Origin: Anaerolineae bacterium
GTDB lineage: Bacteria; Chloroflexota; Anaerolineae; B4-G1; SLSP01
DNA length: 52,572 nucleotides
Direction: 5' to 3'
NCBI GenBank assembly: GCA_026991395.1
Contig: JALXBP010000087.1
Coordinates: 1-52,572, forward strand
Position 1 is the stretch's first letter. Each line of letters opens with the position of its first letter. Under the pieces are notes generated by a model that saw only the letters and a program-made list of their open reading frames with translations, did no database searches and had not been told where the DNA came from. Made by a program: the position numbers and the translations under genes. This document shows positions 1-52,572 of the stretch, in pieces.

Positions 1-507
1 ATCCGGCGGCTGCGCGAACTGGAGACGGATCGGCGCATCCTGCGGGCGACGATGGAGGCGAAGGCGCAGGCGCTCAGTGCCGATGACCTGATCCGCCTGC
101 GTGCCGAGTACGAAGCCCGCCTGCAGGCGCAGGAGGAGGCGCACCGTCGCGCCCTGGCCGCGGCCCGCCGCGAAAGCGTCGCCGGTAGCCGCGCCGTCCT
201 CAAGGGGAAGATGGCCGAACAGATGGCTCCCCTCCTCCCCGGTTTCGACTACCTCCCCGCCGATGCCCGCTTCCTCGGCGATCCCGTGGACTACGTCGTC
301 TTCGACGGGTACAGTGCCTGCAAGGACGGAGGCGATTGCGCCTCCGTCGAGATCGTGATCCTCGACGTGAAGCAGGGGCAGGCGCGGCTCAGCCGTGGTC
401 AGCGGCTCATCGCCGAGGCGGTCGCCTCCGGTCGTGTCCGCTTCGAGGTCGTCCACGTGCGGGATGACGGCCGCATCGAGCGCCGCATCTGGCCGGAATC
501 GGACTGA
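1..507 (+). CDS. Holliday-junction-resolvase-like nuclease (Endonuc_Holl family), 5'-truncated
   Basis: The reading frame is open from base 1, so the start lies outside the window; an internal ATG sits at 52. The visible part starts with a charged, coiled-coil-like helix rich in Arg, Glu and Ala. It continues with the conserved core of the Holliday junction resolvase-related family: SRAVLKGKMAEQ, then LPGF, then LGDPVDYVVFDGY, then VEIVILDVKQGQARLS. Asp in the DPVDY segment and the Asp-x-Lys pair (ILDVK) fit a PD-(D/E)xK nuclease fold, with Asp where most members have Glu. Full-length relatives usually carry an N-terminal membrane helix before the coiled coil, which would lie upstream. The biological substrate of this family is not established. 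The SIS gene follows after 34 bases. Confidence 0.75.
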   Translation: MRRLRELETDRRILRATMEAKAQALSADDLIRLRAEYEARLQAQEEAHRRALAAARRESVAGSRAVLKGKMAEQMAPLLPGFDYLPADARFLGDPVDYVVFDGYSACKDGGDCASVEIVILDVKQGQARLSRGQRLIAEAVASGRVRFEVVHVRDDGRIERRIWPESD

Positions 508-541
508 GCTTTGCCCTGCCATCTTCCCGAAAGGAGCCGAG

Positions 542-1576
542 ATGAGCCTCATCGATGAGATTTTCTCGCAACCGGCGGTGCTCCGCGAGGCGATGAGGGC
601 CGAGTACGCGCACATCGAACGCATCGCCGCCCGGCTGCGCGATGCGGATGTGCGCTTCCTCTTCATCGCGGCGCGCGGAACGTCCGACAATGCCGCGCTG
701 TACGCCAAGTATCTCTTCGGGGCCTGCAACGGGCTGCCCGTCGCCCTGGCCGCGCCGTCGCTCTTCACCATCTACCGGCAGCCGCCGCGGGTGGAAGGAG
801 CGCTGGTGATCGGCATCTCGCAGTCTGGCCAATCGCCGGACATCGTCAGCGTGCTGGAGGAGGGACGGCGTCAGGGCGCGCCCACTCTGGCGATCACCAA
901 TGCGCCGGATTCGCCGCTGGCGCAGGCCGCCGACTTCGTCATCGACGTCCACGCCGGTGCCGAGTTGGCCGTCGCGGCGACGAAGAGCTACACGGCCCAA
1001 CTCCTCGCCGTCGCCATGCTCTCCGTTGCGCTGGAAGGCTCGGCGGAACGGCTCGAGGTGTTGCGCAGCGTGCCCGATCGCGTAGCGGAGATTCTGGAGC
1101 GGGCAGAGACCATCGAGCCGATGGCCGCCCGTTATCGCTATATGGAGCAGTGCGTGATCCTCGGGCGGGGCTACAACTACGCGACCGCCTTCGAGTGGGC
1201 CTTGAAGATGAAGGAGTTGACCTACACCGTTGCGCAGCCCTACTCCTCCGCCGACTTCCGCCACGGCCCCATCGCCGTCGTCGAGCGCGGCTTCCCCGTG
1301 ATGGCCGTCGCGCCGCACGGCGCTGTCTTCGACGATCTCCTGGCGCTCCTCCGCGAACTGGCGGAGGAGCGGCGCGCCGAGTTGGTCGTCGTCTCCGACG
1401 AGGAGGCCGCCCTCGCCACGGCCACGACTCCCCTGCCTATGCCCGCCGTGCCGGAGTGGGTCTCCCCGCTGATGAGCATCATTCCCGCCCAGCTTTTCAC
1501 CTTCTCCCTGACGGTCGCCCGCGGTCTGGACACGGAGCGCCCCCGCGGTCTGCGGAAGGTTACGCGAACGCGGTAG
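542..1576 (+). CDS. Two-domain SIS sugar-phosphate isomerase/deaminase (GlmS isomerase-like)
   Basis: A 344-residue protein made of two SIS (sugar isomerase) domains without the N-terminal glutaminase domain of GlmS. The first domain has ARGTSDNAA near residues 44-52 and the phosphate-binding GISQSGQSPD at 91-100. The second has ILGRGYNYATAFEWALKMKE near 200 and a C-terminal GLDTERPRGL tail matching the G-x-D-x-x-P-R end of GlmS/AgaS-type enzymes. Without a glutaminase, an aldose-ketose isomerase or amino-sugar-6-phosphate deaminase is more likely than glucosamine synthesis. The ATG at 542 is preceded by AAAGGAG at good spacing; a longer upstream frame only overlaps the previous gene. A strong terminator follows, so it is the last gene of its unit. 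Confidence 0.85.
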   Translation: MSLIDEIFSQPAVLREAMRAEYAHIERIAARLRDADVRFLFIAARGTSDNAALYAKYLFGACNGLPVALAAPSLFTIYRQPPRVEGALVIGISQSGQSPDIVSVLEEGRRQGAPTLAITNAPDSPLAQAADFVIDVHAGAELAVAATKSYTAQLLAVAMLSVALEGSAERLEVLRSVPDRVAEILERAETIEPMAARYRYMEQCVILGRGYNYATAFEWALKMKELTYTVAQPYSSADFRHGPIAVVERGFPVMAVAPHGAVFDDLLALLRELAEERRAELVVVSDEEAALATATTPLPMPAVPEWVSPLMSIIPAQLFTFSLTVARGLDTERPRGLRKVTRTR

Positions 1577-1588
1577 CGAGCGTATCAC

Positions 1589-1629
1589 AAGAGGCCGGCA
1601 GTATCCTCTCTGGGCACTGCCGGCCTCTT
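1589..1629 (+). terminator. Intrinsic terminator after SIS gene
   Basis: A perfect 14-bp stem (1589-1602 with 1616-1629) around a 13-base loop starts 13 bases after the SIS stop codon. The T tract after it is weak (TTCC), but the stem is long and G+C-rich. Confidence 0.7.
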
Positions 1630-1693
1630 CCTGACTTTGGCCTCCATAAACGAACTCTTATCCGCCGTTAATCCCGTTCTTATTTTCCCCGCG

Positions 1694-1699
1694 TATACT
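1694..1699 (+). promoter_or_regulatory. Possible -10 box for the dnaK cluster
   Basis: TATACT lies 56 bases before the dnaK start, in the only gap before the cluster. No convincing -35 box is found at the 16-base spacing used by other promoters here. No CIRCE inverted repeat (HrcA operator) is present, so heat control, if any, would have to work another way. A short GGGG-AGAAT-CCCC hairpin (1712-1724) lies in the predicted leader. Confidence 0.35.
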
Positions 1700-1755
1700 G
1701 CGGGTGCATTTGGGGAGAATCCCCGGAGGTATCATCAGAGACAAGGGAGGTTGAG

Positions 1756-3684
1756 ATGAGCAAGATCGTAGGGATCGACTTGGGAACGACCAACTCGGTT
1801 ATCGCCGTCATGGAGGGCGGCCAGGTTACGGTCATCCCCACGGCGGAAGGTGGCCGACTGTGCCCCTCCGTGGTGGCTTTCACGAAGAATGGGGAGCGTC
1901 TGGTCGGCGTGCCCGCCAAGCGGCAGGCGGTCGTCAACGCCGAAAACACCATCTACTCGGTCAAGCGGCTGATGGGACGCCGCTACGACGATCCGGAAGT
2001 CGAGATCACCAAGAAGATGGTTTCTTACGAGATCGTACCTGGCCCGCAGGGCGACGCCCGCGTGCGCGTGCCGGTCGTCAACAAGGTCTACACGCCGCAG
2101 GAGATCTCGGCGATGATCTTGCAGAAGCTGAAGAAGGACGCCGAGGCCTACTTAGGCGAGCCGGTTACGCAGGCGGTTATCACCGTACCGGCGTACTTCA
2201 ACGATAGCCAGCGACAGGCGACGAAGGACGCGGGGCAGATCGCCGGGCTGGAAGTGCTGCGCATCATCAACGAACCGACGGCAGCGGCGCTGGCCTACGG
2301 GCTGGACAAGAAGACGGACGAGACCATCCTCGTCTTCGACCTGGGTGGCGGCACCTTCGACGTCTCCATCCTCGAAGTGAGCGAGGGGATGATCGAGGTG
2401 CGGGCGACCAATGGCGACACCCACCTGGGTGGCGACGACTGGGACGAGCGCATCGTCCACTGGATGCTCGACGAGTTCAAGAAGGAGTACGGCATCGACC
2501 TGAGCCAGGATCGCCAGGCGATGCAGCGGCTGCGCGAGGCAGCGGAGAAGGCGAAGATCGAACTCTCCACGATGATGGAGACGGAGATCAACCTGCCCTT
2601 CATCACCGCCGACGCCTCCGGGCCGAAGCACCTGCAGATGCGCCTGACGCGCGCCAAGTTCGAGCAGTTGACGAAGGACCTGGTGGAGCGCTGCCGCGTT
2701 CCCTTCGAGAAGGCGCTGGCCGATGCCAAGCTGACGCCCGCCGATCTCGACGAGATCGTCCTCGTCGGTGGCGCGACCCGTATGCCGATGATCCAGCAGT
2801 TGGTGCGCGAACTGACCGGCGGCAAGGAGCCGCACAAGGGCGTCAACCCGGATGAGGTCGTCGCCGTCGGCGCGGCCATCCAGGGCGGCGTCCTCGCGGG
2901 CGAGGTCAAGGACATCCTCCTGCTCGACGTTACGCCGCTTTCGCTCGGCGTGGAGACGCTCGGAGGCCGGATGACCGTCCTCATCCCGCGCAACACGACC
3001 ATTCCGGTGCGCAAGTCGGAGATCTTCACCACGGCGACCGACGGTCAGACGGCGGTGGACATCAAGGTCTATCAGGGCGAGCGCCCGATGGCGGCGGACA
3101 ACATGCTGCTCGGCCAGTTCCGGCTGGACGGCATCCCGCCCGCGCCGCGCGGTGTGCCGCAGATCGAAGTCTCCTTCGACATCGACGCCAACGGCATCCT
3201 CAACGTCTCGGCGAAGGACAAGGCGACCGGGCGCGAGCAGAAGATCACCATCACCGCCTCCACCAACCTGAGCAAGGATGAGGTCGAGCGCCTGGTCGAG
3301 GAGGCCAAGCGCCACGAGGCCGAGGATCGCCGCAAGCGCGAACTGGTGGATGCCCGCAATGAAGCCGACGCGCTCATCTACCAGATGGAGAAGCTGCTGC
3401 GCGACGAGGGCGAGAAGGTTCCCGCCGACGTGCGCAGCGAGGTCGAGGCGAAGATCGAGGCCGTCAAGCAGGTGAAGGACGGCGACGATGCCACCGCCAT
3501 CCGCCGCGCGATGGACGAACTGCGCCAGGCGGCGATGAAGATCGGGCAGACGATGTACGGCGGCCAGACCGGTCCCCAGGGGCCGATGGGGCCGAACGTC
3601 GGGCCGGGGGCTGCGCCCGGCCCGCAGACGGGCGAAGGGCCGAGCGGCCCCGACGTCGTGGACGGCGAATATCGCGAGGTCTAA
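1756..3684 (+). CDS. dnaK: Molecular chaperone DnaK (Hsp70)
   Basis: A 642-residue full-length Hsp70. The ATPase domain begins with [13 protein letters not shown] at residues 6-18 and includes [11 protein letters not shown] and [11 protein letters not shown]; the linker [13 protein letters not shown] leads to the substrate-binding domain and a helical lid. The Gly/Pro-rich tail before [12 protein letters not shown] is typical of bacterial DnaK. It binds exposed hydrophobic segments of unfolded proteins in an ATP cycle driven by the J protein and GrpE, both encoded directly downstream. The start has GGGAGG six bases upstream. It is the first gene of the (+) stress cluster. Confidence 0.98.
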
Positions 3685-3719
3685 GCGGCGCTGAGTTCGG
3701 ACGACGTGTCCGGCAGTGG

Positions 3720-3747
3720 GAAGGGGGTGGGTTGTACCGCCCCCTTC
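3720..3747 (+). terminator. Hairpin between dnaK and grpE
   Basis: An 11-bp G+C-rich stem with one G-T pair (3720-3730 with 3737-3747) closes a 6-base loop in the 107-base dnaK-grpE gap. Only a short T-containing tract (CTTG) follows, so it may work as an attenuator or mRNA 3'-end stabiliser that lets DnaK be made in excess of GrpE and DnaJ. Confidence 0.45.
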
Positions 3748-3791
3748 CTTGCTGGAAGCGCTGCTGTGGGATGCGAAAGGGGAGGTGAGTG

Positions 3792-4394
3792 ATGGTCAAG
3801 GAAGAGAAAGAGAAGAAAGTCCGCATTCCGGTGAAGCGTGAGGGCGATGGGGAAGACCCCATCGTGGAGGTCGGAGAGGTCGAAGAGCAGGTGGCGGCGG
3901 ATGAGGCCGTGGAAGCAGCGCAGGCGGCACAGGCCCGCGCCGAGGAAGAGCGCGATCGCCTCGCCGCCGAGCGCGACGAGTGGCGCGACAAAGCGCTGCG
4001 CCTCCAGGCCGAGATGATCAACTTCCGCAAGCGGCAGGAGCGCCACGCCGAAAACCGCATCGAAAGCGAGCGCGAGCGGCTCCTGCGGGCGATGCTGGAA
4101 GTAGCCGACAACTTGGAGAAGGCGCTGGCCAACGCCGACCGCGACGACCCGCTCTATCGGGGCGTGAAGATCACCTACGACGGCCTCCTCAACTTCCTGC
4201 GGCAGGAAGGCGTCGAGGCCATCGAGGCGGAAGGCCGCCCCTTCGACCCGAACTGGCACGAAGCGGTCGCCAAAGTCCCCGCCCAGGAGGGCCAGGAGGC
4301 GGACGAGACCGTCGTCGCCGTGGAGCGGAAGGGCTATCGTCGGGGTGAGAAGGTGTTGCGTCCGGCGCGGGTCGTCGTGAGCGTCAAATCATAG
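3792..4394 (+). CDS. grpE: Nucleotide exchange factor GrpE
   Basis: A 200-residue protein with an acidic N-terminal region, a long coiled coil over roughly residues 35-95 (AEEERDRLAAERDEWRDKAL) and the GrpE core, including MINFRKRQERHAEN and the C-terminal GYRRGEKVLRPARVVVS signature. GrpE dimers release ADP from DnaK. The ATG at 3792 is chosen because GGAGG at 3781-3785 is well placed; a GTG one codon earlier is an alternative. It sits between dnaK and dnaJ in the usual heat-shock order. Confidence 0.96.
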   Translation: MVKEEKEKKVRIPVKREGDGEDPIVEVGEVEEQVAADEAVEAAQAAQARAEEERDRLAAERDEWRDKALRLQAEMINFRKRQERHAENRIESERERLLRAMLEVADNLEKALANADRDDPLYRGVKITYDGLLNFLRQEGVEAIEAEGRPFDPNWHEAVAKVPAQEGQEADETVVAVERKGYRRGEKVLRPARVVVSVKS

Positions 4395-4419
4395 CCGAAG
4401 GGCCGACGTGGAGGCGTAG

Positions 4420-5397
4420 ATGGAATACAAGGACTACTACAAGATTCTCGGTGTCCCGCGCAACGCAGACGAGAAGGCCATCAAGCAGGCCTTCCGGCGG
4501 CTGGCGCGCAAGTATCACCCCGACGTCAACAAGAGCAAGGAGGCCGAGGAGAAGTTCAAGGAGATCAACGAAGCCTACGAGGTGCTTTCCGACCCCGAAA
4601 AGCGCAAGCTCTACGACCAGTTCGGGGCGCAATGGCAGCAGTGGCAGCACGCAGGCGGCCAGGCGGACGACTTCTGGAAGCAGTGGGCGCAGCAACAGGG
4701 CGGCGGGCCGCGCGTCCACGTCCAGTACGGCACGGCGGAAGACCTCTTCGGCGAAGGTAGCCCCTTCTCCGACTTCTTCCAGCAACTCTTCGGCGGCTTC
4801 GGCGGCGTGCGCGGCGGCGGGATGGAGGACATCTTCGGCGGCTACACCGGCACACGCCGCACGGCGGCACGTCCGCGCAAGGGGCAGGACTACGAGCAGC
4901 CGGTCGAGATCACCCTGGCGGAGGCCTACGACGGCACCAAGCGCCTGCTCCAGCTTGAAGACCGCCGCCTGGAGGTGAAGATTCCCGCCGGCGCCGACAA
5001 CGGCACGCGCGTGCGCATCGCCGGAGCCGGTGGGCCGGGCTACCGTGGGGGGCCGAGGGGCGATCTCTACCTCGTCGTCAACGTCATCCCCGACCCGCGC
5101 TTCCGCCGCGAGGGGGACGACCTGCACACCGAGGTCCTCGTCGATCTCTACACGGCCATCCTCGGCGGCGAGGTCGCCGTCCCGCTGCCCAACGGGCGCA
5201 CCGTGATGCTGCGCATCCCGCCGGAGACGCAGAACGGGCGCACCTTCCGCCTGCGCGGCAAGGGCATGCCGCACCTGAACCGTCCCGACCTGCGCGGCGA
5301 TCTCTACGCCACGGTGAAGGTGCAGCTTCCGCAGCACCTGACGCCGAAGGAGCGGAAGCTGTTCGAGGAACTGCGTCGGCTGCGCCAAGGGCGCTGA
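4420..5397 (+). CDS. dnaJ: Class B (CbpA-like) J-domain co-chaperone
   Basis: A 325-residue Hsp40. The J domain (residues 1-70) has KYHPDVNK with the HPD tripeptide at 33-35, which stimulates the DnaK ATPase. A Gly/Phe-rich segment follows (about 75-145, with [13 protein letters not shown] and repeated FGG), then the two C-terminal beta-sandwich domains ending in [19 protein letters not shown]. The four CxxCxGxG zinc-finger repeats of classical DnaJ are absent, so this is the CbpA/class B type even though it lies in the dnaK-grpE cluster. GGAGG lies five bases before the ATG. Confidence 0.95.
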
Positions 5398-5439
5398 TGC
5401 AGTTCGACTGAATCTGAACCCTTTCAATGGAGGTGAGCG

Positions 5440-6531
5440 ATGAAGGAACTGAAGATCGGATCGGCCGTTTTCTGCACCGACGGCAAAGTCGGTGAACTCT
5501 ACCGCGTCGTGCTCGACCCGGAGACGCTGGAAGTTACCGATCTCATCGTGCGCGAGGAGGGCCTCGACGCCCCGGCCCGCGTCGTCCCGATGGACGAGGT
5601 GGCCGACTGGGACGACGAGCAGGTCAGGCTGAAGATCGACCGCGAGACCTTCCTCCGCTGCCGCGAGTACCGCGAGGAGGAGTTCGTCCCGGCGACGGAG
5701 AGCCTCGGCTACGCCGAGGAGGAGGCGGTGATGTGGGGCACCGTCTATCAGACGCTGCCGCCGCAGTTCTACATCCCCGTCGTCTGGGAGCGGGTGAAGG
5801 AGGGCGTCCCCGCCGACCGTCCCGTCCTGCGGCGTGGCCTGCCCGTCTTCACCGCCGATGGCAGGAAGATCGGCACGCTCGACCACCTGCTGGTGGAGCG
5901 GGAGAGCGGGCGGATTGCCTACCTGGCGGTGCGCAAGGGGCTGCTCCTGCGCCACAGCCGCCTCATCCCCGCCGAGGCGGTGGCGAAGGTAACCGACGAG
6001 GGCGTCTCCCTCAAGCTCTCGCTGGAGGAGATCTGCAAGCTGCCGCACTTCACCAGCCGCAGCGATGCTGCCATCGCGCAGGAGCTGCGCCGCCTGCTGG
6101 ACGAGGAGGATGAGTTCGACTTCTCCGCCGTCCACGTCGGCGTGGACAAGGGGCACGTAACGCTGACCGGCCACGTCCCCTCCATCAAGGCCAAGCGGCG
6201 GGCGGAGGCGCTGGCGCGGGGCATCTTGGGCGTCGTCGGCGTCAGCAACCACCTCATCACCGACGGCGACCTGAAGGCCCGCGTCATCACCGCGCTGGCC
6301 GCCGATCCGCGCACGGCCTTGCTCGACGTGGAGGTCGAGTGCTCGCTGGGCAAGATCACGCTGCGCGGCGTCGTCCCCTCGGAGGCGCACAAGGAGGCCG
6401 TGCTGGAGGTGGTGCGCCACGTGCCCGGCGTCGTCGCCGTCGAAGCGCACCTGGAGATCGACCCGAAGGCGCACGAGCCGCACATGCCGCCCGCCTTCAC
6501 CAGCTTCGGCATCGTGCCCGTCGAATCGTAG
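5440..6531 (+). CDS. PRC-barrel/BON domain protein, copy 1
   Basis: A 363-residue soluble protein with two PRC-barrel domains and two BON domains. PRC-1 covers about residues 1-75 (ELKIGSAVFCTDGKVGELYR). PRC-2 covers about 125-190 (GLPVFTADGRKIGTLDHLLV). The BON domains cover about 208-275 and 280-345, each with the V-x-L-x-G-x-V-x-S pattern and a GVVGV/GVVAV turn. PRC barrels are protein- or RNA-binding beta barrels (as in RimM) and BON domains are linked to membranes or osmotic stress. No signal peptide or membrane segment is seen, so it is probably cytoplasmic. GGAGGTGAGCG precedes the ATG. It follows dnaJ by 42 bases. Its function is not known. Confidence 0.85.
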   Translation: MKELKIGSAVFCTDGKVGELYRVVLDPETLEVTDLIVREEGLDAPARVVPMDEVADWDDEQVRLKIDRETFLRCREYREEEFVPATESLGYAEEEAVMWGTVYQTLPPQFYIPVVWERVKEGVPADRPVLRRGLPVFTADGRKIGTLDHLLVERESGRIAYLAVRKGLLLRHSRLIPAEAVAKVTDEGVSLKLSLEEICKLPHFTSRSDAAIAQELRRLLDEEDEFDFSAVHVGVDKGHVTLTGHVPSIKAKRRAEALARGILGVVGVSNHLITDGDLKARVITALAADPRTALLDVEVECSLGKITLRGVVPSEAHKEAVLEVVRHVPGVVAVEAHLEIDPKAHEPHMPPAFTSFGIVPVES

Positions 6532-6538
6532 GCTGGGC

Positions 6539-6607
6539 GGGAGGGACGCAACGCGCGTCCCTCCCCCACGAGAGGCGGACGGCCCGCTCGTCCGCTTCCC
6601 GTGGGGG
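6539..6607 (+). promoter_or_regulatory. Two overlapping hairpins between the PRC-BON genes
   Basis: Hairpin 1 is a perfect 11-bp stem (6539-6549 with 6555-6565, loop AACGC). Hairpin 2 pairs 6563-6570 with 6600-6607 (8 bp) and, inside it, 6575-6581 with 6589-6595 (7 bp). The bases CCC at 6563-6565 belong to both outer stems, so the two cannot both be complete. No T tract follows hairpin 2. This looks like an attenuator or mRNA-stability switch ahead of the second paralogue rather than a plain terminator. Confidence 0.5.
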
Positions 6608-6647
6608 CTGAAGTCAAGCCACATCAAACCACGCAGGAGGTGAAGGG

Positions 6648-7748
6648 ATGAAGGAACTACGCATCGGAGCCGAGGTTTTTTCCAAAGAAGGGAAGAAGGC
6701 CGGTGAACTCTACCGGGTTGTGCTCGACCCGGAGACGATGGAGGTTACGGACCTCATCGTCCGCAAGGGGCTGCTAATGAAGAAGGATCGTGTCGTGCCC
6801 GTCTCGCTCGTTGACCATCTGGACGAAGCGGGCAACGTCCATCTGAAGATCGGGCTGGAGGAACTGGCACAATGCCGCGAATACCGTGAGATCGAATTCA
6901 CCGTGCCGGTGAGGGATGACCTCATCCCCGCGCCCTACGCCCAGGGCGGGGCGCTCTACTGGCAGACCTACTACCAGAGCCTGCCGCGCGAGGACTACGT
7001 GCTGATGACGCGCGAGCGTGTGAAGGAAGGCGTGCCGCAGGATCATCCCGTACTGCGGCGCGGTCTGCCCATCTTCCTCAAGGACGGGCGCAAGCTCGGC
7101 GTGCTGGATCACCTCGTCGTCGAGCGGGAGACGGGGCGGATCGCCTACCTGGCGGTACGCAAGGGGCTGCTCCTGCGCCACAGCCGCCTCATCCCCGTGG
7201 AGATCATCGACTCGATGGACGATGAGGGGATCTACCTCAACGCCACGCTGGAGGAGGTACAGGCGATGCGGCACTACAAGGAGCGCGACGACGAGGCCAT
7301 CCGCCGCGCGGTGGAACGCCGCCTGAACGAAGCGGAAGCGTTCGACTTCAGCGGCGTAACGGTGGAGGCGCAGCACGGCGAGATCACGCTGCGCGGCAAC
7401 GTGGCGACCATCGCCGCCAAGCGCCACGCCGAGCGTCTGGCGCGGGGTGTTCAGGGCGTCGTCGGCGTGCGCAATGCGCTGACCAGCGACACCGAACTGA
7501 CGGCCCGCATCGTCACCGCGCTGGCGCAGGACGAGCGCACCTCGCTCCTGTCCATCGAGGTCGCCGTCGATCGCGGCATCGTTACCCTGCGGGGCGAGGT
7601 CCCCACGGCGGAGCACCGGGAGGCGGCGGAAGCCATCGCCCGCGCCGTCCCCGGCGTCGTCACCGTCGTCAACGAACTGAAGGTCGTGCCGGAGGACCGG
7701 TTCCCGACGCCGCCCCTCTACACCACGCTGATGATGCGGCAATCGTAG
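6648..7748 (+). CDS. PRC-barrel/BON domain protein, copy 2
   Basis: A 366-residue paralogue of the preceding gene with the same PRC-PRC-BON-BON order. Nearly identical stretches include RRGLPIF, GRIAYLAVRKGLLLRHSRLIP in the second PRC domain, and the ELYRVVLDPET strand of the first. The linker and the N-terminal part of the BON region differ more, and the first PRC domain has GLLMKKDRVVPVS where copy 1 has EEGLDAPARVVPMD. It arose by tandem duplication, and divergence suggests the copies are not redundant. GGAGGTGAAGGG precedes the ATG. No membrane segment is visible. The baeRF gene follows after 39 bases. Its function is not known. Confidence 0.85.
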   Translation: MKELRIGAEVFSKEGKKAGELYRVVLDPETMEVTDLIVRKGLLMKKDRVVPVSLVDHLDEAGNVHLKIGLEELAQCREYREIEFTVPVRDDLIPAPYAQGGALYWQTYYQSLPREDYVLMTRERVKEGVPQDHPVLRRGLPIFLKDGRKLGVLDHLVVERETGRIAYLAVRKGLLLRHSRLIPVEIIDSMDDEGIYLNATLEEVQAMRHYKERDDEAIRRAVERRLNEAEAFDFSGVTVEAQHGEITLRGNVATIAAKRHAERLARGVQGVVGVRNALTSDTELTARIVTALAQDERTSLLSIEVAVDRGIVTLRGEVPTAEHREAAEAIARAVPGVVTVVNELKVVPEDRFPTPPLYTTLMMRQS

Positions 7749-7787
7749 CCGCGCCCAGACCAGATCACCTGAACGGAGGTTACGCAG

Positions 7788-8987
7788 ATGAATGCATTGG
7801 ATTTGGAACGTATGGAACGGGTCAACCTGATCGGAGATGACGAGCGCGGTTTCGACTTCGTGCGCATCGATGACGTGAAGGAGATGGAGGCGGTGAAACT
7901 CGACCACACCGGTGTCCTCACCGCCTACCTCGACATCACGCCGACGGCGTTGGCCGCCGGCAAGACGCGCGTCGAACTCAAGAACCTCATCAAGGAAAAG
8001 AGCGCGACGATCGAGAACAAGAAGGAGCGTCGCCTCTTCGAGAACGCGGGCGCGGAGATGGTGGACTACCTCCAGAGCGGCGTCCTCCCCGGTCGCGGGA
8101 TGGTGCTCATCTACGTGCCGGAGGAGAAGCTCTGGCGGGCCTATCGGCTGCCCGTCCCCTTCGAGACGCGCATCGCCTGGGAGGAGCGCCCCTACCTGCG
8201 CCCGATGCTCCTCCTGATGGACGAGTTCGAGCCTTACGGCGTCATCCTCGCCGACCGCGAGAAGGCCCGCTTCTTCCTCTCCTACCTCGGCGAGGTCGCC
8301 GAGTACGACATCAAAGTGGAGGGCGAGGCGCTGCCCAAGCGGGCCGGCAGCGGCTGGTCGGAGGCCAACTACCAGCGCAAGGTGGAGGAGCTTGCCAAGA
8401 AGCACTTCAAGAACGTGGTGAATGTCGCCCGCAAGCTGGCGGAGATGGACGGCTGGGAGCGGCTCGTCCTCGCCGGAACGGACGAGAATATCCGCCGGAT
8501 GGAGAGCCTGCTGCCGAAGGCGATGCAGGAGATCATCGCCGGTCGCTTCAACGCGCCCATCGACGCCAACTTCAACCTGGTACGCGACCGCGTGCTGGAG
8601 ATCGAAGCGCAGCGCGAGCGCGAGGTGGAAAAGGAGCGCGTCGAAGCGCTCATCACCCGCGCCCGCAAGGGCGAACGCGCCGTGCTGGGTCTGACGCCCG
8701 TCCTCGACGCGACGCAGCAGTACCGGCTCTACATGCTCCTCGTCCCCGCCGACTTCCACACGCCGGGCTGGCACTGCACACAGTGCCCGGGGCTGGTTTC
8801 CGAGGTGGATCATCCCGAATCCACCACCTGCCCCTACTGCGGTGCGCCGCTCGACCACGATGAGGACATCATCGACCTGCTGATGCAGCGGGCGGTGGAT
8901 CAGGAGGCCATCCTGGAGGTGGTGCGCGGCGAGGAGCGCGACCGTCTGCTGGAGGAGGGGCCGATCGGGGCACTGCTGCGCTTCTGA
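7788..8987 (+). CDS. Bacterial eRF1/Pelota-like (baeRF family) protein with zinc ribbon
   Basis: A 399-residue protein with the three-part layout of the bacterial archaeo-eukaryotic release factor families. The N-terminal domain has HTGVLTAYLDI. A middle domain with PYGVILADREKARFF is followed by GSGWSEANYQRK near residues 186-197, at the place where many baeRFs read GGWSQ-x-x-YQR. The C-terminal domain carries a zinc ribbon, CTQC and CPYC, at about residues 330-347. The catalytic GGQ of true release factors is missing, so peptide release by the canonical route is unlikely; ribosome rescue or quality control is the usual proposal for the family. GGAGG lies 8 bases before the start. It sits between the PRC-BON pair and a universal stress protein. 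Confidence 0.8.
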   Translation: MNALDLERMERVNLIGDDERGFDFVRIDDVKEMEAVKLDHTGVLTAYLDITPTALAAGKTRVELKNLIKEKSATIENKKERRLFENAGAEMVDYLQSGVLPGRGMVLIYVPEEKLWRAYRLPVPFETRIAWEERPYLRPMLLLMDEFEPYGVILADREKARFFLSYLGEVAEYDIKVEGEALPKRAGSGWSEANYQRKVEELAKKHFKNVVNVARKLAEMDGWERLVLAGTDENIRRMESLLPKAMQEIIAGRFNAPIDANFNLVRDRVLEIEAQREREVEKERVEALITRARKGERAVLGLTPVLDATQQYRLYMLLVPADFHTPGWHCTQCPGLVSEVDHPESTTCPYCGAPLDHDEDIIDLLMQRAVDQEAILEVVRGEERDRLLEEGPIGALLRF

Positions 8988-9005
8988 GGACCGAGGAGGT
9001 GAGAG

Positions 9006-9425
9006 ATGTTCAAGCGCATACTCTTCGCGCACAACGCAACGCCCGCCGCCGAGCGTGCCCTGCTCTACGTGGAGCACCTGGCGCGGGTGGAGGAGGCGGA
9101 GGTCATCGTCCTGCACGTCTACCAGAAGCCGGACAACTACGTGGCGACCCACGGCTACGAGGCCCTCGTCGCCGCGCTGGAGGCGGTCGCGCAGGAGGTC
9201 GTCAACGACGCCACCACCGAGTTGCAGCGCGAGGGCATCGAGGCGCGGGGCATCGTCACGACGGGCGACCCGGCCCGTCAGATCGTGGAGATCGCCCGTC
9301 GGGAGGAGGTGGCGCTCATCGTCCTGGGCACGCGCGGCCCTTCCAGCGTGAAGGAGTTGCTGCTGGGCGATGTGAGCGCCGAGGTCTTGCGCTACGCGCA
9401 CTGCCCCGTCCTCCTTGTCCCGTAG
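9006..9425 (+). CDS. Universal stress protein (UspA family)
   Basis: A single-domain 139-residue USP. The first strand is MFKRILFAHNATPAAERAL and the last is CPVLLVP. The ATP-binding motif G-2x-G-9x-G is complete at Gly108, Gly111 and Gly121 (GTRGP...GDVS), so it is probably an ATP-binding USP. It lies 18 bases after the baeRF gene with its own GAGGTGAGAG ribosome-binding site, so the two are likely cotranscribed. Members act in stress survival and are usually dimeric; the target cannot be read from the sequence. Confidence 0.93.
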   Translation: MFKRILFAHNATPAAERALLYVEHLARVEEAEVIVLHVYQKPDNYVATHGYEALVAALEAVAQEVVNDATTELQREGIEARGIVTTGDPARQIVEIARREEVALIVLGTRGPSSVKELLLGDVSAEVLRYAHCPVLLVP

Positions 9426-9442
9426 CGGAGGCGTCCTACAAT
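9415..9442 (+). promoter_or_regulatory. Vegetative promoter for htrA
   Basis: TTGTCC (9415-9420), a 16-base spacer and TACAAT (9437-9442). The -35 box overlaps the last codons of the usp gene. Transcription would start near 9449, at the base of the hairpin that follows. Confidence 0.6.
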
Positions 9443-9447
9443 CCACC

Positions 9448-9474
9448 CAGCCGCGCACAGGCCGTGCGCGGCTG
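9448..9474 (+). terminator. Hairpin between usp and htrA
   Basis: A perfect 11-bp stem (9448-9458 with 9464-9474, loop AGGCC) followed by ACGATTTTCG. It can end transcripts coming from the usp side. For a transcript starting at the promoter just upstream, it would form a stem at the extreme 5' end of the htrA message. Confidence 0.6.
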
Positions 9475-9498
9475 ACGATTTTCGCAAGGAGGGAAACG

Positions 9499-10683
9499 AT
9501 GAAAAAGTGGATCGTAACCTTGACCATCGTGCTGGCCCTGCTTGCCAGCAGTCTGGCCTGCGTCGCGCTGGAGACGCGGGCACCGGAGGCCACCGTCCCC
9601 ACCCCCTCGCAGGGCGGGGAGGCTGCCGTACCCACCCGGCCCCCCGTCGTCGTGGAGGGCGACACCGCCTTGAGCGACCTCCAGTCGGAGGTGGAGGCGG
9701 TCTATCAGGCGGTGGGCGATTCCGTGGTCAATATCTCGGTAACCAGCATGGCCTACGATTTCTTCATGCGCCCCATCCCGCAGGAGGGCACCGGCTCCGG
9801 CTTCGTTTACGATGACAAGGGCCACATCGTGACCAACTATCACGTCGTCGCCGGAGCGCAGGAGATCAACGTCGCCTTTGCCGACGGCACCAACCTGCCG
9901 GCGAAGGTCGTCGGCGTCGATCAGATGAACGATCTGGCCGTCATCCAGGTGGACGCAGACCAGGTTCACGTCCCGCCGCTGACGTTGGGCGATTCGGATG
10001 ACCTGCACGTGGGGCAGTTCGTCGTCGCCATCGGCAACCCCTTCGGGCTGGAGCGCACGCTGACCTTCGGCGTCATCAGCAGCTTAGGGCGGATCATCGA
10101 AAGCCCGGAGGAGGGCTACTTCATCGGCGACGCCATCCAGACCGACGCGGCGATCAACCCCGGCAACTCCGGCGGACCGCTGCTCGACCTGGAGGGGCGC
10201 GTCCTCGGCGTCAACGCGCAGATCGTCAGTCCCAGCCGTGCGAGCGCGGGCATCGGCTTCGCCATCCCCGTCAACACGGTGAAGCGCGTCGTGCCGGAAC
10301 TGATCGCCAACGGGCACTACGATCATCCCTACATGGGCGTCCAGCTCTTCGACCTGAGCCGCTACGGCGACATGCTCCGCCGCGCCGGGGTGGACGTGCC
10401 GACGAAGGGGCTGCTCATCCTGGAGGTCGAGCCGAACTCCCCGGCGGAGAAGGCGGGCCTGCGCGGCGGTGATCACACCATCACCTTCGGCGGGGCGCGG
10501 CGCTTCCCCGTCGGCGGCGACATCATCACCGCCATCAACGGCCACGAGGTCGCCTCCTGGCGCGACCTGAATACCTACCTGGAGTTGCACACTCACGTCG
10601 GCGACACCATCGAGCTGACCATCCTCCGCGACGGCAAGGAGCAGACGGTCTCGCTGACGTTGGGCGCTCGCCCGCAGCCGTGA
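9499..10683 (+). CDS. HtrA/Deg-type S1C serine protease with PDZ domain, membrane-anchored
   Basis: A 394-residue DegP-like protease of the cell envelope. An N-terminal hydrophobic segment (residues 4-20) ends in SSLAC, with Cys21 a possible lipidation site although the lipobox is not ideal. A Pro/Thr-rich linker of about 35 residues follows. The trypsin-like domain carries the triad His115 (TNYHVVAG), Asp145 (NDLAVIQ) and Ser224 (GNSGGPLL). One PDZ domain covers about residues 295-390 and binds C-termini of misfolded substrates. The ATG at 9499 is chosen over a longer frame because AAGGAGGG precedes it and the signal segment begins there. It closes the stress cluster under its own promoter. 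Confidence 0.93.
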   Translation: MKKWIVTLTIVLALLASSLACVALETRAPEATVPTPSQGGEAAVPTRPPVVVEGDTALSDLQSEVEAVYQAVGDSVVNISVTSMAYDFFMRPIPQEGTGSGFVYDDKGHIVTNYHVVAGAQEINVAFADGTNLPAKVVGVDQMNDLAVIQVDADQVHVPPLTLGDSDDLHVGQFVVAIGNPFGLERTLTFGVISSLGRIIESPEEGYFIGDAIQTDAAINPGNSGGPLLDLEGRVLGVNAQIVSPSRASAGIGFAIPVNTVKRVVPELIANGHYDHPYMGVQLFDLSRYGDMLRRAGVDVPTKGLLILEVEPNSPAEKAGLRGGDHTITFGGARRFPVGGDIITAINGHEVASWRDLNTYLELHTHVGDTIELTILRDGKEQTVSLTLGARPQP

Positions 10684-10716
10684 GCGCGCCCGCGTGGCGC
10701 AGAGAGGCGATCGCAG

Positions 10717-10740
10717 AAGGGGCGCATCGTTGCGCCCCTT
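10717..10740. terminator. Bidirectional terminator between htrA and the glycosyltransferase
   Basis: A perfect 10-bp stem (10717-10726 with 10731-10740) around a TCGT loop lies between the convergent htrA and glycosyltransferase genes, with a short T tract on the htrA side. Confidence 0.7.
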
Positions 10741-10757
10741 TCGTCGTCACGAGGTGC

Positions 10758-11921
10758 TCATTGCCGCCGTGCCAGCATCCGCTCGAAGAGGGCCTCGTAG
10801 TGCGACACCGTCTTTTCGGTGGAAAAGAGCGCCTCGATCTCGGCGCGGGGACGGCGGTAACGCTCGCGGTCGGCCAGGACGCGGAGGATTGCCTCGGCAA
10901 GGCCGCGTCCGTCGCCCACCGGGGCGATCTCCCCCATCCCCGTCTGGAGCACCGGCTGGCGCACGCCGGGCAGGTCGCTGGCGACGGAGGGGGTCCCGCA
11001 GAGCATCGCCTCCACCTGCACCAGCCCGAAGGATTCCGTCGAGTTGAGGCTGGGCACCGTCAGCACATCGAGGTTGGGGTAGAAGGCCGCCATCTCCTGC
11101 GGCGAGAGGACGCCGAAGAAGCGCCAGTGGCCCGCCGCTTCGTAGCGGCGGATGACGGGCATCAGGCGGCGGGCGTAGGCCCCCTCGCCGACGACGTGCT
11201 CGTACTGCCCGGCGAACCAGACCTGCGCCTGCGGATGGCGTTCGAGGATGAGGGGGAGCGCTTCCAGGAGCACCTCCACGCCCTTCTCGGCGGCGAAACG
11301 GGCGGCCATCCCGATGATCGGCCCCTTCCCCTGCGGATTGTGCTGCGCGCGGAAGGCGGCGATGGCCTCCGGCGGGGCGGCGGGCATCTCGACCGGCGGG
11401 GGGATGATGGTCAGCTTGTCGGCGAAGCGGCGCAGGTAGGGCGAATGGTCGGCGAAGTCCTGCGTGTAGGCCACGACGCGATGGGAAGCCCGCCCGGCGA
11501 GATCGTTCATCAGGTTCACGACGTGGTTGACGAGGGCGTTGAACGGCCCCATCGGCAGCTTGAGATCGCAGTGGTAGGTGAGGACGGTCGGCTTGTCGAG
11601 GAGCCGCCCGCGCAGCGCCACCCCCGCCGCGTCGAACTGCGGCAGGTGGAGGCTGATCACGTCGCTCCACAGCGCCCAGCGCCAGGCGTGCAGGCCTAAC
11701 GTCGGCATGATGACCCCCTTGCTGATGCGGAAGAGGACGGGGACGCGCACCACGCGCACGCCGTCCATCCGTTCCTCGTAGGGCAGGTCGCGGCGGAAGT
11801 GAGAGGTGAGGATGGTAACCTCGTGCCCGCGCCTGGCCAGGCCCCGCGCCATACGCTCGGCGTAGATCGTCAGCCCGCTGGTGTGAGGCCGGTAGTAGGT
11901 CAGCATGATGAGGATGCGCAC
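10758..11921 (-). CDS. GT4-family glycosyltransferase
   Basis: A 387-residue GT-B enzyme. The N-terminal domain starts RILIMLTYYRPHTSGLTIYAE, typical of family-4 enzymes that bind the acceptor. The C-terminal nucleotide-sugar domain has the E-x7-E-like segment STESFGLVQVEAMLCGTPSV. The start is a GTG at 11921 preceded by GGAGGT; a much longer frame running into the epimerase is only an overlapping open frame. It is the last gene of a three-gene (-) unit, 17 bases after the epimerase stop. It probably transfers a sugar to a lipid or glycan acceptor at the inner membrane face; donor and acceptor cannot be told from the sequence. Confidence 0.88.
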   Translation of the reverse strand: MRILIMLTYYRPHTSGLTIYAERMARGLARRGHEVTILTSHFRRDLPYEERMDGVRVVRVPVLFRISKGVIMPTLGLHAWRWALWSDVISLHLPQFDAAGVALRGRLLDKPTVLTYHCDLKLPMGPFNALVNHVVNLMNDLAGRASHRVVAYTQDFADHSPYLRRFADKLTIIPPPVEMPAAPPEAIAAFRAQHNPQGKGPIIGMAARFAAEKGVEVLLEALPLILERHPQAQVWFAGQYEHVVGEGAYARRLMPVIRRYEAAGHWRFFGVLSPQEMAAFYPNLDVLTVPSLNSTESFGLVQVEAMLCGTPSVASDLPGVRQPVLQTGMGEIAPVGDGRGLAEAILRVLADRERYRRPRAEIEALFSTEKTVSHYEALFERMLARRQ

Positions 11922-11938
11922 GCCGACGACCTCCTGCC

Positions 11939-12976
11939 TCAGTCCGCGAAGAGTTCCCGGTGGGCGACGACCCACTCGTACAGCCGCTCGATCCCTCTTT
12001 CGACGCCGACGCGCGGTCGCCAGTCGAGCAGCCGTGCCGCCTTGCGGATGTCGGAGACGTAGATGCGCTGGTCGCCGGGACGCCACGGGCCGTAGGCGAC
12101 GGGGACGGGATGGCCGGTCAGTTGCTCCAGCAGCGGCCCGAACTCCCGCCAGACCGAAAGCTGATTGTCCGGCCCGCCGCCGACGTTGAAGACCTCCCCC
12201 GCCACGCGGTCGATGCGGGCGATGGCGGCATCGTAGGCGTCGAGCAGGTCCTCGACGAAGAGGAGATCGCGCACCTGCTTGCCGTCGCCGTAGATGGTCA
12301 GCGGCCGTCCCGTCACGGCGGCGATGACGAACCAGGCCACCCAGCCCTGATCCTCGATGCCGAACTGGCGCGTGCCGTAGATGCAGCTTTGGCGGAAGAC
12401 GACCGTCGGCAGGCCGTAGATGCGGGCGTAGTCGCGCACGTACTGGTCGCCCGTCCCCTTGGAGCAGCCGTAGGGCGAGTGGAAGTCGAGCGGGAAGTCC
12501 TCCGCGATGCCGTGGGGGAAGTCGCGGTAGGCGTAGCGCGTCGCCTCCTCGACAACGGCGACCCCTTTCATCTCCCCGTACACCTTGTTCGTCGAAGCGT
12601 AGAGGACGACGGGGGGCGTATCGCGTCGCAGTGCGGCCAAGCGGGCGGCCTCCAGCACGTTGAAGGTGCCCAGCGCATTCGCCTCGAAGTCGGCGCGGGG
12701 ATGGAGCACCGAGGTCGTTACCGCCACCTGTCCCGCCAGGTGGACGATGACGTCGGCGGAGCCCGCCGTCGCGGTGAGCAGGGCCGCATCGCGCACGTCG
12801 CCTTCCACGAAGGTGAACCCCGTCTCCCCGAACTCGGCACGCAGCCAGGCCAGGTTGAGCACCGCGCCGCGGCGGGAGAGGTTGTCGTAGATGACGACGT
12901 CCTCGCCGCGGGCGATGAGCCGATGCGCATAGTTCGAGCCGATGAATCCGGCACCACCGGTGATCAGGTAACGCAT
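11939..12976 (-). CDS. NAD-dependent epimerase, CDP-paratose 2-epimerase-like
   Basis: A 345-residue extended short-chain dehydrogenase. The NAD-binding loop is TGGAGFIGSN at residues 6-15, followed by YDNLSRRG. The catalytic YxxxK is in SPYGCSKG. The segments ASTNKVYGEM, FRQSCIYGTRQFG, EDQGWVAWF and RPGDQRIYVSD are hallmarks of the RfbE/tyvelose epimerase subgroup, which converts CDP-paratose to CDP-tyvelose. No gene for making CDP-paratose is present here, so the natural substrate may be another nucleotide sugar. AGGAGGG lies just before the ATG. Eight bases separate it from the upstream membrane-protein gene. Confidence 0.88.
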   Translation of the reverse strand: MRYLITGGAGFIGSNYAHRLIARGEDVVIYDNLSRRGAVLNLAWLRAEFGETGFTFVEGDVRDAALLTATAGSADVIVHLAGQVAVTTSVLHPRADFEANALGTFNVLEAARLAALRRDTPPVVLYASTNKVYGEMKGVAVVEEATRYAYRDFPHGIAEDFPLDFHSPYGCSKGTGDQYVRDYARIYGLPTVVFRQSCIYGTRQFGIEDQGWVAWFVIAAVTGRPLTIYGDGKQVRDLLFVEDLLDAYDAAIARIDRVAGEVFNVGGGPDNQLSVWREFGPLLEQLTGHPVPVAYGPWRPGDQRIYVSDIRKAARLLDWRPRVGVERGIERLYEWVVAHRELFAD

Positions 12977-12984
12977 AGTCCCTC

Positions 12985-13938
12985 CTAATGTTCGACGCCC
13001 GCTGCTGCGGAGGTGATCTTCCCCAAGGAGAGGCCCCAAGCGGAAAGCGCCGCAATCCCCAGCAGCGAGCCGAGCAGATAGTTGATCAGATGGGCGACGA
13101 TGGCATAGGCGATCGCGCTCCCGTCGTCGATGCCGTAGCCCCGGGTGAGCACGAGGCGGATCGCTTCGTGGAAGGTGCCGATACCGCCGGGCGCGGGCAG
13201 GGCCATCCCGAAGGCCGTCGCCCAGGTTACCACCGCGCCGCCGAGTCGGGCCGAAAGGCCGAAGGCCCGCAGGGCGAGCGCGAAGGAGAGCGCCACGCCG
13301 CCCCACGTCAGCGCCGTCCAGAGGAGGATAGGCGGCCAGCGCCGCCACGACCCCATCGCTGCCAGTTCGCCCTGGAGCGCGAGCAGCCGCTCGACCAACG
13401 GGCGCAGCTTCGGTGGGATCGCCCATCGCCGCAGGTCGAGGCGCACCAGGGCGACGAAGGCCGCCAGCAGCCCCACCGTCCCCACGGCGGCCAGTAGCCC
13501 GGCATTCCGCGCCGAGGCGAGCGCGGGGATGAAGGGGAGCGTCGCCAGCAGGAGCAGGGCCACCGCGAGCAGGTCCAACGACCGTTCGACGACCATCGCC
13601 GAGAGCGCCGCCGTCGCCGAGAAGGGGGAGCGCCACGAGGTTACGAGCGCCTTGGCCACATCGCCCAGCCGCAGCGGGATGAGGTTGCTCACCAGGTAGC
13701 CGATGCCGATGATGCCCGTCGCCTCGCGCCAGGGCAGATGCCCGCCGGTGAGCAGCCGCCAGCGGTAGCCCCGTGCCATCAGGCCCAATGTGGCCGCCAC
13801 CGTCGCCGCCGCCACCCAGCCCCAGCGAGCACGGCGCAGGGCCGCTCCCAGCGCGGCGAAGTCGAGATGGTGGAGCGTCAACGCCAGCCCGATGCCCATA
13901 GTGAGCAGGGCGATCAGCACACGAGCCATCTTCCTCAT
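12985..13938 (-). CDS. Flippase-like membrane protein (UPF0104/LPG-synthase TM family)
   Basis: A 317-residue integral membrane protein with about eight hydrophobic helices, beginning RVLIALLTMGIGLALTLHH. The family pattern includes GYRWRLLTGG, the conserved YLVSNLIPLRLGDVAKAL and the ALPAPGGIGTFHEA segment near residue 245. Homologues (YbhN, AglD-type) often sit next to glycosyltransferases and are thought to move or modify lipid-linked sugars. Here it is the first gene of a unit with an epimerase and a GT4 transferase, consistent with glycolipid or surface-glycan assembly. A second in-frame ATG lies three codons in (13929). Confidence 0.85.
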   Translation of the reverse strand: MRKMARVLIALLTMGIGLALTLHHLDFAALGAALRRARWGWVAAATVAATLGLMARGYRWRLLTGGHLPWREATGIIGIGYLVSNLIPLRLGDVAKALVTSWRSPFSATAALSAMVVERSLDLLAVALLLLATLPFIPALASARNAGLLAAVGTVGLLAAFVALVRLDLRRWAIPPKLRPLVERLLALQGELAAMGSWRRWPPILLWTALTWGGVALSFALALRAFGLSARLGGAVVTWATAFGMALPAPGGIGTFHEAIRLVLTRGYGIDDGSAIAYAIVAHLINYLLGSLLGIAALSAWGLSLGKITSAAAGVEH

Positions 13939-13946
13939 AGGCTCCG

Positions 13947-13955
13947 ATTATACCA
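13947..13955 (-). promoter_or_regulatory. Extended -10 promoter for the glycolipid unit
   Basis: On the minus strand TGGTATAAT (an extended -10, TGnTATAAT) ends 8 bases before the flippase-like gene start at 13938. No -35 box is visible at 16-17 bases. The leader would be very short. Confidence 0.5.
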
Positions 13956-13997
13956 CGGGTTGCTTTCCTCTCGCCACCGGCGGCGGACGGGGATTCT

Positions 13998-14025
13998 TTG
14001 ACAACGCCGCTCAGTTCGGTACAAT
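13998..14025 (+). promoter_or_regulatory. Vegetative promoter for alaS
   Basis: Consensus TTGACA (13998-14003), a 16-base spacer and TACAAT (14020-14025). The predicted leader of about 62 bases is too short for a T-box, and none is seen. Confidence 0.8.
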
Positions 14026-14093
14026 CTCGGCATCCTGGCAAGCGATTCCGCCGCGGCAGCAGGCATCACCGCGGCGCTCACGGAGGTCAACCG

Positions 14094-16817
14094 ATGAAAA
14101 AGAAGCCGACCAGCGCCGAGATACGACAGGCTTTCCTGGACTTCTTCGCCGCGCGGGGGCACACCATCGTCCCCAGCGCGAGCCTCGTGCCGCAGAACGA
14201 CCCGACGCTCCTCTTCACCAATGCGGGGATGAACCAGTTCAAGGATGTCTTCTTAGGCACGGGGACGCGCCCCTACACGCGGGCGGCGGATACGCAGAAG
14301 TGCATGCGCGTCGCGGGCAAGCACAACGACCTGGAGGACGTGGGGCGCGACGGCACGCACCACACCCTCTTCGAGATGTTAGGCAACTGGTCCTTCGGCG
14401 ACTACTACAAAAAGGAGGCCATCGCCTGGGCGTGGGAACTCCTGACGCAGGTGTACGGCCTGCCCGCCGAGCGGCTCTGGGTCAGCGTCTTCGAGGACGA
14501 CGAGGGCGACCTGGGCCGCGATGAGGAGACGGCGACCTTCTGGCGCACCGAGACGACGATCGATCCGGAGCACATCACCTTCTTCGGGCGCAAGGACAAC
14601 TTCTGGGAGATGGGGGAGACCGGCCCCTGCGGGCCGTGCAGCGAAATCCACCTCGACCGCGGGCCGGAAGCCTGCGACAAGCAGGACGTGCCCGGCCACG
14701 TCTGCCGCGTCAACGGCGATTGCCAGCGCTTCATCGAGCTGTGGAACCTCGTCTTCATCCAGTACAACCGCCACGAGGACGGCACGCTGGACCCGCTGCC
14801 CGCCCGCCACGTCGATACGGGGATGGGGCTTGAGCGGCTGACGGCCGTCCTCCAGGGGACGCTTTCCAACTACCGCACCGACCTCTTCTGGCCGATCATC
14901 CTCCAGACGCAGGCGATGGCCGGGCAGAGCGAGGCGGAGCGCGAGGCGAATATCGTCGGCTACCGCGTCATCGCCGACCACATCCGCGCGGTAACCTTCC
15001 TCATCGGCGACGGCGTCCTCCCTGCCAACGAGGGGCGGGGCTACGTCCTGCGGATGATCCTGCGGCGTGCGGTGCGCTTCGGGCGGAAGCTGGGCTTCAC
15101 CGAACCCTTCCTCGCCCCGCTGGCGCAGCGCGTTATCGAGATGATGGGCGGCGTCTTCCCGGAACTGCCGCAGCGCGCCGACTTCATCAAGGCGACGATC
15201 ACCGCCGAGGAGCGGCGCTTTTTCCGCACGCTCGACCAGGGGCTGGAGAAGCTGGAGGAGGTCATCGCGCAGGTGCGGGCGGCGGGCGGCGAGACCATCC
15301 CCGGCGAAGCGGCCTTCTTCCTCCACGACACCTTCGGGCTGCCGCTGGAGGTTACCCGCGACGTGGCGGAGGAGCACGGTCTGCGCGTGGACGAGGCGGG
15401 CTACCACGCGGCCCGCGAGGCGCAGCGTGCCCGTGCCCGCGCGGCGGGCGAGTTCAGGATGGAGGCGGACGGCCACGCCTACCTCTACCCGCTGCTGCTG
15501 GAGCAGGCACAGGCGGCGAACGGCGGCGAGCCGCTGCGCTATGACCCTTACGGGCCGCTGACGGTGCCCACGCGCATCGTCGGCCTGCTGCGCGGCGACG
15601 CGCTTGCAGAGGAGGCGGAGGCGGGCGACGCGGTGGAGGTCGTCCTCTCGGCGACGAACTTCTACGTCGAATCGGGCGGGCAGGTCTCCGACACGGGGCG
15701 CATCGTCGGCGAGGGCTGGGAGATCGCCGTGGAGGATGTGCGCCGTCCCATCGAGGGGATGGTCGTCCACGTGGGGAAGGTCGAGCGCGGGCGGGTGCGC
15801 TTCGGCGACGAGGGGACGGCGGAGGTCGATGCGGCGCGCCGCCGGGACATCATGCGCAATCACACCGCGACGCACCTGCTCCACAAGGCGCTGCGCGAGG
15901 TGCTCGGCAGCCACGTGGCGCAGGCCGGTTCGCTCGTCGCACCCGACCGGCTGCGCTTCGACTTCAACCACGAGCGCCCGCTCACCCCGGAGGAGCGCGA
16001 CGCCATCGAGCGCATCGTCAACGCCGCCATCCGCGCCGACTACGAGGTCGTCCCCCGGCAGGAGCACTACCGCGACGCGCTGGCGCAGGGCGTCATCGCG
16101 CTCTTCGAGGAGAAGTACGGCGAGGTGGTGCGCGTGCTGCGCATCGGCCCGGCGGATGCGCCCTTCAGCCAGGAGTTGTGCGGCGGGACGCACGTCGAGC
16201 GGACGGGGCAGATCGGCACCTTCGTCATCGTCGAGGAGAGCGGCATCGGGGCCGGGCTGCGCCGCATCGAGGCAATGACGGGACGCGGGGCGATTGCCTG
16301 GCTCCAGGCGATGCGTGCCCGCCAGGAGGAGGCGGCGCGGCTGGTCGAGGCGACGCCGGAGAGGCTGGTCGAGCGGCTCCAGCGCCTGAAGGAGGAGATG
16401 CGCGATCTGCGCCGCGAGCGCGACAGGCTGACGCGCAGGCTGGCCCGCGCCGAGTTCGAGGCGCTGCTGGGCCGCGTGGAGGCGGTGGAGGGCGTGCCGC
16501 TCCTCGCCGCGCGGGTGGATGTCCCCGACGCGGAGCGGCTGCGCGAGATGGCGGACTGGTTCCGCGACAAGGTCGGCGACGGCGTCGTCGTCCTGGGGAC
16601 GGTGGTCAACGGCAAGCCGCTCCTCATCGCGGCGACGACGGAGGCGATGGTCGAGCGCGGCGTCCACGCCGGAAAGCTCGTCAAGGCGCTGGCGCGGATC
16701 GTCGGCGGCGGAGGCGGCGGTCGTCCCTCGATGGCGCAGGCGGGCGGACGGGATGCCTCCCGTCTGGACGAGGCGCTGGCCGCCGCGAAGGAAGAACTCC
16801 GCGCGATGCTGGCGTAG
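14094..16817 (+). CDS. alaS: Alanine--tRNA ligase
   Basis: A 907-residue class II synthetase that charges tRNA-Ala. The catalytic core begins EIRQAFLDFFAARGHTIVPS and contains FTNAGMNQFKDVFLG and the EMGETGPCGPCSEIH segment. The editing domain has the zinc/active-site motif HTATHLLHKAL and CGGTH. A coiled linker precedes the C-terminal DHHA1 domain, which ends in a Gly-rich GGGGGGRPSMAQAGG motif. The ATG at 14094 follows CGGAGG at good spacing. It is expressed from a strong promoter divergent from the glycolipid unit and ends at a terminator. Confidence 0.98.
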   Translation: MKKKPTSAEIRQAFLDFFAARGHTIVPSASLVPQNDPTLLFTNAGMNQFKDVFLGTGTRPYTRAADTQKCMRVAGKHNDLEDVGRDGTHHTLFEMLGNWSFGDYYKKEAIAWAWELLTQVYGLPAERLWVSVFEDDEGDLGRDEETATFWRTETTIDPEHITFFGRKDNFWEMGETGPCGPCSEIHLDRGPEACDKQDVPGHVCRVNGDCQRFIELWNLVFIQYNRHEDGTLDPLPARHVDTGMGLERLTAVLQGTLSNYRTDLFWPIILQTQAMAGQSEAEREANIVGYRVIADHIRAVTFLIGDGVLPANEGRGYVLRMILRRAVRFGRKLGFTEPFLAPLAQRVIEMMGGVFPELPQRADFIKATITAEERRFFRTLDQGLEKLEEVIAQVRAAGGETIPGEAAFFLHDTFGLPLEVTRDVAEEHGLRVDEAGYHAAREAQRARARAAGEFRMEADGHAYLYPLLLEQAQAANGGEPLRYDPYGPLTVPTRIVGLLRGDALAEEAEAGDAVEVVLSATNFYVESGGQVSDTGRIVGEGWEIAVEDVRRPIEGMVVHVGKVERGRVRFGDEGTAEVDAARRRDIMRNHTATHLLHKALREVLGSHVAQAGSLVAPDRLRFDFNHERPLTPEERDAIERIVNAAIRADYEVVPRQEHYRDALAQGVIALFEEKYGEVVRVLRIGPADAPFSQELCGGTHVERTGQIGTFVIVEESGIGAGLRRIEAMTGRGAIAWLQAMRARQEEAARLVEATPERLVERLQRLKEEMRDLRRERDRLTRRLARAEFEALLGRVEAVEGVPLLAARVDVPDAERLREMADWFRDKVGDGVVVLGTVVNGKPLLIAATTEAMVERGVHAGKLVKALARIVGGGGGGRPSMAQAGGRDASRLDEALAAAKEELRAMLA

Positions 16818-16856
16818 CCCGGCAGGAGCGAGTATCCATCATCCCAGGAAAAAAGG

Positions 16857-16884
16857 AGGGGCGGCGGAAAGTCGCCCCTTTTCA
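16857..16884 (+). terminator. Intrinsic terminator after alaS
   Basis: A 9-bp stem with one G-T pair (16857-16865 with 16871-16879, loop GGAAA) is followed by TTTTCAG and preceded by an A-run. Confidence 0.75.
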
Positions 16885-16904
16885 GACGGAGAACCGAGGT
16901 TGCA

Positions 16905-18194
16905 ATGAACGACGAGAGCCACGGACAACGACGTGAGACGATCAAGAAGGACCTGATGTTCTACCGCTTCTCGCTCTACGGCTTCCTGAAGAACCTGCGG
17001 CTCTTCGAGCCGTTCCTCATCCTCATCTTCCTGGATGGCGGGCTGAACTATTTCCAGATCGGCCTGCTCTACTCGGTGCGCGACATTGCGACGAATATCC
17101 TAGAGGTGCCGACGGGCGTCTTCGCCGACATCTACGGGCGGCGCAAGTCGATGGTGATGTCGTTCCTCTCCTACATCATTGCCTTCATCGTCTTCTACCT
17201 CTTCCCCAACTTCTACGCCTACGTTGGTGCGATGATCCTCTACGCCTTCGGCGAGGCGTTCCGCAGCGGGACGCACAAGGCGTTGATCCTGGAGTACCTC
17301 AAGCAGCACGGGATGAGCCATCTCAAGGTGGAGTACTACGGCCACACGCGCGGCGCTTCGCAGCTTGGGTCGGCGCTCAACTCGCTGCTCGCGGCGGCGC
17401 TCGTTTTCTACAGCGGCAACTACCGCTACGTCTTCCTCGCCAGTATGCTGCCCTACGTGCTCGACCTGATCAACCTGGCGACCTACCCGCCGGAACTGGA
17501 CGGGGAGATCACGCCCAAGGCGCAGCGCAACACGAAGGAACAGGCGCGGCAGACGCTGCGCGACTTCTGGCGGATGCTCACCGACGGGGAGATGCGGCGG
17601 GCGCTGCTCAACAGCGCCGGTTTCACCGCCGCCTTCAAGTCCACCAAGGACTACCTCCAGCCGATCGTGAAGAGCTTCGCGCTGACACTCCCCTTCTTCC
17701 TCGCGCTGGATGAGACGCGGCGGGCTTCGGTGGTCATCGGCGTCGTCTATTTCTTCATCTACCTGTTGAGCAGCGAGGCTTCGCGCCGGGCTGCGCGGGT
17801 GAGCCGCCGCTTTTCCGACTTGGCAGCGGCGATCAACTTCACCTACTTCCTGGGGGCGAGCTTCCTCCTCCTGGCGGGGATTGCGACTTGGCAGCAGGTG
17901 GCGATCGCCTCTATCCTCATCTACCTGGGCTTCTACGTGCTGCAGAACCTGCGCCGTCCGATGATGGTCTCCTACATCAGCGACCGCATTGCCTCGCGGG
18001 TGATGGCCTCCGGCCTCTCCGTCGAATCGGAGGCCAGTACGCTGATGATGGCCGTCTTCGCGCCGATCCTGGGGGCGCTGGCCGACCGCTTCGGCGTGGG
18101 CGTTGCGCTGGCGATCTTCGGCGGCCTGATGGTGCTGGGCGGGCTTTTCGTGCGCGTGCGCCCTGTGGAGACGGGGCAGGGCGAGGCGGCCTGA
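16905..18194 (+). CDS. Major facilitator superfamily transporter
   Basis: A 429-residue protein with about 12 hydrophobic segments in two halves. A short hydrophilic N-terminus (about 20 residues) precedes the first helix. The loop after helix 2 reads GVFADIYGRRKSM, matching the MFS signature G-x-x-x-D-x-x-G-R-R-K. The second half ends in a helix GLMVLGGLFVRVRP. The substrate cannot be told; drug or metabolite export is usual for this subgroup. The start has only a weak ribosome-binding site (CCGAGG). It lies 20 bases past the alaS terminator and no promoter was recognised, so some read-through is likely. Confidence 0.85.
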   Translation: MNDESHGQRRETIKKDLMFYRFSLYGFLKNLRLFEPFLILIFLDGGLNYFQIGLLYSVRDIATNILEVPTGVFADIYGRRKSMVMSFLSYIIAFIVFYLFPNFYAYVGAMILYAFGEAFRSGTHKALILEYLKQHGMSHLKVEYYGHTRGASQLGSALNSLLAAALVFYSGNYRYVFLASMLPYVLDLINLATYPPELDGEITPKAQRNTKEQARQTLRDFWRMLTDGEMRRALLNSAGFTAAFKSTKDYLQPIVKSFALTLPFFLALDETRRASVVIGVVYFFIYLLSSEASRRAARVSRRFSDLAAAINFTYFLGASFLLLAGIATWQQVAIASILIYLGFYVLQNLRRPMMVSYISDRIASRVMASGLSVESEASTLMMAVFAPILGALADRFGVGVALAIFGGLMVLGGLFVRVRPVETGQGEAA

Positions 18195-18204
18195 GCACGG
18201 GAAA

Positions 18205-18231
18205 ACCGCCCGACGTCGAACGCCGGGCGGT
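18205..18231. terminator. Terminator between MFS gene and the DivIVA-like gene
   Basis: Stem 18205-18212 with 18224-18231 (8 bp), one mismatch, then three more pairs around a CGA loop. On the minus strand a TTTT tract follows, so it mainly ends the asp23-to-divIVA operon; it also sits 10 bases past the MFS stop. Confidence 0.7.
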
Positions 18232-18253
18232 TGTGGTGGCGGCGGGCACGCGG

Positions 18254-18724
18254 CTACTTTTTGCGCAGCCGCTGTTCGCGTTCCGCTTCGAGCTTGCGCA
18301 GGCCGTTTTCGACGACGTGCATCATCCGCACCAGTTCCTCCTGGAGCTTGCTGAGGCTGTCGAAGACGTACTCGTCGGCATCGGCGCGGAGCCGCGAGGC
18401 TTCTTCCGCGGCCTGGTGCCGCAATTGTGCTGCCTGTTGTCGGGCTTCCTGGAGCAGCCGGTGCTCGTTGACGAGGCGGGCGGCCTCCTGTTCCGCATCG
18501 GCGATGATCTGCTGCGCCTGCCGATGGGCCTGTTCCAGGACGGCGTCGCGCTCGGCGAGGAGACGGCGGGCTTCCTGCACTTCCTTGGGGATGGTCTCCC
18601 TGGCCTGCTGCAGGAGGCCGCGGAGGGCCTCCTCCCCCACCAGACGGCTGCCGGTGAAAGGTACCTTGGGAGCCTTTTCCAGAATCTCCTGCTCCAATCT
18701 CTCCAAGAGGAATTCGATGTCCAT
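18254..18724 (-). CDS. DivIVA/Wag31-like coiled-coil protein
   Basis: A 156-residue hydrophilic protein that is almost entirely predicted coiled coil from about residue 35 on (AERDAVLEQAHRQAQQIIAD, then Ala/Glu/Arg heptads). The N-terminal 30 residues (MDIEFLLERLEQEILE) could be a short membrane- or partner-binding region. It lacks the clear DivIVA crossed-loop motif, so the family assignment is loose; an ATP-synthase subunit-b-like stalk is the other resemblance. It is the last gene of the long (-) operon, 20 bases after coaD. A scaffold role at the membrane or septum is only an inference. Confidence 0.6.
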   Translation of the reverse strand: MDIEFLLERLEQEILEKAPKVPFTGSRLVGEEALRGLLQQARETIPKEVQEARRLLAERDAVLEQAHRQAQQIIADAEQEAARLVNEHRLLQEARQQAAQLRHQAAEEASRLRADADEYVFDSLSKLQEELVRMMHVVENGLRKLEAEREQRLRKK

Positions 18725-18744
18725 CGCTTCTTCCCTTCCTGCCT

Positions 18745-19269
18745 CTAATCCCGCAGGGAGACGATGCGCACGCCGCGGGCGGCCTCGCCCATCGCTTCCC
18801 GCTTGGCTCGCAGTGCCGCCTCGACGTGCGGCAAAACCATCGCCGAAACATCACCGCCGAGCATGGCGACTTCCTTGACGATGGAGGCGGTGAGGAAAGC
18901 ATACTCCTTACGTGTCATCAGGCAAACCGATTCCAGAGTGCCGTCCAGTTCCCGATTGGTCAGGGCCATCTGGTATTCCAGCTCGAAATCGGAAAGGACG
19001 CGCAGGCCGCGGACGATGACCTCGGCCCCGACGCGGCGGGCGAAGTGCGCGGTCAGCCCCTCGTAGGCCATCACTTCGACGTTGGGAAGGTCGCGCAGGG
19101 CCTCGCGGACCAGGGCGACCCGCTCCTCGACGGTGAAGAGCAGGTGCTTGCGCGGGAAGGCGTAGACCCCGACGACGAGATGGTCGAAGAGCCGTGCGGC
19201 GCGGCGGGCAATGTCCACGTGCCCGCAGTGGATGGGATCGAAGGAGCCGGGATAGACGGCTTTCAGCAT
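18745..19269 (-). CDS. coaD: Phosphopantetheine adenylyltransferase
   Basis: A 174-residue nucleotidyltransferase that makes dephospho-CoA from 4'-phosphopantetheine and ATP. The ATP site T/HxGH is present as PGSFDPIHCGHVDI at residues 7-20, and RGLRVLSDFELEYQMALTN and the C-terminal FLTASIVKEVA are conserved; the usual C-terminal S-x-S is T-A-S here. Its ATG shares one base with the recG stop (TGATG), so translation is probably coupled. The C-terminus is about 10-15 residues longer than that of E. coli CoaD. Confidence 0.96.
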   Translation of the reverse strand: MLKAVYPGSFDPIHCGHVDIARRAARLFDHLVVGVYAFPRKHLLFTVEERVALVREALRDLPNVEVMAYEGLTAHFARRVGAEVIVRGLRVLSDFELEYQMALTNRELDGTLESVCLMTRKEYAFLTASIVKEVAMLGGDVSAMVLPHVEAALRAKREAMGEAARGVRIVSLRD

Positions 19270-21632
19270 CAGCTCAACTCCCCCTTCCGCTGCCAGAAGT
19301 CGGCGACCTGACGGGCAAGCGGGCGGTGGGCTTCCCGGCTTAGGTCGGGGTCTTCGGCCAGCAGGGCCTCTGCGGCCTCGCGGACCTCGTGGAGCAGCCG
19401 CGTGTCGAGCAGGTCCAGGAGCGGCATCTCCGGCAGGCCGCTCTGCCGCGTGCCGAGGAATTCGCCGGGGCCGCGCATCTCCAGGTCGATCTGGGCCAGG
19501 CGGAAGCCGTCGCTGGTCTGCTCCATCACGCTCAGCCGCCGCCGCGCCTCCTCCGAGGGGGAATCGGCCAGCAGCAGGCAGTAGGATTGGTGATCGCCGC
19601 GTCCTACGCGCCCGCGGAACTGGTGCAGTTGGGCCAGGCCGAAGCGGTCGGCTCCCTCGATGAGGATGACGGAGGCGTTGGGGACGTCGATGCCCACCTC
19701 GACGACGGCGGTGGCGACGAGGATGTCGATCTCGCCGCGGGCGAAGGCGCTCATCACCGCCTCTTTCTCCTCTGCCTTCATCCTCCCGTGGAGCAGGCCG
19801 ACGCGCAGGTCGGGGAAGACGGCCCGCTGCAGGTGCTCGTAGGCTTCGACGGCGGAAGGGGCCTGCACCTTCTGCGAAAGCTCGACCAAGGGATAGATGA
19901 TGAAGGCTTGCCGTCCCTGGGCGACCTGGGCGCGGATGAAGGCGTAGGCCCGCTCGCGCTCTCGCGGCGCGAGGACGCGCGTTTCCACCGGCTTCCGCCC
20001 CGGCGGCATCTCGTCGAGGATGGAGAGGTCGAGGTGTCCCCAGAGGGTCAGTTCCAGGGAGCGGGGGATGGGGGTGGCGGTCATCACCAGCAGGTGGGGA
20101 TTGTAGCCCTTCTGACGCAGGGCGCTGCGCTGCTCGACGCCGAAGCGGTGCTGTTCGTCGATGACGACGAGGGCGAGGTTGTGGAATTCGACGCTGCTCT
20201 GGATGAGGGCGTGCGTCCCCACGACGACATCGATCTCGCCCTCGGCCAGGGCGGCGCGGATGGTCTCCTTGTCCGCAGCCGGTGTGCTCCCCGTCAGGAG
20301 TTGCAGGCGCGGACGTGGCGGGGGGAAGTCGGCGAAGAGGCGCTCCAGGCTCTTGGCGTGCTGCTCGGCGAGGATCTCCGTGGGGGCCATCAGCGCGGCC
20401 TGGTAGCCCGCCTCGGCGACCAGCGCCATCAGGATGGCGGCGACGACCGTCTTGCCGGAGCCGACATCCCCTTGCAGGAGGCGGTTCATCGGCTCGCCGG
20501 AGGCCAGATCGCGCAGCATCTCCTCCAGGGAGCGGCGCTGGGCGGCGGTGAGGGTGTAGGGCAGGGCGGCGAGCAGGCTCTCCACGCGCTCGGTGGCGGG
20601 GGCGATGCGTTTGCCGGGGACGGCCTTCCAGCTCAGCTTTTGGCGCAGCAGGCCGAGCTGCAGGTAGAGCGCTTCCTCGAAGGCCAGCCGACGGCGAGCG
20701 GCTTCCAGGTGCTCCCGGCTTTCGGGGAAGTGGATGCCCCAGAGGGCGCGGCTCAGGGGGAGCAGGTCGTGTGCCTCGCGCAGTTCGGCAGGGAGGGGAT
20801 CGGGCAGGCGTCCGGCCCAGGCGCTGAGCGCCCGCTTGACCATCTGGCGCATCTGCTTCTGCGTCAGCCCCTCGGTCAGGGGGTAGACGGGGAGGATGGC
20901 GGGGCGCAGGTCGCCACGCCCAAGCACCTCCCATTCGGGCACATTGATCGTCAGGCGGCCCAGGTACTCGTCTACCTTGCCGCGGACGACCAGTTGCATC
21001 CCGGCCTTGATGCGCCCTTCCAGGTAGGGCTGGTTGAACCAGGTGAGCACCAGCGTCCCCGTCTCGTCGGAGAGAATGGCGCGGAAGAGGTAGCGTCCGC
21101 TGCGCGTGCGGTGCCCGCCGGCCTCCCAGACGGTGCCGATGACCGTTACGGTTTCGCCGTAGGTGAGTTGGTCGATCGTCTTCAGTTGGGAGAAGTCGTC
21201 GTAGCGGCGTGGATAGAGGTGGAGCAGGTCGGCGATGCTCTTCACGCCGAGCCTGGCGAGCAGTTCGGCACGCTTGGGGCCGACGCCGCTGAGGACGGCG
21301 ACGGGAGCGTTGACGCCCGGCCCTCCGCCCGTGCGGGGACGGGCGGTCGGAGGCGCGGCCTCCGAGGTGGGGGCGGGCGGGTTGTTGACCTGCTGCCAGA
21401 GTTGTTCGAAGAGCGCCGGACGCTCATCGATGGAGGCGTCGCTATAGCGGCGCAGCAGCGTGGCGATCTCGTCGATCCACGCTTTGGCTTCCTGGCCGTA
21501 GTTGGCCTCTGCCTGGTGCGTCCACGTGTCGGCGTAACGTTTCAGTCCGCCTGCGACAGCACGGTCGCGGTAGCCGTAGTCCTCCTTTTCCAGGCTCAGA
21601 ATCTTTTTCAGCGTTTCCAGTGGTCGATTCAT
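19269..21632 (-). CDS. recG: ATP-dependent DNA helicase RecG
   Basis: A 787-residue helicase that remodels stalled forks and Holliday junctions. An N-terminal extension of about 105 residues (helical, then a Pro/Ala/Gly-rich linker) precedes the wedge/OB region (about 110-260); similar extensions are known in some other phyla. Walker A GDVGSGKT is at 388-395, the Walker B box is DEQH near 487, motif III MTATPIPRSL follows, and the C-terminal RecG motif has FGLAQLHQFRGRVGRG. The start overlaps the preceding degV stop (ATGA), showing coupling. Its place after asp23-fakA matches the arrangement in Firmicutes. Confidence 0.97.
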   Translation of the reverse strand: MNRPLETLKKILSLEKEDYGYRDRAVAGGLKRYADTWTHQAEANYGQEAKAWIDEIATLLRRYSDASIDERPALFEQLWQQVNNPPAPTSEAAPPTARPRTGGGPGVNAPVAVLSGVGPKRAELLARLGVKSIADLLHLYPRRYDDFSQLKTIDQLTYGETVTVIGTVWEAGGHRTRSGRYLFRAILSDETGTLVLTWFNQPYLEGRIKAGMQLVVRGKVDEYLGRLTINVPEWEVLGRGDLRPAILPVYPLTEGLTQKQMRQMVKRALSAWAGRLPDPLPAELREAHDLLPLSRALWGIHFPESREHLEAARRRLAFEEALYLQLGLLRQKLSWKAVPGKRIAPATERVESLLAALPYTLTAAQRRSLEEMLRDLASGEPMNRLLQGDVGSGKTVVAAILMALVAEAGYQAALMAPTEILAEQHAKSLERLFADFPPPRPRLQLLTGSTPAADKETIRAALAEGEIDVVVGTHALIQSSVEFHNLALVVIDEQHRFGVEQRSALRQKGYNPHLLVMTATPIPRSLELTLWGHLDLSILDEMPPGRKPVETRVLAPRERERAYAFIRAQVAQGRQAFIIYPLVELSQKVQAPSAVEAYEHLQRAVFPDLRVGLLHGRMKAEEKEAVMSAFARGEIDILVATAVVEVGIDVPNASVILIEGADRFGLAQLHQFRGRVGRGDHQSYCLLLADSPSEEARRRLSVMEQTSDGFRLAQIDLEMRGPGEFLGTRQSGLPEMPLLDLLDTRLLHEVREAAEALLAEDPDLSREAHRPLARQVADFWQRKGELS

Positions 21633-22543
21633 AGTGCTCCTTGCGGGTCATCCGAAGCGGCGGTCGCTGCGGCCAGCTTCGGGTAGCGTTCTGTCAGTCG
21701 CTCGTTGCCGATGAAGACCAGACCCAGCGCGCCCGGCCCGATGTGGGCGGCGAAGACCGGCCCGGCCTCGAGGAGGGGGACGGCGGGATCGCCGAAGCGC
21801 TCGACGATGCGTCGGTGGAACTCGGCGACCTGTTGCTGCGGCGCACGGGTGTGGAGAACGGCCAGTCGGCGCAGGCGGTGGGGATGGACCATCGGCGCGA
21901 GCATCTCCATCGCCCGCCGGTAGGTGCGTACCTTGCTCCAGAGGCCGGCCTTCCCTTCGTAGAAGAAGATGATCGGTTTGATGCGGAAGAGGTCGCCGAG
22001 CAGCCCGAGGACGCCGTTGACCCGTCCGCCCCGCCTGAGGTAGGTCAGGGAGGGCAGGACGCCGAGGATCAGCGTCTGTTGGCGGAGGCGGGCGATCTGC
22101 GCCGCGATCTCCTGCGGCGAGGCTCCAGCCGCGGCGGCTTGCGCGGCCTCCAGGACGAGCAGGCCCTCGCCCAGCGAGACCTGCGCCGTCTCGATGATGT
22201 GTACCTCGACGCCGTGGAGTTCGCGGGCGGCCAGACGGGCGTGGTCGGCGGTGCTGCTCACCGTCGAGGCGGTGAAGAGGCCGACGATCTGCTTCGCGCC
22301 CTCGTCGGCCAGGCGGCGGAAGAGGGCGACGAAGTCGGCGACGGCGGGCGCGGAGGTCTGCGGGCGAATTTCGTCCTGCATCGTCAGCGCATTGTAGAGC
22401 CAGTCGTGCGAGGCCGTTTCCGTAACGGTGTGCGTCGTGCCGTCGAGGGTGATGTGGACGGGCGCGACGGTGATCGACCAGCGTGCAACCAGTTCGGGCG
22501 GCAGGTCGGCGACGGCGTCCGTGACGATGCGGAGGTCGTTCAT
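21629..22543 (-). CDS. DegV-family fatty-acid-binding protein (FakB-like), second copy
   Basis: A 304-residue DegV protein. It begins DLRIVTDAVADLPPELVARW and has the ligand-binding loop TASTVSSTADHARLAA near residues 92-107. A C-terminal domain contains AAHIGPGALGLVFIG, matching the H-x-G-P-G-x-x-G end of the family. In Firmicutes such proteins (FakB) present a bound fatty acid to FakA for phosphorylation. The start directly abuts the stop of the first degV copy (TAGATG), and its own stop overlaps recG. It is clearly diverged from the neighbouring copy, so different acyl-chain preferences are plausible. Confidence 0.92.
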   Translation of the reverse strand: MNDLRIVTDAVADLPPELVARWSITVAPVHITLDGTTHTVTETASHDWLYNALTMQDEIRPQTSAPAVADFVALFRRLADEGAKQIVGLFTASTVSSTADHARLAARELHGVEVHIIETAQVSLGEGLLVLEAAQAAAAGASPQEIAAQIARLRQQTLILGVLPSLTYLRRGGRVNGVLGLLGDLFRIKPIIFFYEGKAGLWSKVRTYRRAMEMLAPMVHPHRLRRLAVLHTRAPQQQVAEFHRRIVERFGDPAVPLLEAGPVFAAHIGPGALGLVFIGNERLTERYPKLAAATAASDDPQGAL

Positions 22544-23416
22544 CTACTTGAGACCCTCGTAGATGACCAGGCCAAGTCCTTCCGGGCCGATGTGGGAGGT
22601 GATGATGGGATCGTAGGTAACGATGGGACAGGCGATTGTCGGAAAGATGGATTGCAGGCGCGATTGCAGGGAGAGTGCCTCCTTCGTCGGCTCGTCGCTG
22701 TTCTGCAAAATGGAAAGCGTTTGAATGTGCATAAACTCACCGGCGAATTCCAGCAGCTTGTCCACGGCTTTCTCCGGCGTGCGGCTCTTTTCCAGAGGCA
22801 GAATCTGCCCCTCTTCGATCTCCAGGAAGGGATGGATGTTGAGCATCGAGCCTAAGATGGCCTGCATTGCGCTCAATTTGCGGCTGCGGTAGAGGTAATC
22901 CAGCGTGTGGGTGATCATCACCACGTAGGTGTGGGGGATCATCCCGCGCACGCGGCGGACCACCTCGGAAAGCGGGAGGTCATCCGACTGCAGCAACTGC
23001 CCCGCGTACTCCACCATCAACCCTAAGCCGACGGAGATCGTCTGGGAATCGAGGATCATAATGTCGCAGCGGCCCATAAAGTCGAGGGCGGCAAGGTGGG
23101 CATTTTCCACCGCGGGGCTGAGGTGGCGCGAGGAGAGGATGACGAGCATCTTGTTGGTGCGGTAGAGCACGCGATGGAAGACGGCGCGGAAGTCGTCGGC
23201 GGAAGGGGCGATGATCTCGACGGGTTCGCGGCTCTTGGCGGCATCTCGCAGCAGGTCGATGTGGCCGGGTGTCCGCTGATCGTAGAAGTAGCTCCGATTG
23301 CCTATGCGGGCCTCGATAGGCAGGCTGATGATGTTCAGTTCCCGCAGGCGCAAGGGGGAGATGATGGCCGTGCCGTCGGTGATCAGTTGAACGCGGGTGG
23401 GTTTCCTCTGCAGCAT
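22544..23416 (-). CDS. DegV-family fatty-acid-binding protein (FakB-like), first copy
   Basis: A 290-residue DegV protein, starting VQLITDGTAIISPLRLRELN. The loop LSSRHLSPAVENAHLAA matches the fatty-acid carboxylate-binding Ser region. The C-terminal HIGPEGLGLVIYEG is typical. The N-terminal segment has fewer Asp residues than most DegV members (DGTAI for DSTAD). It lies 23 bases after the FakA-like gene and one operon step before the second copy. As a FakB-like subunit it would hold a free fatty acid for FakA. Confidence 0.9.
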   Translation of the reverse strand: MLQRKPTRVQLITDGTAIISPLRLRELNIISLPIEARIGNRSYFYDQRTPGHIDLLRDAAKSREPVEIIAPSADDFRAVFHRVLYRTNKMLVILSSRHLSPAVENAHLAALDFMGRCDIMILDSQTISVGLGLMVEYAGQLLQSDDLPLSEVVRRVRGMIPHTYVVMITHTLDYLYRSRKLSAMQAILGSMLNIHPFLEIEEGQILPLEKSRTPEKAVDKLLEFAGEFMHIQTLSILQNSDEPTKEALSLQSRLQSIFPTIACPIVTYDPIITSHIGPEGLGLVIYEGLK

Positions 23417-23439
23417 GGGTTTCCTCTCTGCGAAAGTTT

Positions 23440-25116
23440 CTACTCGATGGCTAGGAGATAGGGATAATGCGGCTGTCCGCCGCGCACGACTTCCAGTTCG
23501 AGGTCGGGGTAATGTTCGCTCAAGCGGTCGGCCAGCGACTGCGCAGCCGTTTCGTTGACCCCCTCGCCGTAGTAGAGCGTTACCAATTCGCGGTCGTCCA
23601 GGTCAACCTTCCCCAGCAGCCGTTCGACGACCTCATCGTAGTTCTTGCCGGAGACGACGAGTTGCCCGTTCAGCAGGCCGATGGCGTCGCCCTTGTGGAC
23701 GGTTACGCCGTTGAGCTGGACATCGCGCACGGCGTAGGTTACCTCTCCGCTTTCGATGGCCCGGGCGGCTTCCAGCATGGCGGCGGCATTTTCCTCCAGC
23801 GGGAGGGTCTGGTCGAGGAGGAGGAAGGCGGCGATGCCCTGCGGTACACTGCGTGTGGGGACGACGGCGACGGCTTTGCGGCTCATCTCCGCGGCCTGCT
23901 GGGCCGCCATGATGATGTTCTTGTTGTTGGGGAGGATGATGACCTGCTCCGAGGGCAGCGCTTCGACGGCCTCCAGGATGTCGGCGGTGCTCGGGTTCAT
24001 CGTCTGGCCGCCTTCGATGACGGCACCGGCCCCCAGGCTGCGGAAGACGGCGGCGAGGCCGTCGCCTGCGACGACGGCGACGACGCCGATGGGCGGGACT
24101 TCCTGCGGGGCGTGTGCGGCGGGCGGTGTGGCGGGGCGCTCGATCGCCTTCTCTTCCTGCCGGCGGGCGGCCATGAACTCGTGGTACTGGGCCTGCATAT
24201 CTTCGACGACGACATCGCGGAGGGAGCCCATCCTGGCTCCGAAGCTGATGGGGATGCCCGGATCGGCCACGTGGACGTGGACTTTGATCGTCTTGTCATC
24301 GCCGACGACCAGCGGGCAGTCGCCCATCGCCTCGATGGTCTGACGGATGCTCTCGACGTCCATCCCCTCCCCGACGATGATGAACTGCACATCGTAGGGG
24401 TAGTTCTCGTCGAATTCGATCTCGTCCCCGTGCGGCGGCATGACCGCCGTCAGGTCGAGGGTTTCCGCCGCGCCCTCGCCTGCCTCGACGGGGAGCCCCT
24501 TCAGTTCGCGCACCATACCTTCGAGGATGACGACGAAGCCCTGGCCGCCGGAGTCGGTTACACCGGCCTCGCGCAGGACGGCGAGGAGGGTGGGGGTACG
24601 CGATTCGGCCAGACGCGCCCGCTCCAGCATCCGCTCGAAGAGGGCGAGCAGGTCGTCGCTTTCCTCCGCCGCCGTCTTGACCTCCTCCGCGCTCTCGCGC
24701 ACGACGGTCAGGATGGTCCCTTCGACCGGACGGACGACGCCCTTGTAGGCCGTCTCCGCCGCCGTCTCCATCGCCGCCACGAGGCGGGTGGCGTCCATCT
24801 CCTCGTGGCCGTCGAGGCCGCGGGCGAAGCCGCGCCAAATCTGCGAAAGGATGACGCCGGAGTTGCCGCGTGCCCCCATCAGTGCCCCGTGGGCCACCTG
24901 CGCGGCGAGTTTTCCGATGTGCGGTTCGTCGAGCTCGGCGATCTCCTTCCAGGCGGAGGTCATCGTCAGCATCATGTTGGTGCCCGTGTCCCCGTCGGGC
25001 ACGGGGAAGACGTTGAGGGCGTTGATGGTCTCCTGGTGTTTCTTGAGCCAGGCCAGCGCGGCCTGCACCATCCGCTTGAACCGTCGTCCGTTGATCGTGC
25101 GTATCTCCTTGCTCAC
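23440..25116 (-). CDS. fakA: FakA-like fatty acid kinase (DAK2 domain protein, YloV family)
   Basis: A 558-residue protein. The N-terminal DhaL/DAK2 domain (about 1-210) has NVFPVPDGDTGTNM with Asp41 and Asp43 positioned to bind Mg-ATP, and GALMGARGNSGVILSQ. A middle domain and a C-terminal DegV-like FakA domain follow, ending LYYGEGVNE. With FakB proteins the family phosphorylates exogenous fatty acids to acyl-phosphate for lipid synthesis. Two DegV genes directly downstream fit that partnership. It follows the asp23 gene by 20 bases. Confidence 0.9.
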   Translation of the reverse strand: MSKEIRTINGRRFKRMVQAALAWLKKHQETINALNVFPVPDGDTGTNMMLTMTSAWKEIAELDEPHIGKLAAQVAHGALMGARGNSGVILSQIWRGFARGLDGHEEMDATRLVAAMETAAETAYKGVVRPVEGTILTVVRESAEEVKTAAEESDDLLALFERMLERARLAESRTPTLLAVLREAGVTDSGGQGFVVILEGMVRELKGLPVEAGEGAAETLDLTAVMPPHGDEIEFDENYPYDVQFIIVGEGMDVESIRQTIEAMGDCPLVVGDDKTIKVHVHVADPGIPISFGARMGSLRDVVVEDMQAQYHEFMAARRQEEKAIERPATPPAAHAPQEVPPIGVVAVVAGDGLAAVFRSLGAGAVIEGGQTMNPSTADILEAVEALPSEQVIILPNNKNIIMAAQQAAEMSRKAVAVVPTRSVPQGIAAFLLLDQTLPLEENAAAMLEAARAIESGEVTYAVRDVQLNGVTVHKGDAIGLLNGQLVVSGKNYDEVVERLLGKVDLDDRELVTLYYGEGVNETAAQSLADRLSEHYPDLELEVVRGGQPHYPYLLAIE

Positions 25117-25136
25117 GCTATCTCCCCCTCGTCTGC

Positions 25137-25517
25137 CTAATCTTCGTTGCTAATGCGCAGCGCCTGTACGTGGACGTTGACGGCCTCGACCGGCATCTCC
25201 AGCGCCTTTTCGACCTGGTAGCGCACGACGTGCTTGACGCTTTGGGCTACTGCAGCGATGCGTGTCCCGTATTCTACCACGACGTAGAGATCGATGGTGA
25301 TCTTGCCGTCGCGCACATGCACCTCGACGCCGCGCTTCCGCTCGGAGGAGAGCATCTCGGCGATCCCGGAGGCGAAATTCTTGGGCACGGTGCCCACGAC
25401 GCCGTAACAGGTCTGCACCGCCTCGTTGACGATGGAGGCGATGGCCGTCGGCGAGACCTCGATCTTGCCCCGCACGGGGACTTCTTCCTGGCTGGCTTGC
25501 AAAACTTTTCCGTTCAT
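25137..25517 (-). CDS. Asp23/Gls24 family protein (YloU-like)
   Basis: A 126-residue Asp23/Gls24 (DUF322) protein with the family pattern: GKIEVSPTAIASIVNEAVQ near the start, GVEVHVRDGKITIDLYVVVEYG in the middle and VNVHVQAL near the end. Family members are linked to envelope stress and often precede the DAK2/FakA gene, as here. GGGAGG lies 10 bases before the ATG. It is the first gene of the seven-gene (-) operon; no clear promoter was recognised in the 116-base gap to the divergent rpmB. Confidence 0.92.
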   Translation of the reverse strand: MNGKVLQASQEEVPVRGKIEVSPTAIASIVNEAVQTCYGVVGTVPKNFASGIAEMLSSERKRGVEVHVRDGKITIDLYVVVEYGTRIAAVAQSVKHVVRYQVEKALEMPVEAVNVHVQALRISNED

Positions 25518-25573
25518 CTTCGTTCGTCCTCCCTGATGGTAAAACCCCGCTCTGCGCCGACCGTGATGCCGCC

Positions 25574-25601
25574 TTGCATCCTCTATCTTCCGTGGTATGA
25601 T
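25574..25601 (+). promoter_or_regulatory. Vegetative promoter for rpmB
   Basis: TTGCAT (25574-25579), a 16-base spacer ending in TGG, and TATGAT (25596-25601), so it also has an extended -10. The leader is about 25 bases with an AGAGGTGAG ribosome-binding site. Confidence 0.75.
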
Positions 25602-25633
25602 GTCGCCGTCATCGTAAATGCAGAGGTGAGACT

Positions 25634-25819
25634 ATGGCAAAATGTGAAATCTGTGGCAAGGGTCCGTCCTTTGGGCACAATGTCAGCCACTCCAAGGTGG
25701 CGACGAGGCGGATGTTCCGCCCCAATGTCCATCGCAAGCGCGTGATGATCGATGGACAGTGGAAGCGTATGTACATCTGCACCCGTTGTCTCCGGACGTT
25801 GACCAAAAAACAGGGCTAA
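25634..25819 (+). CDS. rpmB: 50S ribosomal protein L28
   Basis: A 61-residue L28 of the large ribosomal subunit. It starts [20 protein letters not shown] and contains [14 protein letters not shown]. Paired cysteines, CxxC at residues 4 and 7 and CTRC near 50-53, form a zinc-binding (C+) version. It stands alone between a promoter and a terminator, divergent from asp23, an arrangement seen in many Gram-positive relatives. Confidence 0.98.
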
Positions 25820-25843
25820 TCCCTCCCTTTTTCGCAGGAAGCA

Positions 25844-25876
25844 CGCCCCCGCTGCTCGCCAGAGTCAGAGGGGGCG
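25844..25876. terminator. Terminator between convergent rpmB and rpe
   Basis: A 7-bp all-G/C stem (25844-25850 with 25870-25876) with a 19-base loop, followed on the plus strand by GTTGCTTTG. It separates two convergent genes. Confidence 0.5.
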
Positions 25877-25886
25877 GTTGCTTTGT

Positions 25887-26552
25887 TCAACCGACAGCCC
25901 CCCGCAAGCGGCGAATGGCAGCGCGAACACCCTCCGGCGCGCGGAAGATGGCCGAACCGGCAACGAGCACGTCGGCACCCGCCCGGACGACGGCAGGGGC
26001 CGTCTCCGCGGTGATCCCGCCGTCAACTGCCAGCCAGGCTGCCTCTCGCCCGGCCTCGTCCAGCATCGCCCGCACCCGTGTGATCTTCGGCAGGACCGCG
26101 GGAATGAAGCGCTGGCCGCCGAATCCCGGATTGACCGACATCACCAGCACCAGATCGGTCAGCGCCAGCACGTAGCGCAGGCTCTCCTCCGATGTGGAGG
26201 GGTCGAGCGCGACGCCGGCCTTGGCCCCCAGCGCACGGATGCGGTCCAGCGTGCGGTGCAGGTGGATCGTCGCCTCCGGGTGGACGGTGAGGATGGAGGC
26301 CCCCGCCTCGACGAAGGCGTCCAGGTAGCGTTCCGGTTCGACGATCATCAGGTGGACGTCGAGCGGCAGGGTCGTCACCCGCCGCAGGGCGGCGACCACC
26401 GGTATCCCGATGGTGATGTTGGGCACGAATCGCCCGTCCATCACGTCCACGTGGATGAGGTCGGCACCGGCCTCCTCGGCCTGTCGTACCGCCTCGCCTA
26501 ATGCGGCGAAGTCCGCCGCCAGCACGGAGGGCGCAATCTGCAGTCGGCTCAT
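25887..26552 (-). CDS. rpe: Ribulose-phosphate 3-epimerase
   Basis: A 221-residue TIM-barrel enzyme that interconverts ribulose-5-phosphate and xylulose-5-phosphate in the pentose phosphate pathway. Hallmarks are IAPSVLAADFAALG at the N-terminus, HVDVMDGRFVPN, LDVHLMI, VMSVNPGFGGQ and VDGGITAE, with the metal-binding His/Asp set intact. The ATG at 26552 is preferred to an in-frame TTG six codons upstream because the -10 box overlaps that region. No ribosome-binding site precedes it, and the predicted leader is only about 3 bases. Confidence 0.96.
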   Translation of the reverse strand: MSRLQIAPSVLAADFAALGEAVRQAEEAGADLIHVDVMDGRFVPNITIGIPVVAALRRVTTLPLDVHLMIVEPERYLDAFVEAGASILTVHPEATIHLHRTLDRIRALGAKAGVALDPSTSEESLRYVLALTDLVLVMSVNPGFGGQRFIPAVLPKITRVRAMLDEAGREAAWLAVDGGITAETAPAVVRAGADVLVAGSAIFRAPEGVRAAIRRLRGAVG

Positions 26553-26561
26553 AGCTGAGCC

Positions 26562-26589
26562 ATAATACAACGGAAAAGGAAGAAGGCAA
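26562..26589 (-). promoter_or_regulatory. Vegetative promoter for rpe
   Basis: On the minus strand TTGCCT (plus-strand 26584-26589), a 16-base spacer and TATTAT (26562-26567). The expected start point is about 3 bases before the rpe ATG, so the transcript would be nearly leaderless. Confidence 0.65.
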
Positions 26590-26605
26590 CGTGAGGCGTT
26601 CGGGC

Positions 26606-26633
26606 TTGACTGAGACCTTCAGGCGGGGATAAT
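26606..26633 (+). promoter_or_regulatory. Vegetative promoter for rnd and the downstream run
   Basis: TTGACT (26606-26611), a 16-base spacer and GATAAT (26628-26633). Seven bases past the -10 box is base 26640, the A of the rnd ATG, so a leaderless transcript is predicted. Confidence 0.7.
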
Positions 26634-26639
26634 AGCGGC

Positions 26640-27767
26640 ATGCAGGATGGCAACGGATGGGCCCTCGTCGAAACCCAGGAGGCGTTGGATGCGCTCGTGG
26701 GACGGTTGGCCGAGGCGGAACGCATCGCTATCGATACGGAGTCGAACAGCCTGCACGCTTATCGCGAGCGTGTTTGTCTGGTCCAGATCACCATTCCGGC
26801 AGGGGATTACATCATCGACCCTCTGGCGGTGGCCGATCTCAGCCCTCTTGGGCCGATCCTGGCCGACCCGAAGATCGAAAAGGTCTTCCACGCGGCCAAT
26901 TACGATCTGATCGTGCTGCAGCGTGATTACGGCTTCCGCTGCCGCAATCTCTTCGATACGATGTGGGCGGCACGGATACTCGGCTGGGCGCACGCCGGAC
27001 TCGGCTATCTGCTGGAGGATTTCTTCGGCGTCCACCCGCAGAAAAAGTACCAGCGGTACAACTGGGGACGACGCCCGCTGAAGCCGGAGGTCCTGGCCTA
27101 CGCGCGGATGGATACGCACTACCTGCTCACCTTGCGCGATATCCAGGCCGAGGCTTTGCGCCACCAGGGGCGCTGGGAGGAGGCGCGGGAGGTCTTCGAC
27201 TACCTGTGCCGCTACGTCCCGACGCCGCGTCCCCACCATCCGGATCGGACGTTCTGGCGCATCAAGGGGCGGCAGGAGCTTTCGGAAGAGGAACAGGGGG
27301 TACTCTATCGCCTTCACCTTTGGCGGGAGATGATGGCGGAACGCCGCGATCTTCCCCCCTTCAAGGTGCTGGATGACCGTCGGCTGGTGCGGCTGGCGAC
27401 CGTGCGGCCAACCTCGGTGGAGGCGATGGTCGAGGAGGGGATACTCACGGTGAAGCAGGCGGAGCGCTACGGCAAGCGGCTGGTCTATCTGCTCAAGGCG
27501 GGGCCGCTGTCGTTGCCGCCCTCGCCCGCCTGTGAGCCGCGCCCGCCGGAAGCGGTACTCCAGCGGTATCAGCGGCTCAAGCGCTGGCGCAAGCGCCTGG
27601 CGCAGCGGCGAGGGGTGGAGCCGGACGTCATCCTGCCCAACGCCTCGCTCTGGAACCTGGCGTGGGAGCCGCCGCGTCGTCTGGCCGATCTCCAGGAACG
27701 TCCGGGGTTCGGCCCGTGGCGGCGCAAGCATTACGGCCCGATGTTGCTCCGTCTTTTGGCGGGATAG
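26640..27767 (+). CDS. rnd: Ribonuclease D-like 3'-5' exoribonuclease
   Basis: A 375-residue DEDDy exonuclease that trims RNA 3' ends, chiefly of tRNAs. Catalytic residues are Asp32 and Glu34 (IDTES), Asp89 (HAANYDLIVL) and Y154-x3-D158 (AYARMDTHYLL). An HRDC domain (about 215-290, with VRPTSVEAMVEEGILT) and a C-terminal helical region follow. The ATG coincides with the predicted transcription start; no ribosome-binding site is present. It heads a (+) run rich in RNA-processing genes. Confidence 0.93.
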   Translation: MQDGNGWALVETQEALDALVGRLAEAERIAIDTESNSLHAYRERVCLVQITIPAGDYIIDPLAVADLSPLGPILADPKIEKVFHAANYDLIVLQRDYGFRCRNLFDTMWAARILGWAHAGLGYLLEDFFGVHPQKKYQRYNWGRRPLKPEVLAYARMDTHYLLTLRDIQAEALRHQGRWEEAREVFDYLCRYVPTPRPHHPDRTFWRIKGRQELSEEEQGVLYRLHLWREMMAERRDLPPFKVLDDRRLVRLATVRPTSVEAMVEEGILTVKQAERYGKRLVYLLKAGPLSLPPSPACEPRPPEAVLQRYQRLKRWRKRLAQRRGVEPDVILPNASLWNLAWEPPRRLADLQERPGFGPWRRKHYGPMLLRLLAG

Positions 27768-27791
27768 CCCGCCGCCGGAAAGGGGGGAACG

Positions 27792-29189
27792 ATGAAGATC
27801 ACGTTTTGGGGTGGGGCGCAGACGGTAACCGGTTCGATGTACCACATCCGCGCAGGCAGGACGCAGCTTGTGCTCGAATGCGGCCTCTACCAGGGAAAGC
27901 GGAAGGAGACGTACGCGCGCAACCGTCAGTTTCCCTTCGACCTGCGGCACATCGATGCCGTCGTCCTTTCCCACGCGCACATCGACCATTCGGGCAACAT
28001 CCCCAACCTGACGGCCCGAGGTTATGACGGCCCCATCTACGCCACCGATGCAACCCGCGACCTGTGCGCGTCGATGCTGCCGGATTCCGGACGCATCCAC
28101 GAGCAGGATGTGGCCTACGTGAACAAGAAGCGCGCCCGCCAGGGACTGCCGCCGATGGAGCCGCTCTACACGGAGGCCGACGCCATCCGTGCGATGCGTT
28201 TCTTCGTCGGCCTGAACTACGGGCAGGCGCTGCGCCTTTCGCGAGACGTGAAGCTGACCTTCTACGATGCCGGGCACATCTTGGGCTCGGCGATGGTGCT
28301 CCTGGAGGTGAGGGAGGAGGGGAAGACCAAGCGCCTCCTTTTCAGCGGCGACCTGGGGCAGCCCGACCTGCCCATCATCCGTGATCCGACGCCGATGCCA
28401 GAGGCCGACTACCTGATGATCGAGAGCACCTACGGGGATCGGCTCCATCCCCCCCTGGAGCGGATGAAGGGGGAACTGGCCGCGATCATCGACCGCGTCG
28501 TCGAACGGAAAGGGCGGATCGTCATTCCGGCCTTTGCCGTCGGGCGCACACAGGACATCGTCTACGACCTGCACCAACTCCACGCCGAAGGGCGCATTCC
28601 GCCGCTGCCGGTGTACGTCGATAGTCCGCTGGCGACGGATGTTACGCAGGTCTTCCGCCTGCACCCCGAATGCTACGATGCCGAGACGTGGGACTTCCTC
28701 CACGAGGAGCACAAGCGCGATCCGCTTTCCTTCTCCCTCCTCCGCTACACCCACAGCGTGGAGGAGTCCAAGGCGCTGAACGATGCCCCCAACCCCCTGA
28801 TCATCATCAGCGCTTCGGGCATGGCCGAGGCGGGGCGGGTGCAACATCACCTGAAACACGCAATCACTGACCCGCGCAATGCGGTGATCATCACTGGCTG
28901 GCAAGCACCGAATACCCTGGGCCGCCGCATCGCCGAAAAGCAGCCCTACGTCAAAATCTTCGGCGAGCAGTTCCCGTTGCGGGCGGAGGTGTACACGCTG
29001 TACGGCTACAGTGCTCACGGCGACCGCGATGACCTGCTCAACTGGGCCGCGCCGGGAGCGGAGCGCATCCGCCATGCCTTCGTCATCCACGGCGATCCGC
29101 AGCCTGCGCATGCCCTGGCCCAGGGGCTGCGCAAGCTGGGATACGAGAGGGTTGATGTACCGCAGCGTGGTGATAGTATCACGTTGTAA
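27792..29189 (+). CDS. Beta-CASP metallo-beta-lactamase-fold ribonuclease (CPSF/Ysh1-like)
   Basis: A 465-residue metallo-hydrolase. The zinc motif is SHAHIDHSG with His61, His63, Asp65 and His66, preceded by the GAQTVTGSMY opening typical of this group. Asp in DAGHILGSAM and SGDLG are further ligands. The beta-CASP insert (about 200-370) has FAVGRTQDIVYDL, ISASGMAEAGRVQHHL and the C-terminal YSAHGDRDDLLNW. Such enzymes are RNA endo- or 5'-exonucleases. GGGGGGAACG precedes the ATG, 24 bases after rnd. Lacking KH domains, it is not the archaeal aCPSF1 type. Confidence 0.92.
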   Translation: MKITFWGGAQTVTGSMYHIRAGRTQLVLECGLYQGKRKETYARNRQFPFDLRHIDAVVLSHAHIDHSGNIPNLTARGYDGPIYATDATRDLCASMLPDSGRIHEQDVAYVNKKRARQGLPPMEPLYTEADAIRAMRFFVGLNYGQALRLSRDVKLTFYDAGHILGSAMVLLEVREEGKTKRLLFSGDLGQPDLPIIRDPTPMPEADYLMIESTYGDRLHPPLERMKGELAAIIDRVVERKGRIVIPAFAVGRTQDIVYDLHQLHAEGRIPPLPVYVDSPLATDVTQVFRLHPECYDAETWDFLHEEHKRDPLSFSLLRYTHSVEESKALNDAPNPLIIISASGMAEAGRVQHHLKHAITDPRNAVIITGWQAPNTLGRRIAEKQPYVKIFGEQFPLRAEVYTLYGYSAHGDRDDLLNWAAPGAERIRHAFVIHGDPQPAHALAQGLRKLGYERVDVPQRGDSITL

Positions 29190-29213
29190 GCCAATCGATA
29201 TGAGGAGGCCCGT

Positions 29214-29756
29214 ATGGCGAACTTGTGGCACGAACTGCCCCCCGGCCCCGAGGGTGTACCGGAGATCGTGTATGTCGTGGTCGAAATTCCCAAGCGTTCC
29301 CGCAATAAATTCGAATACGACAAGAAGGGCGGCTTCATCAAGCTGGATCGCGTCCTCTACTCCTCGCTCCACTACCCCGGCGACTACGGCTTCATCCCCC
29401 GCACCCATTACGACGACGGCGATCCGCTGGATGTGCTGGTGATGACCAACGAGCCGACCTTCCCCGGCTGCGTCATCGAGGCGCGGCCTGTGGGCATCTT
29501 CCGTATGCTCGATCGGGGCGTCCACGACGACAAAATCCTCGCCGTGCCCGCCACCGACCCCCTCTTCGACGGCTACCACGATCTGCCGGACGTCCCCCAG
29601 CACTTTCTGCAGGAGGTGGCGCACTTCTTCTCCGTTTACAAGGACCTTCAGCATATGAAGGTCGAGCCTCTGCGCTGGGAAGGGCGCGAGCAGGCGCTGG
29701 CCGAGATCGAGCGCTCGATGGACCTCTACGCCAAGCTGCTGCGAACGACGCGCTGA
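29214..29756 (+). CDS. ppa: Inorganic pyrophosphatase (family I)
   Basis: A 180-residue soluble pyrophosphatase that hydrolyses PPi. It contains EIVYVVVEIPKRSRNKFEYD with active-site Lys and Glu, SSLHYPGDYGFIP, and the metal-binding signature DGDPLDVLV. The C-terminal HFFSVYKDL is conserved. GAGGAGG lies 8 bases before the ATG. The DUF503 gene starts one base after the TGA, indicating tight coupling. Confidence 0.97.
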   Translation: MANLWHELPPGPEGVPEIVYVVVEIPKRSRNKFEYDKKGGFIKLDRVLYSSLHYPGDYGFIPRTHYDDGDPLDVLVMTNEPTFPGCVIEARPVGIFRMLDRGVHDDKILAVPATDPLFDGYHDLPDVPQHFLQEVAHFFSVYKDLQHMKVEPLRWEGREQALAEIERSMDLYAKLLRTTR

Positions 29757-29757
29757 G

Positions 29758-30042
29758 ATGGTCGTCCTGCTCTGTCGGCTCGACCTGTACCTGCCCGGCG
29801 CTCGCTCTCTGAAGGAGAAGCGGCGGCGTCTGAAGCCGCTCCTTCATCGGGTGCGGCAGCGATTCCGTGTCGCCGCCGCCGAAGTTGGTGCCCACGAACG
29901 CTGGCAACGGGCGGAGATCGCGCTGGTCGGCGTTTCGACGGACGACAGGTCGCTCTATGCGCTGATGGAAGAGGCCGTGCATTGGGTGGAACGGTATGCT
30001 GCCGAAGTCGATGTTGTGGGATGGCAAACGGAATTGCGTTAG
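29758..30042 (+). CDS. DUF503 family protein (YlxP-like)
   Basis: A 94-residue protein with the full DUF503 pattern: LCRLDLYLPGARSLKEKRR at the start, VAAAEVGAHERWQRAEIALV in the middle and a C-terminal helix-strand. Homologues (YlxP) lie near rbfA/infB in Firmicutes and are thought to act in ribosome or translation biology, but the function is not established. It starts one base after the ppa stop without room for its own ribosome-binding site, so it is likely translated by re-initiation. Confidence 0.88.
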   Translation: MVVLLCRLDLYLPGARSLKEKRRRLKPLLHRVRQRFRVAAAEVGAHERWQRAEIALVGVSTDDRSLYALMEEAVHWVERYAAEVDVVGWQTELR

Positions 30043-30053
30043 GAGGCGATAGT

Positions 30054-30410
30054 ATGGTGAAGGAGAAAGGCGGACGAATGGCACGGGAGGCGAAGACGGT
30101 TACGGCGATGCTCCATCTCTACTGCGAGCGGGAACATCACACGCCGAAGGGGGAGCTATGCCCGGAGTGCTCGGCCCTCCTCGATTACGTCCTCCTGCGT
30201 TTGGAGCGCTGTCCCTTTCAGGAGGGAAAGACGACGTGCGCCCGCTGCCCCGTCCACTGCTACAAGCCCGATCGGCGGGCCCAGATTCGCCTGGTGATGC
30301 GCAAGACGGGGCCGGCGATGGCCTGGCACCATCCGATCCTCAGCCTCCAGCACTGGATCGATGGTTTCCGCAAGGAGCCCCTCCGCGCCGTCAAGAGGGA
30401 GGAGGCGTGA
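30054..30410 (+). CDS. YgbA-like protein (nitrous-oxide-stimulated promoter family)
   Basis: A 118-residue small protein rich in Cys and His. The motifs LYCEREHH, LCPECSALLDYV, CPFQEGKTTCARCPVHCYKP and HHPILSLQHW match the YgbA_NO family, first noticed as a nitric-oxide/nitrous-oxide-induced gene in enterobacteria. The Cys array suggests a metal or Fe-S site. AGGAGG lies 8 bases before the ATG at 30054; an ATG eight codons later is possible. It precedes a response-regulator cyclase by 48 bases. Confidence 0.85.
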   Translation: MVKEKGGRMAREAKTVTAMLHLYCEREHHTPKGELCPECSALLDYVLLRLERCPFQEGKTTCARCPVHCYKPDRRAQIRLVMRKTGPAMAWHHPILSLQHWIDGFRKEPLRAVKREEA

Positions 30411-30458
30411 TGGGGCGGAGCGGAGCGATCATTCCGCCGCCGCTATGAGGCGGATGCT

Positions 30459-32003
30459 ATGACGGCAAAAACACACGAGAATCAGGTGCGGGCCAGGATT
30501 TTGGTTATCGACGACAGCGAGGAGGTATGTACCTTCCTGCGCGATTCGGTGCTCGTCCCCCAGGGCTACGAGGTGCTGACGGCGGGGGATGGCTGGACAG
30601 GGCTGCAGGTGGCCGCGGACGAGAAGCCCGATCTCATCCTGCTGGACTACGAGATGCCCGGTATGAACGGCATCGAGTTTCTGCGCGAACTGCAGCGGCG
30701 GGAAATGAACTTCCCCGTCATCCTCGTTACCTCCTACGGCTCGGAATCGGTCGCCGTCGAGGTCTTTCGCCTGGGTGTGCGGGATTACGTCCCCAAACCC
30801 TTCACCGTCGAGGAGTTGCTGCGGGCCATCGAGCGCGTCTTGCACCTCGTCCACTTGGAGCGGGAGCGGGCGCTGCTCATCCGCAAGCTGCAGACGCTCA
30901 ACGCGGCGCTGGCCCGTCGCGTGCGTGAACTGGACATCCTCTACCACGTGAGCAAGTCCGTAACGACGCTGCGTGAGAACGAGCAGTTGCTGGAGCGTAT
31001 CGTCGATGCCGCGCTCTACCTCACCGGCGCTCAGGACGGCGTTTTGATCCTGATGGACCCGCAGAGCGGGACGCCGGTCGTGCGTGTGAATCGCACGCGG
31101 CGTGGGCAGAGTTACGTTACGCCTGCGGGAGAGGATCAGAATATCGTAACCCAGTCGCAGGGGCTGATGATGGCCGTCCCCCTCCAGGTGGGCAACAAGA
31201 CGTTAGGGGCCTTGACGGTGAGCAACAAACGCAATCGCAAGCCGCTCGACGAGCACGATCAGCAGTTGCTGCGTATGCTGGCCGACTACGCCGCCATTGC
31301 CATCGAGAACAACGCCCTCCTGGCCGAGGTGGAGGAGCGCCGCCAGCGGGAAAAGCGCGAAATCCAGGCGCTCTTCGAGCACTATGTCGCGCCGCCGGTC
31401 GTCGAACGCCTCCTGAGGCAGCCGCAGAGCGTCCGTCCGGGCGGGCAGCGCCAGACGATCTCCATTCTCTTCGCCGACCTGCGCGGCTTCACCACCTTCA
31501 GCGCCCGCACCTCGCCGGAAACGCTGATCGCTGTCCTGAACCGGCACATCGCCGCCGCCGCCGATGCCGTCCTCCAGATGGAAGGGACACTGGACAAGTT
31601 TATGGGCGATGAGGTGATGGCCTTCTTCAACGCCCCCTTGCCGCAGAAGGACTACGCGCTGCGGGCGGTGCGCACCGGTCTGAAAATCCTGGAGCGAATG
31701 TTGGATATTCATCGTCAGTTGCCGCTCAATCAGCGGCTCTACTACGGCATCGGCATCAGCACCGGCGATGCCATCGTCGGCAATATCGGCACGCCCAACC
31801 TCGTCAACTTCACCGTCGTCGGCCACACGGTCAACAAGGCCCACGCCCTGCAGGAGATGGCCCCGCCGGGCAAGCTGCTCATCTGCCGTGCAACTTACGA
31901 GCAGGTCAAGCCTTACGTCAAGGTCAAAGAACTGCCCCCCGTGAAGATCAAGGGACAGCGCCATCCGGAGCCGATCTACGAGGTTCTGGGCCTGCGGAAG
32001 TAG
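30459..32003 (+). CDS. Response regulator with GAF and class III nucleotide cyclase domains
   Basis: A 514-residue signalling protein. The receiver domain (11-125) has the acid pair Asp18/Asp19, phosphoacceptor Asp63, Thr91 and Lys113, all intact. A coiled linker leads to a GAF domain (about 160-300), then a class III cyclase domain (about 330-510). In the cyclase, metal residues Asp340 and Asp384, purine-binding Lys380 and Thr452, and Asn459 are present. The usual transition-state arginine at position 463 (TVN-x-A-x-R) is Ala (TVNKAHALQ), and the preceding IGD is VGH. Activity may be weak or absent. Lys plus Thr favours ATP over GTP. No partner kinase is adjacent. Confidence 0.9.
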
Positions 32004-32011
32004 GAGGAACG

Positions 32012-32539
32012 ATGACCGTCTTTCTCGATGTCGAGACACAGAATACCTTCCGGGAGGTGGGCGGGCACTATCCTGAGCGACTGCGGGTCTCCGTAGCCGT
32101 AACCTACAACACCGCCGATCGTGCCTTCCACCGTTACACCGAAGCGAACCTCGCCGAGCTTTTCGAGGAGTTGGAGCAGGCCGATCTCGTCGTCGGCTAC
32201 AACCTCTACGGCTTCGACTATCCCGTGCTCCAGCAGTACACCGATGCCCTCACCCTGGCCGAACTCCCCACCGTGGATATGATGGTCGAACTGCAGAAGC
32301 GGCTCGGCTTCCGTCCCAAACTGGACTCCGTCGCCTCGGCCACGCTCAAAGTCGGCAAGAGTGCCGACGGCCTCCAGGCCGTGCAGTGGTGGCACGAGGG
32401 CCGCATCGAGGAGATCTTCAAGTACTGCGAGCAGGACGTCGAGGTTACGCGCCGCGTTTACGAATTCGGCAAACGCTACCGCTACGTCCAGTACTTCGAC
32501 CGTCGTTACCGCATTCGCAAGGTCCCCGTCGCCTGGTAA
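32012..32539 (+). CDS. Predicted DEDDy 3'-5' exonuclease (RNase H-like fold)
   Basis: A 175-residue stand-alone exonuclease domain. Motif I is FLDVETQ with Asp6 and Glu8, motif II GYNLYGFDYPVL with Asp69, and motif III YCEQDVEVTRRV with Tyr138 and Asp142. This matches the YprB/RNase_H_2-like DnaQ superfamily group. Some relatives are fused to helicases; here it stands alone. AGGAGGAACG precedes the ATG, 8 bases after the cyclase gene, so it is the last gene of the (+) run. Substrate (DNA or RNA) cannot be told. Confidence 0.82.
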   Translation: MTVFLDVETQNTFREVGGHYPERLRVSVAVTYNTADRAFHRYTEANLAELFEELEQADLVVGYNLYGFDYPVLQQYTDALTLAELPTVDMMVELQKRLGFRPKLDSVASATLKVGKSADGLQAVQWWHEGRIEEIFKYCEQDVEVTRRVYEFGKRYRYVQYFDRRYRIRKVPVAW

Positions 32540-32693
32540 GTCGCCCGTCCCGCCCGCCGATGCCGTGAGGTATTGGCTTCATCGGCGTATCCCGTTGGCT
32601 TGGAAGCGTGCGCGGGCCGGAGGTACACCGTACTTCCCGCACGGGGATCGCTTGGGGGACGCGACGACCCGACACGAGGAAAGGGGCTTGCCG

Positions 32694-33356
32694 GTGATCG
32701 AGGGAAATCTGAATCGCAAGATCGCGCCTCTGTTGCTCGTTTGCCTGGTCGGCATTGTCGTTCTCGGATTGGGGCATCATCTTTGGCAGCAGTGGCATGC
32801 ACGCCGCGAGGGAATGACACGCGGGTTGCTGACCGGGGATCCCTGTGCGCCACCTTGCTGGCAAGGGTTTTCTCCGGGAACTGTAGTGGAAAAGGAGGCT
32901 GTAATTCGGAAACTTCGCCGCATGCCCGGTGTGGGTGAGGTCTGGGAGAGAGAGTTACAGGCCGGTACGGGCGGAGTGGTCATCCATTGGTTCTGGAAGA
33001 CGCCCTGGTCCGGTTACAACAGCATCTACTTGAGCAATACGGGTCTGCTCAATGCCATTACATTGAGCGTGGATTTTGAGCTGACCGTAGCCGATCTGAT
33101 CGACGAATACGGCGTGCCGGAGGCTATTGGGCCGGTCGTCACAGGTACGCCCAAGCCGGGTTCTGGGGCGGTGAACTTCTTCTATCCTCAGTATGGTCTC
33201 ATTTGCAGGGTCGAGGTACTGCCGGATTACAAGCCGGTTTTGGAGCCGGACAGCAGGGTATACGCAGTGGTTTATCAATCCAGGGATTACGCGCTTGATC
33301 CCAAGCTCACACGGCCTTGGCCGGGGTATGGCGAATTGGAGGTTTCAGCGCCGTAA
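32694..33356 (+). CDS. Orphan membrane-anchored protein with CAPPCW motif
   Basis: A protein of 220 residues that I cannot assign to a characterised family. The N-terminus has one hydrophobic helix (KIAPLLLVCLVGIVVLGLG, about residues 8-26), so it is probably a membrane-anchored, outward-facing domain. Just after it lies GDPCAPPCWQGFSPG; a C-x-P-C-W-x-G-x-x-P-G signature recurs, to my knowledge, in uncharacterised envelope proteins of Chloroflexota. The rest is mixed alpha/beta with several Trp and Tyr residues. A GTG start at 32694 is preceded by GGAAAGGGG; a longer frame upstream lacks support. Codon use is less G+C-biased than in neighbours. Confidence 0.6.
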   Translation: MIEGNLNRKIAPLLLVCLVGIVVLGLGHHLWQQWHARREGMTRGLLTGDPCAPPCWQGFSPGTVVEKEAVIRKLRRMPGVGEVWERELQAGTGGVVIHWFWKTPWSGYNSIYLSNTGLLNAITLSVDFELTVADLIDEYGVPEAIGPVVTGTPKPGSGAVNFFYPQYGLICRVEVLPDYKPVLEPDSRVYAVVYQSRDYALDPKLTRPWPGYGELEVSAP

Positions 33357-33544
33357 CGATGGGGGATGATGGGCATAGCGTGCAGCCGGAATCGGCGGCG
33401 GTGAGTGCGTGTGCGTTGCCCTCGTGGGAGAGGTCCTCCGGCTCCACTCGTGATCGAGCAAGGAAGACTATTGGCGGGCAAGGGCGATCTGTCCCTCACA
33501 CTTTCTGCTGCGCTAACCTTCACGCACCCTTGGAGGAATCGGTG

Positions 33545-34549
33545 ATGCCGGTCAAACAAAAGCGTCGTCCTCTTTCCAATCCCCGCTTGTGGCTCGTGCT
33601 GATACTCCTCGTCAGCGTGGGCCGAGCGTGTGTCTTCAGGCCGGCGACGAGTTACCCTGGTGCGCACTTCAATCGGGGGATCAACGCGGCGTGGTTGGGG
33701 GTCGAATGGGTGAATGAACCGCACGATCCCGAAGAAATTGCCGCCTTGGCCGATGCGCTGGCCGAGCGGCAGATACGCTACGTGTTTGTTTACACGAGTT
33801 ATCTCAAGCCCGATGGTCGGTTCAACCCCACTGCCCCGTATGCCGGTCAATTCATACAGATGCTCAAGGCCGCAGAGCCTGACCTGAACGTACAGGCGTG
33901 GATCGGATTGCCTCTCGAATACGTCGATCTGGGTGATAGCGCCGTGCGCGGGAAAATCGTCGAGTTCTGTGCGGGCCTGGTGCGAGAAGAGGGATTCGAT
34001 GGAATCCACCTCGACCCGGAGCCGATCTTCAGCGACGACTCGAATGTCTTGGCCTTGCTCGATGAGGTTCGAGACGCTCTTGGCCCGGCGTTCACCCTCT
34101 CGATAGCTGCGCGTCGAATATGGCCCGTCTTTCCGAGCGTGCAATGGCCGCTTGTCGGACGGGTGGCCTGGCATGCACACTACTATCGTGAAGTGGCCTC
34201 CCGCGTCGATCAGGTCGCCGTGATGACCTATGACAGCGCTATGCCACTGGCCTGCCTGTACCGGCATTGGACACGGTTCCAGATGATCGAGATCAGCCGC
34301 GCGGTGGAGGGAACGGACGTGCAGTTGTTCTTTGGCGTCCCGACGTCCGAGGAAGAGACATGGACGCACCACCCTGAGGCCGAGAATATGAACAGTGGGC
34401 TGAGAGGTGTCATAGACGGACTCAACGACGGCGATTCGCGCCCGGCGGCCGTCGCGGGGGTGGCCATCTATCCCTACTGGGAAACCGATGAAGGCGAATG
34501 GCGCATCTACGAGGAATTGTGGCTTGGCCGACCGGAAGAGGGTGAATGA
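33545..34549 (+). CDS. GH18-like glycoside hydrolase domain protein
   Basis: A 334-residue protein with an N-terminal hydrophobic anchor (WLVLILLVSVGRACVF, about 15-31, Cys29 a possible lipid site) and a TIM-barrel domain. The GH18 catalytic signature DGxDxDxE appears as FDGIHLDPEP, with Asp152, His155 in place of the second Asp, Asp157 and the acid Glu159. A later strand, VAVMTYDSA, matches the GH18 MTYD motif. Chitinase-like or other GlcNAc-glycan hydrolysis is possible, but the Asp-to-His change is unusual. TTGGAGG precedes the ATG at 33545; an adjacent GTG is an alternative. Base composition is lower in G+C than the window average. Confidence 0.65.
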   Translation: MPVKQKRRPLSNPRLWLVLILLVSVGRACVFRPATSYPGAHFNRGINAAWLGVEWVNEPHDPEEIAALADALAERQIRYVFVYTSYLKPDGRFNPTAPYAGQFIQMLKAAEPDLNVQAWIGLPLEYVDLGDSAVRGKIVEFCAGLVREEGFDGIHLDPEPIFSDDSNVLALLDEVRDALGPAFTLSIAARRIWPVFPSVQWPLVGRVAWHAHYYREVASRVDQVAVMTYDSAMPLACLYRHWTRFQMIEISRAVEGTDVQLFFGVPTSEEETWTHHPEAENMNSGLRGVIDGLNDGDSRPAAVAGVAIYPYWETDEGEWRIYEELWLGRPEEGE

Positions 34550-34630
34550 CCGCTGTTTGAGAGGGTGGTTGCCCGTTGCGCACAAGGGTCTCACTACCTC
34601 ATCCGATGCCGCGCAGCTTTCTGCTCGCGG

Positions 34631-34658
34631 TTGTCAAATCCGGCGCTTATGGTAGAAT
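34631..34658 (+). promoter_or_regulatory. Vegetative promoter for tRNA-His
   Basis: TTGTCA (34631-34636), a 16-base spacer ending TGG, and TAGAAT (34653-34658). Transcription would start about 5 bases before the tRNA. Confidence 0.7.
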
Positions 34659-34669
34659 GCGTGCAGCAT

Positions 34670-34746
34670 GGTGGGCGTGGCCTAATGGTTAAGGCTCCTG
34701 ACTGTGGCTCAGGCAACTGTGGGTTCGAGTCCCACCGTCCACCCCA
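34670..34746 (+). tRNA. tRNA-His (GTG anticodon)
   Basis: Cloverleaf with 7-bp acceptor stem (34671-34677 with 34736-34742), anticodon GTG at 34704-34706 in a 7-base loop between CCTGA and TCAGG, and a T arm with GGTTCGAGTCC. The extra G at 34670 (position -1) faces C73 at 34743, the tRNA-His identity pair, so it is included. CCA is encoded (34744-34746). Confidence 0.96.
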
Positions 34747-34773
34747 AGGCCGACATGTTCGGCCTTCTTTTTT
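34746..34773 (+). terminator. Intrinsic terminator between the two tRNAs
   Basis: A perfect 8-bp stem (34746-34753 with 34759-34766, loop CATGT) followed by a C and six T's (34768-34773). It starts on the last A of the tRNA-His CCA end and stops one base before tRNA-Arg. Confidence 0.85.
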
Positions 34774-34774
34774 A

Positions 34775-34848
34775 GCCCCCGTGGCTCAATTGGACAGAGC
34801 ATCTGACTTCGGATCAGAGAGTTGCAGGTTCGAGTCCTGCCGGGGGTA
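34775..34848 (+). tRNA. tRNA-Arg (TCG anticodon)
   Basis: Acceptor stem GCCCCCG (34775-34781) with CGGGGGT (34841-34847), D-loop with AATTGGA, anticodon stem TCTGA/TCAGA and anticodon TCG at 34809-34811, T arm GGTTCGAGTCC. It reads CGA codons. CCA is not encoded. It follows directly after a terminator, with no separate promoter recognised. Confidence 0.95.
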
Positions 34849-34855
34849 TGGCAAA

Positions 34856-34880
34856 GGGCCTCATCGCTGCGATGAGGCCC
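34856..34880. terminator. Terminator between tRNA-Arg and dnaN
   Basis: A perfect 11-bp stem (34856-34866 with 34870-34880) with a 3-base loop lies between the tRNA pair and the convergent dnaN stop. Further A-T pairs can extend the stem past one mismatch. Confidence 0.7.
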
Positions 34881-34899
34881 CTTGTCGTCTCGCTCGAGC

Positions 34900-36018
34900 T
34901 TAGCGCCCCAAGTGCATCGGCATCACGACGTAGACGAAGCTGTCCTCCATACCCACGGCGCGGATGACGCCGGGAGCGGTCGGCGTGGTCATCGAGAGGG
35001 CGACTTGCGGCACGTCGAGGGCGCTGAGGGCATCCATCAGGAAGCGGACGTTGAAGGCGATAGTCAGAGGCTCCCCTTCCACTTCGGCGGCGAGGCGGGT
35101 CTTCACCTCGCCGACTTCGTTGGAGGTCGCCGAGATGGTAACCTCGCCTTGGCCGATCTCCAGCTTGACGATGTTGGAGATGGTGCGGGCGACGATGGCG
35201 GCCCGCTTGCAGGCCATCAGCATCTCTGCGCGACCCACGACGAGGCGCGTCTTGTGGCTCTGCGGGATGATGCGGCGGTAGTCGGGGAAGTTGCCCTCGA
35301 TGAGCTGGGTGTTCAGCACCGTATCGGGCATGCGGAAGAGGACCTGGTTGTGCAATGGTGTTGTCTCGATCTGGACCGGCTCCTCGTGCCCGCTGAGGAT
35401 GCGCATCAACTCGCCCAAGGCCCGTGCGGGGACGATGACGGAGAACGGCTCGCTCACGGGGGTGATGAGCGGCAGGTGACGGACGGCCAGCCGAAACCCG
35501 TCGGCGGCGGCGAGGGTGAGGGTCTCCTGCTCGAACTCGGCCAGGACGCCGGTCAGCACGGGATGGCTCTCGTCGGTCGAGGCGGCGAAGATGACCTGTT
35601 CCAGCGCTTCGCGCAATGCTCCCGCCTCGACGGCGATAGCGCCGGAACCGTCGCTTTCCGGGATCGGGGGGAACTCATCGACCGGCAAGCCGCGGAAGGC
35701 GGCGCTGTTTTCCCCGCTGGCGAGGTGGAGCGTGAGCGACTGGGGCTCCAGCATCATCGTAACCTGCTCCGCGGGGAGCGAGTTGATCCAGTCGCTGAGG
35801 TCTCGTGCCGGAACGGTGATCCCGCCTTCCTCTTCGATCATCGCGCCCACCCAGTGGACGATGCTCAGTTCCAGGTTCGTGGAAGCCAGCTTGAGCCGTC
35901 CTTCATCGGTGGCGAGCAGGACGTTGCCCAGGATGGGCATCGTCGTCCGAGAAGGGACGGCTCGCCCCACGATCCCCAAGCCACGCGCCAGGTTTTCCTG
36001 CAAGCACGAGAGTTTCAT
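34900..36018 (-). CDS. dnaN: DNA polymerase III sliding clamp (beta subunit)
   Basis: A 372-residue beta clamp with three repeated domains. It begins MKLSCLQENLARGLGIVGRA and contains the N-terminal VPSRTTMPILGNVLL, the middle-domain FAASTDESHPVLTGV, GNFPDYRRIIP and the C-terminal end VYVVMPMHL (the M-P-M/V-R/H-L clamp tail). It rings DNA and tethers the replicative polymerase. The start at 36018 has GAGGAGG 6 bases upstream; a longer frame would pass through the promoter. It is last in a (-) series after the NucS-like gene but has its own promoter. No dnaA gene or DnaA-box cluster is nearby. Confidence 0.97.
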   Translation of the reverse strand: MKLSCLQENLARGLGIVGRAVPSRTTMPILGNVLLATDEGRLKLASTNLELSIVHWVGAMIEEEGGITVPARDLSDWINSLPAEQVTMMLEPQSLTLHLASGENSAAFRGLPVDEFPPIPESDGSGAIAVEAGALREALEQVIFAASTDESHPVLTGVLAEFEQETLTLAAADGFRLAVRHLPLITPVSEPFSVIVPARALGELMRILSGHEEPVQIETTPLHNQVLFRMPDTVLNTQLIEGNFPDYRRIIPQSHKTRLVVGRAEMLMACKRAAIVARTISNIVKLEIGQGEVTISATSNEVGEVKTRLAAEVEGEPLTIAFNVRFLMDALSALDVPQVALSMTTPTAPGVIRAVGMEDSFVYVVMPMHLGR

Positions 36019-36051
36019 CCCCGCCTCCTCGTTGTTGGTTGATCTGTTTTC

Positions 36052-36079
36052 AGTATACCGAAGAGCAGCCAAAGGGCAA
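36052..36079 (-). promoter_or_regulatory. Vegetative promoter for dnaN
   Basis: On the minus strand TTGCCC (plus-strand 36074-36079), a 16-base spacer and TATACT (36052-36057), in the gap after the NucS-like gene. Transcription would start about 28 bases before dnaN. Confidence 0.7.
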
Positions 36080-36138
36080 CCGCGCCGCCCTTTCGCCTGC
36101 CGGGATGGTGCATCCTGCTCAGGTGATCGGCGGAGGTG

Positions 36139-36705
36139 TCAGGATTCTCCCACCGGCTCGAAGGTGAATCGAAAACGGTAGCGGCGCAATTGTACACTCG
36201 GAATCGCTTTTACCGCGAAGACAATGCGCGGGTGGAAATCGGCGGCGACCAAAATACCTCGCACGTTCTCATCTCCTCGCTCTCCGATGACTCCTATGTA
36301 GGCCAGAAGTTGAGTCAGAGCTTGTGGAGAGGCTTTTCCTGCTTTTAGTTCGATGACGACGATAGTACCGGCTGCGTCCTTGGCGAGGATGTCGATTCGC
36401 CCGGCCTCCGTCACGAACTCTTTGCCTCCATCGATGACGACCAGCCCCTCTTCGAGTTGTTGGATGTTCGAACGTAACGCAATCTGCAGATCGCGCTCGA
36501 GGCCGAACGTTGTTTCCTCCGCATCGATGAGTTCATCGGTGGCAGGGGAAGGGATCTCCCTGTAAGTCCCCATCGTCAAGTGAGCTTTGATGGCGCTGAC
36601 CGTTTGAGGCGAAACTCCAACCTCTTCGGCGATCTTCCAACGATCGTCTCCTTCTTGGAGCATGGAGATGATCAGCCTTCTCTGGCTCTCGGAAATGCCT
36701 GTCAT
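36139..36705 (-). CDS. HTH-fused NucS-like endonuclease domain protein
   Basis: A 188-residue protein. Residues 1-45 form a helix-turn-helix (RWKIAEEVGVSPQTVSAIK). Residues about 66-185 match the catalytic domain of NucS/EndoMS: Glu70 (GLERDLQ), FVTEAGRIDILAKD with Asp105, VVIELKAG with Glu119 and Lys121, then ALTQLLAYIG and a C-terminal RRYRFRFTFEP strand. In archaea and actinobacteria NucS cuts at mismatches together with the clamp. The usual N-terminal dimerisation domain is replaced by the HTH, and no QLxLF clamp-binding tail is visible. It starts 7 bases after the M16 gene and lies beside dnaN. Codon bias is weaker than in its neighbours. Confidence 0.75.
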   Translation of the reverse strand: MTGISESQRRLIISMLQEGDDRWKIAEEVGVSPQTVSAIKAHLTMGTYREIPSPATDELIDAEETTFGLERDLQIALRSNIQQLEEGLVVIDGGKEFVTEAGRIDILAKDAAGTIVVIELKAGKASPQALTQLLAYIGVIGERGDENVRGILVAADFHPRIVFAVKAIPSVQLRRYRFRFTFEPVGES

Positions 36706-36712
36706 CTGTGAT

Positions 36713-37945
36713 TTACCCCCCTTCGTGGCCTCGCGTATCGGCCAGAGCCTCTCGCCACCGCTCCAGGTGGGGCGGTCTCGTCGGGCCGACGACCGCGATG
36801 AAGCAGTTCTCCGCTCGGAATAACCTGCGGCTCAGTTGTCGCAGATGCTCCGCCGTAACTCGTTGCACACGCTGTTCCAGGGCGGCGAATCCCGGAAAGC
36901 TCTCTTGCCAAGGCCCCCATTTCGTGAGGAACCACATCGCCCGCTCCGGATCGTAGGCCTGTTTGAGCAGACGGAAGCGGAATACGCGCTTGGCCCACGC
37001 CAGTTCCTGCTCCGGGATACCGGCCTCGCGCACTCGCCGCAGCAACTCGACCAGGGCATCCCAGGCTGCTCGTTCCTGACCTGCACCGATCACCCCCACG
37101 TAGATCCCGAATCGTCCGGCGTCGGAGAGGAAGCGGACCTTGCTTTCGACCATATAGGCCAGCATCTCGTCTCGTTCCAGGGCTTTGTAGAGGAGGGAAT
37201 TCCCGTAATTGCCGAATACGATGCTCAGGAGTTCCAGCAGGAGCGGGTCTTCCTCCGGCGGGAAGCGAAAGCCGATGTACATCTCCGGCTGGATGTTTGT
37301 CCTCTTTTCGTAGAAGCTCTGTCGATCGTGGCGGTGCTCGACGGGGAAGGGATGCTCGCCTCCCGGCAAGTGGTCGAGCGCCTCGATCCGGGCGCGAATC
37401 GCAGCCTCGTCGATGTCGCCGACGACGATCAGGTGCGCATTCCCCGGATGGTAGTACCGTGCTTGCCAGGCGAGCAGGTCCTGCCGTCGAATCCGTTCCA
37501 CGGTAGCCCTCTCCCCCAGGCTGTGCAGTTCGTCCGTCTGGAAGATCATATCGTCCACTTTGAGGCGCACCCATTCCCACGCCGTGTAATCCGCCGGACT
37601 GGCAACGGTGGCGATGATGTCGCGGCGCTCGCGCTCTATGGCCGCCGCCTCCATACGCGGATGGAAGACCATATCGATGAGGACGGAGAGCAAAGGCTCG
37701 AAATCCTCCCGCAGGGCGGTGAAGGCAAATATGGTATCCTCCGCCAATGTCGGGCCGTCGATTTGGACCCCCAGGCGGGCGGTCTCGCCGTCGATGTCGG
37801 GATAGTGCAGCGAGCCCAAGTAGTGCGCGTGTTCCAGAAAATGGCATAGTCCCCTCAGGTGGGGCGGTTCGTGTCTCCACCCTGTGTGCACGGCGATGGC
37901 GGCGGAGACCAGGGGATGGGCTATGCGGTGTGTGTAGAGATTCAT
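36713..37945 (-). CDS. M16-family (inverzincin) metallopeptidase
   Basis: A 410-residue M16 peptidase. The inverted zinc motif HxxEH is present as LCHFLEHAHYLG with His35, Glu38 and His39, and the downstream ERERRDII helix lies where the third ligand region is expected. The second half is the inactive structural repeat, with ALERDEMLAYMVES matching family members. No signal peptide is present, so it is probably cytoplasmic. The ATG at 37945 follows GGAGGG; an ATG four codons earlier is less well placed. It lies between a methyltransferase and the NucS-like gene, both in the same direction. Confidence 0.87.
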   Translation of the reverse strand: MNLYTHRIAHPLVSAAIAVHTGWRHEPPHLRGLCHFLEHAHYLGSLHYPDIDGETARLGVQIDGPTLAEDTIFAFTALREDFEPLLSVLIDMVFHPRMEAAAIERERRDIIATVASPADYTAWEWVRLKVDDMIFQTDELHSLGERATVERIRRQDLLAWQARYYHPGNAHLIVVGDIDEAAIRARIEALDHLPGGEHPFPVEHRHDRQSFYEKRTNIQPEMYIGFRFPPEEDPLLLELLSIVFGNYGNSLLYKALERDEMLAYMVESKVRFLSDAGRFGIYVGVIGAGQERAAWDALVELLRRVREAGIPEQELAWAKRVFRFRLLKQAYDPERAMWFLTKWGPWQESFPGFAALEQRVQRVTAEHLRQLSRRLFRAENCFIAVVGPTRPPHLERWREALADTRGHEGG

Positions 37946-37992
37946 CGTACCCTCCATGCGATCATCGTTTGGGAAGCGCCGAGTAGCGGGGC

Positions 37993-38715
37993 TTACGCGC
38001 TGCCTGTGATCATCATCTCGATGTCCTCTATCTGCAGTGCTTGTCCCTCGAAGTGGCCGGGGGCGCAGCCGCAGACCTGCACCGCTTTGAACCCCGCCAT
38101 CTCGAACAGCATACGTGCTTCCGAGGGGATGTACAGCCGCATCTCTTCCTGCAGCGGCTCCCCCTCCCATTCTGGGGGCGTCTCCCAGTGCTGCAGGCCG
38201 TCCACGAAGCGAAAGCGCTCATCGCCTTCCTTCCATCGGCGATAGCGTCTCAGCCCGTTGAACGTCGTCAGGATGAGCTTGCCTTCCGGCTTCAGCGCCT
38301 TCTTGACCGCTTGGAGGAAGGCCAAATCCGCCCGCCATCCGCCCAGCACGCCCAGGCCCGACTCGCAGATGGCTATGGCTCCGTCGAAGGCGACGGCGGC
38401 ATCCAGCAGCTTCGGCAGATCGGCCAGGCTGCCCTGCACGAAGGCAACGTCCACACCGGCCTCTGCGGCGCGTTGTCGCGCGACCTCGAGGAGCCAGGGG
38501 GAAATGTCGATGCCGGTAACCCGGTAGCCGCGCAAGGCCAATTCGATGGCGTGGCGGCCCGCGCCGCATCCCAAATCCAGGATGCGGGCCGCTGGCTTGA
38601 CGCCCAAGGCGCGCTCGATGAAGTCCACCTCCTGAGGGGTGTGCGGTAGAAAGGCGGCGTCGATGTGCTTCAGCGACTCCTCGGCAAATCGTTTGTCCTC
38701 CCACGGACTGCCCAT
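37993..38715 (-). CDS. Class I SAM-dependent methyltransferase
   Basis: A 240-residue Rossmann-fold methyltransferase. Motif I is ILDLGCGAGRHAIELA (about residues 45-60), followed by VTGIDISPWLLEVAR and a motif IV-like AICESGLGVLG. The C-terminal half has LILTTFNGLRRYRRWKEGD, a pattern of small-molecule methyltransferases of unknown substrate. The start ATG at 38715 follows AAAGGAGG. It is 47 bases upstream of the M16 gene, with the histidine kinase 69 bases before it, so cotranscription is likely but unproven. Confidence 0.85.
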   Translation of the reverse strand: MGSPWEDKRFAEESLKHIDAAFLPHTPQEVDFIERALGVKPAARILDLGCGAGRHAIELALRGYRVTGIDISPWLLEVARQRAAEAGVDVAFVQGSLADLPKLLDAAVAFDGAIAICESGLGVLGGWRADLAFLQAVKKALKPEGKLILTTFNGLRRYRRWKEGDERFRFVDGLQHWETPPEWEGEPLQEEMRLYIPSEARMLFEMAGFKAVQVCGCAPGHFEGQALQIEDIEMMITGSA

Positions 38716-38784
38716 GCGGCCTCCTTTCGGTCTCGAGGGGGCGGCGGCGTGTGTTTTGGAGCAAGGGAGCGCCTGCGGTGCGGA

Positions 38785-40122
38785 TCAGTCGCCCCCTTCT
38801 TCGCGGTGATGGATCGGCAGGATGAAGGAGAAGGTGCTCCCCTTTCCCTCCTCGCTTTCCACCCAGATGAGACCGCCCTGGGCTTCGACGGCCATCTTGC
38901 AGAAGGCGAGGCCCAATCCCGTGCCGCGTCGGATGTCGCTGCGTCTCACTTGGGAAAACTTGTCGAAGATGGCCTCCTGATAGGCTTTGGGAATGCCCGG
39001 CCCTTGGTCGATGACGTTGAAGCGGATGTGATGGCCGGCCTTGTGAACGTGGATGAGGATCGTGCTGCCGGGCGGGGTATATTTGATGGCGTTGGAGAGG
39101 AGGTTGTCCAGGATGCGGCGCAGCAGTTGGCTGTCGCATTCGAGCGTGGGGAGAGGCTCCTCCAGTCGAAGCTCGATCTGTTGCTCGGCCAGGCTGGCCG
39201 AAAGACTTGCCTCCTTGGCGACCTCGCGCACCAGCGGGGCGACCTCGACCTTCTCCCACGTCGGCTCGAAGCGCCCGGCCTCCATCTTCGACAGATCGAG
39301 CATCGTGTTGATGAGCTGCAGCAGGCGTTCGCTGCCTTCGCGCGCGTAGCTCAGGAGTTCTTCCCGCTCTTCCGCGGCTCCTTCTGCACTGTCGGCCCGG
39401 TCGGTAAGCTCCAGCAGTTCCAGCGCCCCCATCAGCGAGGAGAGGGGATTGCGCAGGTCGTGGATGAGCATATCGGTCAGTCCCGCCCTCAGCCGTTCCG
39501 ATTCGCGCAAGTGTTGGTTGGTCCGTTGCCACCGTTCGGCCAGCGTCCCGGCGAGGAAAGCGGTCGTCAGCGTGGGAAGGGAGAGCGTCAGCCAGTTGAC
39601 GACGAGGAGCGGCCCGCGCTCTTCCGGGGAAAAGGAAAGCTCCCAGATGGGGACCATCGCCAGGACGCCGCGGTACTCCAGATAGAGGATGAAAGCATAG
39701 CCGATGATGCTGAGCACGGCGGTGAAGAAAGCCCCCTGGATACCGAGCAGGAAGGAGGCCGCAACGACGACGACGAGGTAGAGAGCAGGAACCGGCGTCA
39801 GCGGACCACCGGTCAGGTGGACGAGAATAGTGATGATGGCCGTGTAGGCGATCAGCGTCCCGTAGGCGAGCGGGCGCGCGGGAATGGCGCTGCGCAATGC
39901 CAGGAGGCCGCTGAAGGTGATCAGCAGCGAGACGATGGTGAGGATGATCGTCGCGCGTGAGGGAATTTGCAGCGCGAGCGTCTGTGAGGTGGAGGCGATA
40001 GCCATCGCCCCCAGCCCGGCGGTGAGGATGCCTCCGGCGAGCAGCGTATTGCGCAGGTCCTGTCGCTCGTCGAAGGAACTGCTAAGGTGCTCTGACCTCT
40101 TCGGGTGAGGTTTCCTGAACAC
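38785..40122 (-). CDS. Membrane-bound sensor histidine kinase
   Basis: A 445-residue kinase. Five to six hydrophobic segments (about residues 28-195) form a membrane sensor without a recognised ligand domain, followed by a coiled coil. His221 is in the H-box MLIHDLRNPLSSL. The catalytic domain has the N-box LLRRILDNLLSNAIKYTPPG, the G1 box DQGPGIP, the F box FDKFSQ and the G2 box GTGLGLAFCK. The GTG at 40122 is chosen: GAGGGAG lies 5 bases before it, and a promoter seems to overlap the longer ATG start at 40170, which has no good ribosome-binding site. No response regulator is adjacent; the orphan RR-cyclase 7 kb away is a possible partner. Confidence 0.85.
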   Translation of the reverse strand: MFRKPHPKRSEHLSSSFDERQDLRNTLLAGGILTAGLGAMAIASTSQTLALQIPSRATIILTIVSLLITFSGLLALRSAIPARPLAYGTLIAYTAIITILVHLTGGPLTPVPALYLVVVVAASFLLGIQGAFFTAVLSIIGYAFILYLEYRGVLAMVPIWELSFSPEERGPLLVVNWLTLSLPTLTTAFLAGTLAERWQRTNQHLRESERLRAGLTDMLIHDLRNPLSSLMGALELLELTDRADSAEGAAEEREELLSYAREGSERLLQLINTMLDLSKMEAGRFEPTWEKVEVAPLVREVAKEASLSASLAEQQIELRLEEPLPTLECDSQLLRRILDNLLSNAIKYTPPGSTILIHVHKAGHHIRFNVIDQGPGIPKAYQEAIFDKFSQVRRSDIRRGTGLGLAFCKMAVEAQGGLIWVESEEGKGSTFSFILPIHHREEGGD

Positions 40123-40160
40123 GGCAACTCCCTCGTGGCCTGGTTTGATGAATTGTGAAT

Positions 40161-40189
40161 ATTCTAACATACTCTTGATTTTTCGTCCA
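40161..40189 (-). promoter_or_regulatory. Possible promoter for the histidine kinase unit
   Basis: On the minus strand TGGACG (plus-strand 40184-40189), a 17-base spacer and TAGAAT (40161-40166). A start near 40154 would exclude the ATG at 40170 and supports the GTG start at 40122. Confidence 0.45.
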
Positions 40190-40273
40190 CTGTGGAACGC
40201 AACGTTTGAGTAACCACTGTGTTTCAATCTGTGGGGCGGCACGTGGCGATGCCGGAGCGTGGAAGGAACCTGT

Positions 40274-40302
40274 TTGACAAATTGACTAAAATGTAGCACA
40301 CT
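40274..40302 (+). promoter_or_regulatory. Weak promoter candidate for the DUF2007 gene
   Basis: Consensus TTGACA (40274-40279) is clear, but the best -10 at a 17-base spacing is CACACT (40297-40302), a poor match. The surrounding bases are A+T-rich for this window. Confidence 0.35.
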
Positions 40303-40325
40303 GACTGTGGATGAGGAGGTGCGTC

Positions 40326-40610
40326 ATGATGCAACAGACCAAGGAAAGCACTGGATTGACGGTCGTTTACGTCGCTCACGGCATGCTGCGGGCGATGGTC
40401 ATCCGTGGCGCGTTGGAAAGTGCCGGCATTCCCGTGATGCTGAAGTACGAGTCGTTAGGCCCCACGTTGGGCATCACCGTCGATGGGCTGGGGCGCGTGG
40501 AGATTCTCGTCCCCTCGGAGTGGGCGGAGGAAGCACGGCAACTGCTGAGTGCGCCCCCTCGCAAGGGGGAAATCTTCTCCGTCCCCCCGGACGTATCCCC
40601 TGAATCGTAA
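40326..40610 (+). CDS. DUF2007-like small protein (putative signal-transducing)
   Basis: A 94-residue protein of the DUF2007 type. It has VVYVAHGMLRAMVIRGALESAGIPVML, where helix and strand match the family's 'A-x-I-x-R-x-L-E-x-x-G-I' pattern (written here as separate parts: GMLRAMVIRG and ALESAGIP), then GRVEILVPSEWAEEARQLL. The family resembles PII-like signalling folds, but its function is unproven. GAGGAGG lies 7 bases before the ATG at 40326; the next codon is also ATG. It is monocistronic, ending at a strong terminator. Confidence 0.72.
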   Translation: MMQQTKESTGLTVVYVAHGMLRAMVIRGALESAGIPVMLKYESLGPTLGITVDGLGRVEILVPSEWAEEARQLLSAPPRKGEIFSVPPDVSPES

Positions 40611-40624
40611 ATCACTCCCGCAGA

Positions 40625-40652
40625 AGCGTGGCGCGAGCCACGCTCTTTTTTT
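40625..40652 (+). terminator. Intrinsic terminator after the DUF2007 gene
   Basis: A perfect 8-bp stem (40625-40632 with 40637-40644, loop GCGA) followed by C and seven T's (40646-40652). The next promoter starts 3 bases later. Confidence 0.92.
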
Positions 40653-40654
40653 GG

Positions 40655-40682
40655 TGGACAGCCACCCCCTTTATGGTACAGT
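40655..40682 (+). promoter_or_regulatory. Vegetative promoter for the pfkB-ahcY pair
   Basis: TGGACA (40655-40660), a 16-base spacer ending TGG, and TACAGT (40677-40682), so it also has an extended -10. It abuts the preceding terminator. No SAH riboswitch fits in the 38-base leader. Confidence 0.65.
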
Positions 40683-40727
40683 TACGCCGACGTCCCTTGA
40701 CCGGATGGCAAAGGAGGTAGATGGCTT

Positions 40728-42969
<2,242 letters not shown>

Positions 42970-42987
42970 TCCGGCCCGTGAACACTG

Positions 42988-43020
42988 CGGCCCTCTTCGC
43001 GCGGCGGAGGGGGCCGTTTT
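42988..43020 (+). terminator. Intrinsic terminator after ahcY
   Basis: An 8-bp stem with one T-G pair (42988-42995 with 43009-43016) and a 13-base loop, followed by TTTT (43017-43020), 18 bases after the ahcY stop. Confidence 0.75.
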
Positions 43021-43039
43021 GCGTAGGTCGCGCGAGGGT

Positions 43040-43107
43040 ACGCAACACGCAACACGAAACACGCATCACGTACTCCGTATTGCGTGTTCCGTACTCCGTC
43101 TTCCGTT
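43040..43107. repeat. Short degenerate CGCAACACG / CGTATTGCG repeat patch
   Basis: About 68 non-coding bases built from imperfect 8-10-base units: ACGCAACACG, CAACACGAAA and CACGCATCACG on one side, then the inverse-like CGTATTGCGTG, TTCCGTACTCCG and CTTCCG. AACACGCA (43058-43065) is an exact inverted match to TGCGTGTT (43081-43088). It lies between the ahcY terminator and the gyrA promoter. Confidence 0.6.
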
Positions 43108-43108
43108 C

Positions 43109-43136
43109 TTGCCTCTCTGCGCCGAGCGCGTATAGT
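43109..43136 (+). promoter_or_regulatory. Vegetative promoter for gyrA
   Basis: TTGCCT (43109-43114), a 16-base spacer and TATAGT (43131-43136). The leader is about 23 bases and carries an AAAGGA ribosome-binding site for the ATG at 43166. Confidence 0.7.
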
Positions 43137-43165
43137 TAACCCAGCCTTGGATGGAAAGGATGGGT

Positions 43166-45574
<2,409 letters not shown>

Positions 45575-45615
45575 GCGGCGGCGGTGAGAGCGAGATGTTC
45601 GAAAATGGAGGCACG

Positions 45616-45975
45616 ATGAACTACAAGGACCAACTCGTTACCTGTGAACAATGCGGCAAGCGTTTCGTCTACACCGTGGAAGAACAGCGGCGGCAGGCCG
45701 AGCTTGGGCTGCCGCTGATTCCCCCGACCCTCTGTCCGACCTGTCGGCGGGAAGCGGAGCCTCGTCCGGGGCTGCACCCCGGCGTTGTCAAGTGGTACAG
45801 CGAGGAGAAGGGCTACGGTTTCCTCATCCAGGATGACGGCACCGAGGTCTTCTTCCATCGCAGCGGTGTAACCGGTGATCCCGAACGTGTCCTGCAGGAA
45901 AAGGCCCCCGTCTGGTACGAGGTGAAGAAGACGGAGCGCGGCCCGCAGGCGTACAACGTCCACGAGCGCGAGTGA
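45616..45975 (+). CDS. Zinc-ribbon plus cold-shock domain protein
   Basis: A 119-residue two-part protein. The N-terminal zinc ribbon has Cys10, Cys13, Cys40 and Cys43, with LVTCEQCGKRFVYTVEEQR and LCPTCR. The C-terminal cold-shock domain (about 55-119) has the RNA-binding motifs EKGYGFLIQ (RNP1-like, 64-72) and VFFHRS (RNP2, 78-83). It should bind single-stranded nucleic acid, probably mRNA, in the cytoplasm. GGAGG lies 4 bases before the ATG at 45616. Its TGA overlaps the GTG of the next gene (GTGA), an unusual coupling to a glycosyltransferase. Confidence 0.88.
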   Translation: MNYKDQLVTCEQCGKRFVYTVEEQRRQAELGLPLIPPTLCPTCRREAEPRPGLHPGVVKWYSEEKGYGFLIQDDGTEVFFHRSGVTGDPERVLQEKAPVWYEVKKTERGPQAYNVHERE

Positions 45976-47111
45976 ACGTTGCCCTCAACGGCTGGTTCTG
46001 GTCGCGTCCGGAGACGGGAAGCGGCCAGTACCTGCGTCATCTGGTCGCCGCGCTGCGCCGCGTCGCCCCCGATCTGCGCCTCACCCTCTGCGCCCCGCCC
46101 GGCTCCGTCGGCGCGGGGACGTTGCCCGAAGGTGTGGCCTTCCATCCTCTGCCCCTGCCCCCGCTCCCTGCGGCAGCGGCCAAGGTCTGGTGGGAGCAGC
46201 GCCTCTTCCCGCGGGCGGCGGCGCGTCTGGGGGCCGATCTGCTCCACGTGCCCTACTGGGCACCGCCGATGCGCAGCCCGTTGCCCCTCGTGGTAACCAT
46301 CCACGACATCATCCCGCTGCTCCTGCGCGATTACCGTGGCTCGGCGGCGGTGCGGCTCTACACGGCGATGGTCGCCGCCGCCTCGCGAGGGGCGGCGCAC
46401 CTCCTCACCGACTCCGAAGCCTCCCGCCGCGACATCATCGCCCGTCTGCACCTCCCGCCGCAGCGGGTTACGGCGGTGCCGCTGGCGGTGGATCGCAGCC
46501 GCTACACCCCCGACGGTGCGCCGGAAGATGCGGCCATCCGTCGGCGCTTGGGTGTGGGGGAGGACTATCTGCTCTACCTGGGCGGCTTCGACCGGCGCAA
46601 GAATCTGGCGACGCTCTTCGCCGCCTTCGCCATCGTCCACGAGGCGCTGCCGGAGACCCGGCTCGTCGTCGCCGGGAGGCTGCCGCGACGGGACTCCGCT
46701 TTCGCGCCCCATCCCCGCCGCCTGATGCGCGAGGCCGGGGTGGAGGCGGAGGCCGTCCACTTCCTCGGCTTCGTCGCGGAGGAGGAGAAGCCCGCGCTCT
46801 ACCGCGGGGCGCGGCTCTTCGTCTACCCCTCGCGTTACGAGGGCTTCGGCCTGCCGCCGCTGGAGGCGATGGCCTGCGGCCTACCCGTCGTCGGCAGCGA
46901 TGCCGCCAGCCTGCCGGAGGTGATCGGGTCGGGCGGGGTGCTGACCTCGCCCGATGACGTCGAGGGCATGGCCGGGGCGATGATCCAGCTTTGCATCGAG
47001 GAGGCGTTCCACGCGCGGATGCGGGCGGCGGCCTTGCGGGAAGCGGGCCGCTTTTCCTGGGAGACGACCGCGGAGCGCACGGCGGCGATCTACGCCCGCT
47101 GCCTCAGGTAG
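45972..47111 (+). CDS. GT4-family glycosyltransferase (RfaB/mannosyltransferase-like)
   Basis: A 379-residue GT-B enzyme. The N-terminal domain begins NVALNGWFWSRPETGSGQYL, and the C-terminal donor domain has LLYLGGFDRRKNLATLF and the E-x7-E segment SRYEGFGLPPLEAMACGLPV. It starts at a GTG that overlaps the preceding stop by 4 bases. Its last 22 bases overlap the convergent end of a membrane-protein gene on the other strand. Donor and acceptor are unknown; cell-surface glycan synthesis is likely. Confidence 0.88.
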   Translation: MNVALNGWFWSRPETGSGQYLRHLVAALRRVAPDLRLTLCAPPGSVGAGTLPEGVAFHPLPLPPLPAAAAKVWWEQRLFPRAAARLGADLLHVPYWAPPMRSPLPLVVTIHDIIPLLLRDYRGSAAVRLYTAMVAAASRGAAHLLTDSEASRRDIIARLHLPPQRVTAVPLAVDRSRYTPDGAPEDAAIRRRLGVGEDYLLYLGGFDRRKNLATLFAAFAIVHEALPETRLVVAGRLPRRDSAFAPHPRRLMREAGVEAEAVHFLGFVAEEEKPALYRGARLFVYPSRYEGFGLPPLEAMACGLPVVGSDAASLPEVIGSGGVLTSPDDVEGMAGAMIQLCIEEAFHARMRAAALREAGRFSWETTAERTAAIYARCLR

Positions 47112-47452
47112 GCGCGGACGGCGGCGCTGCGAAGATAGACCCAGTGGATGGCGATGAAGGCCAGGGCGTGGAGGAGGGGATAGGCCGCCTCCTGCCACGT
47201 GATGGCGCTCGCCCGCAGAAGGCGGAAGAGGGCGATCGGCGCGAGCAGGTACTTGGCCGTTACCGTCCACAGGAGCAGCGGCGCGCCCCACGCCCGTCGC
47301 CGGGCCAGTGCGACGAGCGCGACGAAGGCGGGCGCGGCGAAGAGCACGAAGCGCAGCGGCTCCGCCTGCGGCATCGGGCTGAGGGCGGGCAGCAGGACGA
47401 GCAGGAGGGCATCGATGACGAGGAAGGGCCACCATCCCCAGGGGCGCTTCAT
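47090..47452 (-). CDS. Small integral membrane protein, unknown function
   Basis: A 120-residue hydrophobic protein that I do not recognise. It has about four transmembrane segments: WPFLVIDALLLVLLPAL, RFVLFAAPAFVALVALA, an Ala/Leu-rich third segment around LLLWTVTAKYLLAPIALF, and LLHALAFIAIHWVYL. Arg-rich loops lie between them. Its ATG overlaps the tlyA stop (ATGA) at 47449-47452, so translation is coupled to tlyA. Its end overlaps the glycosyltransferase on the opposite strand by 22 bases. Confidence 0.65.
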   Translation of the reverse strand: MKRPWGWWPFLVIDALLLVLLPALSPMPQAEPLRFVLFAAPAFVALVALARRRAWGAPLLLWTVTAKYLLAPIALFRLLRASAITWQEAAYPLLHALAFIAIHWVYLRSAAVRAYLRQRA

Positions 47453-48252
47453 CGTCGCTTCCTCCGGCGCAGCGCTTCCGCCTCCGCCATCGCCGCTTCG
47501 ATCTGCGGGGCGAGGGGCACCCCTTCCGCGCCGAGTTGCCACCAGCCCAGGAACTCCACGTTCCCTGCCGGGCCGAGCAGCGGCGAGGCCATCAGCCCGC
47601 GCAGCCCCAGCCCGAGCCGGGCCATCGCCCCGGCGATCGTTTCCAGCACCTGCCGATGGACGCGGGCATCGCGCACGACGCCGCCTTTGCCGACCTGCGT
47701 CCGTCCGGCCTCGAACTGCGGCTTGATGAGCGAGATGACCTGCCCCCCGCTCGCCAGCCAGCCGACCGTCGTCGCGTAGACCAGGCGCAGGGAGATGAAG
47801 GAGAGGTCGGAGACGATGAGGCCCACGCGCTCCGGCAGGGCCTGCAGGTAGCGGGCGTTGGTGCGCTCCATCACGACGACGCGCGGATCGCGGCGCAGTT
47901 TCCACGCCAGTTGGCCGTAGCCCACGTCGATGGCATAGACCTTCGCCGCGCCGTGCTGGAGCAGGCAGTCGGTGAAGCCGCCGGTCGAAGCGCCGATGTC
48001 CGCTGCGACGATGTCGGCGACGGGGAGTTGGAAGCGGTCGAGCGCCGCGGCGAGCTTCTCCCCGCCGCGGCTGACGAAGCGCGGGCGTGCCTTGAGGCGG
48101 ACTTCCGCCTCCGCCGCGACCGGCGTCCCCGGCTTGTCGATCAGCCGTCCTTCCACGTACACCTCACCGGCACGGATGAGCCGTTGGGCCTGCGAGCGGC
48201 TTCCCACCAGTCCGCGTTCGACGAGCAGGCGGTCGAGCCGCAGCTTCTTCAT
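47449..48252 (-). CDS. tlyA: TlyA-family rRNA 2'-O-methyltransferase (hemolysin A-like)
   Basis: A 267-residue protein. An N-terminal S4 RNA-binding domain (1-65, LRLDRLLVERGLVGSRSQAQ) is followed by an FtsJ-type methyltransferase fold. The motif FVSRGGEKLAAAL opens it, ADIGASTGGFTDCLLQ is the SAM-binding loop, then AIDVGYGQLAWKL, IVSDLSFISL and SLIKPQFEAG. In mycobacteria TlyA methylates ribosomal RNA cytidines in both subunits. Start and stop both overlap neighbours by 4 bases (ATGA), so it is translationally coupled to the GH1 gene and to the small membrane protein. Confidence 0.92.
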   Translation of the reverse strand: MKKLRLDRLLVERGLVGSRSQAQRLIRAGEVYVEGRLIDKPGTPVAAEAEVRLKARPRFVSRGGEKLAAALDRFQLPVADIVAADIGASTGGFTDCLLQHGAAKVYAIDVGYGQLAWKLRRDPRVVVMERTNARYLQALPERVGLIVSDLSFISLRLVYATTVGWLASGGQVISLIKPQFEAGRTQVGKGGVVRDARVHRQVLETIAGAMARLGLGLRGLMASPLLGPAGNVEFLGWWQLGAEGVPLAPQIEAAMAEAEALRRRKRR

Positions 48253-49607
48253 AGCGCGGCTTCCTCGGCGGGCGGGGCACCGGCATCGGGGTAGAGGTGC
48301 TCCCACGCCTCCGGGGCGTAGGCTTCCACCAGGTCGGGCGTGATGGCGTTGCCCTGCGCGATGGCGGCGTAGAGGTCGGCGCTGGGACGCCGCTTCCTCG
48401 CCTGCGTGGCCGGATCGAGTTCGAAGAGGCCGAAGCGCAGCGACCAGCCGTCGATCCACTCGAAGTTGTCCACCAGCGTCCAGTGGTAGTAGGCGCGGAT
48501 GGGCAGGTTTTCCTGCAAGGCCCACCAGAGCTGGCGCAGGTGGAGGAGGAGGGCGCGCGGACGCCTGTCGTCGTCGGCGTCGGGGATGCCGTTTTCGGTG
48601 ATGTAGATGGGCAGGTTCAGGCGGGCGAGCCGCTTCAGCGCCCGGTACAGCCCTTTGGGGTAGAGTTCGCCGTAGTTGCCGTCCATCATCTCCGCCTTCT
48701 CGTCCGCGACGATGCGCGTGTAGAGCATCTCCGGCGCATGGCGGTCGAAGGCGAGGTGGATGCGGCTGTAGTAGTTGAGCCCGATCCAGTCGAGCGTGCG
48801 GCGCAGGTGCGGCAGGTAAGCTGTGCCCATCGGCGGGAGAAGCAGCCCCTTCTGCAGGGCGGTGAGGAGCATCCCGTTGTAGGCCCAGTCGCTCAGACGG
48901 GCGGCGGTGCGGTCGAGGAAGGCACGGGGGTTGGCCGGCTCGACGACGAGGAAGTTGTGGGCCAGCCCGACCTGCGCCGTCGGCTGCAGGCGGTGGATGG
49001 TGTGGTAGGCGGCGGCGTGGCCTTCCAGCAGGTGGCGCAGGACGAGGAGGCCCTCCTTCAGATCGTGGTGGCCCGGCGGAAAGTCGCCGATGAGGTAGCC
49101 GAGCGAGGCGTAGACATTCGGCTCGTTGATCGTACACCACAGCCTCGCTTCGTGCCCCAAGGCTTGCACCACCCGCTCGACGTAGCGGGCGAAGTAGGCG
49201 ATCGTGCCCTCGTTGATCCAGGCCCCCTGCTTTTCCAGCCAGCGGGGATTGGTGAAGTGGTGCAGCGTGACCATCGGCTCCAGGCCGCGCTGCCGCAACC
49301 CCTCCAGCATCGAGCGATAGCGTTCCAGCGCGGCATCGTCGAACCGGCCCGGTTCCGGCTCCACGCGGCTCCATTCGATGGAGAGGCGCAGGCTCTTCAG
49401 CCCCATCTCGGCGGCGCGGTCGAAATCCTCCTCGGCGCGGTGCCACCAGTCGCAGGCCGCGCCGGAGCGGTCCCCGCCCTTGATGTGCCCTTCCTCCGCC
49501 TCCCAATCCCACCACTGATTGTTCTCGTTGCCGCCTTCCACCTGGTGGGATGAGGTGGAAACGCCCCAGATGAAATCGGGCGGAAAGTGAAAGGTTGCCT
49601 TGAGCAT
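48249..49607 (-). CDS. GH1 beta-glucosidase/galactosidase
   Basis: A 452-residue family-1 glycoside hydrolase. The N-terminus has FIWGVSTSSHQVEGG, the acid/base Glu162 is in TINEPN, and the nucleophile Glu338 is in ITENG. The conserved HWTLVDNFEW lies near the C-terminus. It hydrolyses beta-linked glucosides or galactosides, and has no signal peptide, so its substrates are imported oligosaccharides or intracellular glycosides. The ATG at 49607 follows AAGGAG; a longer frame would run across the promoter. It has its own promoter within the (-) unit. Confidence 0.95.
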   Translation of the reverse strand: MLKATFHFPPDFIWGVSTSSHQVEGGNENNQWWDWEAEEGHIKGGDRSGAACDWWHRAEEDFDRAAEMGLKSLRLSIEWSRVEPEPGRFDDAALERYRSMLEGLRQRGLEPMVTLHHFTNPRWLEKQGAWINEGTIAYFARYVERVVQALGHEARLWCTINEPNVYASLGYLIGDFPPGHHDLKEGLLVLRHLLEGHAAAYHTIHRLQPTAQVGLAHNFLVVEPANPRAFLDRTAARLSDWAYNGMLLTALQKGLLLPPMGTAYLPHLRRTLDWIGLNYYSRIHLAFDRHAPEMLYTRIVADEKAEMMDGNYGELYPKGLYRALKRLARLNLPIYITENGIPDADDDRRPRALLLHLRQLWWALQENLPIRAYYHWTLVDNFEWIDGWSLRFGLFELDPATQARKRRPSADLYAAIAQGNAITPDLVEAYAPEAWEHLYPDAGAPPAEEAAL

Positions 49608-49636
49608 CGTCGCTCCTTCGTCGTGAGTTTGCCTCG

Positions 49637-49664
49637 ATTGTACCTTCCGCGGCGGCTTGGGCAA
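49637..49664 (-). promoter_or_regulatory. Vegetative promoter for the GH1-tlyA segment
   Basis: On the minus strand TTGCCC (plus-strand 49659-49664), a 16-base spacer and TACAAT (49637-49642), placed in the gap between the GH3 stop and GH1 start. The leader is about 23 bases. Confidence 0.7.
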
Positions 49665-49673
49665 GGCGCAGGC

Positions 49674-51242
49674 TCAGGCGATGGAAAGAGGGAGCTTGCC
49701 AGCGAAGGGGATCGCGCCGAAAAGTCCCTTGGCAAGCGCCGCCATCGCGGGCGGCTGGAGGCTGTAGGTGCAGAGGTAGGTCGGCGCTTCGGGGAAGGCG
49801 CGGAGGTCGTAGGGCAGCCGCAGGGCGACGACGATCGTCGCGGGATGGCTGCGCAGCAGGCTGCGCACCAAGGCGGCTTGTCGGGGTTCGCCGACGGCGT
49901 TGATCGTGCCGACGATGACGGTATCGTAGGCACGCGCTCGCTCGCGCACGGCGGCGATCTCCGCATCGTCGGGCGCGAAGGGGACGGTGATCGCCTCCAC
50001 GCGCGGGTGGTAGCGGCGCAACGCCTCGGCCAGCTCGATCCGCTCGTAGGAGGAGGTGTCGGCAGGCGTCAGGTCGCGCGGCTGCGGCAGGATGAGGAGC
50101 AGCGTGGCGTCGGGCGAGAGGCGCAGCGGCAGGAGACCGGCCTCGTCGCGGACCAGGGTCAGCGCCGCCTCCGCTGTGCGGCGGGCAATCTCGCGGTGGG
50201 CCGGGCTGCCGATGACGGAAAGCGGCGGCTGCGGCAATCGCGCCAGCTTCCGCCGCAGCGCGTCGATCCGCGCCGCCGAGCGGGCGACCTCCGCCGCGTC
50301 GAGGAGGCCGCGGCGCAGCGCCTGCGTCAGGATCGTGTGGGCGGCCCGCTGCGTCTCCTCGTCGTGGAGGAGGAGCAGGAGGTCCACACCGGCACGGACG
50401 GCGGCGATTAGCTCCACCCAGAGCGCTTCGCCCTGGCGGATGGCCTGCATATTCATCGCGTCGCTGACGACGACGCCCCGGAAGCCCATCCGCCCGCGCA
50501 GCAGGCCGGTGAGGATGGCGCGGGAGAGCGTGGCGGGCCGGTCGGCTGCGTCCAGGGCCGGATAGACGACGTGGGCGCTCATCACCAGCGCGACGCCCGC
50601 CTCGATGGCGGCGCGGAAGGGCGGCAGGTCCACCTGCTCCAGCAACTCGCGCCCGTGGCGGACGATGGGAAGCTCCAGATGGGAGTCGCCGGTCGTGTCG
50701 CCGTGGCCGGGGAAGTGCTTGGCGGTCGCGGCGATGCCGACCGACTGCATCCCCTCGATCATCGCGGCGCAGAGCCGACCGACGAGGGCCGGGTCCTCGC
50801 CGAAAGCGCGGATGCCGATGACGGGGTTGTCGGGGTTGCTGTTCACGTCGCAGACCGGGGCGTAGTTGACGTTGATGCCCATCGCCGCCAGTTCCAGCGC
50901 GATGGCGCGTCCCGTTTCGCGGGCCAGCGCCTCCGAGCGCGTCGCGCCCAGCGCCATGTTGCCGGGAAAGGGCGTCGTCCCGCCGATGGCGATGAGCTGA
51001 CCGCCCTCCTGGTCGGCGGCGATGAGGAGCGGCGCGATCCCCGCCGCTTCCGCCTCGCGCTGCAGCGCCGAGGTCAGTTCGCGCACCTGGGCGGGGCTTT
51101 GCGCATTCATCCCCCGGAAGAGGGTTACCCCGGCCAGCCGCCGCGCGTGGATGGCGGAGACGATGGCGGAAGAGGGGGCCTTCGTCCCCTCGAAGGCGAG
51201 GAGGAGCTTCTGGCCGATGATCGCTTCTGCGTCCGTGCTCAT
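49674..51242 (-). CDS. GH3 beta-N-acetylhexosaminidase (NagZ-like)
   Basis: A 522-residue family-3 hydrolase. The NagZ signature KHFPGHGDT starts at 175, with the Asp186/His188 general acid-base pair in TTGDSH. The nucleophile is Asp261 in GVVVSDAMNM. A C-terminal alpha/beta domain (about 340-522), absent from E. coli NagZ but common in longer homologues, follows. It likely removes beta-GlcNAc from muropeptides or GlcNAc-containing glycans; no signal peptide is visible. It starts 4 bases inside the end of the PIG-L gene (ATGA overlap). Confidence 0.93.
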   Translation of the reverse strand: MSTDAEAIIGQKLLLAFEGTKAPSSAIVSAIHARRLAGVTLFRGMNAQSPAQVRELTSALQREAEAAGIAPLLIAADQEGGQLIAIGGTTPFPGNMALGATRSEALARETGRAIALELAAMGINVNYAPVCDVNSNPDNPVIGIRAFGEDPALVGRLCAAMIEGMQSVGIAATAKHFPGHGDTTGDSHLELPIVRHGRELLEQVDLPPFRAAIEAGVALVMSAHVVYPALDAADRPATLSRAILTGLLRGRMGFRGVVVSDAMNMQAIRQGEALWVELIAAVRAGVDLLLLLHDEETQRAAHTILTQALRRGLLDAAEVARSAARIDALRRKLARLPQPPLSVIGSPAHREIARRTAEAALTLVRDEAGLLPLRLSPDATLLLILPQPRDLTPADTSSYERIELAEALRRYHPRVEAITVPFAPDDAEIAAVRERARAYDTVIVGTINAVGEPRQAALVRSLLRSHPATIVVALRLPYDLRAFPEAPTYLCTYSLQPPAMAALAKGLFGAIPFAGKLPLSIA

Positions 51243-52093
51243 CGCGCTCCGAGTGCGGCAAGCTGACGGCTGACCTCGTCGGCGAAGCGCCGGATGAAGT
51301 CCAGCACGAAGGTCTCGATGGAAAGCGTGGGGTCTTCGATGAGCGGCGTCAGCTCCATCGCGAAGGTGAGGCCGGTCGCCGCGTCCACGTCGTGGGAGGC
51401 GAAGTAGGTGGCGTGCGCCCGGCGTCGTCCCATCGTCGCCAGATCGTAGCGTTTCCCGCCGGAAAGCTGCGAATCGAAAAGTCCCAGGAGCGCGGCCTGC
51501 AGGTTCTCGTGGGCGGAGACATCGAAGACGACCTTCTCCTCGTCGCCGAGCCAGTCCAGATCACGCCAGACCTCGCAGCCGTAGAGATGGCGCGGGCGCT
51601 TCTCCGCCGGTAACCTGCGGAGTGCCTCGATGAGGCGCAGCGCCACGGCGACGTGGGTGGCGTGCTTGTCGGCGGGGTTGTGCGTGTAGATGATCTCCGG
51701 CTGCGTGGCCTCCACGACGGCACGCAGATCGTCCACCACGGCCTCCCGCCCCGTCGCCCTGACCGCCGCACTGGGATAGTCGAGGAAGAGTTGGGCGCTG
51801 TACTCCCCGACGACGGCGGCCTTCTTTTGCTCCAGGCGGCGGACGGCCCGCATCGCCGCGTCGCTGTAGTCGGCGTAGAGGCCGGTGCGCGGCGAGCCAC
51901 TGCCGTCGGTTACGATCACGCCGGTGAACCAGCGATCGCGTCGTCGGAAGCAGCGCAGGATGCCGTCGGCGGCCATGATCTCGATGTCGTCGGGGTGAGC
52001 GGCCACTGCCAGATGGGTCGTGCGGGCCAGGGCCACCTCTGCCGCCGTCCCGTCCGGGATGAAAAGCTCTGCCGTTGGGTTGTGCCATCGCAT
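51239..52093 (-). CDS. PIG-L/LmbE family zinc deacetylase
   Basis: A 284-residue PIG-L-type N-deacetylase. The zinc motif AAHPDDIEI (His33, Asp35, Asp36) and the later THNPADKHATH His ligand are intact. Members remove acetyl groups from GlcNAc-linked substrates such as mycothiol, bacillithiol or glycan precursors. Its stop overlaps the NagZ-like GH3 start, which suggests a GlcNAc-containing substrate pathway: the hydrolase releases GlcNAc units and the deacetylase could act on them. The ATG at 52093 follows a GGGGGG tract. Confidence 0.9.
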   Translation of the reverse strand: MRWHNPTAELFIPDGTAAEVALARTTHLAVAAHPDDIEIMAADGILRCFRRRDRWFTGVIVTDGSGSPRTGLYADYSDAAMRAVRRLEQKKAAVVGEYSAQLFLDYPSAAVRATGREAVVDDLRAVVEATQPEIIYTHNPADKHATHVAVALRLIEALRRLPAEKRPRHLYGCEVWRDLDWLGDEEKVVFDVSAHENLQAALLGLFDSQLSGGKRYDLATMGRRRAHATYFASHDVDAATGLTFAMELTPLIEDPTLSIETFVLDFIRRFADEVSRQLAALGAR

Positions 52094-52135
52094 CGTTGCC
52101 CCCCGCCTGGGGTGGGGGATGGAGGAGGCTCGCGG

Positions 52136-52572
52136 CTACGGCGTAACGGCGAAGTGCCCCTTGAGCATGGCGACGGTCTCATCGACGGTCGCCGTCAGGG
52201 TGGGGTAGGCGCGCACGCCCGAGCCCATCTCGCTGTAGCGCCCCAGCGTCTCCACGATGGGAGGCCAGTGCTCGCCGACGAGGTAGAGCGGCTTGACCGG
52301 CTTGTGCTGGTAGGGCGCGACCTGGGCGACGTTCCAGGTTACGATGACCTCCGTCAGCGTGCCGATGCCGCCCCAGGTGGCGATGAAGGCATCCCCCTCC
52401 TCCATCATCCGCCGGATGCGCAGGTGGAGATCGGCGGTGCGCCGTTCCTCGCTCAGCCAGCGGTTGGGCACCGCCTCGGGGAATTCGTCGGTCGTGTAGC
52501 CGATGACGTAGCCGCCCGCTTCCGCCGCGCCACGGCTGACGGCCTCCATCACGGCGTGGTAACCGCCGTTGC
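52136..52572 (-). CDS. LOG family protein (TIGR00730-like), 5'-truncated
   Basis: The C-terminal 145 residues of a LOG/lysine-decarboxylase-like protein; the start lies beyond the window edge. The frame stays open across the last bases, reading NGGYHAVMEAV, where the family has a G-G-x-x-G-x-M segment. The nucleotide-binding signature PGGxGTxxE appears as TWGGIGTLTEVIVTW, with Trp in place of Pro. LOG enzymes cleave nucleoside 5'-monophosphates, and in plants and some bacteria release cytokinins. The exact role here is unknown. It runs towards the PIG-L gene, 42 bases away. Confidence 0.8.
   Translation of the reverse strand, partial: NGGYHAVMEAVSRGAAEAGGYVIGYTTDEFPEAVPNRWLSEERRTADLHLRIRRMMEEGDAFIATWGGIGTLTEVIVTWNVAQVAPYQHKPVKPLYLVGEHWPPIVETLGRYSEMGSGVRAYPTLTATVDETVAMLKGHFAVTP

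Follow-up and report, generated by a model that had tools for sequence, protein, structure and literature searches.

The helix-turn-helix (HTH) and NucS_C fusion encoded beside the sliding clamp gene in an Anaerolineae genome belongs to a genuine protein family, present in several bacterial phyla and in two archaea, and close relatives of this gene have spread between bacteria and archaea. A functional tie of the family to the clamp or to mismatch repair is not supported, and some of its members are integron gene cassettes or derive from one. The interpretation that we favour, with moderate confidence, is that these proteins are stand-alone, mobile, HTH-targeted accessory nucleases, independent of the clamp and outside mismatch repair, and that they most likely cut foreign DNA. 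The gene and its surroundings are arranged as follows in the window, by which we mean the whole stretch of 52,572 nucleotides that was analysed:

36713 to 37957, minus strand: M16 peptidase gene (PF05193 and PF00675), ending 7 nt before the start of nucS
36139 to 36705, minus strand: HTH-NucS_C gene (nucS), 188 aa, with full-length relatives 67-70% identical in L053 and L054
36562 to 36705, minus strand: HTH domain, residues 1-48, with helices at 6-17, 22-29 and 33-44 in the model, ending in a conserved IKAHxTMGTY motif
36517 to 36561, minus strand: variable linker, residues 49-63, with pLDDT below 50 at 50-61 and a mean pairwise identity of 40%
36157 to 36516, minus strand: NucS_C PD-(D/E)XK nuclease domain, residues 64-183, defined by PF01939, Foldseek alignment to 2vld and residue invariance
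36052 to 36079, minus strand: promoter-like site in the nucS-dnaN gap, just upstream of dnaN, with 9 of 12 matches
34900 to 36018, minus strand: dnaN, sliding clamp (TIGR00663, 305 bits), whose adjacency to nucS is not conserved and which we judge a functionally unrelated neighbour

A sequence-only reading had described the nucS product as a shortened NucS with an N-terminal HTH, and this description is borne out. Residues 70-159 match NucS_C (PF01939) at 52.6 bits against a Pfam cut-off of 24, and residues 5-42 match HTH_23 at 23.8 bits, slightly below the cut-off of 24.6; the HTH is nonetheless no chance match, because HTH_23 is matched in all ten members of the aligned family and the structure model shows three helices. 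The model (mean pLDDT 81.8) consists of these helices, a low-confidence linker (50-61) and a nuclease fold, and its best solved-structure matches in Foldseek are NucS of P. abyssi and EndoMS of T. kodakarensis (the top three chains superpose with an rmsd of 1.6-1.9 A). For the nuclease part and 2vld, the P. abyssi enzyme, the rmsd is 1.6 A and the identity 31%, and E70 aligns with residue 127 of that structure. The catalytic residues named from the sequence (Asp105, Glu119 and Lys121) were correctly identified: E70, D105, E119, K121, Q132 and Y136 are invariant in 10/10 aligned members, the alignment being made without L060, where the frame is broken, and L075/L076, which contain a stop and are cut short. 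Conservation is highest in the recognition helix (76% identity), followed by the nuclease domain (65%) and by helices 1-2 (51%).

The window protein therefore has the nuclease domain and catalytic residues of NucS/EndoMS (2vld, 5gke; NF003270, NF002876), but in place of the N-terminal domain that serves DNA-binding and dimerisation in NucS, to which Pfam gives no match, it has the HTH. Its scores against the full-length NCBIfam models NF003270 and NF002876 are 74.4 and 40.5 bits, far under the respective cut-offs of 216 and 252. No other NucS_C match occurs in the window genome (G000).

The position of nucS before dnaN had suggested a partnership with the clamp. The arrangement itself is real, since dnaN starts 120 bp past the nucS stop on the same strand, and the M16 peptidase gene also lies on that strand; the partnership fails the refutation test proposed with that reading, as the adjacency was seen in this genome only and the nuclease domain groups with accessory NucS_C proteins. 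No dnaN was found near related NucS_C genes at any of 40 loci (384,946 bases, some redundant), a search in which the dnaN profile recovered its positive control, and neither nucS nor an M16 gene flanks dnaN at any of the 24 family dnaN loci outside the window genome, the flanks reaching up to 1.5 kb, with 159 and 0 bases upstream at L107 and L121. The clamp gene is present in 23 of the 24 genomes of the family, and genome G014 has two extra copies (L123, L124), about 43-44% identical to the window dnaN. With its own promoter-like site in the gap, dnaN need not depend on nucS. Promoter-like sites in the region number two, where shuffling leads one to expect 0.7. The adjacency, seen in the window genome only, is apparently a matter of chance. 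Just past the end of dnaN, on the opposite strand, tRNA-His (gtg) and tRNA-Arg (tcg) genes occupy 34671-34848.

Actinobacterial NucS is described as carrying a C-terminal clamp-binding motif (PMC8228993). The absence of such a tail, already remarked on from the sequence, extends to all 11 HTH proteins including that of the window, under a relaxed pattern that was positive in one of five canonical NucS rows (Tsukamurella, in the relaxed form; the Nonomuraea row is cut short). NucS and MutSL are usually alternatives to each other according to passages in two accounts (PMC5290159, PMC8228993), with the Halobacteria and Deinococcus-Thermus given as exceptions in one of them (PMC5290159). The window genome contains MutS1 (at a contig edge), MutS2 and MutL, which argues against a replacement of the NucS type, and MutL was found in 10 of the 11 other carriers of HTH-NucS_C. 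On a midpoint-rooted tree of the nuclease domain with long branches, a 99/99 branch separates five canonical NucS sequences, taken from plasmid-collection records and two of them actinobacterial, from every HTH and accessory protein (rows L021, L027, L029, L006 and L033 were left out). The proposal of an HTH-targeted mismatch nuclease thus survives in part: targeting by the HTH is a fair reading of the fusion and its intact catalytic residues, whereas a role in mismatch repair does not stand, given MutS/MutL and a position outside the canonical clade. The HTH label itself is not one clade on this tree, changing five times, and swaps of the N-terminus are therefore likely, though many of the forks are weak.

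HTH-NucS fusions, a search for which was suggested with the sequence-only reading, do occur in other genomes, and their distribution is patchy. A relative is present in 45 of the 396 genomes of the class, with the HTH covered by only two matches, in the window genome and in G054. Named genomes, when scanned, yielded 24 loci, half with an HTH and half with other N-termini; the 12 HTH copies come from Acidobacteria, Anaerolineae, Desulfothermus, Poribacteria, WOR-3, Truepera and Bacteroidetes, and from the archaea Methanolinea and Methanocellaceae, the Methanocellaceae genome having a second, intact copy (L090). Three of the 12 are broken, by a frame disruption at L060 and by a stop and truncation at L075 and L076; beside the broken gene at L075 (3032-5124) are transposase-like and tyrosine recombinase genes, IS91-like as judged by eye. 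An all-against-all ORF comparison of 27 loci gave no conserved gene neighbour among the matches listed, where what recurs is redundant records (L035/L054, L036/L065, L075/L076), recombinase genes (L061, L075/L076) and common protein families. The phage collection gave no match to the window protein, nor did viral contigs yield a confirmed relative; plasmid matches, in 25 records, concern the nuclease domain only, none covering 80% of the query. The window gene also looks like a recent acquisition by its foreign composition: its GC3 of 60.8% is the lowest of 36 genes (85.4% +/- 5.5 for the 35 others, z -4.5), a set picked by hand from mechanical ORFs in which the start may be misplaced for one ORF (10758-13055) or more.

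Movement as a cassette is indicated by the relatives. The Poribacteria (L057) and WOR-3 (L058) copies match over a stretch with sharp limits, which opens at -31/-30 before the ATG and closes at +113/+122 past the stop, and the homology of L058 with L060 and with L075 likewise has its 5' edge at -35 to -30; a 5' homology edge near one core site is thus found in four lineages, one of them archaeal. Integron attC sites have the core consensus GTTRRRY/RYYYAAC. Two segments of L057 (814-903 and 2030-2120) take the attC form, with GTATAAC/GCCTAAC, further on GTTAGGC/GTTAGGT, and a long inverted repeat; a strict scan recovered these two sites and none in 849,870 shuffled bases, and both fold as single-stranded DNA (z -4.4 and -5.9). 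Past the gene, L057 and L058 each have a weaker attC-like site, with scores of 9.6 and 8.9; a score of 8.5 was attained at random positions in 47 of 2400 trials. A covariance model (R1) built from these four sites detected others outside its training set, past the gene in L055 (3e-7) and L060 (0.0026), which may descend from the same cassette and hence are not independent, and, in L058, in the interval that separates two genes ahead of it (1.5e-4). Across eight carrier genomes the model found sites in G403, G405, G406 and G408, and none in G000, G402, G404 or G411.

The L057 and L058 copies are therefore bounded as integron gene cassettes are, by an attC-like site past the ORF and a GTT core site at the 5' edge before it, with the qualification that the L058 core site is imperfect and that the sites past the ORF score below those in front. 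The cassette preceding HTH-NucS in L057 encodes a NucS_C-DUF4268 protein with a full-length match to the PADLOC phage-defence candidate PDC-S11 (4e-93). L057 as a whole (1-3228) has the layout of a small cassette array, in the order unknown ORF, attC, NucS_C-DUF4268 (PDC-S11), attC, HTH-NucS, attC-like site and the start of HsdM. In L058 an attC-like site (545-650) lies upstream of HTH-NucS, flanked by genes for a DUF1801 protein and an ADP-ribosylglycohydrolase, and three loci of Methanocellaceae archaeon UBA148 (L133, L136, L141) have attC-like sites, one about 3 kb from the second HTH-NucS, L090. Two other candidates were set aside: a strict attC match at L019/L046 looks more like a hairpin in an ordinary intergenic gap (fold z -1.87), and an attC-like repeat upstream in L075, found under relaxed settings (score 14.0), is missed by the R1 model and is not used as proof. 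An integron integrase exceeds the cut-off in 2 of 12 carrier genomes (G402, and G403 with a stop codon) against 0 of 14 controls, which we do not claim as enrichment; sub-cut-off matches occur in all 14 controls and hence were not counted. Unlike these cassettes, the window copy has neither an attC past the ORF nor a core site before it, in the window or in the rest of its genome, which has no integrase above the cut-off; together with L053 and L054 it shows no attC and no common flank, the homology ending at the ORF ends. Restriction and anti-phage genes in integron cassettes, and transfer of integrons between archaea and bacteria, have been reported (PMC9668308, PMC12444791).

The family has partial analogues among known systems. 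Accessory NucS_C fusions, annotated as 'endonuclease NucS domain-containing protein' or DUF91, have the same domain behind other N-terminal modules, such as DUF7669 (L095) or ones unmatched in Pfam, in contrast to the HTH with its IKAHxTMGTY end. A shared N-terminal module with an HPMKxWLR-like motif precedes NucS_C in L063-L066 and L071, in L065 without a Pfam match. That the C-terminal domain of NucS occurs in different architectures and was transferred to bacteria has been noted before (PMC5290159). The window protein also shares its nuclease domain with the PADLOC candidates PDC-S02 (1.2e-14) and PDC-S11 (7.3e-11), the HTH lying outside both matches. Other combinations of PD-(D/E)XK and HTH domains have been discussed (PMC1189080); NaeI and COG1395 are alike in this combination but differ in nuclease subfamily and domain order. 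Unlike type II restriction-modification, the window gene has no cognate DNA methyltransferase among the near neighbours scanned, none being directly beside it, and the nearest methyltransferase gene (37993-38715) matches the general Methyltransf_31/25 models.

Four other roles have to be weighed against the cutting of foreign DNA. A repair nuclease that acts without the clamp on DNA that is damaged or branched, and that the HTH anchors non-specifically, is unlikely in our view, yet it is the competitor that we take most seriously. Among solved structures the nearest are those of NucS and EndoMS, both repair enzymes, a conserved recognition helix suits recognition by structure better than by diversified sequence, and one WOR-3 neighbour, a single case, has an O6-methylguanine methyltransferase DNA-binding domain; presence in two of 396 class genomes, the broken copies L060 and L075/L076, carriage on cassettes and the lack of conserved repair neighbours are hard to reconcile with such a role. 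We think it most improbable that the protein belongs to the NucS pathway and cuts mismatches in partnership with the clamp encoded next to it: a complete set of catalytic residues in a NucS_C domain and a dnaN gene directly downstream would favour it, but dnaN and nucS are apart at all 40 and all 24 loci compared, the clamp motif and the NucS N-terminal domain are missing, MutS and MutL are present, the protein falls outside the canonical clade, and the family spans archaea, with PCNA as their clamp, and bacteria, with the beta clamp.

The remaining two roles concern the gene's own propagation or control. A selfish nuclease that, like a homing endonuclease, promotes its own spread by cutting sites where the gene is absent would be consistent with scattering across phyla, a low GC content and broken copies that in part lie beside mobile elements; such a role is improbable, since neighbourhoods differ between independent loci and attC-like sites already account for movement in two lineages. 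That the protein is chiefly a DNA-binding regulator, repressing its own or a neighbouring gene with nuclease activity secondary, agrees with an N-terminal HTH of homeodomain/resolvase-like type and is very improbable, as the catalytic residues are invariant in all ten members and the upstream sequences of independent loci are unrelated except for the cassette leader, so that no shared operator is seen.

Foreign-DNA cutting remains the leading reading because a cassette gene must work without partners, because PDC-S11 and the start of HsdM accompany HTH-NucS in L057, and because defence genes are reported as cassettes. Fold, catalytic residues, spread, lack of clamp association and, in relatives, cassette boundaries are all demonstrated for HTH-NucS_C. 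We propose that the HTH would bind DNA and that the PD-(D/E)XK domain, held on a flexible linker, would cut nearby; the protein is probably a dimer, so that both strands may be cut, and it would act without the clamp and apart from mismatch repair, most likely on foreign DNA. The gene would move horizontally, in part of the family as a cassette of ORF and attC, and movement of this kind would explain why it is scattered over bacteria and archaea and why it has no partners. Several observations count against this proposal: the window copy, L053 and L054 show no attC, no DNA methyltransferase stands directly beside the window gene, few carriers have an integrase above the cut-off, and neither the phage collection nor viral contigs gave a confirmed relative. 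In addition, restriction enzymes diversify their target, whereas the recognition helix is conserved here, which makes a classical restriction enzyme less likely and is compatible with the clamp-independent repair nuclease. From the alignment, this conservation suggests either a single target shared by the members or contacts that depend on DNA shape. More speculatively, and with considerable doubt, the family may be a one-gene anti-phage or anti-plasmid nuclease derived from the cutting half of mismatch repair and passed between bacteria and archaea as an integron cassette, its conserved recognition helix reading a single feature that invading DNA has in common whatever the host.

The passages of literature returned by our searches contain no description of an HTH-NucS family. 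What this analysis adds is the delimitation of the HTH-NucS_C family, its independence from clamp and MutSL status, and the cassette boundaries, the last without any claim of being unpublished. The tempting link between a NucS-like enzyme and the clamp is removed as unsupported, and in its place the NucS nuclease domain is seen to circulate in the form of a DNA-binding nuclease that is mobile and stands alone. The cassette boundaries make its function directly testable, because a gene carried as a cassette is expected to work unaided. If it is indeed a defence nuclease, repair and defence would have one cutting domain in common across both prokaryotic domains.
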